A DNA stretch of 49,508 nucleotides, taken from Natrialba hulunbeirensis JCM 10989 (GTDB taxonomy: Archaea > Halobacteriota > Halobacteria > Halobacteriales > Natrialbaceae). The stretch covers positions 358,276-407,783 of the forward strand of contig NZ_AOIM01000041.1 in NCBI RefSeq assembly GCF_000337575.1, in the 5' to 3' direction. Numbering within the stretch: position 1 is the stretch's first letter; each line of letters begins with the position of its first letter. Shown one piece after another: positions 1-49,508 of this stretch. Below the pieces are notes generated by a model that saw nothing but the letters and a program-made list of their open reading frames with translations, was not told where the DNA came from and searched no databases. The position numbers and the translations under genes are program-made.

Positions 1-2152
1 AGAGCTCGCTGTCCTCGGGCAACGTCGCGACGATCCAGTCGTTCGGATAGTACGACTCGTCGAGCCCCGCATCCTCGAACTCGGCCTCGAAAAGCTGCCG
101 GCGGTAGTGGTCGAACCAGCGGGCGAACACGAGCGCGCCGCGAGAGTCGCGGTCCATCCGGAAGTCCCAGTCTGCGAGCACAGCTGCTGTGTCGTCGAAC
201 TCGTCCGTCTCGTTCTCTGCGAGCGCGTCGAGCAGCTCCGGCACGAGCTGTTCAGCGCGCCCGTCGTACGTATCGTTCTGCAGCTCGCGATGGAAGTCGA
301 GGTCCGTCGGCTCGCCGCGCTCGAGTTGCTCGTCGAGGCGGTCGTAAATCCGTTCGCCGCGGTAGGGACTCGCATAGGCGACGCCAACGTAGTGTTCCGG
401 GTCATCAGCCACGCGCTGGTTGGCCGTCGCGAGCACGTCCGGATCGATCGCGTGCGGCTTCTCCTCGAAGGGGACGAAGCCGTCCCACGACGAGTCGCCG
501 AACGGCGTAAAGCCCTCCCACTCGCCCTCGCCCGCGGAGCCGTCGAAGATCCGGTTTCCGGCCACCGGCTCGCCGTCAACCTCCCGAATCGGGAGTTTGC
601 CGGTCGCGTAGTACATCGTCCGTCCCGCCGCGTCCGCGTAGACGAGATTCTGCGTGGGCAGGTCGAACTTCCGGGTGGACTCGAGTACCTCGTCCAGTCC
701 GTCACTGCGCTCGAACTCGTAGATCGCTTCGGTCGTCCGCGTGGCCGTGTGGCCGGTCCAGGCGACGCCGACGGTCTGGCCCTCGCGCTCGAGGACGGGG
801 CCGTGAACGGTTTTCCGGAGTGTCAGCGTTCGATTCTCGCCGCCTGCAACGGCGATTTCGCGCTCCTCGGTGTCGAACTCGCGCCACTCGCCCTGGTAGC
901 GGTAGCGCTCGCCGTCCTCGTCGATCTCGTACTCGTAGCAGTCGAGTACGTCCGCGCCGACGTTGGTGAACGACCACGTGCCGCTGTCGTTCGCGCCGGT
1001 GATGACGAACGGGACGCCGGGGAAGGTTGCCCCCCGAACCGACGTGTCGGGCGTCTCGACGTGCTGTTCGTACCACAGCGGCGGCGTCATCAGCGTGAGA
1101 TGGGGGTCGTAGGCGACGATCGGGAGCCCGCTTTCGGTGTGGTCGCCGGAGACGACCCAGCTGTTCGAGCCGACGCCGGGCGGTGACTCGAACTGCGAGA
1201 GCCAACCGGTTAGTGCTGGACCGATGCTGGCGGTAGTGTTCGTGTCGGTTTCGCTGTCCCCGTGTGCGGTGTCACCAGCAGAACCAGCGGAATCAGTGGA
1301 ATCTGTGGAATCTGTGGAATCAACGGAATCAGCGAAATCAGTAGAACCGGCAGAACCAGACTGCGGCGCAGTCGCCGTCGACACAGAACCGATCCCAGCG
1401 GATTCGTCCTCGCCAGTGTCTCCCTCACCGTTCTCGTCCAGCCGATCTGCGTCGATCTCCTCCCGGAGAATCGGCACGTCGTGATCCAATCGATCCGGAT
1501 ACAGTGCAGCCACAACATCGTCACCGAGGCGCTCCGCAATCAGCGCCTCGCGGAGCTCGCCGAAATTGCCCGTCAGATCCCACGAAATCTGCTTCTCCAT
1601 CAGCATCGAGTCCACCGGCGTCCACGGCTCGGGCTCAGCGCCGAGCAGTTCGAACTCGAGTGGCAGCTGCTCGTTTTCGATCACCGCGTTGACGCCGTCG
1701 GCGTAGGCCTCGACCAGCGGGCCGGCGGGCGTGTCGGCGACGTGCTCCCAGGTGGCCTCGGCTGCGCCGGCAAAGTCCATGGCGACGTGGAACTCGTCGT
1801 CTGCGAGCATGGCTTCGCCGACGAGTTCGGAGACCTGCCCGCGCATGACTCGTCGCTGCAGGTCGAGCTGGAAGAGGCGGTCGAAGGCCTGCGCGTAGCC
1901 GACGGCGAAGTAAGCCGCTTCCTCGTCGTCGGCGCTGATCGTCGGCACGCCATACTCGTCGTAGCGGATGCTGGCCTCGCCGTGGGGACTCTTGACGGTT
2001 TCTGGGAGCGTGCGGTCGGCCGCGTCCCAGGCGTCGCCCGACAGCGGGGCGAACTGGTCGAGGAGGTCGTGGGCGTCGGTCAGCGCCAGCCCACCGACAC
2101 CGGCGGCGAGCACCCCGGCGAGAACGGTTCGCCGTGTGGTATCGTTCGTCAC
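1..2152 (-). CDS. Penicillin acylase family Ntn-hydrolase, 3' end cut by window edge
   Basis: The frame opens with GTG at 2152 and runs off the left edge, so the C-terminus is missing. The N-terminus reads TNDTTRRTVLAGVLAAGVGG, a twin-arginine (Tat) signal, so export is likely. Family features are present: an alpha-chain region, a low-complexity spacer (Ser/Asp/Thr repeats, about 1280-1345), then SNSWVVSG, whose first Ser (about residue 329, codon 1166-1168) fits the autocatalytically exposed N-terminal nucleophile of the beta chain. Members hydrolyse amide bonds of penicillins, acyl-homoserine lactones or other N-acyl compounds; the substrate here cannot be told. It is divergent from an HxlR regulator, which could control it (inference). 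The GTG start is supported by a TATA-like box about 28 bp upstream. Confidence 0.9.
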   Translation of the reverse strand, partial: MTNDTTRRTVLAGVLAAGVGGLALTDAHDLLDQFAPLSGDAWDAADRTLPETVKSPHGEASIRYDEYGVPTISADDEEAAYFAVGYAQAFDRLFQLDLQRRVMRGQVSELVGEAMLADDEFHVAMDFAGAAEATWEHVADTPAGPLVEAYADGVNAVIENEQLPLEFELLGAEPEPWTPVDSMLMEKQISWDLTGNFGELREALIAERLGDDVVAALYPDRLDHDVPILREEIDADRLDENGEGDTGEDESAGIGSVSTATAPQSGSAGSTDFADSVDSTDSTDSTDSAGSAGDTAHGDSETDTNTTASIGPALTGWLSQFESPPGVGSNSWVVSGDHTESGLPIVAYDPHLTLMTPPLWYEQHVETPDTSVRGATFPGVPFVITGANDSGTWSFTNVGADVLDCYEYEIDEDGERYRYQGEWREFDTEEREIAVAGGENRTLTLRKTVHGPVLEREGQTVGVAWTGHTATRTTEAIYEFERSDGLDEVLESTRKFDLPTQNLVYADAAGRTMYYATGKLPIREVDGEPVAGNRIFDGSAGEGEWEGFTPFGDSSWDGFVPFEEKPHAIDPDVLATANQRVADDPEHYVGVAYASPYRGERIYDRLDEQLERGEPTDLDFHRELQNDTYDGRAEQLVPELLDALAENETDEFDDTAAVLADWDFRMDRDSRGALVFARWFDHYRRQLFEAEFEDAGLDESYYPNDWIVATLPEDSEL

Positions 2153-2163
2153 TAGCCGACACC

Positions 2164-2183
2164 TGTTCCCCGGAACACATAAA
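2164..2183 (-). promoter_or_regulatory. Leaderless promoter with overlapping dyad for the penicillin acylase gene
   Basis: On the minus strand a TTTATG box (2177-2183) lies 25-31 bp before the GTG start at 2152, as expected for a leaderless haloarchaeal transcript. Directly downstream of it is a perfect 6-bp inverted repeat, TGTTCC / GGAACA with a 2-bp spacer (2164-2177). A protein bound there would block RNA polymerase, so it is a candidate operator, possibly for the divergent HxlR regulator. This is inference from position and symmetry. Confidence 0.5.
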
Positions 2184-2331
2184 CCGTCCTGTTGTTGTCG
2201 CCCCGCTGTGTGCTGTGTCGTGCGTCAGGTGCTGCTCGATAGCGGGGCGAACACGACGGGAGAATAACACAACGTTAGCTGGTTCGTTTCCGAACTGCTA
2301 TGGGGGGCCAGTGTGTACGAACAGTCGAACG

Positions 2332-2685
2332 ATGTCATCGCCCCAAACGAAGACCCGCGACGTAGACGCCAATGCGTGCCCCGTTATCCAGTCACTCGAA
2401 CAGATCGGCTCGCAGTGGCGACTGGCCGTCCTCCACGAGCTACTCGTCGGCGAACAGCGTTTCAACGAGCTCAAGCGCTCGACTGGCGCGAACGCGCGGA
2501 CGCTCTCGCGCGTCCTGGACGACCTCGGCGAGATGGGGTTCGTCGAGCGCCGCATCGAGGAAGACGCCCCCATCGCGACTTACTACAGCCTCACCGACAA
2601 GGGCGAGTCACTCGAGCCGGTGTTCGACGAAATCGAGTGCTGGGCGGGGAGCTGGCTCGATGAGGACGTGTTGACCCGGGAGTAA
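2332..2685 (+). CDS. HxlR-family winged-helix transcriptional regulator
   Basis: The product is 117 residues, a normal length for HxlR. It has the family signature near the N-terminus: Cys16-Pro-Val, then an IGSQW motif, followed by the winged helix with NELKRSTGANARTLSRVL as the probable DNA-reading segment, and a wing ending in YYSLTDKG. HxlR proteins usually act as dimers that repress or activate an adjacent, often divergent gene in response to thiol or electrophile stress or small ligands. The ATG at 2332 is chosen because the family homology starts within 15 residues of it; upstream in-frame codons encode unrelated sequence. The neighbour on the other strand is the penicillin acylase gene. 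Confidence 0.9.
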   Translation: MSSPQTKTRDVDANACPVIQSLEQIGSQWRLAVLHELLVGEQRFNELKRSTGANARTLSRVLDDLGEMGFVERRIEEDAPIATYYSLTDKGESLEPVFDEIECWAGSWLDEDVLTRE

Positions 2686-2777
2686 GGTTGTCGGGAACGA
2701 ACGAGAGAGTCGAACGTACGTTTTTGACTGCGTGAAACAGTCAGGAGACACCGCTCATCCGATCTGATCCGATCCGA

Positions 2778-3224
2778 TTAGTCGTCCAGATCCAGTTCCA
2801 CAAGCTGCAGCGACCGGTCGAGATGACAGACCTCGTGTGGCGGATCGCCGAGAATCTCGCTAATCCGGTGTTCCTCGTCGAACGCTACGCCATCGGGCTC
2901 GCAGAACTCGTGGCTCGGACACTCGACATACGGACACGGCCCCGAGAGGGTCGTCTTGCTCCCGGCGAACGAGCCCTTGCTCGGGATATTCGCGCGCACG
3001 GACGCCGGTTCGACCTCGACAGCGCGGACGCCGCCGTCGTGCATGGCACACTCAAGTGTCTGTGCGTTTTCGCGGACAGCAGTAACGCGGTATTTGGTGC
3101 CGATATCGAGGTTGAGACACTGGCTCCGGTAGGGACAACCCGCGCAGCCGTCGGCCTCGCCTTCGTAGACGAATTCGGTTCCCGGCTCGGCGAGGCGGGA
3201 GCCGATAAGCGTGACGGTGGTCAT
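2778..3224 (-). CDS. UPF0179 family cysteine-rich protein
   Basis: A 148-residue protein recognised as the archaeal UPF0179 family, whose function is not established. It opens with MTTVTLIGSRLAEPGTEFVY and carries eight cysteines in two groups: CAGCPYRSQC, then a lone Cys near residue 59, and CPYVECPSHEFC, then a final Cys near the C-terminus. That spacing suggests two metal or Fe-S sites (inference). It is a soluble cytoplasmic protein with no signal peptide. It converges with the HxlR gene across about 90 bp and is followed on the same strand by nothing obviously co-transcribed. Confidence 0.85.
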   Translation of the reverse strand: MTTVTLIGSRLAEPGTEFVYEGEADGCAGCPYRSQCLNLDIGTKYRVTAVRENAQTLECAMHDGGVRAVEVEPASVRANIPSKGSFAGSKTTLSGPCPYVECPSHEFCEPDGVAFDEEHRISEILGDPPHEVCHLDRSLQLVELDLDD

Positions 3225-3276
3225 ACCGTGGAGTACTCACCACTCGCGGTTAAGCCTCACGTCACTGGGGAGACCC

Positions 3277-3699
3277 CTATTCCGGATCATCTGGCGTGGA
3301 CGATCCACGGCCGGTAAGCTCGTCTAACCGCTCGAAGTAGTGCTCTCGCGGCACCTGGTAGCATGCACGGTAGTCGACCTCACCGGCGTCGAACTGCTCG
3401 GCGAGGTCGATCGCCGCCGTGAGTGCCTCGGTCCGGGTCGGAAAGTTAGTGCCGCCCTCGAGTGTCACCTCGGGTTCGAGATAGAACGTGACGTACCAGT
3501 CGGTCCGACCCGTCGTATCACTCGGGTTCTGTCCCGGACGACGGGTTCGCTTGCCGTGCGTAAGGTACAGCGTCGGCAAACAGGGGGCAGGGAAGTCGTC
3601 GCCGTTGAACACGTCGGGTCGGTAGGCGAGAACGAGCCGACCGTCCTCGCCCTCGGACCAGACGGTCCAGGACTCCGGCAGGGACTCGAGTGCGGTCAT
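3277..3699 (-). CDS. Haloarchaeal conserved protein, DUF5820-like
   Basis: The product is about 140 residues if translation starts at MTALESLPESW (3699). The frame extends 20 codons further upstream, but the family-like sequence begins at the later Met. It contains WTVWSEGEDGRLVLAYRPDVF and LPTLYLTHGKRTRRPG, which I associate with a haloarchaea-specific family of unknown function (DUF5820). No membrane segment, signal peptide or catalytic motif is visible. It lies upstream of the UPF0179 gene on the same strand with a 52-bp gap, so the two may share a transcript. The family name is from memory and less certain than the reading frame. Confidence 0.75.
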   Translation of the reverse strand: MTALESLPESWTVWSEGEDGRLVLAYRPDVFNGDDFPAPCLPTLYLTHGKRTRRPGQNPSDTTGRTDWYVTFYLEPEVTLEGGTNFPTRTEALTAAIDLAEQFDAGEVDYRACYQVPREHYFERLDELTGRGSSTPDDPE

Positions 3700-4407
3700 G
3701 GCTGCAGGTTGGTGAAGCGTCCCTAAAGGCTCGTCGTGATCCTCGAGGATGTGGGGCAAAGCGGGGGCTGTCGACTGGAATTCTCAGCCGGTGCGATAGA
3801 TCCAGAAACACATAGTGGCGAACGTATCACCGTTTCTAGGAGAGCGCGCGCGAGCAAACCACGGTAATGCAGGCCGGGAATTTACATCGATACTCACGAA
3901 ATGAGTGCCGTGGTATCAGTTGGCAGCGCCGCGTATCGGTACAAATTGCCGCTAATCCACTCCTGACAAATATCTTTTGGGGCCAACGTTAAGTACCTGG
4001 ATTACTCACTCATTAAATACTATCGGTATCCGTCCACTGGACCGATTTACCCCACGCCCGACCGTGGAACGCCGTCGTGCGAGACTCCAGACACAGTCGT
4101 CTCGCACTGGTGCGTGGTGGGTGTTCGCACATGACACAACAGACCGTCGTCGCCGACGCTCGTCCGAACGCGCCCTCGCCGAGAGACCCCGTCTCGGTCT
4201 GGAGGGAACCCACGAGAGTCACCCGCGGATCGGCTGTGACTGGCAGTCGAGCCGTCGATGAGCCTCCGATGCAGGACCCACGCTGTTTCGTCGCCTCGTG
4301 CGTTTGCGAGAGCGCTCACAGGTGCGATCACGGATCGACACCGACACCGACACTGACGACCGACGAACGCGACCCAATCGACGGGGATCCACAACTGGCA
4401 AGATAAC
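3700..4407 (+). promoter_or_regulatory. Gene-free spacer holding the promoter and structured leader of the prkA operon
   Basis: No convincing gene lies in these 708 bp. TATA-like sites occur in 3968-4018 (AAATATCTTTT, then ATTAAATACT at about 4011-4020). None sits the usual 27 bp before the prkA ATG at 4408, so the mRNA probably has a leader of about 370 nt. The leader can form two perfect hairpins: GTGCGAGAC (4077-4085) with GTCTCGCAC (4099-4107), and CCGAGA (4179-4184) with TCTCGG (4192-4197). A 109-codon open frame (4077-4406) ends one base before prkA, but its composition does not look like a protein and I do not call it a gene. Confidence 0.5.
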
Positions 4408-6480
4408 ATGACTGGTGACATCGAGACGCTCGAGGACCTCAGCGCGGAGTACAAGGAATCGATGCCCGCAGACCTGCGGGAGACCAAATCCTTCGACTGG
4501 TATCTAGAGGAGGTGTACGCAGACCCCAAGGTGACCCGCAACGCCCACCAGCGCGTTGCGGATATGTTCGACTACTACGGCACCACCTACGACGAAACAG
4601 AGGGTGTCGTCGAGTACCAGCTAGCGAGTGAAGACCCGCTAAACGACGGTGAGAACACCTTCTACGGGAAAGTCATTCATCAATCGATTCACGAATTTGT
4701 GAACAAGGTGAAATCGGGTGCTCGCCGTCTGGGTCCCGAGCGGCGTATCAAACTCCTGCTCGGCCCGGTCGGTTCGGGCAAATCCCACTTCGACAAGCAG
4801 GTGCGGGAGTACTTCGAGGACTACACGCTCCGCGAGGAGGGCCGGATGTACACCTTCCGCTGGACGAACCTCTGTGACGTCATCAAAGACCAGGATCCAG
4901 CCGACGACACCGTTCGCTCGCCGATGAATCAGGATCCGCTCGTCCTCCTGCCACGCGAGCAGCGCCAGCGCGTGATCGACGACATCAACGAGCGCCTCGA
5001 CGCACCCTATACGATCCAGAACGAGCAATCGCTCGACCCCGAGAGCGAGTTCTATATGGACAGGCTGCTCGCCTACTACGACGACGACCTCCAGCAGGTG
5101 CTGGAGAACCACGTCGAGATCATCCGCTTCGTCGCCGACGAGAACAAGCGCCAGGGCCTGGAGACGTTCGAGCCCAAGGACAAGAAGAATCAGGACGAGA
5201 CCGAACTCACTGGCGACGTCAACTACTCGAAGATCGCCATCTACGGCGAGTCCGACCCGCGGGCGTTCGACTATTCAGGGGCGTTCTGTAACGCGAACCG
5301 TGGGATCTTCAGCGGGGAAGAACTGCTCAAACTCCAGCGGGAGTTCCTCTACGACTTCCTGCACGCCACCCAGGAGCAGACGATCAAGCCGAAGAACAAC
5401 CCCCGCATCGACATCGACCAGGTGATCGTCGGCCGGACGAACATGCCCGAGTACAAGGACAAGAAGGGCGACGAGAAGATGGAGGCGTTCAACGACCGCA
5501 CGAAGCGGATCGACTTCCCGTACGTCCTCTCCTACGAGGACGAGTCGATGATCTACGAGAAGATGCTGAACAACGCCGACGTACCGGACATCAACGTCGA
5601 ACCCCACACGCTCGAGATGGCTGGCCTCTTTGGCGTCCTCACCCGGATCGAGGAACCCGACGCGGAGACTGTCGACCTCCTCTCGAAGGCGAAAGCGTAC
5701 AACGGCGAGATCGACGAGGGCGACGATATCGACATCAAAAAGCTCCGCGACGAAGCCGAGCAGAAGGCGGAGATCGGTGAGGGCATGGTCGGCGTCTCGC
5801 CCCGGTTTATCGGCGACGAGATCGCGGAGGCGATCATGGACTCCAAACACCGCTCCCGGGGCTTCCTCTCGCCGCTGACGGTGTTCAACTTCTTCGAGGA
5901 GAACTTAGAGCACCACGGCTCCATCCCCGAGGACAACTTCGAGACGTACTACCGCTACTTAGAGACAGTCCGCGAGGAGTACAAAGAACGCGCCATCGAG
6001 GACGTGCGCCACGCACTTGCCTACGATCTGGACGAGATCCAGCGCCAGGGCGAGAAGTACATGGACCACGTAATGGCCTACATCGACGACGACACGATCG
6101 AGGACGAACTCACCGGCCGCGAACAGGAACCCGACGAGACCTTCCTCCGCTCGGTCGAGGAGAAACTCGACATCCCCGAAGACCGCAAGGAGGACTTCCG
6201 ACAGGAGGTCTCGAACTGGGTCAGCCGCCGTGCTCGCGAGGGCGAAGCGTTCAACCCACAGGACAACGAGCGCCTGCGCCGTGCCTTGGAACGCAAACTC
6301 TGGGAGGACAAGAAGCACAACATCAACTTCTCCGCGCTGGTGTCGGCCAACGAGTTCGACGACGACGAACGCTCCGCCTGGATCGACGCGCTGATGGAAC
6401 AGGGCTACTCCGAGGACGGCGCCAAGGAGGTACTCGAGTTCGCCGGCGCGGAGGTCGCCAAGGCAGAGATGGAAGACTAA
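4408..6480 (+). CDS. prkA: PrkA-type AAA+ serine kinase/protease-like protein, first paralogue
   Basis: A 690-residue PrkA family protein. A Walker A motif, GPVGSGKS, is at residues 119-126. The family segment NRGIFSGEEL follows, then HATQEQTIKPKNN, a sensor-like VIVGRTNMPEY and RIDFPYVLSYEDESMIYEKML. The C-terminal third is the PrkA kinase-like domain. PrkA proteins (E. coli YeaG, Bacillus PrkA) were named protein kinases, and an AAA+ protease activity has been reported for the Bacillus protein. They act in starvation, stress or sporulation programmes together with YeaH and SpoVR. It is the first of four genes on this strand; the next starts 1 bp after its stop codon, so translational coupling is likely. 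Confidence 0.93.
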   Translation: MTGDIETLEDLSAEYKESMPADLRETKSFDWYLEEVYADPKVTRNAHQRVADMFDYYGTTYDETEGVVEYQLASEDPLNDGENTFYGKVIHQSIHEFVNKVKSGARRLGPERRIKLLLGPVGSGKSHFDKQVREYFEDYTLREEGRMYTFRWTNLCDVIKDQDPADDTVRSPMNQDPLVLLPREQRQRVIDDINERLDAPYTIQNEQSLDPESEFYMDRLLAYYDDDLQQVLENHVEIIRFVADENKRQGLETFEPKDKKNQDETELTGDVNYSKIAIYGESDPRAFDYSGAFCNANRGIFSGEELLKLQREFLYDFLHATQEQTIKPKNNPRIDIDQVIVGRTNMPEYKDKKGDEKMEAFNDRTKRIDFPYVLSYEDESMIYEKMLNNADVPDINVEPHTLEMAGLFGVLTRIEEPDAETVDLLSKAKAYNGEIDEGDDIDIKKLRDEAEQKAEIGEGMVGVSPRFIGDEIAEAIMDSKHRSRGFLSPLTVFNFFEENLEHHGSIPEDNFETYYRYLETVREEYKERAIEDVRHALAYDLDEIQRQGEKYMDHVMAYIDDDTIEDELTGREQEPDETFLRSVEEKLDIPEDRKEDFRQEVSNWVSRRAREGEAFNPQDNERLRRALERKLWEDKKHNINFSALVSANEFDDDERSAWIDALMEQGYSEDGAKEVLEFAGAEVAKAEMED

Positions 6481-6481
6481 T

Positions 6482-8767
6482 ATGACCGGACACGACTACG
6501 TCACCGAGGCCGACCGGGAACTCGAGGAGACCTACGAGGAGCCGATGGCGCTCGCGGCGTACGTCGACCGAATCTTCGAGAATCCGACGATCGCCTCTCA
6601 CGCTTCGAAGTACCTGCTCGAGGCGATCGAAGCGGCCGGTACCCGCACGGTAGTCGAGGAAGGTGAGGAGAAGGAGCGCTACCGCTTCTTCGACGATCCG
6701 CACAACGACGGCGAGCACGCCATCCTGGGCAACACGGAGGTGTTGAACGGCTTCGTCGACGATCTCCGCTCGATCGCCGCCGGCCGGGCGAAAGACGAGA
6801 AGATCATCTGGTTCGAGGGGCCGACCGCGACGGGCAAGTCCGAACTCAAGCGCTGTCTCGTCAACGGGCTCCGGGAGTACTCGAAGACGCCAGAGGGGCG
6901 TCGGTACACCATCGAGTGGAACGTCGCGACCGCCGAGACGAGCGACCGGAGCCTGAGCTACGGCGTCGACCCGACGGCGGGAGACGACCAGAACTGGTAC
7001 CAGAGCCCGGTCCAGTCCCACCCGTTGTCGGTCTTTCCGGAGCAAGTTCGCTCGCAGGTGCTTGCCGATCTGAACGAGCAACTCGAGGACCACGTTCCGG
7101 TTCGGGTCGACACCGAACTCGATCCGTTCTCGCGGGAGGCCTATGACTTCCTCGAAGAGCGCTACCGCCGGGAGGGAAGCGAGGAACTGTTCTCGGCGAT
7201 TGCAGACAGCGAGCACCTTCGGGTGAAGAACTACGTCGTCGACATCGGGCAGGGCGTCGGCGTCCTGCACTCGGAGGACGAGGGGCGGCCGAAGGAGCGT
7301 CTCGTCGGCTCCTGGATGCACGGCATGCTCCAGGAACTCGACTCGCGCGGACGGAAGAACCCGCAGGCGTTCAGCTACGACGGCGTGCTGTCGCAGGGTA
7401 ACGGCGTCCTCACGATCGTCGAGGATGCCGCCCAGCACGCCGATCTGCTGCAGAAGCTGCTAAACGTTCCCGACGAACAGTCCGTCAAACTGGACAAGGG
7501 CATCGGGATGGACGTCGACACCCAACTACTCATCATCTCGAACCCCGACCTCGAAGCCCAGCTGAATCAGCACGCCGACCGTAACGGCATGGATCCACTG
7601 AAGGCGCTCAAACGTCGGCTCGACAAGCACCGCTTTGGCTATCTGACCAACCTGAGCCTCGAGTCAGAACTTATCCGCCGCGAGCTGACCAACGAGACCG
7701 AGGTCTGGGAGGCCGACAGCTACGACGAACTCGAGGAGCGCATTCGCGAGCCGGTGCGGGCGACGATCAAGGGCCAGGACGGCGAGACGCGAATGCGCGA
7801 GTTCGCCCCGCACGCTATCGAGGCAGCGGCCCTGTACGCCGTCGTGACCCGCCTCGACGAGGAGGACCTGCCGAACGGGCTCGACCTGGTCGACAAGGCA
7901 TTGATCTACGATCAGGGCTACCTGCAGGAGGGCGACACCCGTCGCGAAAAGGACGAGTTCGACTTCGACGACGACGGCCACGACGGCGACCACGGCATTC
8001 CGGTCACCTACACCCGCGATACGCTCGCGGAGTTGCTTCAAACTGAACGGGACCGCCACCACGCCGACCTGGCCGTCGAGGACGTCGTCATGCCCCGCGA
8101 CGTGCTGAACGCGATGGCCGAGGGGATGGCGAACGCACCCGTCTTCTCGACCGGCGAGCGCTCGGAGTTCGAAAACCGCGTCGTCCCGGTCAAGAACTAC
8201 ATCTTCGACCGCCAGGAGTCAGACGTCATCGAGGCTATCATGCACGAAAAACGCGTCGACGAGGAGACCGTCGGCGAGTACGTCGAACAGGTCTACGCCT
8301 GGGAAACCGACGAACCGCTGTACAACGACCGCGGCGAACAGGTCGAACCGGATCCACTGAAGATGAAGCTGTTCGAAATCGAGCATCTCGGTCGGTTCTC
8401 CGAGGACGAGTACCAGGGGAACCTTCCCCGGGAGAGTGTCCGAAACTTCCGCCGCGAGAAGGTGATCACCTCCCTCAATCGTCACGCCTGGGAGCACCGC
8501 GACGAGGACTTCTCGGTGGCCGACGTGGACCTGACGGCGATCCCCGTTATCAAGTCGGTCCTGGAGAGCCACGACTGGGACGACGTGAGTCGGACCTTCG
8601 AGGACTTCGATCCGCGCCAGTGGGACGACCCGCCGAGCGGGACCGAGACGGCGTCCGTCAAGGAGTCGACGATCGACACCTTGGTCTCCGAGTTCGACTA
8701 CTCCGAGGCGTCGGCCGAACTGACCAGCAGACACGTCATGGGACAGGTGAGCTACAGATGGGACTGA
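6482..8767 (+). CDS. PrkA-type AAA+ protein, second diverged paralogue
   Basis: A 761-residue relative of the preceding PrkA. Both start with MTG, an acidic segment and a Walker A motif, here GPTATGKS (residues 113-120). The Walker B-like segment is GNGVLTIVEDA, with a clearer acidic pair than in the first copy, followed by LLIISNPDLEAQL and a long C-terminal PrkA-like region. Overall identity with its neighbour is low. Because the two genes are adjacent and probably translated together, the products could form a mixed AAA+ ring (inference). The ATG is at 6482, right after the TAA of the first gene. Paired PrkA genes with YeaH and SpoVR are, from memory, a common haloarchaeal arrangement. Confidence 0.9.
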   Translation: MTGHDYVTEADRELEETYEEPMALAAYVDRIFENPTIASHASKYLLEAIEAAGTRTVVEEGEEKERYRFFDDPHNDGEHAILGNTEVLNGFVDDLRSIAAGRAKDEKIIWFEGPTATGKSELKRCLVNGLREYSKTPEGRRYTIEWNVATAETSDRSLSYGVDPTAGDDQNWYQSPVQSHPLSVFPEQVRSQVLADLNEQLEDHVPVRVDTELDPFSREAYDFLEERYRREGSEELFSAIADSEHLRVKNYVVDIGQGVGVLHSEDEGRPKERLVGSWMHGMLQELDSRGRKNPQAFSYDGVLSQGNGVLTIVEDAAQHADLLQKLLNVPDEQSVKLDKGIGMDVDTQLLIISNPDLEAQLNQHADRNGMDPLKALKRRLDKHRFGYLTNLSLESELIRRELTNETEVWEADSYDELEERIREPVRATIKGQDGETRMREFAPHAIEAAALYAVVTRLDEEDLPNGLDLVDKALIYDQGYLQEGDTRREKDEFDFDDDGHDGDHGIPVTYTRDTLAELLQTERDRHHADLAVEDVVMPRDVLNAMAEGMANAPVFSTGERSEFENRVVPVKNYIFDRQESDVIEAIMHEKRVDEETVGEYVEQVYAWETDEPLYNDRGEQVEPDPLKMKLFEIEHLGRFSEDEYQGNLPRESVRNFRREKVITSLNRHAWEHRDEDFSVADVDLTAIPVIKSVLESHDWDDVSRTFEDFDPRQWDDPPSGTETASVKESTIDTLVSEFDYSEASAELTSRHVMGQVSYRWD

Positions 8768-8795
8768 CGAGGACGACTGACCGCGAGGTACAATC

Positions 8796-10121
8796 ATGGG
8801 ACTGAGAGACGACCTCGAACGATTCCGTGAGGTTGGCGAACAGCGCCGCGAGGATCTGGCCGACTTCATCCAGTACGGCGAACTCGGGAGCGGCCGACCC
8901 GACCAGATCAACATCCCGGTCAAAATCGTCTCCTTGCCCGAGTTCGAGTACGACCAGCGCGACCAGGGCGGCGTCGGCCAGGGCGAAGACGGCACGCCAC
9001 AGCCAGGCCAGCCGGTCGGCCAGCCACAACCCCAGCCGGGTGACGGCGACGAGGACGGCGAACCCGGCGAGGAAGGTGGCGAGCACGAGTACTACGAGAT
9101 GGATCCCGAGGAGTTCGCCGAAGAACTCGACGAGGAACTCGGGCTCGACCTCGAGCCGAAGGGGAAACGCGTCATCGAGGAAAAGGAAGGACCGTTCACC
9201 GACCTCACCCGAACCGGCCCGGACAGTACGCTCGACTTCGAGCGGATGTTCAAGGAGGGTCTCAAGCGTAAGCTCGCGATGGACTTCGACGAGGAGTTCC
9301 TCAAAGAACTCTGCAAGGTCGAGGGCATCACGCCACGAGACGTCTTCGAGTGGGCGCGAAACGAGAACATCCCCGTCTCGATGGCCTGGGTCGAGGAAGC
9401 CTACAGCGACGTTCCCGAGTCCGAACGGGGAACGTGGAGTTCAATTTCGGAGGTCGAGGCCAACGTCGAACGCGAGAGCGTCCAGCAGCAGATCCAGCGC
9501 GAGGGAATCAAACACGTCCCCTTCCGGCGCGAAGACGAACGGTACCGCTACCCCGAGATCATCGAGGAGAAAGAGAAGAACGTCGTCGTCGTCAACATCC
9601 GCGACGTCTCCGGCTCGATGCGCGAGAAGAAACGCGAACTCGTCGAGCGGACGTTCACCCCGCTGGACTGGTACCTCCAGGGCAAGTACGACAACGCCGA
9701 GTTCGTCTACATCGCCCACGACGCCGAGGCCTGGGCGGTCGAACGCGACGACTTCTTCGGCATCCGCTCCGGCGGCGGCACGAAGATCTCGAGTGCGTAC
9801 GAACTCGCCGCCGAACTGTTAGAGGAGTACCCCTGGAGCGACTGGAACCGCTACGTCTTCGCGGCGGGTGACTCCGAGAACTCCTCCAACGACACCGAAG
9901 AGCGCGTGATCCCGATGATGGAACAGATCCCCGCGAATCTCCACGCCTACGTGGAAACTCAGCCGAGCGGGAACGCGATCAACGCGACCCACGCCGAGGA
10001 ACTCGAGCGCCACTTCGGCACTGACGCCGACGACGTGGCAATCGCGTACGTCAACGACGCCGACGACGTGACCGACGCGATCTACGAGATCCTCAGCACG
10101 GAGAGTGAGTCAGATGAGTAA
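8796..10121 (+). CDS. YeaH/YhbH family protein (DUF444) with VWA-type MIDAS motif
   Basis: A 441-residue DUF444 protein. Residues about 55-100 are a disordered Gly/Gln/Pro/Glu linker. The core has [14 protein letters not shown], a metal-ion-dependent adhesion motif (D270, S272, S274), followed by a candidate metal-site Thr in [11 protein letters not shown] and a candidate Asp in [12 protein letters not shown]+ proteins of the MoxR group work with VWA proteins. By analogy this could be the adaptor or substrate receptor for the PrkA proteins (inference). It lies 28 bp after the second prkA gene and 26 bp before spoVR, consistent with one operon. E. coli has the same prkA-yeaH order. Confidence 0.9.
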
Positions 10122-10147
10122 CGACTCCGCGAACACCGGTGGTTCCC

Positions 10148-12187
10148 ATGAGTAAACGAAACACCAACGCCGACAGATTCCGCAAACAGGCGATCGCGAC
10201 CGAACTCGAGGAGCCGGTCACCGAAGCCCGCAACTTGGCGACAAAACTTGGCCTCGAGCCGTACCCGGTCAACTACTGGATCATCGACTACGACGAGATG
10301 AACGAGCTCATCGCCTACGGCGGGTTCCAGTCGCGGTACCCACACTGGCGGTGGGGGATGCAGTACGACCGCCAGCAAAAGCAGGGCCAGTACGGCGGCG
10401 GCAAGGCCTTCGAAATCGTCAACAACGACAACCCGGCTCACGCGTTCCTCCAGGAGTCGAACACGATCGCCGACCAGAAGGCCGTCATCACCCACGTCGA
10501 GGCCCACTCGGATTTCTTCGCGAAAAACGAGTGGTTCGGCCTCTTCACCAGCGGCCGAGCTGACGAAGAACAGGTCAACGCGGCGGCCATGCTCGAACGC
10601 CACGCCCGCGCGATCGACGAGTACATGTCCGATCCCGAAATCGACCGCGCCGAGGTCGAGAAGTGGATCGATCACTGTCTCAGTCTGGAAGACAACATCG
10701 ATCAGCACCAGGTATTCGAGCGTCGGCTCGACGTCGACGGCCCCGCAGTGACGGCCGATCTCGACGAGGACCTCGCCGAAAAACTCGACGAGCTCGAACT
10801 CTCCGACGAGATCAAGGGTGAGGTGTTCGACGAGGAGTGGCTCGAGCGCCTCGAAGGGGAGGACGGCGGTATCACGTTCCCCGAGGTGCCCCAGAAAGAC
10901 CTCCTCGCGTTCGTCCGCGAACACGGCAAGCAGTACGATCCCGATGCCGAGCGCGCCGTCGAAATGGAAGAGTGGCAACGGGACGTGCTCGACATGATGC
11001 GCGCCGAGGCGTACTACTTCGCCGCCCAGAAGATGACCAAGGTGATGAACGAGGGCTGGGCCGCCTACTGGGAGTCGACGATGATGACCGACGAGGGCTT
11101 CGCCGGCGCGGACGAGTTCATGAACTACGCCGACCACATGGCGAAGGTGCTCGCCTCCGGCGGACTCAACCCCTACAGCCTCGGCATGGAGCTGTGGGAG
11201 TACGTCGAGAACACGACGAACCGCCAGGAGGTCCTAGAGCACTTGCTCCGCGTCGAGGGCATCTCCTGGCGCAACCTCACCGATGTCGTCGACTTCGACG
11301 ACGTACGCGACCAGCTCGAGCCGCCCGCCGAACTCGACTCGATCACGTCGGAGACGATCGACGACCTCGCGACTGCGGACGTGCCCGACGAGTGGCTCGA
11401 CCACGAGGCACTCGAGTTGGCTCGCGAGGGCGAGATCGACGTCGACCGCTACCCCTGGAAGGTGCTCACCTACGAGGGACTCGCGCGTCGCCACTACTCG
11501 CTTGTCAAGCGCCAGAACCGCGGGTTCCTGCGTCGGGTCAACCAGAACGAACTCGAGCGAATCGGGCGGTATCTGTTCGACGACGCCCGCTACTCCTCGG
11601 TCGAGGAGGCACTCGCTGAGGTCAACTACACTGCGGGCTGGGATCGGCTCTTCGACGTGCGCGAGAGCCACAACGACGTGACGTTCTTAGACGAGTTCCT
11701 CACGCAGGAGTTCATCACGGAGAACAACTACTTCACCTACGAACACTCGAAGGCGACGGGCCAGTTCCACGTCGCCAGCGACGCCGCCGAGGACGTCAAG
11801 AAGAAGCTCCTGTTGCAGTTCACCAACTTCGGGAAGCCGACCATCGCGGTCTACGACGGCAACTACAACAACGCGAACGAACTGCTGCTGGGCCACCAGT
11901 ACAACGGCGTAATGCTCGATCTCGGGAAGGCGACGGAGACACTAAAGCGCATCTTCGAGCTCTGGGGGCGACCGGTGAACCTGCTGACGATCGTCAAGGA
12001 GGTCAACGAGCACGATATAGAGGTCGCAAAGCGGCGGAACCGCGAACCCGAGGCCGAAGAGCAGGGCAAGCTCATCCGCTACGACGGCGAGGAAGTGACG
12101 ACAGAAGACGTGCGCTGGGACACGGTCGAACACCTCTCGGCCGACGACGTGGATTACGACACGAAGCCGGAGGACTGGCTCGCCTGA
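10148..12187 (+). CDS. spoVR: SpoVR family protein
   Basis: About 679 residues, longer than bacterial SpoVR (roughly 470-510). The conserved N-terminal part is clear: NYWIIDYDEMNELIAYGGFQ, RYPHWRWGMQYDR, and later MRAEAYYFAAQKMTKVMNEGWAAYWES, FMNYADHMAKVLASGGLNPY and NPYSLGMELW. The added length is mostly an acidic insertion around residues 170-260. I chose ATG 10148 over the in-frame GTG at 10139 because CGGTGG, a Shine-Dalgarno-like stretch, sits 5 bp before it. SpoVR is needed for cortex formation in Bacillus; the E. coli homologue YcgB belongs to the stationary-phase regulon with prkA and yeaH. Its biochemical activity is unknown. Haloarchaea do not sporulate, so a stress role is more likely here. 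Confidence 0.92.
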   Translation: MSKRNTNADRFRKQAIATELEEPVTEARNLATKLGLEPYPVNYWIIDYDEMNELIAYGGFQSRYPHWRWGMQYDRQQKQGQYGGGKAFEIVNNDNPAHAFLQESNTIADQKAVITHVEAHSDFFAKNEWFGLFTSGRADEEQVNAAAMLERHARAIDEYMSDPEIDRAEVEKWIDHCLSLEDNIDQHQVFERRLDVDGPAVTADLDEDLAEKLDELELSDEIKGEVFDEEWLERLEGEDGGITFPEVPQKDLLAFVREHGKQYDPDAERAVEMEEWQRDVLDMMRAEAYYFAAQKMTKVMNEGWAAYWESTMMTDEGFAGADEFMNYADHMAKVLASGGLNPYSLGMELWEYVENTTNRQEVLEHLLRVEGISWRNLTDVVDFDDVRDQLEPPAELDSITSETIDDLATADVPDEWLDHEALELAREGEIDVDRYPWKVLTYEGLARRHYSLVKRQNRGFLRRVNQNELERIGRYLFDDARYSSVEEALAEVNYTAGWDRLFDVRESHNDVTFLDEFLTQEFITENNYFTYEHSKATGQFHVASDAAEDVKKKLLLQFTNFGKPTIAVYDGNYNNANELLLGHQYNGVMLDLGKATETLKRIFELWGRPVNLLTIVKEVNEHDIEVAKRRNREPEAEEQGKLIRYDGEEVTTEDVRWDTVEHLSADDVDYDTKPEDWLA

Positions 12188-12318
12188 ACTCGGTAGATGG
12201 ACCTTCCGCACACTCCACGCGTTGGCAGTAGTTACGATCAGGATTTCTTTGATCAGGTCTATTCCTGAAACTGAATCGGAATTCGGTCACTACACGTGCG
12301 TATCGAATACCCTCACTG
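12188..12318. other. Convergent spacer between spoVR and the next gene
   Basis: This 131-bp spacer separates two genes that face each other. It contains a short direct repeat, GATCAGG at about 12238 and 12254, flanking a T-rich stretch (TTTCTTT) that could help terminate the spoVR transcript. No gene is visible. Confidence 0.35.
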
Positions 12319-13587
12319 CTACGTCTGATCGGGGTCCCACTCACCCACTTCAACACCCAGTCCCGCCCGACGCAACCCGTCGGCGAGCGGATCACCGATA
12401 GCTGCCGCCGGGGTGAGGATACCGCCCTCGAGCGGCGAGTCGATTTCGTCGGAGACGAGACACATCGCCGCCTCGCCGAGCATCTTCGCGGTCGCGCCGT
12501 ATCCCGGATCCTGATCGGCGCTGATCCGACTCTCGACGACGAACGGCCCGTCGGTGGCGGTTCCACGACCGAGCACACGAATCGTAAAGTATCCGTCCTC
12601 GATCTCTGCTTTCGTCGGTCCCTCGCCCGGATCGGGGAACACGAAGCGACGGAGGGCTTCCCGCGTCGGACCGAAAGTCAGCGCCGCAGTCGCCACCCCG
12701 AGGCCGACCGTGACGGCGCTTGCACCCACCAGACCGACGGGACCCGATCCGACGGGGACGACCTCCGTACACTCGAACTCGCGACCCCACGGGTACTCGA
12801 GTAGGGCGTTGCTCCGTCGAATCACTCGCTCGTTCATGACCGCCATCGGCGACGGGGCAGTCCACTCCCCTCGCAGTGGATCTTTGCTCGGGAGGGTCTG
12901 TACGCCTGGATCGACGCCGTCACGTTCGCCTGGCGGTGCCAGCGAATATGGGTTTTGAAGGGTCTTGCGGGCGATCGGATCGGTGGACGTGGCCTGGAAC
13001 ACTTCGACGATGCTGGACATCGTTCCGCCGCTTACCCCGCCGCGACCGTCCTCGAGGTAGATCCGAACCAGATCACAGGGCGTTCCGAACTCGTCGATGG
13101 CGAACGACTGGACGAGCAACGTGGCGAGGTCGGCTGGGATCGAATCGAACCCGCAACTGTGGACGATACGAGCGCCTGCATCGACCGCATCGTCGTGGTA
13201 CCGGTCGATCATCTCCCGGATCCAGTTTACTTCCCCGGTGAGATCGCAGTAGTCCGTTCCGGCCGAGATACACGCCTCGACGAGCGGCGTGCCATACTTC
13301 GTGTACGGGCCGACAGTCGTACAGACGACGCGGGTATCCTCGGCGATGGTGCGCAGGCTCTCCGGCTCCGTTGCATCGCCGATGACGATCGGGAGTTCCT
13401 CCCATCCGGCGCGCTGCTCCACGAGTGCAGTTTCCAGTTCGCGAAGCCGCGTCTCGTCGCGACCACCGAGGGCGAGTGAGAGGTCGTCTGACCTGTACTG
13501 TTCAGTGAGGTACTCGGCGACGAGACGGCCAGCGACGCCGGTTGCACCCCAGACGACGAGATCGTATGTCCGGTCGGTGTTCGACAC
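12319..13587 (-). CDS. Saccharopine dehydrogenase-like NAD(P)-binding oxidoreductase
   Basis: A 422-residue protein with a Rossmann nucleotide-binding start, VVWGATGVAGRLVAEYL (residues about 11-27), then LALGGRD and DYCDLTGEVNWIREMIDRYH, features of the saccharopine-dehydrogenase-like family that includes trans-acting enoyl reductases. A hydrophobic stretch near residues 285-315 (VGASAVTVGLGVATAALTFG) fits the membrane-associated segment in this subfamily. Such enzymes reduce double bonds in lipid or polyketide intermediates; a role in isoprenoid lipid reduction is possible but unproven. It converges with spoVR. The ATG at 13587 places the glycine-rich loop at the expected distance. Confidence 0.85.
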   Translation of the reverse strand: MSNTDRTYDLVVWGATGVAGRLVAEYLTEQYRSDDLSLALGGRDETRLRELETALVEQRAGWEELPIVIGDATEPESLRTIAEDTRVVCTTVGPYTKYGTPLVEACISAGTDYCDLTGEVNWIREMIDRYHDDAVDAGARIVHSCGFDSIPADLATLLVQSFAIDEFGTPCDLVRIYLEDGRGGVSGGTMSSIVEVFQATSTDPIARKTLQNPYSLAPPGERDGVDPGVQTLPSKDPLRGEWTAPSPMAVMNERVIRRSNALLEYPWGREFECTEVVPVGSGPVGLVGASAVTVGLGVATAALTFGPTREALRRFVFPDPGEGPTKAEIEDGYFTIRVLGRGTATDGPFVVESRISADQDPGYGATAKMLGEAAMCLVSDEIDSPLEGGILTPAAAIGDPLADGLRRAGLGVEVGEWDPDQT

Positions 13588-13682
13588 GAATAGTAGTCGC
13601 TTCGTGGCCCATCGCCCTCAACCGTTCGGTGGTCACCACACTGGTGCATGTCACTCCGCAGCGTGTAGCCGTCAGTTATGGG

Positions 13683-13723
13683 AGCCACTGCACACCAGAT
13701 CGCACGACAACAGTGCGAGTCAG
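13683..13723. repeat. Decayed copy of the 83-bp inverted-repeat element
   Basis: AGCCACTG (13683-13690) is followed by CACACC and a GATCGCACGAC...GTGCGA hairpin core. This matches 15990-16039 with a 10-bp deletion and a few substitutions. The right arm is missing. It shows that the element exists in more than one copy here and that this one has been degrading. Confidence 0.6.
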
Positions 13724-13728
13724 AACGA

Positions 13729-13855
13729 GCGCGGTTCGGAGGGTGCGCGGTTCGGAGCGAGCGCGGTTCGGAGCGAACGAAGTGAGCGAGAACCGCGGAA
13801 AAGCGAACGGGGAACAGCGTGACCCGTGAGCGAACAAAGTGAGCGAGAACCGTAG
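13729..13855. repeat. GC-rich interspersed repeats of the gagcgaacgaagtgagcgag type
   Basis: A 25-bp unit occurs at 13771-13795 and again at 13828-13852 with a single mismatch. Before it, GCGCGGTTCGGAG occurs three times (about 13729, 13746 and 13760), and its GGTTC arm can pair with GAACC at the end of each 25-bp unit. Similar sequence is common in haloarchaeal spacers. All six frames are open here only because of composition. Confidence 0.6.
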
Positions 13856-14121
13856 ACGAGGTGCGGACAAGTCACCGCACAACGGCCAGTTGACACCCGA
13901 AACTGTCGCGGGCTGGGGACGTGCGGAACCTGTGCTGTTGCGGTGTCCGGAGAGGTGAGCGACCACGGACCCAGGGAACGACTTCGCCTGTCGATGCGCT
14001 CCGTACAAGATGCACGTGCTTAGTGTTCGATGGCGAATCGAGATGATAACGGCGCGAAGCGAATGGTGTCGTCGTGCTGAGTCCGTCGCGCTTCTCTCGA
14101 ACGAAGACGTTGTCCGCTCTG

Positions 14122-14949
14122 CTACCTACCCGCGGTGACGACGTACGATTCCATTGGTGAGGCTACTCCTTCGTCGTCGCTGTACGCGTGCAACGCATCC
14201 GTGACCCTGTGAATCAGTTCGTCTCGCACCGATCGGTCGAGGGCTGCGATCGATTCGGCGAGCGGTGAGCTAGCCACCTCGCGGCGAACGAACTCCGAGG
14301 GCGACGGATAGCGCACGGAACCGATCTCGATGGTAACCGAGACCTCGTCGAATCCCCCATCTTGAACGAGTGTCCGGAGATCTTCCCCGTCCCACGCTGG
14401 GAACGGAGAGCGCATCATCTCCCCAGCTTCGTCGCCGATGTACCGCTCTACGGCGTCGGCTAACACGACGTATGCAGGCTGGTAGTCGAGCGGTCGCCAG
14501 ACGCTCAGTGCCACGCGTCCATCCGGCGCAAGAACCCGATGCATCTCCCCGATTGCAGCGACAGGGTCGTCGAAGAACTGGAGCGCTTGTTGACAGCAGA
14601 CGACGTCGAACTCCTCGTCAGAGAACGGAAGCGCAGTCGCGTCGCCCTGCCGCCACTCGATCTGCGGGCGGACCTCGGTAGCGACTTCCTCCGCCACTGT
14701 GAGCATTCCGTCGTTGATATCAAGCCCTACAACGGATCCAGTCGTACCGACCCGAGATGTGGCACGGCGCGCCACGATGCCGGTCCCACAGGCAACGTCC
14801 AGGACTCGATCTCCCTCGCCTATCTCACCGGTCTCGATCAGTCGATCTGTCCATGACGCAAAAATCGCTGGCACGAGATACTGTTCGTAGGCCTCGGAAG
14901 CGCTCTGTTCGATCTGCCAGCCGGCCGATTGACGTGTCTGATCACTCAT
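14122..14949 (-). CDS. Class I SAM-dependent methyltransferase (Methyltransf_11 type)
   Basis: A 275-residue cytoplasmic methyltransferase. Motif I is VLDVACGTGIVARRA at residues about 48-62. The acidic residue for the ribose hydroxyls lies in VVGLDINDGML, and the later motifs are GDATALPFSDEEFDVVCCQQALQFF and LAPDGRVALSVW. This is the UbiE/small-molecule type of fold; the C-terminal part that would select the substrate is not diagnostic. A FilR1-type regulator gene is upstream on the same strand, with a 112-bp gap, and might control it. Confidence 0.88.
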   Translation of the reverse strand: MSDQTRQSAGWQIEQSASEAYEQYLVPAIFASWTDRLIETGEIGEGDRVLDVACGTGIVARRATSRVGTTGSVVGLDINDGMLTVAEEVATEVRPQIEWRQGDATALPFSDEEFDVVCCQQALQFFDDPVAAIGEMHRVLAPDGRVALSVWRPLDYQPAYVVLADAVERYIGDEAGEMMRSPFPAWDGEDLRTLVQDGGFDEVSVTIEIGSVRYPSPSEFVRREVASSPLAESIAALDRSVRDELIHRVTDALHAYSDDEGVASPMESYVVTAGR

Positions 14950-15061
14950 GGCCTCTCACCACGAATGCAGGTACGCCGCGAATGGATGTATAAATGTCTA
15001 GTGAAATCTTTCATGGCGTGAAAGCACCCCTCGCGAGGACGATCTGCGTTGGGGGCGTCGA

Positions 15062-15880
15062 TCATCGGGCCGATTCGGCCGAGAGGAGGTCAGTTGCGTC
15101 GGCGAGCGGTCGAGCTTCATCTCGGAACCGTTCGTAGTACGACTCCGCCCACGCACGCATCTCGTCGCTCTCAGTGTCGACAAGTGACTGTAACGCCCCC
15201 GTTTCCGTGTCGTAACAGCAGATGCTGACTCGGTCATCGAAGAGACAGATTCCACACTGGTCGTCGAGGGGCAGATCATCGTGTAACAAGATCGTGTAGT
15301 TGGCGCGCGTCGCCGTCTCCACGACTGTGTCTTCGTCCCACGAGAGGAGGTCTTCGAAAACGTCGGGTGGATAGATGTATTCACAGTGCAAGCCATCCAG
15401 GACATGGTCGAAGAACGGCTCCAGATTCCCCGATTTGAGCAGTGCCATGCCAAATCCGCGCATCGTTCCCGTCGCTGTTATGAGTTCCGTGAGACGTTCG
15501 ACCGGCTTGTAGGGGTACCCGGGCCCTGGCTGGGAGATCACCACGTCGGTGAACAACTCGATAGTAAACCCGTCGATCTCGTGTGGTAACCACGGCCAGA
15601 CCTCGCGAAGTCGCCGCTGATACGCTATCGCGTCCGAAAAGTCCTCGAGCCAACCGGCCACGAACTCACCCAGCTCAGTTAGCTGGTACGTTTTCCCATC
15701 TCGTTCGATCCAGTGGCGGTCTTGGAAGTCGGCGAGGACTCGGCCCATGGTCGGAGAAGACGCTCCTGTTGCGGTACGGAGCTCGTCCCGGTCACACGGA
15801 CCGCTGGTCAGTGCGTCGAGCACCCCGACACGATGGGGCGAACTAACGAGAAATTCGATGTCATCGAGCGTTGCACCCAT
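15062..15880 (-). CDS. FilR1-like winged-helix transcriptional regulator
   Basis: A 272-residue protein if started at MGATLDDIEFLVSSPHRV (15880). The frame extends 8 codons further, but these do not belong to the family. Residues about 5-70 form an ArsR-like winged helix (LDALTSGPCDRDELRTATGASSPTMGRVL). The middle part, from about residue 120, resembles the FilR1 middle domain found in methanogen and haloarchaeal regulators. This group is greatly expanded in haloarchaea and the ligands are generally unknown. It precedes the methyltransferase gene on the same strand, and an inverted-repeat element lies about 100 bp upstream of its start. Confidence 0.85.
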   Translation of the reverse strand: MGATLDDIEFLVSSPHRVGVLDALTSGPCDRDELRTATGASSPTMGRVLADFQDRHWIERDGKTYQLTELGEFVAGWLEDFSDAIAYQRRLREVWPWLPHEIDGFTIELFTDVVISQPGPGYPYKPVERLTELITATGTMRGFGMALLKSGNLEPFFDHVLDGLHCEYIYPPDVFEDLLSWDEDTVVETATRANYTILLHDDLPLDDQCGICLFDDRVSICCYDTETGALQSLVDTESDEMRAWAESYYERFRDEARPLADATDLLSAESAR

Positions 15881-15983
15881 AGGTAATGGCACGAGTTGCC
15901 ACACAATAATCGTATAGCCCGGCCTCTCGTTGCGCTACTACCCTGTACAACGCCAACCCGTTCCTGAGAGGTGAGCCAACACC

Positions 15984-16066
15984 TATAGTAGCCACTGCAA
16001 GTCAATGCACACCTGATCGCACGACTACTGTGCGATCAGTGTGTAAATAGTTGCAGTGTTACTATA
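15984..16066. repeat. 83-bp intergenic inverted-repeat (MITE-like) element
   Basis: The ends are TATAGTA (15984-15990) and TACTATA (16060-16066), exact inverted repeats. Inside them CACTGCAA pairs with TTGCAGTG, and the centre is a perfect 10-bp stem, CTGATCGCAC (16013-16022) with GTGCGATCAG (16030-16039), around a 7-nt loop. The whole unit folds into one long hairpin and codes for nothing. From memory such elements are scattered between genes in Natrialbaceae genomes. A decayed copy is at 13683-13723. Confidence 0.8.
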
Positions 16067-16246
16067 CCTTGAAAAGAATCTGCTGTATACATGCTCGATA
16101 TTCCGCAGGCGACGTTTGGCATAATTCGGAAAGACCGATAACCGCTTCAATAACTGTGTACCCTGCATTTACTGCGCTTCTCACCGCTCATTCTGGATAA
16201 AGAAAGCCAACTACCAATGACTGTCAAACTCTATTACCAACGACTG
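16067..16246. other. AT-richer spacer, nothing recognised
   Basis: Between the inverted-repeat element and the stop of the glycerophosphodiesterase gene. It is somewhat AT-richer than its surroundings and contains no gene, promoter or repeat that I can support. Confidence 0.4.
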
Positions 16247-16906
16247 TTATACGCGAATCGGCCGATCCGCCGAAATACAATCAACACCGCGAAGCCCGAG
16301 CAATAGCGCCGTCAATCGACGCTCGATCGACCACGCGTGGACCTCGAGATCCACCGTCTTCGCTCGCGGCACCAGCTGCGTCGTCAAACAGCGCCAGTAG
16401 TTCGCCCCGATCACGTCACAGTCGAGTTCGACCGCCGTCGTCACCGGCGTCTCGAGTCGCCGACTGACGAGCAACCCCGTCGGCTGGCTCGAATCCAACT
16501 CGCGGATCGTCCGCAATTCCGGCGCGAGAAACGACGTCGTCACCACGCGATTCTCGACGCCCTCGAGTGCATCGAGCACGTCCGCCGCAATTCCCAGTTC
16601 CTTCATCTCGAGGTTGATCTCAACGCCGGGCGGGACGGCCTCGAGCATCTCCTCGAGTGTCGGAATTTGCTCGCCGGACTCGAGTACGGTGTGTGTTTGA
16701 AGGTCGTCGAGGCTGCTCTCTGCGACGGTGGCGACGCCGCCGGTGACGCGCTCGATCGTCTCGTCGTGGATGACGACGAGTTCGCCCGAGCCACAGCGTC
16801 GGACGTCGAACTCGACGGCGTCCGCGTACGCCGCGGCAGATTGGACAGCGGCGATGGTGTTCTCGGGAGCCGTTGCGGCGAAGCCGCGGTGGGCGATCAG
16901 ACGCAT
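16247..16906 (-). CDS. ugpQ: Glycerophosphodiester phosphodiesterase family protein
   Basis: A 219-residue GDPD. The sequence starts MRLIAHRGFAATAPENT, giving catalytic His6 and Arg7, followed by metal ligands Glu32 and Asp34 in VEFDVRR and the second catalytic His47 in VIHDE. A further ligand is in INLEMKELG. There is no signal peptide, so it probably acts in the cytoplasm on glycerophosphodiesters released from lipids. The length is on the short side but typical of archaeal members. The ATG is fixed by the family N-terminus. Confidence 0.92.
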   Translation of the reverse strand: MRLIAHRGFAATAPENTIAAVQSAAAYADAVEFDVRRCGSGELVVIHDETIERVTGGVATVAESSLDDLQTHTVLESGEQIPTLEEMLEAVPPGVEINLEMKELGIAADVLDALEGVENRVVTTSFLAPELRTIRELDSSQPTGLLVSRRLETPVTTAVELDCDVIGANYWRCLTTQLVPRAKTVDLEVHAWSIERRLTALLLGLRGVDCISADRPIRV

Positions 16907-17175
16907 TCGCTCACTGTGATGAGGGCCAGGGGCTTGAGTGTCACGTCGAGTGCTGGTGAGGTGAGCACACCCGATCCGTAACCGTGGTGGCGCGACAAAT
17001 TGTACGAACGTGTGACTCCCACGGGAACAGAGCCATTTTTTCTGGAGCGAAACGGTCGACTTCCCAAACCGTTTAGCACCTATGTTTAAACGGATTCGTT
17101 GAGAATTCTCGTTCGAGTGTTACCAGTGATGTGTCGTCGACGAGTAGCAACGTCCTCGGAGAAACGGTGGCTGTG
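16907..17175. promoter_or_regulatory. Divergent promoter region (glycerophosphodiesterase / response regulator)
   Basis: This 269-bp spacer separates divergent genes. An AT-rich stretch at about 17081-17105 (ATGTTTAAACGG and nearby) is the best candidate promoter for the response regulator gene. No strong box is seen at the expected distance for the minus-strand gene. Confidence 0.35.
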
Positions 17176-17631
17176 ATGAGTGATCGACGAGCGGAACCGT
17201 TCGATATCCTGCTGGTCGAGGACGATCCGAACGACAGAGACCTCGCACGTGATGCCTTCGAGCAGCTCCCCGTCGACGTGACGTTTACTGTCCCCCCCGA
17301 CGGCGAGACTGCACTCGAGGAACTGTCCCAGCGACAGGCCGACGAGACCGCCGAGCTACCCGCGCTGGTGTTGCTCGACCTTGATCTGCCAAGCGTTGAC
17401 GGTCACGCGTTCCTCGAGGCAATACGGGATGATGCGTCGCTCGTTCGGCTACCGGTGATCGTCCTGGCGAGTTCGGAGACCGAAGAGGACGTACAGCGCA
17501 GCTACGAACTGGCCGCAAACGCCTATCTGACCAAGCCCGTAGAGGCGGATGCGTTTTACTCGCTTGCGGAGGCGGTCTCCGAGTTCTGGTTCGAACACGT
17601 GTTGTTGCCGCCGTCTTCCGGTTCGAAGTAG
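17176..17631 (+). CDS. Response regulator, stand-alone receiver (Rcp1-like)
   Basis: A 151-residue single-domain receiver. The acidic pocket is VEDDPND (Asp16/Asp17), the phosphoacceptor Asp68 is in LVLLDLDLPSVDG, and the conserved Lys is in AYLTKPVEADAF. The sequence DPNDRDLARDAFEQL is typical of Rcp1-like regulators that receive phosphate from phytochrome-type or orphan haloarchaeal histidine kinases and have no output domain. No kinase gene is nearby. ATG 17176 is preferred over the in-frame start 45 bp upstream because the receiver fold begins about 8 residues after it. Confidence 0.9.
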   Translation: MSDRRAEPFDILLVEDDPNDRDLARDAFEQLPVDVTFTVPPDGETALEELSQRQADETAELPALVLLDLDLPSVDGHAFLEAIRDDASLVRLPVIVLASSETEEDVQRSYELAANAYLTKPVEADAFYSLAEAVSEFWFEHVLLPPSSGSK

Positions 17632-17740
17632 CGATAGCGGGAGCGGGAGCGGAAGCGGAAGTAGGAACGGGAGTGAGAGTGAGAGAGCAGCAGGGCGCAA
17701 AGAGAGTAGGGGGAGGGAGCACCAGAAGAGAACCGAAACG
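17632..17740. repeat. Purine-rich simple-sequence tract
   Basis: After the receiver stop codon the plus strand is almost purely purine, built of hexamer-like units GGGAGC, GGAAGC and GTGAGA repeated irregularly. No gene or clear terminator stem is visible. The tract lies between two genes on the same strand. Confidence 0.6.
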
Positions 17741-17786
17741 AGAAGCAGCACATAGATTCATCCGGCCGCTCGTTGGAGACTGTGCT

Positions 17787-18521
17787 ATGTCGCCACAGCA
17801 CACTGCAGACTTCGACTTCACGGATAGCGTCGCAATCGTCACCGGCGCGAGTGGGGCGCTCGGAAGCGCCGTCGTCGAGCGATTCCGTGCAGACGGCGCA
17901 ACCGTCTGTGCAGTCGATATCGTCACACCCGACGACGAGGACAGCCTACTCGAGCAGGACCCATCAGAAACGGCGGATCTGGCGTTCTACGAGGCTGACC
18001 TGACCAACGAGGCGGACGTCTCCGCCGTGATCACACAGATTATCAACGATCACGGCCGAATCGATCACCTGCTGAACATCGCCGGCACCTGGCGCGGCGG
18101 CGACCCTATCGAGGACACCGATCTCGACGAGTTCGAACTGCTGCTCGACGTGAACCTGAAATCGGCGTTCCTCATGTCGAAATATGCACTCTCACACCTA
18201 CAGGACAGCGAGGGATCGATCGTCAGCGTCAGCGCTCGCGCGGCACTCGAGGGCGGCGAGGGCGACGGCCCCTATCGGATCACGAAAGCGGGGATCAAGT
18301 TGCTCACCGAGACGCTTGCGGCGGAGAATCGGGGCACCGTTCGGGCGAACTGCGTGCTCCCGAGCGTGATCGATACGCCGATGAATCGAGAGATGATGGC
18401 CGACGCGGATCACGACTCGTGGGTCGATCCCGCCGAAATCGCGTCCATGATGGCGTTTCTCTGTAGCGATGGCGCGACAGCCACGAGCGGGGCTGCGGTG
18501 CCGGTGTACGGCGGGGCCTGA
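17787..18521 (+). CDS. SDR family NAD(P)-dependent oxidoreductase
   Basis: A 244-residue classical short-chain dehydrogenase. The cofactor loop is VTGASGALGS, the structural motif NIAG follows at about residue 100, and the catalytic Ser/Tyr/Lys set is in VSVSARAALEGGEGDGPYRITKAG (shown in part: YRITK). Its C-terminus ends in a typical FLCSDGATATSGAAVPVYGG stretch. The substrate is not predictable. The ATG at 17787 puts the glycine-rich loop about 17 residues in. It converges closely with a short hypothetical gene on the minus strand. Confidence 0.9.
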   Translation: MSPQHTADFDFTDSVAIVTGASGALGSAVVERFRADGATVCAVDIVTPDDEDSLLEQDPSETADLAFYEADLTNEADVSAVITQIINDHGRIDHLLNIAGTWRGGDPIEDTDLDEFELLLDVNLKSAFLMSKYALSHLQDSEGSIVSVSARAALEGGEGDGPYRITKAGIKLLTETLAAENRGTVRANCVLPSVIDTPMNREMMADADHDSWVDPAEIASMMAFLCSDGATATSGAAVPVYGGA

Positions 18522-18558
18522 GTTGGCACCCGGTCCGCAGCCGTAGCCACTCATCCGG

Positions 18559-18909
18559 CTACTCGTCTGCCAGTCGCTCGGTTTCCGACTTGATTTCGTC
18601 GTCCTCGCGCCACTGGTAGTAGCGGTACCGGTCGCCCGCAATCTCGACCACAGAGACGGCTGCGCGATCCGGAACGGACGGCGGCGACTCCGAGGACGAC
18701 TCCGGCGACGGGTGCTGAGACGTGGATGGAGACGTAGACGAGGACGAAGACTCCCCATCAGCAGGTGCCGATTCCGTCCACTCGGCGAGTGACAGCGCAT
18801 ATTCTGCGGCCGACAGCAACGTCTCGCTGTCGTGCGACTCGAGTGCCTCGACGAGTTCATCGTCGAGTGCGGCTGGTGGCTGTGGGGGAGTGGGGTCGCG
18901 TTCAGTCAC
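18559..18909 (-). CDS. Hypothetical acidic haloarchaeal protein
   Basis: I do not recognise this family. The likely start is GTG at 18909, giving VTERDPTPPQPPAALDDELV and 116 residues. The frame extends another 41 codons upstream, but that part is rich in Cys and Phe and looks less haloarchaeal. Residues about 14-45 look helical (LVEALESHDSETLLSAAEYA). A Ser/Pro-rich disordered stretch follows, and the C-terminus has AAVSVVEIAGDRYRYYQWRE. It converges with the SDR gene and lies downstream of glnA on the same strand with a 160-bp gap. Confidence 0.55.
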   Translation of the reverse strand: MTERDPTPPQPPAALDDELVEALESHDSETLLSAAEYALSLAEWTESAPADGESSSSSTSPSTSQHPSPESSSESPPSVPDRAAVSVVEIAGDRYRYYQWREDDEIKSETERLADE

Positions 18910-19074
18910 GGATTTGGTCTCACCGGCGAGTGGGAGGACGAGCCCAAAACAGTCTCCGGTCTCGATTCGGTCACAGCACGGTTCTGGTTCGAAACGAAAA
19001 ATCAGATCGAGCGTCGCAGAGCCGAACGCCACAGATCAGAGACGACACCTCGAAATCAAGCCACCGGGAGCGGC

Positions 19075-20430
19075 TCAGAACGTCTCGAGGTAGCGGTCGA
19101 GTTCCCACTGGGAGACGTCGATCAGGTACTCCTCGAACTCCTGGCGCTTCGCCTCGACGAACTTCGGTCCGACGTGCTCGCCGAGCGCGCTGTAGATCGC
19201 CTCGTCCTCCTCTAAGGCGTCGACGGCCTCGCCGAGGTTCGACGGCAGCGTGTCGATGCCGTACTCCTCGCGCTTCTGCTCGTCGAACTCGTAGATGTTC
19301 TCACGAACCGGGTCGGGACACTCGAGATCGTTCTCGATACCGTTCAGTCCGGCGTGGATCATGACGGCGATGGCGAGGTACGGGTTACAGGACGGGTCAG
19401 GCGAGCGCAGTTCGACACGCGAAGCAGCGGGCACGCGGGCAGCAGGTTTGCGGATCAACGCCGAGCGGTTGCGGTCGGACCAGGCGACGTACACTGGTGC
19501 TTCGTAGCCTGGCACGAGGCGTTTGTAACTGTTAACCGTCGGGTTCGCGACCGCCGTAATCGCGGGTGCGTGCTCAAGCACGCCAGCGAGGAACGAGTGT
19601 GCAGTGTCCGAAAGATCGAACTCGTCGTCCTCGTCGTGGAACGCGTTCTCACCGTCCTCGGTGAACAGCGAGAGGTGCGTGTGCATCCCCGAGCCGTTGA
19701 TCTTCGGGATCGGCTTGGGCATGAACGTCGCGTGGAGGTCGTGCTGGGCCGCAATCGCGCGAACGACCGTGCGGAACGTCCCAACGTTGTCCGCCGTCGT
19801 CAGCGCATCGTCGTACTCGAAGTTGATCTCGTGCTGGCCGCGGGCGACCTCGTGGTGGCTGGCTTCGATCTCGAAGCCCATATCCTCGAGGCCGTAGATA
19901 ATGTCGCGGCGAACGTCGCTTGCGAGGTCTTTCGGTGCGAGGTCGAAGTAGCCGCCGTGGTCACCGGTCTCCGTCGTTGCGCGACCGTCTTCGTCCTCCT
20001 CGAAGAGGAAGAACTCCGGTTCTGGCGCGGCGTTGACCGTGTAACCCATCTCCTTGGCGCGCTCGAGTGCGTTCTTCAGCACGTAGCGTGGGTCGCCCTC
20101 GAACGGTTCACCCGTCGAGGTGTCGTAGACGTCACAGATCATCCGGGCCGCTGCGCTGTCCTCGTTGTTACGCCACGGAAGGATTGCGAACGTCTCCGGG
20201 TCCGGTTTGAGGCGCATGTCCGATTCCTGAATGCGGACGAAGCCCTCGATCGAGGAGCCGTCGAAGTAAATACCCTCTGTGAACGCCTTCTCGGCCTGAC
20301 GGGCCGGAACGGAGACGTTTTTGACCGTTCCCAGAATGTCCGTAAACTGCAGTCGGAGGAAGTCGACATCCTCTGACTCGATTTTCTCCAGTACCGATTC
20401 TTCCGCTGAGGTCAGGTTCCCATCTGTCAT
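19075..20430 (-). CDS. glnA: Glutamine synthetase, type I
   Basis: A 451-residue GS-I that makes glutamine from glutamate, ammonia and ATP. Motifs: [10 protein letters not shown] and [13 protein letters not shown] in the N-terminal domain, then [24 protein letters not shown], the ATP/glutamate region [33 protein letters not shown], and RSALIRKPA with [16 protein letters not shown]. It is of the GS-I-alpha type, so adenylylation control is unlikely. The ATG is set by the family N-terminus. A TATA-like TACTAAAACTC (minus strand, 20461-20471) lies about 35 bp upstream. No other nitrogen genes flank it. Confidence 0.95.
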
Positions 20431-20460
20431 CTTCTACTCGATCCAGACAACCACTTCCAC

Positions 20461-20471
20461 TACTAAAACTC
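20461..20471 (-). promoter_or_regulatory. Probable glnA promoter TATA box
   Basis: On the minus strand GAGTTTTAGTA is centred about 35 bp before the glnA ATG, which would give a leader of only about 8 nt. A second AT-rich box (CAGTATATTCG, about 20487-20497) lies further upstream. Confidence 0.45.
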
Positions 20472-20720
20472 TATTGTTGTGGGCGAATATACTGAGAACG
20501 ATGGAATAGTGACCAATTGTCCACTCAATCTCTACCTCAGTAGAGAGAGCAATACCGGACAGGCAACACTTGCGCACCGAGTGGAAGAACGTGTGTCATG
20601 GGTGGGAGAGACATGATTGTCAGGCGGTGGTTCAGACTGGTGTCACACGAACACCGATGCGGACCACCGACAATCCGAGCCAGTCGTCACTTGTTTCGCA
20701 CGTCGGCCCCACGTCCCAGT

Positions 20721-21074
20721 ATGGACGACCACACACCGACCCCAGCCGACCTCGACGACAGCGACGCACTCGAGTCCTTCGTCGCGAGTCACGAAACGTG
20801 TCTCGTCGAGTTGTACACGAAGGGGTGCTCGCTGTGTCAGGCGATGGAGCCGGTGCTCGGCAACGTCGCGCGGTCGACGGGAGTACCCGTCGGGATGCTG
20901 AATCCGAGAGACGACCTCGAACTGGTCGAGCGGTTCGACGTTCGGTCGGTGCCGAAGCTCGTGGTGTTTCACGAGGGAGAGCAAGTAGCGAGCCGTGCGG
21001 ATGGATTCCTTGGTGGTGACGAAGTGACTGCGTTTCTCGAAACGCACGCACCTGCGGTGAACGAGAGCGCGTAG
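20721..21074 (+). CDS. Thioredoxin family protein with CSLC active site
   Basis: A 117-residue thioredoxin-fold protein. The redox motif is CSLC in LYTKGCSLCQAMEPVLG, and the cis-proline is in VRSVPKLVVFHEGE. The motif differs from the classical CGPC, so its redox potential or partner may differ. It is soluble, with no signal peptide. I chose ATG 20721 over an in-frame start 123 bp upstream because the upstream residues are basic and outside the fold. No dedicated reductase gene is adjacent. Confidence 0.88.
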   Translation: MDDHTPTPADLDDSDALESFVASHETCLVELYTKGCSLCQAMEPVLGNVARSTGVPVGMLNPRDDLELVERFDVRSVPKLVVFHEGEQVASRADGFLGGDEVTAFLETHAPAVNESA

Positions 21075-21411
21075 CGGAACGCCTGCACGCAGCGGAACAT
21101 CTTGGAAACAAACGGAGAGAACTGGTTGGGTTAGTCGTCGCGAGTGTCGGTTTCAGTGCTGCTGTCGGCAGCTTCGTCCACGTCGGCCCGCTCGTTCTAT
21201 CGGCAGCCTCGGCTGATTCAACGGTCTGGTGAACAGCACCAGCAGCACGGTATCAGCAACCTCAGCGACAGCAACCATTCAGCAGCAGCAAAATCTCAGC
21301 AACAGCAACGACAACAACCATACCCACAGCAGCGACAACAACCATACCCACAACAGCGACAACAGCACCACCAACCCCGACTACAGTGTCAGTATCCGTC
21401 TTTCTGCCAAC
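21075..21411. other. Convergent spacer rich in CAG/CAA repeats
   Basis: The spacer between the thioredoxin gene and a minus-strand winged-helix gene holds no supported gene. Several frames are open on both strands (Gln/Asn-rich on plus, Val/Leu-rich on minus), but only because the sequence is repetitive. The region from 21232 to 21375 is built from CAG, CAA and CAAC units and is poorer in GC than its surroundings. Confidence 0.5.
21309..21369. repeat. 24-bp tandem repeat, about 2.5 copies
   Basis: Unit 1 is 21309-21332, unit 2 is 21333-21356 (one mismatch), and a partial third starts at 21357. Each begins CGACAACAACCATACCCACA. The period is a multiple of three but I see no protein that would use it. 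Confidence 0.75.
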
Positions 21412-21900
21412 TCACTCCTCAGAGTCAGCACCGCTAGTCTCTGAGCCATCTTCACGATCCGCGCCCTCAGCATCGTCGTCAGCGTTCCCCTCCACACTAT
21501 CATCACCGAGTTCAGCCAACTCGACCTCGCCCGCAAGCACCTGCTCGCCGAGGTCTGTGATATCATAGACGCCCGGCATATGTTTCGTCAGAAGCCCGCG
21601 CTTTGTGAGTTCGCGACAGCGATAGGCTGCGTGGGGACCACGACAAACGTCTTCGGCTGCAATCTGATCGGGGGAGAAATACTCTTCGCGGCCCATGTAC
21701 TCGAGTACGGTTTCGTCGACTGGGTCGGTCCAGTTTGCGTCGGTGTCGTCGGTGCCGTCGGTGTCGTCGGTGCCGTCGGTGTCATGGGCGTCGTCGGTGC
21801 CATGGATATCGCCGGTACCGTTGGCTGCGTCAGTCGGTTCGGTTTCGGTGCGATCCGCATCGTCGTCGCCATCGCCATCTCCGTCTCCGGCTGCAGTCAT
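21412..21900 (-). CDS. Winged-helix protein with acidic repeat N-terminus (PhiH1-repressor-like)
   Basis: About 162 residues from ATG 21900. Residues 1-55 are low-complexity and acidic, including an in-frame 18-bp repeat giving repeated DGTDDT. The middle is a compact winged helix: WTDPVDETVLEYMGREEYFS, PDQIAAEDVCRGPHAAYRC, RELTKRGLLTKHMPGVYDIT and DLGEQVLAGEVEL. This resembles the small PhiH1-repressor-like haloarchaeal DNA-binding proteins. The C-terminus is again acidic and disordered. Its target is unknown. The in-frame Met nine codons earlier (21927) cannot be excluded as start. Confidence 0.75.
   Translation of the reverse strand: MTAAGDGDGDGDDDADRTETEPTDAANGTGDIHGTDDAHDTDGTDDTDGTDDTDANWTDPVDETVLEYMGREEYFSPDQIAAEDVCRGPHAAYRCRELTKRGLLTKHMPGVYDITDLGEQVLAGEVELAELGDDSVEGNADDDAEGADREDGSETSGADSEE
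21739..21783. repeat. 18-bp in-frame tandem repeat encoding DGTDDT
   Basis: Two full units of GTCGGTGTCGTCGGTGCC (21739-21756 and 21757-21774) and a half unit, inside the winged-helix gene. The repeat expands the acidic N-terminal tail without breaking the frame. Confidence 0.8.
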
Positions 21901-22014
21901 AATCGACAGTACTCGTTCGTGCTCCAAGAAGGAATTGATTGGATGCGTGTGACGGTGACAGGTGGCCAGAGGCGGCTTCTGGCGGGGCTGACACCGTGTG
22001 TGCTCGCGGTTCGC

Positions 22015-22422
22015 TCAGCTGGTGTTGTAGTCGACGTGAACGTGTGGTGCCGCACTCGGCGAGAGGCCGGTGATACCGCGGTCGACGAACGTCACGTCGG
22101 TCAGGTCGCCGGTGAATTCGAACTCGACGGTACCGTCTTCGATGGTCCCTTCGACTGTCGATCCGGAAAGTACGGAGGTGTCGATCGTCGCCGCTGCGTC
22201 GCAGCCCTCGATACGCCCTTCGACCGTAATTTCGAAACTCGTCGGGACACCGCGGCCGATGATCGTCAGTGTTCGACCGGAGCCGTCAGGGTCGCCTGTT
22301 GCGACGATGGTCGCCGGCGATGGGTCAGTTGTCGCCGCCGGCGTTTCGGGGTAGCTGCCCTGTACTGGCTGTTCCAGCGGGCTGTGTTCATCTCGTACCA
22401 CATCAGCATCATCCTGTGCCAT
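22015..22422 (-). CDS. Hypothetical haloarchaeal protein
   Basis: I do not recognise this 135-residue protein. After an acidic N-terminal 30 residues it alternates short beta-like strands (TLTIIGRGVPTSFEITVEGR, TVEGTIEDGTVEFEFTGDL, DVTFVDRGITGL) and ends in APHVHVDYNTS, so a small beta-sandwich is likely. There is no signal peptide or membrane segment. The ATG at 22422 is supported by a TATA-like box 25-34 bp upstream. It lies about 110 bp upstream of the winged-helix gene on the same strand. Confidence 0.65.
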   Translation of the reverse strand: MAQDDADVVRDEHSPLEQPVQGSYPETPAATTDPSPATIVATGDPDGSGRTLTIIGRGVPTSFEITVEGRIEGCDAAATIDTSVLSGSTVEGTIEDGTVEFEFTGDLTDVTFVDRGITGLSPSAAPHVHVDYNTS

Positions 22423-22446
22423 ACCCTTCGAAAGCAGAGTAATTGC

Positions 22447-22456
22447 TCATAAATCT
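22447..22456 (-). promoter_or_regulatory. TATA-like box before the 135-residue hypothetical gene
   Basis: On the minus strand AAGATTTATG ends about 25 bp before the ATG at 22422, the leaderless spacing. This supports both the start and the reality of the gene. Confidence 0.5.
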
Positions 22457-22597
22457 TCCCACTGAATTATCGCCACAAGGGAGTGAAGGTTTCCTCGTCT
22501 TACTGGTTCTCTGCGAGGATACTCCGGGCACGACGACAGACAGGAGGGAGTGACCGAAAGACAGGGGAGATCACGAAACCGTCCGGCACGGATGCGG

Positions 22598-22762
22598 TCA
22601 CGAGGGGTGCTGGTGAGAGATTCGCTCGGCGACTGTACTCGGAATCGGCGTTCCGCAGTCCGTGCACTTCCAGCTTCGTGAGACCGTCCCCGACTCCTTC
22701 TGGAGGTCCTGTCTGTACTGTAGGCGAGCACCGCACTGACATGTGTACGTCGTTTGGGACAT
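22598..22762 (-). CDS. Small zinc-ribbon protein, 54 residues
   Basis: A short frame that reads MSQTTYTCQCGARLQY, then a basic and polar linker, then SWKCTDCGTPIPSTV, and stops after ISHQHPS. The two pairs CxC-G and CxxC-G, about 25 residues apart, form a classic four-cysteine zinc ribbon. Such tiny zinc-finger proteins are numerous in haloarchaea and mostly uncharacterised; some affect motility, biofilm or stress behaviour. The codons are of good haloarchaeal style (GC-rich third positions). The function is unknown and no partner gene is adjacent. Confidence 0.75.
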   Translation of the reverse strand: MSQTTYTCQCGARLQYRQDLQKESGTVSRSWKCTDCGTPIPSTVAERISHQHPS

Positions 22763-22953
22763 GGGAACATCGAAAGCGGCGTACTGAGACGCTATCGAGG
22801 CGGAAACAGCCGGACCGAGCGCGCTGTGATCGTGCTGCCAGCCAGTCGGTCGCCGGCCCCGCTCGTAGCCGAGTACAGGTGCGTCTCCGAAATGACGGCA
22901 CGGGTTTCGATCTCAAGCCGTGGACTCGTCCCCGCAGGACAACGAGACGCGCT

Positions 22954-23112
22954 ATGGACTCGAAACGTCCCGGCGTACGAGTGGACGAACAGCCGGACGA
23001 AGAGGGCCGCGTGACGACGACACGGACGGATGACGCCGACAGCGAGTTGGGGCTCCGAGCACGACTGTCCGCACTGGCTCGTCGGCTACGCGACACACTG
23101 GTTCGTCGGTGA
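22954..23112 (+). CDS. Possible small basic/acidic protein, 52 residues
   Basis: Translation from ATG 22954 gives a hydrophilic N-terminal half (KRPGVRVDEQPDEEGRVTTT) and an amphipathic C-terminal helix (LRARLSALARRLRDTLVRR). I do not recognise it. No promoter box is at the usual distance, and it ends 27 bp before a convergent gene. It may be a chance frame in GC-rich DNA. The rest of 22763-23138 shows nothing else. Confidence 0.3.
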   Translation: MDSKRPGVRVDEQPDEEGRVTTTRTDDADSELGLRARLSALARRLRDTLVRR

Positions 23113-23138
23113 AGAGACAGGCGGGCCGTTCGAGGACG

Positions 23139-23354
23139 CTACGTGTCCTCGAGGAGGCCGAGTTCGGTCGCGACCAGATCGGCGATCTGATCGGCAATAT
23201 CTGGATCGACCTGTGCGATGTCCTCGCCGTCGTGAAGCTGGTCGTTGTGGCGCTCGACTGCGTCGGCGACACTCGAGAGCGGCACGCGCGAGGTCGTCTC
23301 ACAGGCGCTACAGACGATCGGAACCTGCGGGGCGTCCGTGTCGTCGGTCGTCAT
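23139..23354 (-). CDS. Small haloarchaeal protein with CxxC motif
   Basis: About 71 residues from ATG 23354 (MTTDDTDAPQVPIVCSACET). One CxxC pair lies near residue 15. It is followed by ADAVERHNDQLHDGEDIAQV, where His residues could complete a zinc site, and a helical end ADQIADLVATELGLLEDT. I have seen close relatives in many haloarchaea, annotated only as hypothetical. The seven upstream in-frame codons look non-family. It is cytoplasmic and lies downstream of the PGF-CTERM protein gene on the same strand with a 95-bp gap. Confidence 0.7.
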   Translation of the reverse strand: MTTDDTDAPQVPIVCSACETTSRVPLSSVADAVERHNDQLHDGEDIAQVDPDIADQIADLVATELGLLEDT

Positions 23355-23448
23355 TTGTCGGGAGTCTCGTGGCAACTGTCATAGGTTCGTTGGTTCGAAC
23401 AGTGAACACGAGACAGGGCACTGTTGCGGGCAGGCTCGATTGGCGCTC

Positions 23449-24531
23449 TCAGGGCTGTCGCAGGGCGGCGATCAACAGCGCACCGAGCGCGGCGACCACC
23501 GACAAGACACCGAATCCAGGCACAGTATCGGTTGTACCGTCGTCAGTTCCGTTCGACGCACCGCTATCGTCGTCGGTCGAGTCGTCGCCACTATCGTCCG
23601 TATTCTCGTCTGTATCACCGCCAGCATCGGAGGCTGCATCACCACCAACATCGGCGGCTTCGTCACCGATTTCTTCGTCTGGATCGACCGGAATGTCGGC
23701 ATCGCCATCGAGCTGGAGGACGACAACCAACTGTCCGTGCGAGCCGTCAGGGTGGTACGTCCAGCCACCGCCAGCCTCTTCATAGGAGACGGCCGACTCG
23801 AGTGGGTCGATGTCAGTCTCCCAGGCCTCGTGTGGGCGCTCGATGTAACCGACGAGGTTGATCTGGTCCGCGTGTTGACCCTCGATCTGTGCCTCGCCGT
23901 ATTCGACGGTCTCGTCCTCGGGGAGACCGTGCCACTCGAAGCAGTGGGAGTCGAGGTAGCCGTCACCCTGTGGAAGGTCGGCGGTGGTGCCGAACTGGTC
24001 GGAGTCGAGCGGCCGGTTGTAGTTTTCGGACAGTGGATAGTCGACGACGAACGGGTCGATGTCGTCGTGCCAGGACAGCGAGTCGCCGGTCGGCACCGTG
24101 ACGGTCGTGCCGGGAACAGAGCTCCCCTCGACGGGCTGGCCAGCCTCGTTCAGCAGCGTGACGCACATCTTTCCGGAGCCGTCACCGAGGTAGGGCATCC
24201 GGTACTCGTCGCGCGGATTAGTGTAGCTGATCCACTCACCGTCCGGGTCCGCCTGTTCGAAGTACAGGTCACCCTCTTCAGGAACCGGCTCGACGACTGC
24301 TTCTTCGGAGACGTACACCGTCTCGTCGTCGCTCTCTTGAACCGCTGGGACCTGTTGGCCTGCATCTGCACTCACACTCGCACTCGCACCGCCAACTGCA
24401 CCGACGCTCAACGCGACGAGGGCGCCGACGAGTAGTACGAGACCGACAAGCGCGACCGAGTACGTGGATACGACAAGGAACCGTCTCGAACGAGTTGGAA
24501 CCGATGACTGTCTTCGATCTGGAGGTGTCAT
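23449..24531 (-). CDS. Cell-surface protein with N-terminal membrane segment and PGF-CTERM anchor
   Basis: About 360 residues from ATG 24531. A basic N-terminus (PDRRQSSVPTRSRRFL) precedes one hydrophobic segment, VALVGLVLLVGALVALSVGA, so it is exported. The ectodomain (about residues 55-290) is acidic, with no recognised domain. A disordered Asp/Asp-Thr spacer follows, then VPGFGVLSVVAALGALLIAA and ALRQP, a textbook PGF-CTERM tripartite signal. Archaeosortase ArtA should cut it and attach a prenyl lipid to the C-terminus. An archaetidylserine decarboxylase gene of the same pathway is 3.6 kb away. The ectodomain function is unknown. Confidence 0.85.
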   Translation of the reverse strand: MTPPDRRQSSVPTRSRRFLVVSTYSVALVGLVLLVGALVALSVGAVGGASASVSADAGQQVPAVQESDDETVYVSEEAVVEPVPEEGDLYFEQADPDGEWISYTNPRDEYRMPYLGDGSGKMCVTLLNEAGQPVEGSSVPGTTVTVPTGDSLSWHDDIDPFVVDYPLSENYNRPLDSDQFGTTADLPQGDGYLDSHCFEWHGLPEDETVEYGEAQIEGQHADQINLVGYIERPHEAWETDIDPLESAVSYEEAGGGWTYHPDGSHGQLVVVLQLDGDADIPVDPDEEIGDEAADVGGDAASDAGGDTDENTDDSGDDSTDDDSGASNGTDDGTTDTVPGFGVLSVVAALGALLIAALRQP

Positions 24532-24560
24532 TGCCGAGGGTTCCGGAACAGAGGCCGTAG

Positions 24561-24568
24561 ATATAAGC
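24561..24568 (-). promoter_or_regulatory. TATA box for the PGF-CTERM protein gene
   Basis: GCTTATAT on the minus strand is centred about 33 bp before ATG 24531, which would give a leader of only a few nucleotides. It also argues against the upstream in-frame start, which would lie outside the transcript. Confidence 0.55.
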
Positions 24569-24720
24569 TCCCTACCGCCGGGTAGGACCCGCATACCAGC
24601 GGACGTGTTCGCTTTGGTCAGCGTTGTTCGGGTTCATCTGCCGTCGGTAATGTGACCGATTCGATACAGCGAGCGCGATTAGTGTCGACGCAGTGTCGAA
24701 CCGATGTCGAAGAAACCACG

Positions 24721-24746
24721 ACTGTCCCTATAACTGTCCGTACAGT
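24721..24746. promoter_or_regulatory. Repeat and dyad upstream of the Lhr-type helicase gene
   Basis: ACTGTCC occurs twice (24721-24727 and 24733-24739), on both sides of a CTATAA box. ACTGT (24733-24737) with ACAGT (24742-24746) makes an inverted repeat. This could be a promoter with an operator about 65 bp before the helicase ATG. A second candidate box, CCTTATGC (about 24770-24777), has leaderless spacing. Confidence 0.4.
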
Positions 24747-24800
24747 GCTGAGCGGCGCAGAACGTGGCCCTTATGCCTCGCTCGCTCATAGGAACGAGTC

Positions 24801-27674
24801 ATGACTGAGGGGGACGTCGCGGCCTTTTCCCAGCTCGGAACAATGGTTCGCGGGGCGCTCTCCGAGCGCGGGTTCTCGACGCCGACGGCACCACAACGGC
24901 TGGCGATTCCGCCGCTCGCCGCCGGCGAGAACACGCTCGTCATCGCCCCGACCGGGAGTGGCAAGACCGAAACGGCCATGCTCCCCGTCTTCGACGACCT
25001 CGTCGACGAGCGCCCGGAAGGGTTCGGTGCGCTCTACATCACCCCGTTGCGGGCGCTCAACCGCGACATGCTCGACCGACTCGAGTGGTGGGGCGAGTTT
25101 CTCGACCTCGAAGTTGACGTTCGCCACGGCGACACGACGGACTACCAGCGCAGCAAGCAGGCCGAGGACCCGCCTGACGTGCTCATCACGACGCCCGAAA
25201 CCGTCCAGGCGATGCTCACCGGTGATCGCCTCCGTGACGCACTCGCAGACCTCTCACACGTCGTTATCGACGAGGTGCACGAACTCGCCGCCTCGAAGCG
25301 CGGTGCACAGCTTGCGATCGGACTCGAGCGCCTCCGCGATCTGTCCGGCGGCTTCCAGCGGATCGGGCTCTCCGCGACGGTTGGCGATCCGGGCGAGGTC
25401 GGCCAGTTCCTCACCGGCGGCCGGCGCTGTGAAATCCGCGAAATCGATGTCGGGAGCAACGTGGACGTAACCGTCCGCCAGCCCGAGATCCGGCCAGAAG
25501 ACGAACAACTCGCCGGGCAGCTGATGACCGAAGCCGATACGGCGAGTCACGTCCGACTGATTCGGGACCTCGTCGAGGAACACGAGTCCACGCTCATCTT
25601 CGTCAATACGCGCCAGACCGCAGAAGCACTGGGCTCGCGGTTCACCGAACTCGACCTCCCCATCGGCGTCCACCACGGCTCGCTCTCGAAGGAGGCCCGA
25701 ATCGACGTCGAGGATCGGTTCAAGGCGGGCGACCTCGACGGCCTGCTCTGTACGTCCTCGATGGAACTTGGGATCGACGTGGGTCGGGTCGATCACGTAA
25801 TCCAGTACAAGAGCCCCCGGCAGGTCGCCCGACTGCTCCAGCGGATCGGCCGCGCGGGCCACCGACGGGACGAAGTCTCGAGTGGGACCGTCGTCACGAC
25901 CCGGCCGGACGACACCTTCGAGGCGCTGTCGATCGCTCGCCGGGCCCGCGACGGCGAGGTCGAACCGGCCCGAATCCACGAGGGAAGCCTCGACGTGGTC
26001 GCAAATCAGATTCCGGGACTCGTCCACAGCCGCGGTTCGGTGCACGTCCGGGACGCCTACGAGACGATCAACCGGGCGTACCCGTTCCGCGACCTCACGC
26101 CGGAGACGTTCCGCGAGGTGCTCGGCGAACTCCACCGCAACCGGATCGTCTGGTTCGACGAGGGCGAAGACCGCATCGAGACCTCCGGCGGCACCTGGCA
26201 GTACGTCTACGCCAACCTCTCGATGATCCCCGACGAGGAGACCTACGAGGTCCACGACATCGCCTCGAGTTCCCAGATTGGAACCTTAGACGAGCGGTTC
26301 GTCGTCAACTTCGCCCAGCCCGGCGAGGTGTTCATCCAGCGCGGCGAGATGTGGCGTATCGCCGAAATCGACGAGGACGAGGGCCGCGTGAAGGTCAGTC
26401 CGATCGAGGACCCCGCCGGCGAAGTCCCCTCCTGGATCGGCCAGGAGATTCCGGTCCCCGCGGCGGTCGCACAGGAGGTCGGCGAAATCCGTGCCGTCGC
26501 CGAACCACAACTCGAGACGGGTGCCGACGCACGCGCCGTCGGCCGCGAACTCTCGGGTCGATATCCTGGTGACGAGTACACCCTGACCGAGGCCTGCAGG
26601 CAACTCGAGCAGCAGGTCGATGCTGACGGTGACGGTGACGCCGACGCCGAAAACGCAGAGTCCTCGATGCCCATGCCCACCGCCGACCGAATCGTCCTCG
26701 AGCGACAGGGTCGAACCATCGTTCTCAACGCCTGCTACGGCCACATGGCCAACGAGACGCTCGGTCGCCTGCTCTCGTCGTTACTCGGCCAGCGCGCTGG
26801 CTCCTCGGTCGGCCTCGAGACGGACCCGTACCGGATCGAACTCGAGGTGCCCACGTCGGTCGCGACGAGCGACGTCCTCGAGGTGATCGAGGAGACGGAT
26901 CCCGACCACGTCCAGGCGATCATCGAACTCGGCCTCAAGAACTCCGACGCGCTCGCGTTCCGTCTGGCGCAGGTCTCGGCCAAGTTCGGCGCGCTCAAGC
27001 GCTGGCAGGGCCAGGGCTCGGGTCGGCTCTCGAACAACCGGCTGCTCGCCGCACTCGAGGACACTCCGATGTACGAGGAGGCGATTCGGGAGGTGTTCCA
27101 CGAGGATCTGGACGTCGAACGAGCGGCGGCAGTACTGGAGGGATTGCAGTCGGGCGAGATCGAACTCGTCACCCACCGCGGCCGGACGCCGGTCGGACAG
27201 GGAGGTCGCTCCTCGGGCGGCAAGGAACTGCTCGCCCCCGAAAACGCCGATGCGGGCGTGATCGAGACGGTCAAAGAGCGCCTGCAGGACGACCGCGTCA
27301 TCCTCCTGTGTACCCACTGCACGGAGTGGAAGGCCCGGACGAAGGTAAAGCGCGTCCAGGAGCAGCCGAAATGCCCCGACTGTGGCTCGACTCGCATCGC
27401 CTCGCTGAATCCGTGGGCCGACGAGGTCGTCCAGGCGGTCCGTGCTGCGGAGAAGGACGACGAACAGGAGCAGATGACCGAACGCGCGTTTCGGGCCGCG
27501 AGCCTCGTCCAGAGCCACGGCAAACAGGCCGTGATCGCGATGGCAGCCCGCGGCGTCGGCCCGCACAACGCTGCCCAGATCATCAACAAGCTTCGAGAGG
27601 ACGAAACCGAGTTCTACCGGGACATTCTCTCGAAGGAGCGAGAGTACGCTCGGACGCAGGCGTTCTGGGACTGA
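24801..27674 (+). CDS. lhr: Lhr-type DEXH-box superfamily 2 helicase
   Basis: A 957-residue ATP-dependent helicase. Motif I is APTGSGKTET (residues 50-59), motif II is DEVH (158-161), motif III is SATVGD, and the second RecA domain has FVNTRQTAEAL, LLCTSSMELGIDVGRVD and QRIGRAGHRRDE. The long C-terminal region includes the winged-helix and Lhr-specific core. Near residues 837-861 is a zinc ribbon, CTHC and CPDC. Archaeal Lhr proteins unwind DNA and RNA-DNA hybrids in replication-coupled repair. The ATG at 24801 places the Q-motif correctly. Confidence 0.92.
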   Translation: MTEGDVAAFSQLGTMVRGALSERGFSTPTAPQRLAIPPLAAGENTLVIAPTGSGKTETAMLPVFDDLVDERPEGFGALYITPLRALNRDMLDRLEWWGEFLDLEVDVRHGDTTDYQRSKQAEDPPDVLITTPETVQAMLTGDRLRDALADLSHVVIDEVHELAASKRGAQLAIGLERLRDLSGGFQRIGLSATVGDPGEVGQFLTGGRRCEIREIDVGSNVDVTVRQPEIRPEDEQLAGQLMTEADTASHVRLIRDLVEEHESTLIFVNTRQTAEALGSRFTELDLPIGVHHGSLSKEARIDVEDRFKAGDLDGLLCTSSMELGIDVGRVDHVIQYKSPRQVARLLQRIGRAGHRRDEVSSGTVVTTRPDDTFEALSIARRARDGEVEPARIHEGSLDVVANQIPGLVHSRGSVHVRDAYETINRAYPFRDLTPETFREVLGELHRNRIVWFDEGEDRIETSGGTWQYVYANLSMIPDEETYEVHDIASSSQIGTLDERFVVNFAQPGEVFIQRGEMWRIAEIDEDEGRVKVSPIEDPAGEVPSWIGQEIPVPAAVAQEVGEIRAVAEPQLETGADARAVGRELSGRYPGDEYTLTEACRQLEQQVDADGDGDADAENAESSMPMPTADRIVLERQGRTIVLNACYGHMANETLGRLLSSLLGQRAGSSVGLETDPYRIELEVPTSVATSDVLEVIEETDPDHVQAIIELGLKNSDALAFRLAQVSAKFGALKRWQGQGSGRLSNNRLLAALEDTPMYEEAIREVFHEDLDVERAAAVLEGLQSGEIELVTHRGRTPVGQGGRSSGGKELLAPENADAGVIETVKERLQDDRVILLCTHCTEWKARTKVKRVQEQPKCPDCGSTRIASLNPWADEVVQAVRAAEKDDEQEQMTERAFRAASLVQSHGKQAVIAMAARGVGPHNAAQIINKLREDETEFYRDILSKEREYARTQAFWD

Positions 27675-27748
27675 GCCGGAACTGTCTGAAAGAAATACTA
27701 AATCTGCAAGAAGAATTATTAGACGAACCTGTGTCACGGCTCTAGTAG

Positions 27749-28138
27749 ATGCCATCTCACAGCGTTCTCCTCGTCGAAGACAGCGAGTTCATCACCGAAC
27801 ACGTCAGCACGGCGCTTGAGTCGACACACGGATTCGAGGTCGACGCCGTGACGACCGGCGAGGCGACGCGAACGGCACTCGCGGACGACGCCCAGTCGTT
27901 CGACTGCATCGTCTCAAGTTACGAACTGCCAGACGAGACGGGGATCGACCTGGCGGCCTCTCTGGAGGAGGAGTCGGTACCGTTCGTACTGTTTACGGGG
28001 AATCCACTCGAGCCGCTTGTCGACGAGGCGCTATCGGCCGGCGTCTCGGCGTTCGTGAGCAAGAGCACGCACGCGACGGGTGAGATGAACGTCTTCGCGA
28101 ACCGGATTCGGCTGGCGATCGAGGCTCACGGCAACTGA
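27749..28138 (+). CDS. Receiver-only protein lacking the phosphoacceptor Asp
   Basis: A 129-residue CheY-like fold with an intact acidic pocket (LLVEDSEF, Glu10/Asp11), the conserved Thr region (VLFTGNP) and Lys in AFVSKSTHATGEM. At the phosphorylation site, where relatives read VSDYDLPD, this protein reads VSSYELPD: residue 57 is Ser (codon AGT, 27917-27919). It should not be phosphorylated in the normal way and is better called a pseudo-receiver. It has no output domain. It lies between lhr and the archaetidylserine decarboxylase gene, with no obvious link to either. Confidence 0.85.
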   Translation: MPSHSVLLVEDSEFITEHVSTALESTHGFEVDAVTTGEATRTALADDAQSFDCIVSSYELPDETGIDLAASLEEESVPFVLFTGNPLEPLVDEALSAGVSAFVSKSTHATGEMNVFANRIRLAIEAHGN

Positions 28139-28179
28139 GCACCGCAACGACCATACAACTCGCAGGTCTCACTACGGGT

Positions 28180-28827
28180 ATGAACTTCGCGCCAGGAGCG
28201 TGGAAGTACGCGCTCGTTCCCCTTCTCGCCGCACCGTTCGCGTTCATTTTCAGCGTGACGGCGAGTGTCGTCGCGCTCGCGCTCGGTGTCGGGACGCTCG
28301 CGTTCTTCCGTGATCCCGAGCGGACGCCGCCGGCATCGGGTGTCGTCGCACCCGCAGACGGCACCGTCTCGGTGCTCCGCGAGGAAGGCGACCGCGTCCG
28401 TCTTGGCACCTTCATGAACGTCTGGCACGTCCACGTCGTCCGTGCTCCCTTTGCCGGTACCGTCACCGACGTCGAACACATCGACGGCGCGAACCGCCCT
28501 GCCTTCTCCAAGGAATCCGATCGGAACGAACGGGTGCACGTCGAGTTCGAGACCAGCAACACCGACGATACTGATTCGACGCCGCTGCCTGCAAACAGCC
28601 CAGCCACCGTCACCTTCATCGCCGGCGCGTTCGCCCGCCGCATCCACCCCTACCGCGAACCCGGCGACGACCTCGCTCGCGGCGACCGCCTCGGCCACAT
28701 CGCCTTCGGCAGTCGCGTCGACGTCCTCTTCCCGCCGGCAGTCAACCTCGACGACATCGCCGTCGAACCCGGCGACTCGATGACCGCCGGTGAAACGGTG
28801 ATCCTCGAGTCCGGGCCACTCGAGTAG
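28180..28827 (+). CDS. pssD: Archaetidylserine decarboxylase of the protein-sorting system
   Basis: A 215-residue member of the phosphatidylserine decarboxylase-related family. An N-terminal hairpin of hydrophobic segments (residues 10-43) anchors it in the membrane. FFRDPERTPP is a family motif, and the active site is FMNVWHVHVVRAPF plus IAFGSRVDVLFP, where Gly177-Ser178 is the expected self-cleavage site that makes the pyruvoyl group. It converts archaetidylserine to archaetidylethanolamine. In Haloferax this enzyme is needed for ArtA-dependent lipid anchoring of PGF-CTERM proteins, and a PGF-CTERM protein is encoded at 23449-24531. Confidence 0.92.
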   Translation: MNFAPGAWKYALVPLLAAPFAFIFSVTASVVALALGVGTLAFFRDPERTPPASGVVAPADGTVSVLREEGDRVRLGTFMNVWHVHVVRAPFAGTVTDVEHIDGANRPAFSKESDRNERVHVEFETSNTDDTDSTPLPANSPATVTFIAGAFARRIHPYREPGDDLARGDRLGHIAFGSRVDVLFPPAVNLDDIAVEPGDSMTAGETVILESGPLE

Positions 28828-29149
28828 CCGAGTCAAATCACGATCCGAAGCCGGCTTGCAACGTAGTGGCTCGACTTTATTCTCCTCCTGCTGGTCGATG
28901 GACAGGAGGCGAGCGACCAGCCGAGACAGTATCGCTTCGCAGCCATGAGATCCAGTGTGCCTGTTCCGTTCGATACCGGTATCGTCGCGACGCGACCCTG
29001 CTGGCGAGTCCCAGTGATCCTGCACACTCTCGCCGGACTCGTGAGGACGAGGACTGGTGAGAGACGGCAGGCGAGCGAACGAGCGAACGGGCGGACGGAC
29101 GGCCGGCAATCAGTACCAGGCGAGACTGGGTCCCCGAAACCGAGCACAC
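28828..29149. other. Spacer and probable leader of the catalase gene
   Basis: No gene is supported. A TATA-like ACTTTATTC lies at about 28874-28882. Just after it are two interleaved perfect inverted repeats: CTCCTG (28885-28890) with CAGGAG (28903-28908), and CTGGTCG (28891-28897) with CGACCAG (28914-28920). The last 100 bp are a repetitive GAGCGAACG/GGACGG tract. Confidence 0.4.
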
Positions 29150-31429
29150 ATGTCCGACACACCACACGACGATCCGGACGGTGGAACCGACCACGACCAG
29201 TCAGCCGAGCACGAGGGCGTTGCAGACGACGACATCCCTGTCGCCGACGGCGGCTCCGACTCGAGTACGCCCGGAACCAGCGACAGCCACGACGGCGAGG
29301 TCGACGAGAGCAGCAAACACGACCAGCTCGACGAGGTTCGCGAGAATCCCGAGGGCGAGGAGTTGACGAGCGACCACGGCGTCAAGATCAGCGACACGGA
29401 TAACTCCCTGAAGGCCGGCGAGCGCGGGCCGACGATCATGGAGGACTTCCACTTCCGGGAGAAGATGACGCAGTTCGACCACGAGTCGATCCCGGAGCGC
29501 GTGGTCCACGCCCGCGGAACGGGTGCTCATGGGTACTTCCAGCCCTACGAGGATCCAGACCTCGGTGACGAGTACGACGATATAGAGGAGGTAACGAAAG
29601 CCAAAGTCCTCACGAATTCCGACCAGAAGACGCCGGTCTTCGTGCGCTTCTCGACGGTCGTCGGCTCGCGGGGGTCCTCGGACACTGTCCGGGACGTTCG
29701 GGGATTCGCGACGAAGTTCTACACCGAGGAGGGCAATTGGGACCTCGTCGGGAACAACATGCCGCCCTTTTTCATTCAGGACGCGATGGAGTTCCCCGAT
29801 CTCGTCCATGCGATCAAACCCGAGCCCGACGACGGGATTCCACAGGCTTCTGCGGCCCACGACACGTTCTGGGACTTCGCCTCCCTCAAGCCGGAGATTA
29901 CGCACATGATCATGTGGGTGCTCTCAGGTCGTGCCCTCCCGCGGGCCTACCGGATGATGCAGGGCTTCGGCGTCCACACCTTCCGGCTGGTCAACGACGA
30001 CGGCGAGTCGGTGTTCGTCAAGTTCCACTGGACGCCGAAACTCGGCACCCATCAGCTCGTCTGGGACGAGACGACGAAGCTCTGGGGGAAGAGCTCGGAT
30101 TTCAACCGAAAAGGCCTCTACGACGTCATCGAGGAGGGGTACGATCCCGAGTGGGAACTCGGCGTCCAGATCTTCGACGAGGAACAGGCCGAGGCGTTCG
30201 ACTTCGACGTCCTCGATCCGACGAAGATCGTCCCCGAAACAGAAGTCCCTGTTCGGCCGATCGGCAAGATGGTGCTGAACGAGACGCCAGACAATTTCTT
30301 CGCCGAAGTCGAGCAGGTCGCGTTCCACCCAGGCAACGTCGTCCCTGGTATCGACTTCTCGAACGATCCGCTCCTGCAGGGCCGGCTGTTCTCCTACCAG
30401 GACACCCAGCTCAACCGCTTCGGCAGCGCCAACTGGGACGAGATCCCGATCAACCGGCCGATCGCCGAACGGCACAACAACCAGCGCGCTGGCTTCATGC
30501 GTCAGGAAATAAACGAGGGGAAGGTCTCCTACAAGCCGAACTCGATCGGTGACGACGATCCACAGGAGGTCCCCGCCGAGGAAGGCGGCTATGAACACTA
30601 CGCCGAGAAGATCGATGGTAAGAAGATCAGAAACCGCAGCGACAGCTTCGAGGACCACTTCACGCAGGCACGGCTGTTCTGGAACAGCATGTCCGAGCCG
30701 GAGAAGCAGAACATCGTCGACGCCGCCCACTTCGAACTCGGCAAGGTCGACCGCATGGAGATCCGCGAGCGGATGGTCTACGACCTGTTCAACAACGTCG
30801 ACCACGAATTCGCGAAACGCGTCGCCGAAGGGATCGGGGTCGAGCCACCCGAATCACCTGGCGACGAGCTGCCGGACCACGACAGAGAGGACCCGTCGCT
30901 GAGCATGGAAAACCGGACCCCGGACACGATCGAGACCCGCAAGATCGCGATGCTGATCGACGACGGTTTCGACGACGACCACGTCTCGGAGCTTCGATCT
31001 GCTCTGGAAGACGAGGGTGCTCGAGTGAAGATCATCTCGACGGTCCTCGGCGAGAAGTCGGGGGCCAACGGTGAGACGGTCGAACCGGACAAACACCACG
31101 TCGCGGCGGCCTCGGTTTCGTTCGACGCGGTCCTCGTTCCCGGCGGCAGCGAGAGCGTTGACGCAATGAGCCAGCAGGGCGATCCGAAACACTTCGTCGC
31201 CGAGGCGTTCAAACACTACAAGCCGATCGCCGCAGTCGGCGAGGGAACAGAACTGCTCGAGACGGTCGATCTGCCGGACACCGACATCGCCGACGATGGC
31301 GACCTCGTCTCGGACACCGGCGTCGTCACCTGTCGCAACGACGATTTGGACCAGTTCGCCGACGAGTTCGTCGACGCGATCGCACAGCACCGCCACTGGG
31401 ATCGGGATCCAGAGGGAGTTCCGGCCTAG
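29150..31429 (+). CDS. katE: Large-subunit catalase with C-terminal DJ-1/PfpI domain
   Basis: A 759-residue clade-2 (HPII-type) haem catalase that breaks hydrogen peroxide into water and oxygen. After an acidic disordered N-terminal stretch of about 80 residues, the core has catalytic His120 in RVVHARGTGAHGYF, the distal Asn in LVGNNMPPFFIQDA and the haem-ligand Tyr in GRLFSYQDTQLNRFG. From about residue 595, IAMLIDDGFDDDHVSELRSA begins the glutamine-amidotransferase-like domain typical of large catalases. I start at ATG 29150; the in-frame upstream extension is repetitive, non-family sequence. It converges with the CDC48 gene. Confidence 0.94.
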   Translation: MSDTPHDDPDGGTDHDQSAEHEGVADDDIPVADGGSDSSTPGTSDSHDGEVDESSKHDQLDEVRENPEGEELTSDHGVKISDTDNSLKAGERGPTIMEDFHFREKMTQFDHESIPERVVHARGTGAHGYFQPYEDPDLGDEYDDIEEVTKAKVLTNSDQKTPVFVRFSTVVGSRGSSDTVRDVRGFATKFYTEEGNWDLVGNNMPPFFIQDAMEFPDLVHAIKPEPDDGIPQASAAHDTFWDFASLKPEITHMIMWVLSGRALPRAYRMMQGFGVHTFRLVNDDGESVFVKFHWTPKLGTHQLVWDETTKLWGKSSDFNRKGLYDVIEEGYDPEWELGVQIFDEEQAEAFDFDVLDPTKIVPETEVPVRPIGKMVLNETPDNFFAEVEQVAFHPGNVVPGIDFSNDPLLQGRLFSYQDTQLNRFGSANWDEIPINRPIAERHNNQRAGFMRQEINEGKVSYKPNSIGDDDPQEVPAEEGGYEHYAEKIDGKKIRNRSDSFEDHFTQARLFWNSMSEPEKQNIVDAAHFELGKVDRMEIRERMVYDLFNNVDHEFAKRVAEGIGVEPPESPGDELPDHDREDPSLSMENRTPDTIETRKIAMLIDDGFDDDHVSELRSALEDEGARVKIISTVLGEKSGANGETVEPDKHHVAAASVSFDAVLVPGGSESVDAMSQQGDPKHFVAEAFKHYKPIAAVGEGTELLETVDLPDTDIADDGDLVSDTGVVTCRNDDLDQFADEFVDAIAQHRHWDRDPEGVPA

Positions 31430-31512
31430 ACATAGCGGCCCCAGGCGTCGAGCAGGTGTCCGTCACCACGATTTCCGTCTCGGTGGTGGTCGGAGGCGAC
31501 TCCCTAGCAGTA

Positions 31513-33756
31513 CTAGACGTCCACGTCCTCGCGGGCCGACTCGAGATGCCGACGCTCGACGACGACCTGGTCCGCCCGCTCGTTCGCTTCCTCGGGACTG
31601 TACTCGTCTGCCACCTCGCGGATCGCCTTCATCGAGGCGTCTCGAACGAGTGCCTCCAGATCCGCACCGGTGTAGCCCTCGAGTTCACCCGCAAGTTCCG
31701 CGAGATCCACATCGTCGCCAAGCGGCTTGCCGCGGCTGTGGACCTCAAGGATCTTCTCGCGGGCCGGGCGGTCGGGTTCGCCGACATAGACGTGGGTGTC
31801 GAGCCGGCCTGGTCGCAGCAGGGCAGGATCGATCTGGTCCTTGCGGTTGGTCGCCGCGAGCACGACGAGGTTCGGGTTCTCGCGCATGCCATCGAGTTCG
31901 GTGAGCAGCTGGCTCACGACCCGTTCGGTCACCTCGTGTCCCTCCCCACGGGCAGCGGTGATGGCGTCGATTTCGTCGAAGAAGACGATGGAGGGGGCGG
32001 CCTGACGGGCGCGCTCGAACACCTTGCGGATGGCCTTCTCGCTTTCGCCGACGTAGCGGTCGACGATTTCGGGGCCATCGACGCGGACGAAGTTAACATC
32101 CGTCTCGCCGGCCAGCGCGCGGGCGAGCAACGTCTTCCCGGTGCCGGGCGGGCCGTGCAGCAGAACGCCCGAGGGCGGCTCCGTGTTGGTCTCCTCGAAC
32201 AGTTTGTCGTAGGTCAGCGGCCACTCGACGGATTCCCGAAGCGTCTGCTTTGCGGTCTCGAGGCCGCCAACGTTACCAAAGTCTGTGTCGGGCGACTCGG
32301 CGACGTACTCGCGCATCGCCGAGGGCTCGACCGATGCGAGCGCCTCGTCGAAGTGGCGCTTCTTCACCGTCGGATTCTGGTTCCACGTCGCAAGTTCGTC
32401 TTCGTCGGCCGGTCGGTTGCGAATCGCGGCCATCGCAGCTTCGCTCGCGACGGCGTCGAGGTCCGCCCCGACGAAGCCGTGCGTTCGTCGCGCAAGCGCG
32501 TCCACGCTGACGTCCTCCGCGAGCGGCATTCCGCGGGTGTGGACCTCGAGAATCTCCTTCCGGCCCGTCTCGTCGGGAACGCCGATCTGAATCTCGCGGT
32601 CGAAGCGACCGCCACGCCGGAGTGCAGGGTCGATACTGTCGACGCGGTTCGTCGCGCCGATGACGATCACTTCGCCGCGAGCGTCGAGTCCGTCCATCAG
32701 CGTCAGTAGCTGGCCGACGATCCGGTTCTCAGCGTCGCCCTCGTCGTCTCGCGTTCCCGCGATGGAGTCGATTTCGTCGAAGAAGATAATCGTCGGCGCG
32801 TCCTCCTTCGCCGTTTCGAACGTCTGTCGAAGTTGTTCCTCCGACTCGCCCTTGTACTTCGACATGATCTCCGGCCCAGAGATCGTCACGAAGTGGGCGT
32901 CAACCTCGTTCGCGACCGCGCGAGCGATCAGCGTCTTCCCGGTGCCGGGCGGGCCGTAGAGGAGCACGCCGGAAGGCGGTTCGACGCCGAGACGCTGGAA
33001 CAACTCCGGCTCTGAAAGGGGCAACTCGATCATCTCGCGAACCAACTCGAGTTCCTCGTCTAAGCCACCGATGTCCTCGTAGGTGACGCCAGAGGGGGAA
33101 CTCGAGTCGGCGTTCGTCTCGACGGGTCCGTCTGTCCCTCCTGGTGCCGGCGCACTCGAGTCGGTCGACGAGTCCTCGCGCTCGCTTGCACCTGTTTCTG
33201 TCGAGGTAGCCGCCTGACTCGTGCTGGCAGCACCGGACTGTCCGGCGATTCGGACTGTCGTGGAACTCGTGATCCGAACGTCGCCGCCCGGCGTCGTGTC
33301 GACGACGGTGAACGGCTCCTGGTCGACGCCTTCGACGCGGATCTGTTCGCCCGTTCGAACCGGGCGATTTCGCAGCGTCTTGGCGGCTTCGTGCTCTGCG
33401 ACCTGGCGCTGACTGGCGGTGAGCCCCGGTGGCGCAGTCAGCGTCACGCGCTCGGCGTCGCGAATCGCGGACTTGTCGGTCGTGCGGACGGTGACCGTAT
33501 CGCCGACGTGGACGCCCGCGTTGGCGCGGGTGTCACCATCGATCTGGATCGCGCGCTCGGGAATCGACGGGTCGGCGGGCCACATCTTCGCGACGGTCGA
33601 CTTGCCGTTCTCGCCCTCGATGACGATCGTATCACCGCTCAAGACGCCTAACTGTCGTCGGGCCATCTCGGGGATGCGGGCGACGCCGCGGCCAGCGTCG
33701 CGCTTCTCGGCTGCTCGTACCGACAGCGTGACGCCGTCGGAATCCGACCCACTCAT
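31513..33756 (-). CDS. CDC48-family double-AAA ATPase
   Basis: A 747-residue p97/CDC48 homologue. The N domain (residues about 9-170) has [21 protein letters not shown] Ser/Thr/Asp linker follows (175-222). D1 starts at [13 protein letters not shown], with Walker A GPPGTGKT (268-275) and Walker [12 protein letters not shown]2 has a second GPPGTGKT and [10 protein letters not shown]. It unfolds proteins for the proteasome. Haloarchaea carry several paralogues, and the long acidic linker marks this as one of the haloarchaeal variants. ATG 33756 is chosen because the 26 residues upstream in frame lie outside the fold. Confidence 0.93.
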
Positions 33757-33946
33757 ACCCAGTTCTTTTCGCTGGGAGGTCTTGAGAATTGCCCACTTCT
33801 GGCGGCGTACTCGAGTGAGACTGAATAGGGTCAACTGGAGTTAGTCGGGTCGAGGAGAGGCGGATCGAACCTGCGCCCGACACAGAGCGGCCCGCAGCCA
33901 AGTATGCCGGAGAAACGCATTTGGGCGTCGGTGTTGGAACTCCGAT

Positions 33947-34081
33947 ATGGTGGTCCAGACCGAACGGGACGACGCCACCTGGTACGAGTGTGAGACCTGC
34001 GGGCTGCTCTTCGACGAGAAGGAAGACGCCGCAGAGCACGAAAAACGGTGTGACGGAGCGGATCCGTCCTACATCCAGTGA
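33947..34081 (+). CDS. Tiny C2HC-type zinc finger protein, 44 residues
   Basis: Translation gives MVVQTERDDATWYECETCGL, then LFDEKEDAAEHEKRC and a short tail ending SYIQ. The spacing CxxC-x12-HxxxxC is a single zinc finger, and TWYECETCGL is shared by a family I know from many haloarchaea (DUF7128-like, name uncertain). It could bind nucleic acid or protein. It is divergent from the CDC48 gene with a 190-bp gap and converges with a small minus-strand gene over a TACAAC repeat tract. Confidence 0.75.
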   Translation: MVVQTERDDATWYECETCGLLFDEKEDAAEHEKRCDGADPSYIQ

Positions 34082-34102
34082 GGATAACGAGAGACTATCA
34101 GT

Positions 34103-34140
34103 ACAACTACAACTACAGCTACAACTACAACTACAACTGA
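34103..34140. repeat. TACAAC hexamer tandem repeat
   Basis: About six copies of a CAACTA/TACAAC hexamer, one of them varied to CAGCTA, fill the gap between the zinc-finger gene and the convergent gene at 34145. Confidence 0.8.
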
Positions 34141-34144
34141 CAGC

Positions 34145-34390
34145 CTACTCGAGTCGGTCCCGATGCTCGCTGGCGAGTTCGCGAGCCTGATCCAGCGTGT
34201 GTGCTTCGGTCCAGCGGACGCGCTCGCCGTCGCCGTAGGCGAGCGCGGTCTTCAGTTCGTCGCGTAGGACGCCGTGGTCGACCGCCAGCACGGTTCCTGA
34301 CTCGTCGCCGAGTTCGTAGACGCCGGGGCGGTTCGGCGCGCTGGCGACGGCGTCGCGGTCGAGCGACCGCCAGGGTTTCTGGAGTGGCAT
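34145..34390 (-). CDS. Small haloarchaeal protein, DUF7508-like, reminiscent of GIY-YIG domains
   Basis: An 81-residue protein starting MPLQKPWRSLDRDAVASAPN. The segment RPGVYELGDESGTVLAVDHG follows the pattern of the first two strands of GIY-YIG nucleases (PGVY...D..G.VLYVG), but the catalytic Tyr of the second motif is absent. Close relatives occur widely in haloarchaea; I recall the label DUF7508. A structural or degenerate GIY-YIG role is my inference. Its start is one base from the stop of the next upstream gene (34392), so the two are probably translated together. Confidence 0.7.
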   Translation of the reverse strand: MPLQKPWRSLDRDAVASAPNRPGVYELGDESGTVLAVDHGVLRDELKTALAYGDGERVRWTEAHTLDQARELASEHRDRLE

Positions 34391-34391
34391 C

Positions 34392-34832
34392 TTAGCTGTC
34401 GGTCTCCGAGTCGGCGACGAGTTCGTAGGCGTGCTCGCTCATCTCGTCCTCGGCGAAGACGAACACTCGCCCGTCGACGAGCGAGAGGTCCGCATCGACC
34501 CGGATCGAGTAGGCCTCGGTCGTGACCGTCACGCCCGGGAACAGCACTTCCTCGTCGTCGTCGCTGAGCATGACGCGACCGACGCCAGTTCCCTCGAGGA
34601 TGTCGTCGTGCGTGTCCCGGTCGTTGACGTAGGTCATGACGCCCTCGACGCCGTCGGGGTCGGTGACGAGGACGTGGACGTCCTTTCCTGGCGGCGTCTT
34701 GATCGACTCCGCGACGGGTTCCGGCGGCCCGTGATAGAAGACCTCCCGGCCGTCGAGATACTGGACGACGATGCCACCATCGACGAGGTCGACGGTGATC
34801 GTACTCGGGGCGACGTTGCTGCGCGCGCTCAT
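34392..34832 (-). CDS. DUF5796 family haloarchaeal protein
   Basis: A 146-residue protein of a haloarchaea-specific family with no known function. Recognisable parts are VAPSTITVDLVDGGIVVQYL, DGREVFYHGPPEPV, PGKDVHVLVTDPDGVEGVMTYV and DILEGTGVGRVMLS. It is predicted mostly beta, soluble and acidic. It is followed 1 bp later by the 81-residue gene, forming a tight two-gene unit. The ATG at 34832 matches the family start MSARS. Confidence 0.85.
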   Translation of the reverse strand: MSARSNVAPSTITVDLVDGGIVVQYLDGREVFYHGPPEPVAESIKTPPGKDVHVLVTDPDGVEGVMTYVNDRDTHDDILEGTGVGRVMLSDDDEEVLFPGVTVTTEAYSIRVDADLSLVDGRVFVFAEDEMSEHAYELVADSETDS

Positions 34833-34942
34833 TAGTCGGCCGTTCGGTCGGCGGTGGGAAAAGCGGTGCGTTCTCGGTGGTCGCTATCGGTGTGTTGCAA
34901 ACACCAGGGCGGGGATCGACATCGACGCGACGGCGGTCACCG

Positions 34943-35745
34943 TCACACCTCCCGCGGATCGAACGGCACGAACCAACTCGAGAAGCCGCTCGGATCGTCT
35001 GTGAGTGCAGCCCGAAACTGCGACCACTCGACGACGAGTTTTCCGAACACGACGAGCAACACAATGTACAGGTCGGTCGCATCCGTCGCCGGCACAACGC
35101 CGACGAACTCCCGAAGGAGGTTCAGCGCCAGGAAAAGAGGATCCACCCGACCAGCGTAAGGAGCGAGAAAAAGCCAATCGCGAAGATGATGATTCGACAG
35201 GGGATCTCGAGTACCATATGTGCAGACAGTTCCTCGTACTGGTTCGTTCCGAAGTAGTTGCGGCGAAGCTCGAGAAGATGTGAGCCGATGATCGTGGCAG
35301 TAACGGCGAGCAGTGAGGACGACACCGTCGATATCACGGTGGTATGTAATCCAAATACGACAACTGGAAGGAGGAGAAAGCTAAGTCCCCAGATGAGCGA
35401 TAGAGCGACGATCGTTGCATTTCGTGGATATATAGGCGGGAGCCGATCGCTCAACCGAATCGTGGCTGGCTCGTCGCCTCACTTCGATTCACACAGTTCC
35501 GTTTCCTCACTGACGCCAGGGAGGAAGAGACGCCGGTGTTCCAGGATTATTCGTTGACGAGCAAACAGTGCTGCGACGCCGTATACCAGCAGCATGACGA
35601 TGACCTCGAGCCAGTAGATCACCACTACCTCGCTGGCGTGCCAGTCGAACCAGACGATGCCGACAACTGGAAGCAGGTTCGCCAGGAGAATCGGAACGAA
35701 CCTGCTAGCGGGCGACTGGACGATCGATCGCTGGCCGACACCCAT
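34943..35745 (-). pseudogene. Broken DUF6498-like multi-pass membrane protein gene
   Basis: Three consecutive minus-strand pieces together look like one DUF6498 membrane protein. Piece 1 (35745-35479) has FVPILLANLLPVVGIVWFDW and VVVIYWLEVIVMLLVYG, then an in-frame TGA. Piece 2 (same frame, to 35122) has two hydrophobic segments and the family-like NYFGTNQYEELSAHMVLEIP. Piece 3 (to 34943) is in another frame and carries the last segment, DATDLYIVLLVVFGKLVVEW. One nonsense change and one 1-base loss would explain it. It could also be sequencing error, or two separate small membrane proteins. Confidence 0.6.
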
Positions 35746-35905
35746 CGACGTACCAGTTCGGGAGTGTCCACTAAGCCCTACCTCTTCTCGACGATGGCGA
35801 CTCTGTCCGGAACGTGTTCGGCCGTTCGTTAGACACCGGTTGACTGCTCCGAGAAGAGTTGTCAGAACCGCCAGCCGTAAATACACTCTCTGTGAGTGTG
35901 TTCGT

Positions 35906-36835
35906 ATGGATGGTCGCGCCGTCGCACCCGCTGCCGGAACCGTTCTCAACGCGCTCGCAACGGGCACCGGTTCGGCGTTCGCGATCGACCTCGAGACGAC
36001 TGCGACGGTCGAACTCGAGCAACGCGAGGAACTCGCAGAACGCGAAAACGGCACCGTCGATGGCCACATTGTGGGCCACCCCGACGCCGACACTGACCTC
36101 ATCGAACGCTGTGTCGAACTCGTAATTTCGGAGTTCGCCGCCGACACCGGACTCGACCCAGAGACGACCGACGGTCGCGTCCGAACTGAAAGTGAGGTCC
36201 CACTGGCTGCCGGCCTGAAAAGTTCGAGCGCCGCCGCCAACGCGACGGTGCTCGCGACACTGGACGCACTCGGCGTCCGCGACACCGTCGACCGAATCGA
36301 CGCCTGTCGACTCGGCGTCCGCGCCGCCCGCGAAGCCGGCGTCACTGCCACCGGCGCGTTCGACGACGCCAGCGCCAGCATGCTCGGCGGCGTGACGATC
36401 ACCGACAACACGAGCGACGAACTACTCGCCCACGAAGAGTTCGACACAGACCAGCAGGCACTCGTCTACACCCCACCAGAGCAGGCCTTCAGCGCCGACG
36501 CCGACATCGACGCCTGCAAGCGCGTCGCGCCGATGGCACGCCTGGTCGAAGAACTCGCACTCGACGGCCGCTACGGCGAGGCGATGACCGTCAACGGATT
36601 TGCGTTCTGCGGGGTACTCGAGTTCCCGACGGGACCGATGGTCGAGGCACTCCCGGATGTGGAGGGCGTTTCGCTGTCGGGGACGGGGCCGAGTTACGTT
36701 GCGATTGGTGAGCAGGAGTCACTCGAGACTGTCCGCGAACGGTGGAACGAGCGTGACGGGACGACACGGATTTTGCAGTTGCGGACGGATGGAACACGTG
36801 TGCAGGACACGTCCCAGAGCGGTGAGGAGATATGA
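35906..36835 (+). CDS. aroK: Shikimate kinase, archaeal GHMP type
   Basis: A 309-residue GHMP-fold kinase that phosphorylates shikimate in aromatic amino acid synthesis; it is unrelated to bacterial AroK. The N-terminus AVAPAAGTVLNALATGTGSA is typical, the ATP loop is PLAAGLKSSSAAANATVLA, and the third motif is VEGVSLSGTGPSYVAIG. The ATG at 35906 sits right before the conserved GRAVAPAAGT. The chorismate mutase gene follows after 51 bp, the usual haloarchaeal pairing. Confidence 0.94.
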   Translation: MDGRAVAPAAGTVLNALATGTGSAFAIDLETTATVELEQREELAERENGTVDGHIVGHPDADTDLIERCVELVISEFAADTGLDPETTDGRVRTESEVPLAAGLKSSSAAANATVLATLDALGVRDTVDRIDACRLGVRAAREAGVTATGAFDDASASMLGGVTITDNTSDELLAHEEFDTDQQALVYTPPEQAFSADADIDACKRVAPMARLVEELALDGRYGEAMTVNGFAFCGVLEFPTGPMVEALPDVEGVSLSGTGPSYVAIGEQESLETVRERWNERDGTTRILQLRTDGTRVQDTSQSGEEI

Positions 36836-36886
36836 ACTGGCGAGAAGGAGTAGCAACGAGACTTACCGACTGAAAGACGAGATATC

Positions 36887-37213
36887 ATGACTCGAAACAC
36901 AGCCACAGACGGCGGATCTGAGACGGAGAAACGGACACCGGAGGAGATGGACCTCGAAGAGCTCCGGGAGGAAATTCAGACGATTGATCGAGAGATTGTC
37001 GAGTTGATCGCCCAGCGCACCTACGTCGCGGATACAATCGCGGCGGTCAAAGATGAGAAGGATCTGCCGACGACCGACGAGAAACAGGAAGAGCAGGTGA
37101 TGGACCGGGCGGGTCGAAACGCAGAGCAGTTCGACGTGGATGCGAATCTCGTGAAGGCGATCTTCCGACTATTGATTGAGTTGAACAAGGTCGAGCAAAG
37201 GGATAGTAGATAG
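36887..37213 (+). CDS. aroQ: Chorismate mutase (AroQ type)
   Basis: A 108-residue all-helical AroQ-class mutase converting chorismate to prephenate. LEELREEIQTIDREIVELIAQR supplies the first active-site Arg and helix 1. AAVKDEKDLPTTDEKQEEQV carries the conserved Lys and the loop, and FRLLIELNKVEQ is helix 3. It is the second gene after shikimate kinase. The C-terminus here is KVEQRDSR, whereas a stray copy of the gene end at 38363-38410 reads KVEQRENR, the ending I know from other haloarchaea. The 3' end may therefore have been replaced by an insertion. Confidence 0.93.
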   Translation: MTRNTATDGGSETEKRTPEEMDLEELREEIQTIDREIVELIAQRTYVADTIAAVKDEKDLPTTDEKQEEQVMDRAGRNAEQFDVDANLVKAIFRLLIELNKVEQRDSR

Positions 37214-37305
37214 CACTAAGCGGGTTTCTGAATGCGTGTACCGCCCGATAAGCGATTAGAATTTTTCCGATTGCTGTTCAGTTGGTTCGTGTTGAATGGT
37301 TTGAG
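37182..37305 (+). repeat. Left copy of the chorismate mutase 3'-end repeat
   Basis: The 17-bp core TGAACAAGGTCGAGCAA (37182-37198) is identical to 38379-38395. Further downstream, GAATTTTTCCGATTGCTGTTC and the following bases to about 37305 resemble 38418-38465. The repeat therefore covers the gene end and about 90 bp of flank, with a roughly 35-bp length difference between copies. Confidence 0.7.
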
Positions 37306-37370
37306 CAGTAGACCGATCACCAGAACCAGCGGACACTACACGTGCATACAGGCCATGTATTTAATCAGTT

Positions 37371-37589
37371 TCATGGACCTTTTTCCATCCTATCTTCTAA
37401 CTCCTCAATTCGGTTCAACATGTCCAATTGTGACTTCTTATACAGAAAGTAACGTTCACCTATAGTTAATCCAGATACGAACCCGAGAGCTGACCCAAAT
37501 GCACCACCCAAAATATATCCAAATATTGCTAATATAACACCAGAACCAAACATAAGCACGTTTTTCGATGGTGGGGAATTTGATTGCAT
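37371..37589 (-). CDS. Small membrane protein in AT-rich islet
   Basis: A 72-residue protein that I do not recognise. Residues about 11-43 are one long or two short membrane segments rich in Gly (FGSGVILAIFGYILGGAFGS, then ALGFVSGLTIG), followed by a charged amphipathic helix, KSQLDMLNRIEELEDRMEKG. The DNA is clearly AT-richer than the rest of the window, with AAT, AAA and TTA codons, which suggests recent transfer. A TATA-like CTTATAAG lies about 25 bp before the ATG. It sits next to a toxin-antitoxin pair. Confidence 0.6.
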   Translation of the reverse strand: MQSNSPPSKNVLMFGSGVILAIFGYILGGAFGSALGFVSGLTIGERYFLYKKSQLDMLNRIEELEDRMEKGP

Positions 37590-37607
37590 GAGTATTATAT
37601 CCGACTT

Positions 37608-37618
37608 TTCTTATAAGG
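37608..37618 (-). promoter_or_regulatory. TATA box for the small membrane protein gene
   Basis: CCTTATAAG on the minus strand, centred about 25 bp before ATG 37589, fits a leaderless transcript. A second AT-rich box (GGATATAATA) lies between it and the start. Confidence 0.45.
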
Positions 37619-37696
37619 ACATAAATAGATTATTCATACCGGTGGAAATTCTGACCTGTGGTGTCTTGTTTGACGATACTGATCACAGCAGACACG

Positions 37697-38050
37697 TCAG
37701 TCCAGTCCGAGGCTCAGTGTTAACGCTTCGTCCACTGCCTCCATCGTTTCTGTGTCGAGGCCTCCAAGTACCGAGTGAATCCGCTTTTCGATAGAAACGG
37801 CACGAATCTGGTCGAGACGAACAGACGAATCCTTCTCGAAGGGCGACTCTGCTGCTTCGACGAGAACCTCGAATGGATAGCCTCGATACGTCCCTGTCGC
37901 AGGGGCAACAATAGTCGTACTGGCATTTTTGTTCCCAACGTCGTTTTGGACGACTACTGCAGGACGAGTTTTCTTCATCTCGTGCCCTTCCGCAGGATCG
38001 AGCCGAACGATAACAACGTCACCGCGACGAACCTCTGTCTCCTTGCTCAT
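37697..38050 (-). CDS. PemK/MazF-family toxin
   Basis: A 117-residue toxin of the PemK/MazF fold, which usually cuts mRNA at specific short sequences. The family pattern is clear: VRRGDVVIVRLDPAEGHEMK, KTRPAVVVQNDVGN, TTIVAPATGTYRGYPFEV and VRLDQIRAVSIEKRIHSVLG. Its ATG overlaps the stop of the preceding antitoxin gene by 4 bp, as usual for such pairs. The gene lies in the islet between the two chorismate mutase end copies. Confidence 0.92.
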   Translation of the reverse strand: MSKETEVRRGDVVIVRLDPAEGHEMKKTRPAVVVQNDVGNKNASTTIVAPATGTYRGYPFEVLVEAAESPFEKDSSVRLDQIRAVSIEKRIHSVLGGLDTETMEAVDEALTLSLGLD

Positions 38051-38286
38051 TTATCCAGCCCGCTCCACGCTTCGTCCGACGTGTCGTCCCACTCTTCGGC
38101 AAGTTCTTCTGCACTCTCAGACGCCTCGCGATAGGCGGCGGCCAGTTCGTCCTCATCGGGATGGTTGGAGTCTACCTCAACGACAGCGACGGTTACGCGC
38201 TTGTTCGCGTACTCCGTCCCGAGATAGATTCGACCCCGGTCGTCAGTCTCGTTGGTCTGGAGGTCTCGTGCGTCTACTTTCGTCAT
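38047..38286 (-). CDS. Antitoxin partner of the PemK/MazF toxin
   Basis: A 79-residue acidic protein with a short beta-rich N-terminal half, ARDLQTNETDDRGRIYLGTE, then YANKRVTVAVVEVD, similar to AbrB/MazE-type DNA-binding ends of haloarchaeal antitoxins. The helical acidic C-terminus, AAAYREASESAEELAEEWDD, would wrap around the toxin. It precedes the toxin gene with a 4-bp overlap and has its own TATA box, so it probably represses the pair. The assignment rests mainly on context. Confidence 0.85.
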   Translation of the reverse strand: MTKVDARDLQTNETDDRGRIYLGTEYANKRVTVAVVEVDSNHPDEDELAAAYREASESAEELAEEWDDTSDEAWSGLDK

Positions 38287-38309
38287 GTTCCCAACTATAT
38301 TCCGCTGCT

Positions 38310-38318
38310 GGATAAATG
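38310..38318 (-). promoter_or_regulatory. TATA box of the toxin-antitoxin operon
   Basis: CATTTATCC on the minus strand is centred about 28 bp before the antitoxin ATG at 38286, indicating a leaderless transcript. Confidence 0.5.
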
Positions 38319-38362
38319 TTGCCCACTATTACCCACACCTCATATTTTCCGTGAGTCGTACC

Positions 38363-38410
38363 ATGGATTTCATCTACCTGAACAAGGTCGAGCAACGCGA
38401 GAATCGGTAA
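38363..38410 (+). pseudogene. Stranded 3' end of a chorismate mutase gene
   Basis: This short frame reads MDFIYLNKVEQRENR followed by TAA. It matches the final residues of the chorismate mutase encoded at 36887-37213 (LIELNKVEQRDSR) over a 17-bp identical core and has the more usual family ending. No other part of the gene is present. Downstream, 38418-38465 also resembles the flank of the intact gene (37257-37305), and a third partial core (TGAACAAGGT) is at 38480-38489. Confidence 0.7.
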
Positions 38411-38548
38411 CACTCGCCAGAGATTTTTCGATAGCGTTCAGCAGCCGATTTTTGAATGGGGCTCTTCCTGTTGTCTGCTTGAACAAGGTGGGGTAGATAC
38501 GTCGGCCCTTTATCGGCGTGGACGTTGTATGAGAATCGATCATCACTC

Positions 38549-39142
38549 ATGCTATCGTTCCTCATTTACTACGGCACTGGGGAGGGCCAGACGGCCACTG
38601 TTGCCGACCGAATCGCCGACGTACTTCGTGACCGTGGTCACGACGCGACCGCGATCAACGCCGCGGAAGATTCGGGAAGTCGTGATCTCGAGTCGTTCGA
38701 CGCCGTCCTCGTTGGAGCATCGGTACACATGGGAACGCATCAGTCGGCGGTGAGTGAGTTCGTCCGTACCGAACGCGAGGCGCTGGCGTCGCGACCGACG
38801 GCGTTTTTCCAACTCTCGCTTGCGTCAGCCGTCGACGACGAGTCAGCACGGGCGGACGCAGCGGAATACGTCGATGAGTTCCTCGAGAAGACCGACTGGC
38901 AGCCGGATCGAATCGGACTCTTCGGCGGCGCACTTCGGTACTCGAAGTACGGCTTCCTCAAACGGCTCGTGATGAAACGAATCGCGAAGGGAGCGACCGG
39001 CGATAGCGACACGTCCCAGGATTACGAGTACACGGACTGGCACGAGGTCGAGGCGTTCACCGCCGACTTCGCTGCGTTCGTCGAGGGGCGGCTCGATGCA
39101 CCGGCAGCCTCCGATCGAACCCAGGAGCAGGACCGAGCGTAA
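38549..39142 (+). CDS. Flavodoxin-like protein (HemG-type protoporphyrinogen oxidase family)
   Basis: A 197-residue flavodoxin-fold protein. The FMN phosphate loop is YYGTGEGQTATVADRI. VLVGASVHMGTHQSAVSEFV and GLFGGALRYSKYGFLKRLVM with the following KRIAKGATGDSDTSQDYEYT match the HemG/flavodoxin-domain group. E. coli HemG oxidises protoporphyrinogen IX with menaquinone. Haloarchaeal relatives have not been tied to that reaction, so a general flavodoxin role is also possible. The ATG at 38549 is followed directly by the first beta strand. It lies just after the islet repeats. Confidence 0.85.
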   Translation: MLSFLIYYGTGEGQTATVADRIADVLRDRGHDATAINAAEDSGSRDLESFDAVLVGASVHMGTHQSAVSEFVRTEREALASRPTAFFQLSLASAVDDESARADAAEYVDEFLEKTDWQPDRIGLFGGALRYSKYGFLKRLVMKRIAKGATGDSDTSQDYEYTDWHEVEAFTADFAAFVEGRLDAPAASDRTQEQDRA

Positions 39143-39256
39143 CACACCAGCTGGCTGGGACTCCGTTCACGAAGACAACTCAGAATCGGCGTACTCGAGT
39201 ACCCCACCGACACTCGAGACGGACGGCGAGTCGTGATCGAAATCAATTCACAGGAC

Positions 39257-40063
39257 TCACCGGTTCGCTTCGAACCACTCCGTCGCGAAGTCGACGAGCG
39301 CCGGTTGCTCGAGTAGGGTTGCCGTCGCAGCGCCAACGACACCCTCGCGAGAGTCGTGCTGGGCTTCGAACGCGGCGCCGACTTCCGGGAAGTCGTCAGT
39401 GGACGTCTCGAGTTCCTCGATGTCACGCAGGACTCGGTCGCCGTCCTCGAGGATCGGCACGGTTGTCGTCGTGGTTCCGAGATCGAGATCGGCGCGGTAC
39501 TCGGCCAGATGCAGCGACGTGTTGGTGCTGTAGTCGGTCCCGAGCATGAGTACGGCACCGTCTTGCTCGTAGACGGACGCGAGCGGGGACTCCTCGCCGA
39601 GTCCGTAGTCGAGCGGGTGGTCGGCGACGATCTCCTCGGCCTCCGCACCCCACGCTGCCACCGAGTAGATCGGGTGTGAACTCCGGACGACATCGGTGTA
39701 GGTTCGGAAACACTCCGGGATCGCGCCCATGCCTCGCGTCGGTGTTGCGGCTGGCCGAAATGCGGGTCGCTCCGTCCGGATCGTCTCGATCCAGTCCGAC
39801 GGAACGGGTGGATTCGACCAGACGGATGGATCGGAGTACTGTGACGTGTGCGTTGGCATCACGAGCGTTCCGTCGGGAGTCACGGCGTTCTGGAGCGCCT
39901 CGACGGCGGCCTGGGCGTCGCCTGCGACCCAGCCCAGCGACGAGAGCGAGGAGTGAACGAGAAGGGTCTGTCCCGGCTCTACGCCCAGATAGCGTAAATC
40001 TTCAGTCAGCGACGAGACCGTACACGGCTCCTGCACGCGATCGACAGCGTCTGCTTCGCCCAT
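39257..40063 (-). CDS. AAC(3)-family aminoglycoside N-acetyltransferase-like protein
   Basis: About 268 residues from ATG 40063, where the family sequence begins; 29 upstream codons are unrelated. Conserved parts are TLLVHSSLSSLGWV, TLVMPTHTSQYSDP, FRPAATPTRGMGAIPECFR, RSSHPIYSVAAWG and AVLMLGTDYSTNTSLHLAEY. AAC(3) enzymes transfer acetyl from acetyl-CoA to amino groups. In archaea the natural substrate is unlikely to be an antibiotic, since archaeal ribosomes are largely insensitive. An AATTACA box lies about 27 bp upstream. Confidence 0.9.
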   Translation of the reverse strand: MGEADAVDRVQEPCTVSSLTEDLRYLGVEPGQTLLVHSSLSSLGWVAGDAQAAVEALQNAVTPDGTLVMPTHTSQYSDPSVWSNPPVPSDWIETIRTERPAFRPAATPTRGMGAIPECFRTYTDVVRSSHPIYSVAAWGAEAEEIVADHPLDYGLGEESPLASVYEQDGAVLMLGTDYSTNTSLHLAEYRADLDLGTTTTTVPILEDGDRVLRDIEELETSTDDFPEVGAAFEAQHDSREGVVGAATATLLEQPALVDFATEWFEANR

Positions 40064-40448
40064 AGATCTCACTAACGGGGAGTGATTGTAATTTCTCCGA
40101 TTATACTTTGGAACGAAGGAGGGAATCGTTCTCTGTGTATGATACCTCAAAAGTCGAAGTATACTGAAGGAGTATAGTGGCTGAGAGTATTGACGTTACT
40201 ACTGAGACAGAAAAGTACTGTCGCAACCGTGAATTATCTGAGTTGCTCTTTTCTGGATGGGAGAAGACCGCTGTTGTACATGACTGTCTTGCATAGGATT
40301 CTTTTTGGAGACCAGTACAGGCCTTCTCGAACACTCTCTATGAGTGGTGTTTCGACGTTTTACTAGACAGTTTGTCAGTTTTAATGATGGCTGTTCACAC
40401 TCGCCGTAAGACCGACTTTTAAATAATGAGACACCGTCGTCTGCGACG
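40064..40448. other. AT-richer divergent promoter spacer
   Basis: This 385-bp spacer separates the AAC(3) and MBL genes. It holds a TATA-like AAATTACA for AAC(3) (minus strand, about 40087-40094) and CTTTTAAATAAT for the MBL gene (40416-40427). A 77-codon minus-strand frame (40101-40334) has no haloarchaeal character and is not called. Nothing else is recognised. Confidence 0.45.
40416..40427 (+). promoter_or_regulatory. TATA box of the MBL hydrolase gene
   Basis: CTTTTAAATAAT is centred about 28 bp before ATG 40449, the leaderless arrangement. It stands out from GC-rich surroundings. Confidence 0.6.
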
Positions 40449-41477
40449 ATGGAGACGACGGACGAGCGTTCGCCACCTCAGCGTGGTGAGCGCGTCGAGC
40501 GACTCGAGTTCACCGTCGAGTGGCCGCCGAATCATGCCGCCGCGTATCTCATCGATGGGCCAACAGGAGAACGGGTGCTCGTCGATGCGGGACCACCCGG
40601 CGAGCAGGCAACGGAGACGATGCGAACCCAGCTGAAGGGACTCGGCGTCGCCCTCGAAGCGATCGATGCAGTCGTTATTACGCATCCCCACAGCGACCAC
40701 ATCGGACAGGTACCGGCGCTGCGCACGGCTGATGTGACTGTCTACGCGCCAGCACCCGCACTCGAGCAGGTCCGACGCGACGCAGACGACCTCGCGGCGC
40801 GGGTCCGCGAGACGACTCGTTCCGCGGGCTACGAGAACGACGCACTCGAGCGCGAGGTCGAGCGCGCACGGCACTCGCTCGAGCGGAACCGACGACTGCT
40901 CGACCCTGACGACGCGATTGGCTTTTCGTTCGAGGACTCGTTTCGTGTGGGGGGACTCGAGTTCGAGCCGATTCACACGCCGGGCCACCAGGTGCATCAC
41001 GCGAGTCTCGCGGCGAGTATCGGCGGCAAGCGGGTGCTGTTCAGCGGCGATGCGCTCATCGAGCCGTTTCGGGCGGGTGCACTGCACGTCGGACTCGACG
41101 ACGGTGCGTACGAGGCGGTCGAGGCGTTCGGTGCGGGACTAGGGCGACTCGAAAATGAGGCTGCCGCGCGGTCGTTCGAGCGGGTCTTTCCGGGCCACGG
41201 GCCGGTCTTCACCGACGCCGCGGCAGCGCTCGCGGACACGCGGGCGGATCTCGAGTCGCTACTCGCATCCAGACGGGACGCCGTCGCGGCCGTCGGGCCG
41301 GCGACACCGCTCGAGATTACGGAGCATCTCTACGGCGACCTGCAGTATCCGGCGCAGTTGCTCGACACGCTTGGCGCGCTCGGGACGCTCGCGGAACGAG
41401 GTGAAGTGGCGTTCGACTGGTGCGATGGCGTGCGATACTATCGGGCGGTGGATGGGTCCGCTGCGCTGGATCAGTAA
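40449..41477 (+). CDS. MBL-fold metallo-hydrolase
   Basis: A 342-residue metallo-beta-lactamase-fold hydrolase. The metal motif is THPHSDHIG (His79, His81, Asp83, His84). Further ligands are in PIHTPGHQVHHASL, FSGDAL and FPGHGPVF. A helical insertion near residues 95-145 and a C-terminal winged-helix-like domain (TPLEITEHLYGDLQYPAQLL) resemble LACTB2-like enzymes. The substrate may be a thioester or other ester; the acyl-CoA ligase next door, convergent across about 50 bp, fits a lipid link only weakly. Confidence 0.88.
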   Translation: METTDERSPPQRGERVERLEFTVEWPPNHAAAYLIDGPTGERVLVDAGPPGEQATETMRTQLKGLGVALEAIDAVVITHPHSDHIGQVPALRTADVTVYAPAPALEQVRRDADDLAARVRETTRSAGYENDALEREVERARHSLERNRRLLDPDDAIGFSFEDSFRVGGLEFEPIHTPGHQVHHASLAASIGGKRVLFSGDALIEPFRAGALHVGLDDGAYEAVEAFGAGLGRLENEAAARSFERVFPGHGPVFTDAAAALADTRADLESLLASRRDAVAAVGPATPLEITEHLYGDLQYPAQLLDTLGALGTLAERGEVAFDWCDGVRYYRAVDGSAALDQ

Positions 41478-41492
41478 TAGAGGTGTTCTACT

Positions 41493-41521
41493 GATGGGAC
41501 GGAGACGGGGACGGGAACGGT
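41493..41521. repeat. GGGACG hexamer repeat tract
   Basis: Four to five imperfect copies of GGGACG/GGAGAC fill the gap between the MBL gene and the convergent acyl-CoA ligase gene. Confidence 0.6.
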
Positions 41522-41528
41522 AGTGACG

Positions 41529-43109
41529 CTATTCCAGTTTCTCGGGCTCGTCAGATCGTTCCTCTAGCTTGTACTTCTGAATCTTCCCCGAGGTCGTCCG
41601 CGGCAGTTCGTCGATGAACTCGACCTCACGGGGGTGTTTGTAGGCCGCGACGTTGTCGAGGAAGAACTCGGTGATTTCCTCCTCGGTGACGTCGACGCCG
41701 GGTTCCGCATCGGGTGTCGGAACGACGAACGCCTTCGGAACCTCGTTACGGCGTTCGTCCGGGATGCCGACGACGGCTCCCTCCGCGACGGCCTCGTGTT
41801 CGGAGAGGAGTTCCTCGAGTTCGCTCGGATAGACGTTGTAGCCCGCGGTGACGATGACGTGTTTCTTCCGGTCGACGATCTCATAGTAGTTCTCCGCGTC
41901 GCGGCGGGCGATATCACCGGTCCGGAAGTAGCCGTCGTCGGTGAAGGCGGCCTCGGTCGCCTCCGGACGGTTGTGATACCCTTTCATGACCTGCGGGCCG
42001 CGAACGAGGAGTTCTCCCTCCTCGCCCGGCGGGACTTCCTCGCCGCTGCTGTCGACGACCTTGCAGTCGGTCATTCGGAGTGGCTGGCCGATCGTCCCGT
42101 GGCGCAGGCCGAACGTCGAGTTCGACTGCGTGTGGGTCGCACCGTGGGTCTCGGTGAGCCCGTACCCCTCCTGCATGTCGACACCTGCAACCGATTCGAA
42201 CTCCTTCTGGACCGCGACGGACATCTTTGCCCCGCCCTCACCGGCCATCTCGAGTGTGGTCAGATCGTAGTCGCCGAACTCGTCGCTGTTGACGATGTCG
42301 ACGTACATCGCGGTGACGCCGACGAAGTGGGTGATCGCCTCGTCCTCTATCAGTCCCATTGCCGTCTCGCCGTCCCAGTTGGCGGCGCTCCGGAGGAAGA
42401 CACGCCCGCCCTGAATCAGCGGCTGCCAGGCGGTGTGCGTAAAACCAGTGATGTGATACAGCGGCAGCCAGACGAGACTGCGGGTTTCCTCGGGTTCGAG
42501 GGCGCTTTCCTGTGAAAGCGTCGCGAACATCTGTGCCCGGAAGTTCCGGTGGGTCGTCTCGACACCCTTCGGCTTCCCCGTCGTTCCCGAGGTGTACGGC
42601 AATAGCGCGACGTCGTCGTCCGCCCGCTCGACGAACCGCTCCTCGCCGCGAACGGATTCGAAGGCGTGGACGTCGTCGTCGGTGCTCGCGACACTGATGA
42701 CGGTTGGGTCGGTTTCGGCGTCCTCGAGTCCCTCCTGGAGATGCGGCAGGAGCGCGGCGTGGGTCAGGACCGCCGTCGCGCCGGTGTCCTCGAGTTGGTA
42801 GGCGAGTTCGCGCCGGCGGTACTGCGGGTTGACCGGTGAGACGGCGACACCCGCCTTGAACGCGCCGAGCGAGCCGATCAGGTAGGCAGGACAGTTCGGC
42901 AGGTAGAGCAACATGGCGTCACCGGGTTCGATTCCCAGGTCGGCGAGACCGCCGGCGAACCGGGCGCTCTCCGCGCGGAGTTCTTCGTGTGTGTGCTCTA
43001 TTCCGTGGTACTCGATCGCGACCGCGTCGCCGTGATGGCGTGCCGTCTCGTCGTGCAACCGCGCGGCGTTGCCCTCTCTGGCCGCGTCACTGATGTCGTC
43101 TATGTCCAT
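41529..43109 (-). CDS. fadD: Acyl-CoA synthetase / fatty acid--CoA ligase
   Basis: A 526-residue ANL-superfamily ligase that activates a carboxylic acid to its CoA thioester using ATP. The phosphate loop is YTSGTTGKPKGVETTHRN. The adenylate site has EGYGLTETHG, GYFRTGDIAR and VDRKKHVIVTAGYNVYPSEL, and the catalytic Lys is in PRTTSGKIQKYKLEE at the C-terminus. The length is normal for medium- or long-chain ligases. ATG 43109 is favoured by a TATA box (43131-43140) at leaderless spacing. It is divergent from an acyl-CoA dehydrogenase, the next enzyme in the pathway. Confidence 0.92.
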   Translation of the reverse strand: MDIDDISDAAREGNAARLHDETARHHGDAVAIEYHGIEHTHEELRAESARFAGGLADLGIEPGDAMLLYLPNCPAYLIGSLGAFKAGVAVSPVNPQYRRRELAYQLEDTGATAVLTHAALLPHLQEGLEDAETDPTVISVASTDDDVHAFESVRGEERFVERADDDVALLPYTSGTTGKPKGVETTHRNFRAQMFATLSQESALEPEETRSLVWLPLYHITGFTHTAWQPLIQGGRVFLRSAANWDGETAMGLIEDEAITHFVGVTAMYVDIVNSDEFGDYDLTTLEMAGEGGAKMSVAVQKEFESVAGVDMQEGYGLTETHGATHTQSNSTFGLRHGTIGQPLRMTDCKVVDSSGEEVPPGEEGELLVRGPQVMKGYHNRPEATEAAFTDDGYFRTGDIARRDAENYYEIVDRKKHVIVTAGYNVYPSELEELLSEHEAVAEGAVVGIPDERRNEVPKAFVVPTPDAEPGVDVTEEEITEFFLDNVAAYKHPREVEFIDELPRTTSGKIQKYKLEERSDEPEKLE

Positions 43110-43130
43110 GCACCTGTATATCATACACCA

Positions 43131-43140
43131 CTATTAAAAC
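43131..43140 (-). promoter_or_regulatory. TATA box of the acyl-CoA ligase gene
   Basis: GTTTTAATAG on the minus strand is centred about 27 bp before ATG 43109. It shares a 121-bp spacer with the promoter of the divergent dehydrogenase gene. Confidence 0.6.
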
Positions 43141-43194
43141 GTATCCCGATCCGACACGTCGGGTAGGAACTTTACATTGGTTTCTGGTGTTCGG

Positions 43195-43205
43195 GTATAG
43201 TTTTA
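43195..43205 (+). promoter_or_regulatory. TATA box of the acyl-CoA dehydrogenase gene
   Basis: GTATAGTTTTA is centred about 31 bp before ATG 43231. A weak 5-bp dyad, CCCGA (43145-43149) with TCGGG (43159-43163), lies between the two divergent promoters and might bind a shared regulator. Confidence 0.5.
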
Positions 43206-43230
43206 CAGTGGTGTGTGAGAATGCGTTCGT

Positions 43231-44481
43231 ATGGAATACCACGATTCCGAGACGGCGAAGGCGGTTGCGGGCCGGGTAGAGTCCTTCATGGACGAGGTCG
43301 TCATCCCACGCGAGCGGGAGGCGCTTGCAACGGGCGAGCAGATTCCAATGCACGAAATCGAGGGGCTCTGGGAGGAAGCGAAAGAGCGGGATCTCTTCGC
43401 TCCGCAGGTGCCGGAAAAGTACGGCGGCCAGGGCCTGGACTTTAGCGATATGCTGCCCTCCTTCGAGCAGGTCGGGCGGTCACTCATCGGCGCGCACGCG
43501 ATTCGCGCGAACGCGCCACAGGAGGGCAACATGCACACCCTCGAGATGGTCGGCACCGAGGAGCAAAAGGAGGAGTACCTCCGACCGCTCGTCCAGGGTG
43601 AGATGTCCTCCGCGTTCGCGATGACAGAGCCCAAACAGGGCGGGGGCTCCGATCCGAAGATGCTCCAGAGCACCGCCGTCAAGGACGGTGACGAGTGGGT
43701 CATCAACGCCCACAAGTGGTGGACGTCGGACGGGCTCGACGCCGACTTTTACCTCCTGATGGCACGGACGGATCTGGACGCCCACCCCTACGAGGGAACG
43801 TCGATCATCCTCGTGCCGCGAGACGCTGACGGTGTCGAAGTCGTCCGGAACGTCCCCCATCTGGGCGGCCACGGCATCACCGAACGCACCGGCGGCCACG
43901 CCGAGATGAAGTTCGACAACGTTCGCGTGCCGATCGAGAACACGATCGGCGAGGAGAACGCCGGCTTCCGGATCGCCCAGATGCGCCTCGGCGGCGGCCG
44001 ACTCACCCACTGTATGCGCTACTCCGGGATGGCCGAGCGGTCGCTCGACATCGCGAAAGCCTACCTCGCAGAGCGTGAGGCGTTCGGCTCGACCCTAGAG
44101 GAGAAGCAGGCGCTTCGTCACCGGATTGCCGACGCCGAAACGCGACTGCACGCCGCCCGGACGATGGTCCGTCACGCCGCGCGCGAACTCGACCGCAGCG
44201 ACGCCCGCATCGAGGTCGCGATGGCGAAGATGTTCACCGCGAACGTCACCCAGGACACCATCGACCTCGCGCTGCAGTGTTGTGGCGGCAACGGTATTGG
44301 GAAGGACCTCCCGATCGCGCACTTCTACGAAGCCGTCCGCGCGTTCCGTATCGTCGACGGCGCAGACGAGGTCCACCGCCGTTCGATCGCCCGCTGGGCG
44401 TTTGAGGACGTCGACGAGACCGAGATCGAGAACACGCTGCAGTTCGACGAGGACCTGCGGATCGACGAACTGGACGACTGA
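43231..44481 (+). CDS. Acyl-CoA dehydrogenase (ACAD10/11-like)
   Basis: A 416-residue FAD enzyme that introduces the alpha-beta double bond into acyl-CoA. FAMTEPKQGGGSDPKML is the FAD/substrate segment, VINAHKWWTSDGLDADFYLL follows, and AEREAFGSTLEEKQALRHRI and LQCCGGNGIGKDLPIAHFYE are the C-terminal helical-domain motifs. The end VDGADEVHRRSIARWAFED resembles ACAD10/11-type proteins, which prefer long or branched substrates. It is divergent from the acyl-CoA ligase gene and converges with the thiolase gene, making a compact beta-oxidation locus. Confidence 0.93.
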   Translation: MEYHDSETAKAVAGRVESFMDEVVIPREREALATGEQIPMHEIEGLWEEAKERDLFAPQVPEKYGGQGLDFSDMLPSFEQVGRSLIGAHAIRANAPQEGNMHTLEMVGTEEQKEEYLRPLVQGEMSSAFAMTEPKQGGGSDPKMLQSTAVKDGDEWVINAHKWWTSDGLDADFYLLMARTDLDAHPYEGTSIILVPRDADGVEVVRNVPHLGGHGITERTGGHAEMKFDNVRVPIENTIGEENAGFRIAQMRLGGGRLTHCMRYSGMAERSLDIAKAYLAEREAFGSTLEEKQALRHRIADAETRLHAARTMVRHAARELDRSDARIEVAMAKMFTANVTQDTIDLALQCCGGNGIGKDLPIAHFYEAVRAFRIVDGADEVHRRSIARWAFEDVDETEIENTLQFDEDLRIDELDD

Positions 44482-44514
44482 GAGAGAATCAGAACACAGC
44501 AAAAACAGGGCTGG

Positions 44515-45663
44515 TTAGACGCGCTCGATAATCGTCGCCACACCCTGTCCGAACCCGATACACATCGTCGACAGCGCGGTGTCCTGCCCGGTCCGCTCGA
44601 GTTCGTGTACCAGTTTCGTCAGTAGCATCGCGCCCGTCCCACCGAGCGGGTGGCCGTGCGCGATCGCCCCGCCGTTGACGTTGACCTGCTCCCAGGAAAC
44701 GCCGGTCTCCTCGAGCCAGGCCGCGACCACGGAGGCAAACGCTTCGTTGACCTCGAAGAGGTCGATCTCTTCGAGTTCCATGTCGGCCTTCTCGAGTACC
44801 CCTTCGGTCGCGGGGATCGGACCGGTCAGCATCGTGATCGGATCGACGCCGACGACCTCGGTCTGGACGATGCGGGCCATCGGCTTCCAGCCGTGTTCCT
44901 CGGCGGCTTCCCTGCTGGCGATGAGGAGCGCCGACGAGCCGTCGACGATGCCGGAGGAGTTGCCCGGGTGGTGGACGCCGTTGCCTTCCTCGCGGAACGC
45001 GAGCGGGAGGCCGGCGAGCGTCTCGAGGTCGGTCTCCGGGCGCGGGTGTTCGTCCTGCTCGACGGTGATCTCTTCGCCGTCGAGTTCGGTTTCGACGGGG
45101 ACGACCTGGTCGTCGTAGTAGCCCGCATCCCAGGCCTCGCCCCACCGGCGCTGGGAGTCGACGGCGAGTTCGTCGAGTTCCTCGCGGCTGAAGTCGTAGT
45201 TCTCGGCGATGCGCTCTGCGCCCTCGCCCTGATGAGTGAGTTCGTCGAAGTACTCGAAGTAGGTGTCAGTGACGCCGTCGCCGTCAGAGCCCATCGGCTC
45301 GCGAGTCATGTGCTCGACGCCGCCGGCGACCAGCACGTCGTGCTGGCCGGCCATGACGTTCGCTGCGGCGAAGTTGACGGCCTGCTGGCCCGAGCCGCAC
45401 ATTCGGTTTAGCTGGACGCCGGGAACGCCGTCGCCCCAGCCGGCGACCATCGGCGCGAGGCGGCCGATGTTCGCGCCCTGTTCGCCGATCGGGGTTACAC
45501 AGCCGTAGATCACGTCCTCGACGACCTCGGGATCGAACTCGTTTCGCTCCTCGAGTGCCTCGAGTGGCTTCGCTGCGAGATCCTGTGGGTGAGTGTCGCG
45601 GAAGGAGCCGTCGCGCTTGCCGAACGGCGTCCGCACTGCGTCGACGATAACTGCCTCGTGCAT
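44515..45663 (-). CDS. Thiolase / acetyl-CoA C-acetyltransferase
   Basis: A 382-residue thiolase. Catalytic Cys89 is in VQLNRMCGSGQQAVN, His338 is in GGAIAHGHPLGGTGAM and Cys368 is in TMCIGFGQGVATI, so all three active-site residues are present. It cleaves 3-ketoacyl-CoA in beta-oxidation or runs in reverse as acetoacetyl-CoA synthase. The 3-hydroxyacyl-CoA dehydrogenase gene is upstream on the same strand with a 70-bp gap; co-transcription is likely. No start ambiguity: MHEAVIVDAVRTPFG is the family beginning. Confidence 0.94.
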   Translation of the reverse strand: MHEAVIVDAVRTPFGKRDGSFRDTHPQDLAAKPLEALEERNEFDPEVVEDVIYGCVTPIGEQGANIGRLAPMVAGWGDGVPGVQLNRMCGSGQQAVNFAAANVMAGQHDVLVAGGVEHMTREPMGSDGDGVTDTYFEYFDELTHQGEGAERIAENYDFSREELDELAVDSQRRWGEAWDAGYYDDQVVPVETELDGEEITVEQDEHPRPETDLETLAGLPLAFREEGNGVHHPGNSSGIVDGSSALLIASREAAEEHGWKPMARIVQTEVVGVDPITMLTGPIPATEGVLEKADMELEEIDLFEVNEAFASVVAAWLEETGVSWEQVNVNGGAIAHGHPLGGTGAMLLTKLVHELERTGQDTALSTMCIGFGQGVATIIERV

Positions 45664-45733
45664 GTGTGTGCGTCACAGTATTCCAGCGAGCACTATAGAC
45701 GTTCCGAACGGCTGACTGCTCACATGGACGCGC

Positions 45734-46471
45734 TCACTCCCACTCCTCACCGATCCCCCGCAATGCGAACGGCCCGGCCGGCAGATTGTAACCCTCCTCG
45801 AGTGCTTTATCGACCTGTGCTTCCGTGGCGATCCCCTCGTCGACGATTGTCTGTGCCTCCTCGCGCATCGCTGCGTGACAGCGGTTGGCGACGAAGCCGT
45901 AGGAGCCCGGATCGTCGTCGATCGTGATTCGCGTCTTCCCGAGTTCGTCGACGAGGTCCTCGGCGCGGTCGACGACCGCCTGATCGGTTTCGGGTGCCTC
46001 GACGATTTCGACCATCGACATGATCGGCACCGGGTTGAAGAAGTGCGTGACGGCAACCCGCGAGGGATCCGAGACGGCGTTCGCGATCGCGGTTACCGAG
46101 AAGCCGCTCGTGTTCGAGTACAGCGGCTGCTCGTCGGTCACCGCATCGAGTTCGCGGAAGACCTGACCCTTGATCGCGAGGTCTTCAGTGACGGCTTCGA
46201 TGACGAACGCCGTGCCTGCGGCCGCCTCCTCCATGTCCGTCGTGAACGAGATCCGATCGAGGATGTTCTGTTTCTCGTCCTCGTCGAGGTACCCACCCTC
46301 GACGGCATCGTCGAGGCCGTAGTTCCCGGAGACAAGTCGGTCTCGCGCCTCGTCTACCAACTCGTCCGACAGTTCGCGAACGCGAACCTCGTAGCCGGCC
46401 CGCGCGAGCACTTGTGCGATTCCCGCTCCCATGATCCCGCCGCCGATCACTGCAACTGGTCCCTGTGACAT
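45734..46471 (-). CDS. 3-hydroxyacyl-CoA dehydrogenase, short form
   Basis: A 245-residue NAD-dependent dehydrogenase oxidising 3-hydroxyacyl-CoA to 3-ketoacyl-CoA. The nucleotide loop is VIGGGIMGAGIAQVLARAGY, and SNTSGFSVTAIA and the catalytic-His segment RVAVTHFFNPVPIMSMVEIV follow. The C-terminal domain runs GFVANRCHAAMREEA to NLPAGPFALRGIGEEWE and stops there. Stand-alone members are usually about 280 residues, so the last helices of the dimer and substrate domain are absent. This may be a natural short haloarchaeal form or a truncation. It lies upstream of the thiolase gene. Confidence 0.9.
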   Translation of the reverse strand: MSQGPVAVIGGGIMGAGIAQVLARAGYEVRVRELSDELVDEARDRLVSGNYGLDDAVEGGYLDEDEKQNILDRISFTTDMEEAAAGTAFVIEAVTEDLAIKGQVFRELDAVTDEQPLYSNTSGFSVTAIANAVSDPSRVAVTHFFNPVPIMSMVEIVEAPETDQAVVDRAEDLVDELGKTRITIDDDPGSYGFVANRCHAAMREEAQTIVDEGIATEAQVDKALEEGYNLPAGPFALRGIGEEWE

Positions 46472-46616
46472 GCTATCGACACCACTGTGTGTTCTGTTAA
46501 CGCTTTTGGTCGCGCCGCAGATCCGCCGGTGGGCGTACGCTTATGGGGTCGTTGTTCGAATCTCACGACAATGGCTACACGCTCCGCAACGATCCGTCGC
46601 GACCGAGGTGCGTCGA

Positions 46617-47630
46617 ATGCCGACTAAGCCGCTGACCGAACTCGAGTCCATGGTCGGCGAGTCGAAGCAGACTGTCGAAAACTTCCGGATTGAGGCGGGG
46701 AAAGTCGAAGAATTCGCTCGCGCGATCACGGACACGAACCCGGTGTTCAGAGACGAGGCCGTCGCACGAGAGCGCGGTTTCGATGCGGTTCCGGCACCGC
46801 TGACGTTCCCGCGGGTAAAGCGATTCCCGCGGTATCAGGTCGGCGCTGACGCCGAGGTGGACGAACGGGAGGAGGGCCACTACGGCTTCGACCTCGGATT
46901 TCGACCAGAGTACGTCCTCCACGGCGAGCAGGCCTACGAGTACGAGCGGCCGCTGCTCGTCGGCGACGTACTGACCGGCGAGACGACGCTCGCCGAGGTC
47001 TACCAGCGCGACGGCGGCCGCGCCGGAACGATGACCTTCGCGGTACTCGAGACGGCCTACCGTGACCAGTCGGGAGAACTCGTGCTCACCGACCGGGCGA
47101 CGGCGATCGAGACGGAGGGGGCGATCGACGATGGTGGCGACGAGGACACGCCCGCTGGTGACGCAGCGACCACTCACGAGTCCGAACCTCAACCCCACTC
47201 CGTCGACCGTCCGCAATCTACAGCCGTACTCGAGTCCGGCCAATCCGGCCCGACCGTCCTCGCCGCCGACCTCGAGCGGCGCGACTTCGTCAAGTACGCG
47301 GGCGCGAGTGGCGATTTCAATCCGATTCACTACGACGAGCCGTACGCGACGGCGGCGGGCAACGAGAGCGTCTTCGGCCAGGGAATGTTTACGGCTGGCG
47401 TCGCCTCCCGCGTCGTCACGGACTGGTTCGGCCGCGAGACGATTTCGTCGTTCGGCGTGCGGTTTCAGTCGCGCGTCTTCCCCGGCGAGACCATCGTCGC
47501 GACAGGAGAAGTCGAGTCGGTGTCGCAGGACGAAACTGTCGATGTGACGGTCGAAGCCGCGACGCCGAGCGGGAAGACGCTTCTGACCGGGACTGCGACG
47601 GCGGATCTGTCGCGGTCGAACAGTCAGTAG
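46617..47630 (+). CDS. MaoC-family double hot-dog (R)-specific enoyl-CoA hydratase
   Basis: About 337 residues from ATG 46617. The N-terminal hot-dog (residues about 10-165) is of the MaoC_dehydrat_N type (VEEFARAITDTNPVFRDEA, APLTFPRVKRF). A disordered acidic linker follows (about 170-215). The C-terminal hot-dog contains the hydratase-2 motif GDFNPIHYDEPYA, with Asp233 and His238 as the likely catalytic pair. The product would be an enoyl-CoA hydratase acting between the dehydrogenase and 3-hydroxyacyl steps, or in PHA precursor supply. It is divergent from the 3-hydroxyacyl-CoA dehydrogenase gene. Confidence 0.9.
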   Translation: MPTKPLTELESMVGESKQTVENFRIEAGKVEEFARAITDTNPVFRDEAVARERGFDAVPAPLTFPRVKRFPRYQVGADAEVDEREEGHYGFDLGFRPEYVLHGEQAYEYERPLLVGDVLTGETTLAEVYQRDGGRAGTMTFAVLETAYRDQSGELVLTDRATAIETEGAIDDGGDEDTPAGDAATTHESEPQPHSVDRPQSTAVLESGQSGPTVLAADLERRDFVKYAGASGDFNPIHYDEPYATAAGNESVFGQGMFTAGVASRVVTDWFGRETISSFGVRFQSRVFPGETIVATGEVESVSQDETVDVTVEAATPSGKTLLTGTATADLSRSNSQ

Positions 47631-47640
47631 CGACCGCTCA

Positions 47641-47715
47641 GATGCGAGTTCGACGGGGCCACTCAAGCGCGAGTTCGATAGGGCCATTCACGCACGAGTG
47701 CGACAGGGCCGCTCA
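47641..47715. repeat. Three tandem 25-bp repeats between convergent genes
   Basis: Units at 47641-47665, 47666-47690 and 47691-47715 share the pattern GCGAGTTCGA..GGGCCA.TCA with several changes each. The third unit includes the stop codon of the minus-strand R2-like oxidase gene. The array fills the whole spacer. Confidence 0.8.
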
Positions 47716-48642
47716 GTCAGCCGTGGCTTCCGCCTTGAGTGCCGCCCGAACATCACCGTACTGGTCGAAGCGCTCGGCACCGATGTAGTCGATCGTATCC
47801 TGAAGATACTGGACGAGCTGGTGGCCGATCCGTTCTTGATCGTAGCCCTCGAACGGCTGCTCGTCATAGAGCGGGTCGCTCAGCAACCGATTCTCGACGT
47901 ACTCATCGATCCGCGGCTCGTAGACATCGGCGACGATCTCGGGTTCGGCGATTGCGAGCTGTTTCATCACCCAGCGGCCGTTCTCGATGTGACGGGTTTC
48001 GTCCTGTCGGACCTTGCCGATCGCCTGCTGGAACGACTCGAGTACGGAGTCTCTGCCCATCTGGTCGGCCTTCAGTTCGATCATCTGGTCGAAGCTGAGG
48101 TAGCCGCCGCGGGCGAGTTGTGCCTCGACGATGCCCATGTAGTTGAGGTAGGCTTCTCCGAGGCTGTAGACGAGGTCAGTCCGGTCCCCGCTGTTGACCG
48201 CCGCGAGGAGGTCGTCTGCGGTGTCGTAGAGGTCGTCCGTGCTGTACCCCTGTTCCTGATAGCCGCCCTCGCGGTAGGGCGCGGTGTCCTGTGTGCCGAA
48301 GACTTCCTCGAAGTACCGGCTGAAGAGGTCGGTGTGTTTGGCCTCTTCGTAGACCTGCTGGGCGAGGTACAGCTCCTCCTGGACGGTGTCGAAGGGCAGC
48401 TCCTCGTTCGGGAGCGCGTCGAGTGCCATCATGTACGGCGCGAGCGTCCGCGTCACGTCCTCCTCGCCGTCGTAGAAGCCGGAACACGTCGCGAGAAAGC
48501 GGTGCTGTTCGGCTTCGGAGAACTGCTGCCAGTCCTCGCGGTCCTGCGTCAGGTCGTAGTCGTCCGGATCCCAGGTTCCCTCGCGCTTTCCCTTCCGGTA
48601 CAGTTCGTAGGACTTCTCGCGATTACTGTAGTCGATCGGCAT
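47713..48642 (-). CDS. R2-like ligand-binding oxidase / ribonucleotide reductase beta-like protein
   Basis: A 309-residue four-helix-bundle di-metal protein of the R2/R2lox group. Metal-site motifs are QQVYEEAKHTDLFSRYF (E..H in helix pair 1) and VRQDETRHIENGRWVMKQL (E..H in pair 2). R2lox proteins bind a long-chain fatty acid and a Mn/Fe centre. This fits a beta-oxidation neighbourhood, but a true R2 subunit cannot be excluded without comparing the radical-site residue. No R1 subunit gene is adjacent. MPIDYSNREKSYELYRKG is the family start. Confidence 0.85.
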   Translation of the reverse strand: MPIDYSNREKSYELYRKGKREGTWDPDDYDLTQDREDWQQFSEAEQHRFLATCSGFYDGEEDVTRTLAPYMMALDALPNEELPFDTVQEELYLAQQVYEEAKHTDLFSRYFEEVFGTQDTAPYREGGYQEQGYSTDDLYDTADDLLAAVNSGDRTDLVYSLGEAYLNYMGIVEAQLARGGYLSFDQMIELKADQMGRDSVLESFQQAIGKVRQDETRHIENGRWVMKQLAIAEPEIVADVYEPRIDEYVENRLLSDPLYDEQPFEGYDQERIGHQLVQYLQDTIDYIGAERFDQYGDVRAALKAEATAD

Positions 48643-48722
48643 GCGAACAACTAACGTGTTTCTGGGAGATAACTGTTCGTCTGTTTTTCACGATTACATG
48701 AACGTCATGAACGAGATCATCC

Positions 48723-49508
48723 TTAGTCCTCTGCCCCAGGATCGACTGGATCGCGATCGTCTCGAGTAGCCGCCGTCTCAGCGTCGAACGTCTCGGCTGG
48801 GATGGAGCCGTCGCGAGCGGACGCACGACCGCTCCGTCCCGAGCGGGCGCGTCCGGAAGCGGTTCCTGTACTGCCGTCTGAAACGCGCTCGTGGGCGTCG
48901 AGCGACGTCATCGTGAGATAGAGCTGACTGGGATCGTGCTTTCGGAGGCGGTACTGATAGTAGCCGTACGCGAGCACGAACCAGCCGAGCAGGACGAGGC
49001 CGACGATCGGCTGCTGGAGCAGCGTGATCACCCAGAAGCAAGCCGTCGTGAGGGCCCCGCCGACGACGGCGAGCAGCAGACCGCGCGAACGCCGGAGTCG
49101 GAACGGTGCGTTCGCGTAGTGCTCGGGGAACTCGCGCGGCAGATTCCAGAGTCCAACGGCACAGAAGAAGTACGCGGTGAGACTCGCCAGGCCGATGAAC
49201 GTCGAGAGGCCGACGATTTCGCCCGCGATGGGAACGAGTAAGAACGGCGGCAAGCCGAGGGCGAGCACCGAGACGTGCGGCGTGTCGAATCGAGGGTGAA
49301 TGCGCGAGAACGATTCGGGAAGGATGCCGTCCCGGCTGGCTCGCATGAGCGTCCGCGAGAAGACGAGCAGCGTCGTGTTGACCGTCGTGACGACGGCGAA
49401 GATCGCACCCGCGGCGATGACGTACTCGCCCCACCAGGGCAGGTAGACCGACGCCACCAGCGCGAGGTCCGCCTCCCCGCCGAGTTGCGTGTAGGGAACG
49501 ACACCGAC
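48723..49508 (-). CDS. APC-superfamily amino acid permease, C-terminal part only
   Basis: The frame is open to the right edge, so the N-terminal half lies outside the window. The visible 261 residues include about six membrane segments: YVIAAGAIFAVVTTVNTTLL, VLALGLPPFLLVPIAGEIVG, STFIGLASLTAYFFCAVGLW, LLLAVVGGALTTACFWVITL and IVGLVLLGWFVLAYGYYQYR among them. SRTLMRASRDGILPESFSRI is the conserved loop of APC transporters. A Ser/Arg/Gly-rich then acidic cytoplasmic tail of about 65 residues follows the last segment. The substrate is unknown. Confidence 0.88.
   Translation of the reverse strand, partial: VGVVPYTQLGGEADLALVASVYLPWWGEYVIAAGAIFAVVTTVNTTLLVFSRTLMRASRDGILPESFSRIHPRFDTPHVSVLALGLPPFLLVPIAGEIVGLSTFIGLASLTAYFFCAVGLWNLPREFPEHYANAPFRLRRSRGLLLAVVGGALTTACFWVITLLQQPIVGLVLLGWFVLAYGYYQYRLRKHDPSQLYLTMTSLDAHERVSDGSTGTASGRARSGRSGRASARDGSIPAETFDAETAATRDDRDPVDPGAED

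Follow-up and report, generated by a model that had tools for sequence, protein, structure and literature searches.

Why does the 3′ end of the chorismate mutase gene (aroQ) of Natrialba hulunbeirensis JCM 10989 occur twice, with a toxin–antitoxin gene pair between the two copies? We addressed this question in the window, i.e., the whole 49,508-nucleotide stretch of DNA that was analysed, and at aroQ loci of other haloarchaea.

The repeated gene end and its cargo

A 17-nt core, TGAACAAGGTCGAGCAA, has the same letters at 37182-37198 and 38379-38395, and the likeness stretches to 81% across 36 nt. This core is the longest exact direct repeat of positions 36001-40000, for which the maximum in 200 shuffles was 14. 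The frame through the second copy reads ...YLNKVEQRENR-stop and ends at 38410; the terminus of the functional aroQ is LNKVEQRDSR. The flanks at 37257-37305 and 38418-38465 aligned with a local score of 34, compared with 24 at the 99th percentile of 5,000 shuffles. The preliminary description of this DNA had noticed the identical core, the two termini, and the flank likeness, and was correct on all three points. Between the two gene ends lies a 1,197-bp MazEF cassette, and the GC content of the insert is 0.49 vs 0.62 for the window. The features of the locus are as follows.

36887-37213, + strand: aroQ, chorismate mutase (PF01817), with final codons (LNKVEQRDSR) inferred to come from the cassette
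37181-37206, + strand: attL core; invariant TGAACAA at 37182-37188, within the deduced crossover interval
37199-37305, + strand: left arm (P′) of the MazEF-type cassette, aaagggatagtagatagcactaagcg...; partly like the right chromosomal flank
37371-37589, − strand: 72-aa AT-rich predicted membrane protein, regarded as filler
37697-38050, − strand: MazF/PemK toxin (PF02452, E=2.7e-30)
38047-38286, − strand: putative 79-aa antitoxin, overlapping the MazF toxin gene
38333-38377, + strand: right arm (P), class II, ...tcgtaccatggatttcatctac; score 33.0, window excluded from the model
38378-38410, + strand: attR core and displaced original gene end, LNKVEQRENR-stop
38411-38548, no strand: right chromosomal flank, common to four Natrialba species; contains the partial core at 38480
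38549-39142, + strand: flavodoxin-like gene (PF12724), right border marker

The cargo had been described as a membrane-protein gene and a PemK/MazF pair, and all three frames were indeed present. A protein family search gave no family match for either the 72-aa or the 79-aa protein. The 72-aa frame is unique to the window's member of the MazEF cassette type; the 79-aa antitoxin and MazF form an almost constant pair (39 MazE and 40 MazF matches). With a toxin domain and an overlapping small partner, the pair meets the criteria for a putative MazEF type II toxin–antitoxin system, its toxicity and neutralisation being inferred.

The region past the last core (38411-38465) is similar to the MazEF cassette's left arm, and the flank may therefore be the decayed arm of an older unit. 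The partial core at 38480, which had been listed as a third copy, does exist (11-16 nt) and is kept in three relatives as flank sequence. As a third site it was rejected: its class scores were -45 and -29 vs +33 for the real site, and since it has no attachment arm, it is probably not a site.

Occupancy of the aroQ end in Natrialba and other haloarchaea

Locus BLAST, core scan, and typing of units indicated that the array of the window consists of MazEF followed by the flavodoxin gene. The same gene follows MazEF and PIN/AbrB (VapC/AbrB) in N. magadii (a species name that we assigned), four units (a degraded one, MazEF, PIN/AbrB, and RelBE) in N. chahannaoensis, and a single RelBE unit in Natrialba sp. 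SSL1. The right flank past the last core is alignable among all four. The check proposed earlier, that relatives carry different cargo at this point, was thus strongly satisfied. A wholly empty site, which had also been named as support, was not found in Natrialba: all four close relatives have at least one unit, with differing cargo.

The occupancy extends well beyond this genus. A first survey of 1.37 Mb detected 136 core matches 3′ of aroQ on the aroQ strand vs 3 on the opposite strand. Among Natrialbaceae, at least one extra gene end lies downstream of aroQ in 72 of the 96 loci, and a toxin–antitoxin match within 3 kb in 59; the respective numbers for 40 other loci, chiefly of other haloarchaea, were 15 and 17. 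A genome-wide search found the core pattern in 115 of 125 genomes and a control pattern in none. Among the matches listed, the core stands at or after aroQ, except on a short contig (G041:C155) that has an array without aroQ. By manual count, an aroQ array holds about 29 of 32 close RelB homologues (at least 79%) and about 38 of 44 close MazF homologues (at least 76%). The small element inferred at aroQ in the preliminary description is thus supported, although it is not isolated and belongs, as a single unit, to a cassette array found across the family.

Several cassette types recur with constant orientation and often constant length: RelBE units (approximately 752 bp) measure 750-754 bp in 19 of 22 cases, PIN/AbrB units (approximately 784 bp) 775-785 bp in 15 of 23, and PIN/RHH units (approximately 1,087 bp) 1071-1089 bp in 7 of 8. 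VapBC units are approximately 830 bp long, and MazEF and other-cargo units vary in length. The types make up 39 distinct array compositions, in which their order is permuted (MazEF-RelBE and RelBE-MazEF; VapC1-RelBE and RelBE-VapC1; MazEF-VapBC2 and VapBC2-MazEF). Cargo other than toxin–antitoxin pairs includes NikR-NicO, Nramp and PHO4 transporters, a Cys/Met PLP enzyme, an FAD oxidoreductase, and an O-methyltransferase.

Some loci depart from this arrangement. On replicons labelled as plasmids, aroQ was observed with a toxin–antitoxin array in Natronorubrum bangense (NZ_CP031307.1, 214 kb) and, by RelB position, with an array in Natrononativus amylolyticus (NZ_CP101460.1, 241 kb). Halosimplex aquaticum has two aroQ genes on one chromosome, each ending ELNKVEQRESR. 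At 236-280 kb of another chromosome (G079), MazEF and RelBE lie approximately 39 kb apart and distant from aroQ; there, a degenerate core closes the MazEF unit and a RelBE left arm comes next, so that an array was probably split by rearrangement. Copies away from aroQ in three genomes (G036, G038, and G007) show greater divergence and have no core.

Crossover interval, arm classes, and integrases

Next to the core, we analysed 87 junctions at which both neighbouring units were typed. Columns up to -1 followed the type of the left unit (z mostly 7-28) and only slightly that of the right one; in columns from about +9/+12 onward the reverse held. Between them, CTGAACAA is almost invariant, and the switch falls within +1 to +8. 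This agrees with the earlier proposal that insertion at the gene end delivered a replacement 3′ end, and it meets the criterion of a crossover confined to a 6-8 bp overlap, as deduced from the junctions and without cleavage data. The core is an imperfect 9-7-9 inverted repeat, TGATTGAGT-TGAACAA-GGTCGAGCA in the window and TGATCGAAC-TGAACAA-GGTCGAGCA in aroQ of most relatives. Such a repeat would fit a tyrosine recombinase site; it is suggestive only, because the right half is also under coding constraint.

Two classes of upstream arm were distinguished, each common to unrelated cargo. Class I (...GTAACGTGAGTTATAGAC) is found in VapBC2 and RelBE units, and class II (...ATGGATTTCATCTAC) in MazEF, PIN/AbrB, PIN/RHH, and NicO units. 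Arm models trained on the toxin–antitoxin and NikR-NicO units, with a threshold of 1-in-10^4, recognised 41 of 51 other-cargo units (22 as class I and 19 as class II); the remaining 10 fitted neither class.

Tyrosine integrases of one family adjoin aroQ in three genomes (G073, G012, and G111) and in Halolamina pelagica, and a fragment is present in a 3-kb unit with a class I arm (L131). Those of G073 and G012 match PF00589, the other two are homologues, and the catalytic R, HxxR, and Y are all present in the alignment. The arm at the next core was class I in G073, G111, and L131 and class II in G012. That of Halolamina was predicted to be class II before it was read, and scored 15.8 vs 0.2. 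The arm class was accordingly matched in five of five cases, although the association has n=5 and the ends of the large elements were inferred from the next core downstream. The end of the G073 element is 73-87% identical to VapBC2 arms over 45 nt, compared with at most 56% for 20,000 random 45-mers.

As for other contents, the G073 element at aroQ (72 kb) carries the integrase, an Eco57I-type methylase, and a second tyrosine recombinase, and the G012 element (32.5 kb) the integrase and a resolvase. A virus as the vector was considered and rejected, as the exact core pattern had no matches in viral contigs and the integrase gave just one weak phage match.

No integrase was found near aroQ in the window's genome, and none is encoded in the window cassette. 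The earlier inference that the islet is a passenger or remnant without an integrase stands for the window itself, but not for the site, which related integrase-bearing elements use elsewhere.

Proposed insertion mechanism, alternatives, and known systems

We propose, with a probability of approximately 0.83, that the islet arose when a cassette lacking an integrase of its own entered a gene-end attB by tyrosine recombination, probably in trans. Recurrent occupancy, directionality, the switch point, the shared arms, and the integrase–arm association were established by sequence comparison. The aroQ 3′ end would be a chromosomal attachment site (attB) that haloarchaea reuse repeatedly. A circular element with a copy of the aroQ end, itself an inference, would recombine there within CTGAACAA; the element copy would then supply the last ~9 codons of aroQ, and the old end would be displaced rightward. 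Because each insertion remakes the core at both ends, more units could enter, yielding head-to-tail directional arrays. Most units bring either one toxin–antitoxin pair or a small metabolic operon, without a recombinase. As both arm classes also end integrase-coding aroQ elements, those integrases are suggested to move the small units in trans; this action and present-day mobility remain inferred. The toxin–antitoxin pairs probably persist through addiction, which may also discourage loss of the array. Overall, the first interpretation of the islet was supported.

An alternative that we consider unlikely, though not to be dismissed, is that large integrase-bearing elements were stripped to their addiction genes, leaving units that never were independent cassettes. 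Large integrase elements do occupy the same site, the 3-kb unit of L131 retains both an integrase fragment and a class I arm, and MazEF and other-cargo units vary in length. The near-constant lengths of RelBE and PIN/AbrB units across many genera and array positions count against it, because independent decay would not halt at one base; even so, a single decayed unit could have spread later, and some units may have come from larger elements by decay, not as cassettes in their own right. Improbable, to our judgement, is ordinary homologous recombination from aroK-aroQ to the downstream genes, with the cores as mere short homologies and no recombinase needed today. The cores offer 17-26 bp or more, whole-locus exchange is plausible in haloarchaea, and cassette similarity is independent of host similarity, the identity of cassettes between genomes showing no correlation with that of aroQ (rho -0.14 to 0.12, for aroQ only). 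This process leaves unexplained why the switch at CTGAACAA is sharp, why unrelated cargo shares two arm classes, and why neighbouring integrases have matching arms. Whole arrays can nevertheless also be exchanged in this manner between flanking genes.

A true integron-type system with IntI and attC sites would account for a directional, toxin–antitoxin-rich array whose recombinase lies apart from most cassettes, but there is very little room for it. An attC-like single-strand fold was absent at six junctions (z -0.39 to 0.53), and two aroQ integrases scored 56.3 and 36.9 bits vs a cut-off of 220 for NF040815, the archaeal XerA/integron-integrase model; both were also far under the cut-offs of Xer models. 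With both the attC fold and the IntI criteria unmet, this reading was rejected. Least credible is that the aroQ end was repeated by chance or merely duplicated in tandem, which the single extra copy in the window might have allowed. The repeat is the longest of the region and beyond all shuffles, and its recurrence downstream of aroQ in Natrialbaceae and the typing of units refute this explanation.

The proposed insertion by tyrosine recombination would place the islet close to known gene-end elements. Integrative elements at the 3′ ends of tRNA or protein genes of archaea and bacteria have been reviewed (PMC8371274), and in a survey of Thaumarchaeota, 14 of 68 elements lay in 3′-distal protein-coding regions (PMC6563490); both protein-gene 3′ ends and tandem integration are already known for archaeal elements (PMC6563490, PMC8371274). 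The aroQ system shares with them the tyrosine integrase, an attB at a conserved gene end, restoration of the gene by the element, and tandem integration. It differs in that most of its units are 0.75-1.6 kb long, lack an integrase, and carry one toxin–antitoxin pair, and in that a single protein gene is the array site family-wide and beyond. The window cassette meets the gene-end element criterion, with a gene-end direct repeat at both borders and a restored gene, and behaves like such an element, its excision being inferred. It encodes no integrase, whereas related elements at this site do, and it is therefore a non-autonomous unit rather than a complete member.

Integrons and CALIN arrays, including archaeal integrons (PMC9668308), likewise have head-to-tail directional cassettes, toxin–antitoxin cargo, and a recombinase set apart, whereas the aroQ arrays have no attC fold or IntI at the site and use a double-stranded core within a housekeeping gene. 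In a word search, neither Halobacteria nor haloarchaea turned up in that paper. The dif/pdif modules of Acinetobacter (PMC6449649, PMC13141974) are also short, carry toxin–antitoxin or other genes between short recombination sites, and are shuffled in order; they have been described chiefly from plasmids and rely on XerC/XerD of the host. The aroQ units differ by having one orientation, one conserved gene end, and arms shared with element-borne integrases.

Integrase-less elements of the MICE/IME type are mobilised in trans when the integrase of a helper element recognises their arms. Mobilisation in trans by class-matched integrases is likewise the best-supported mechanism here, but it, like the sharing of a class with possible helpers, rests on sequence alone. 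A broader reading, which as a whole we put forward tentatively and at somewhat less than even odds, is that the aroQ end is an integron-like, non-integron capture platform of haloarchaea for small recombinase-free cassettes with two interchangeable arm classes, that two element-borne tyrosine integrase lineages capture and shuffle the cassettes in trans, and that toxin–antitoxin pairs anchor the arrays.

In the open-access literature searched (subscription journals were outside the scope), aroQ is not described as an integration site in archaea, nor is a haloarchaeal toxin–antitoxin cassette array at one protein gene. The growth of the arrays resembles gene collection by bacterial integrons, but the attachment site differs; it would be a further way, based on a protein gene, of building cassette arrays, alongside integrons and dif modules. 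The short core, two arm classes, and specific integrases give a defined, testable recombination system in genetically workable archaea, which could yield a tool for site-specific insertion. For haloarchaea themselves, the system offers an explanation of how toxin–antitoxin modules and small operons are gathered at one chromosomal place.
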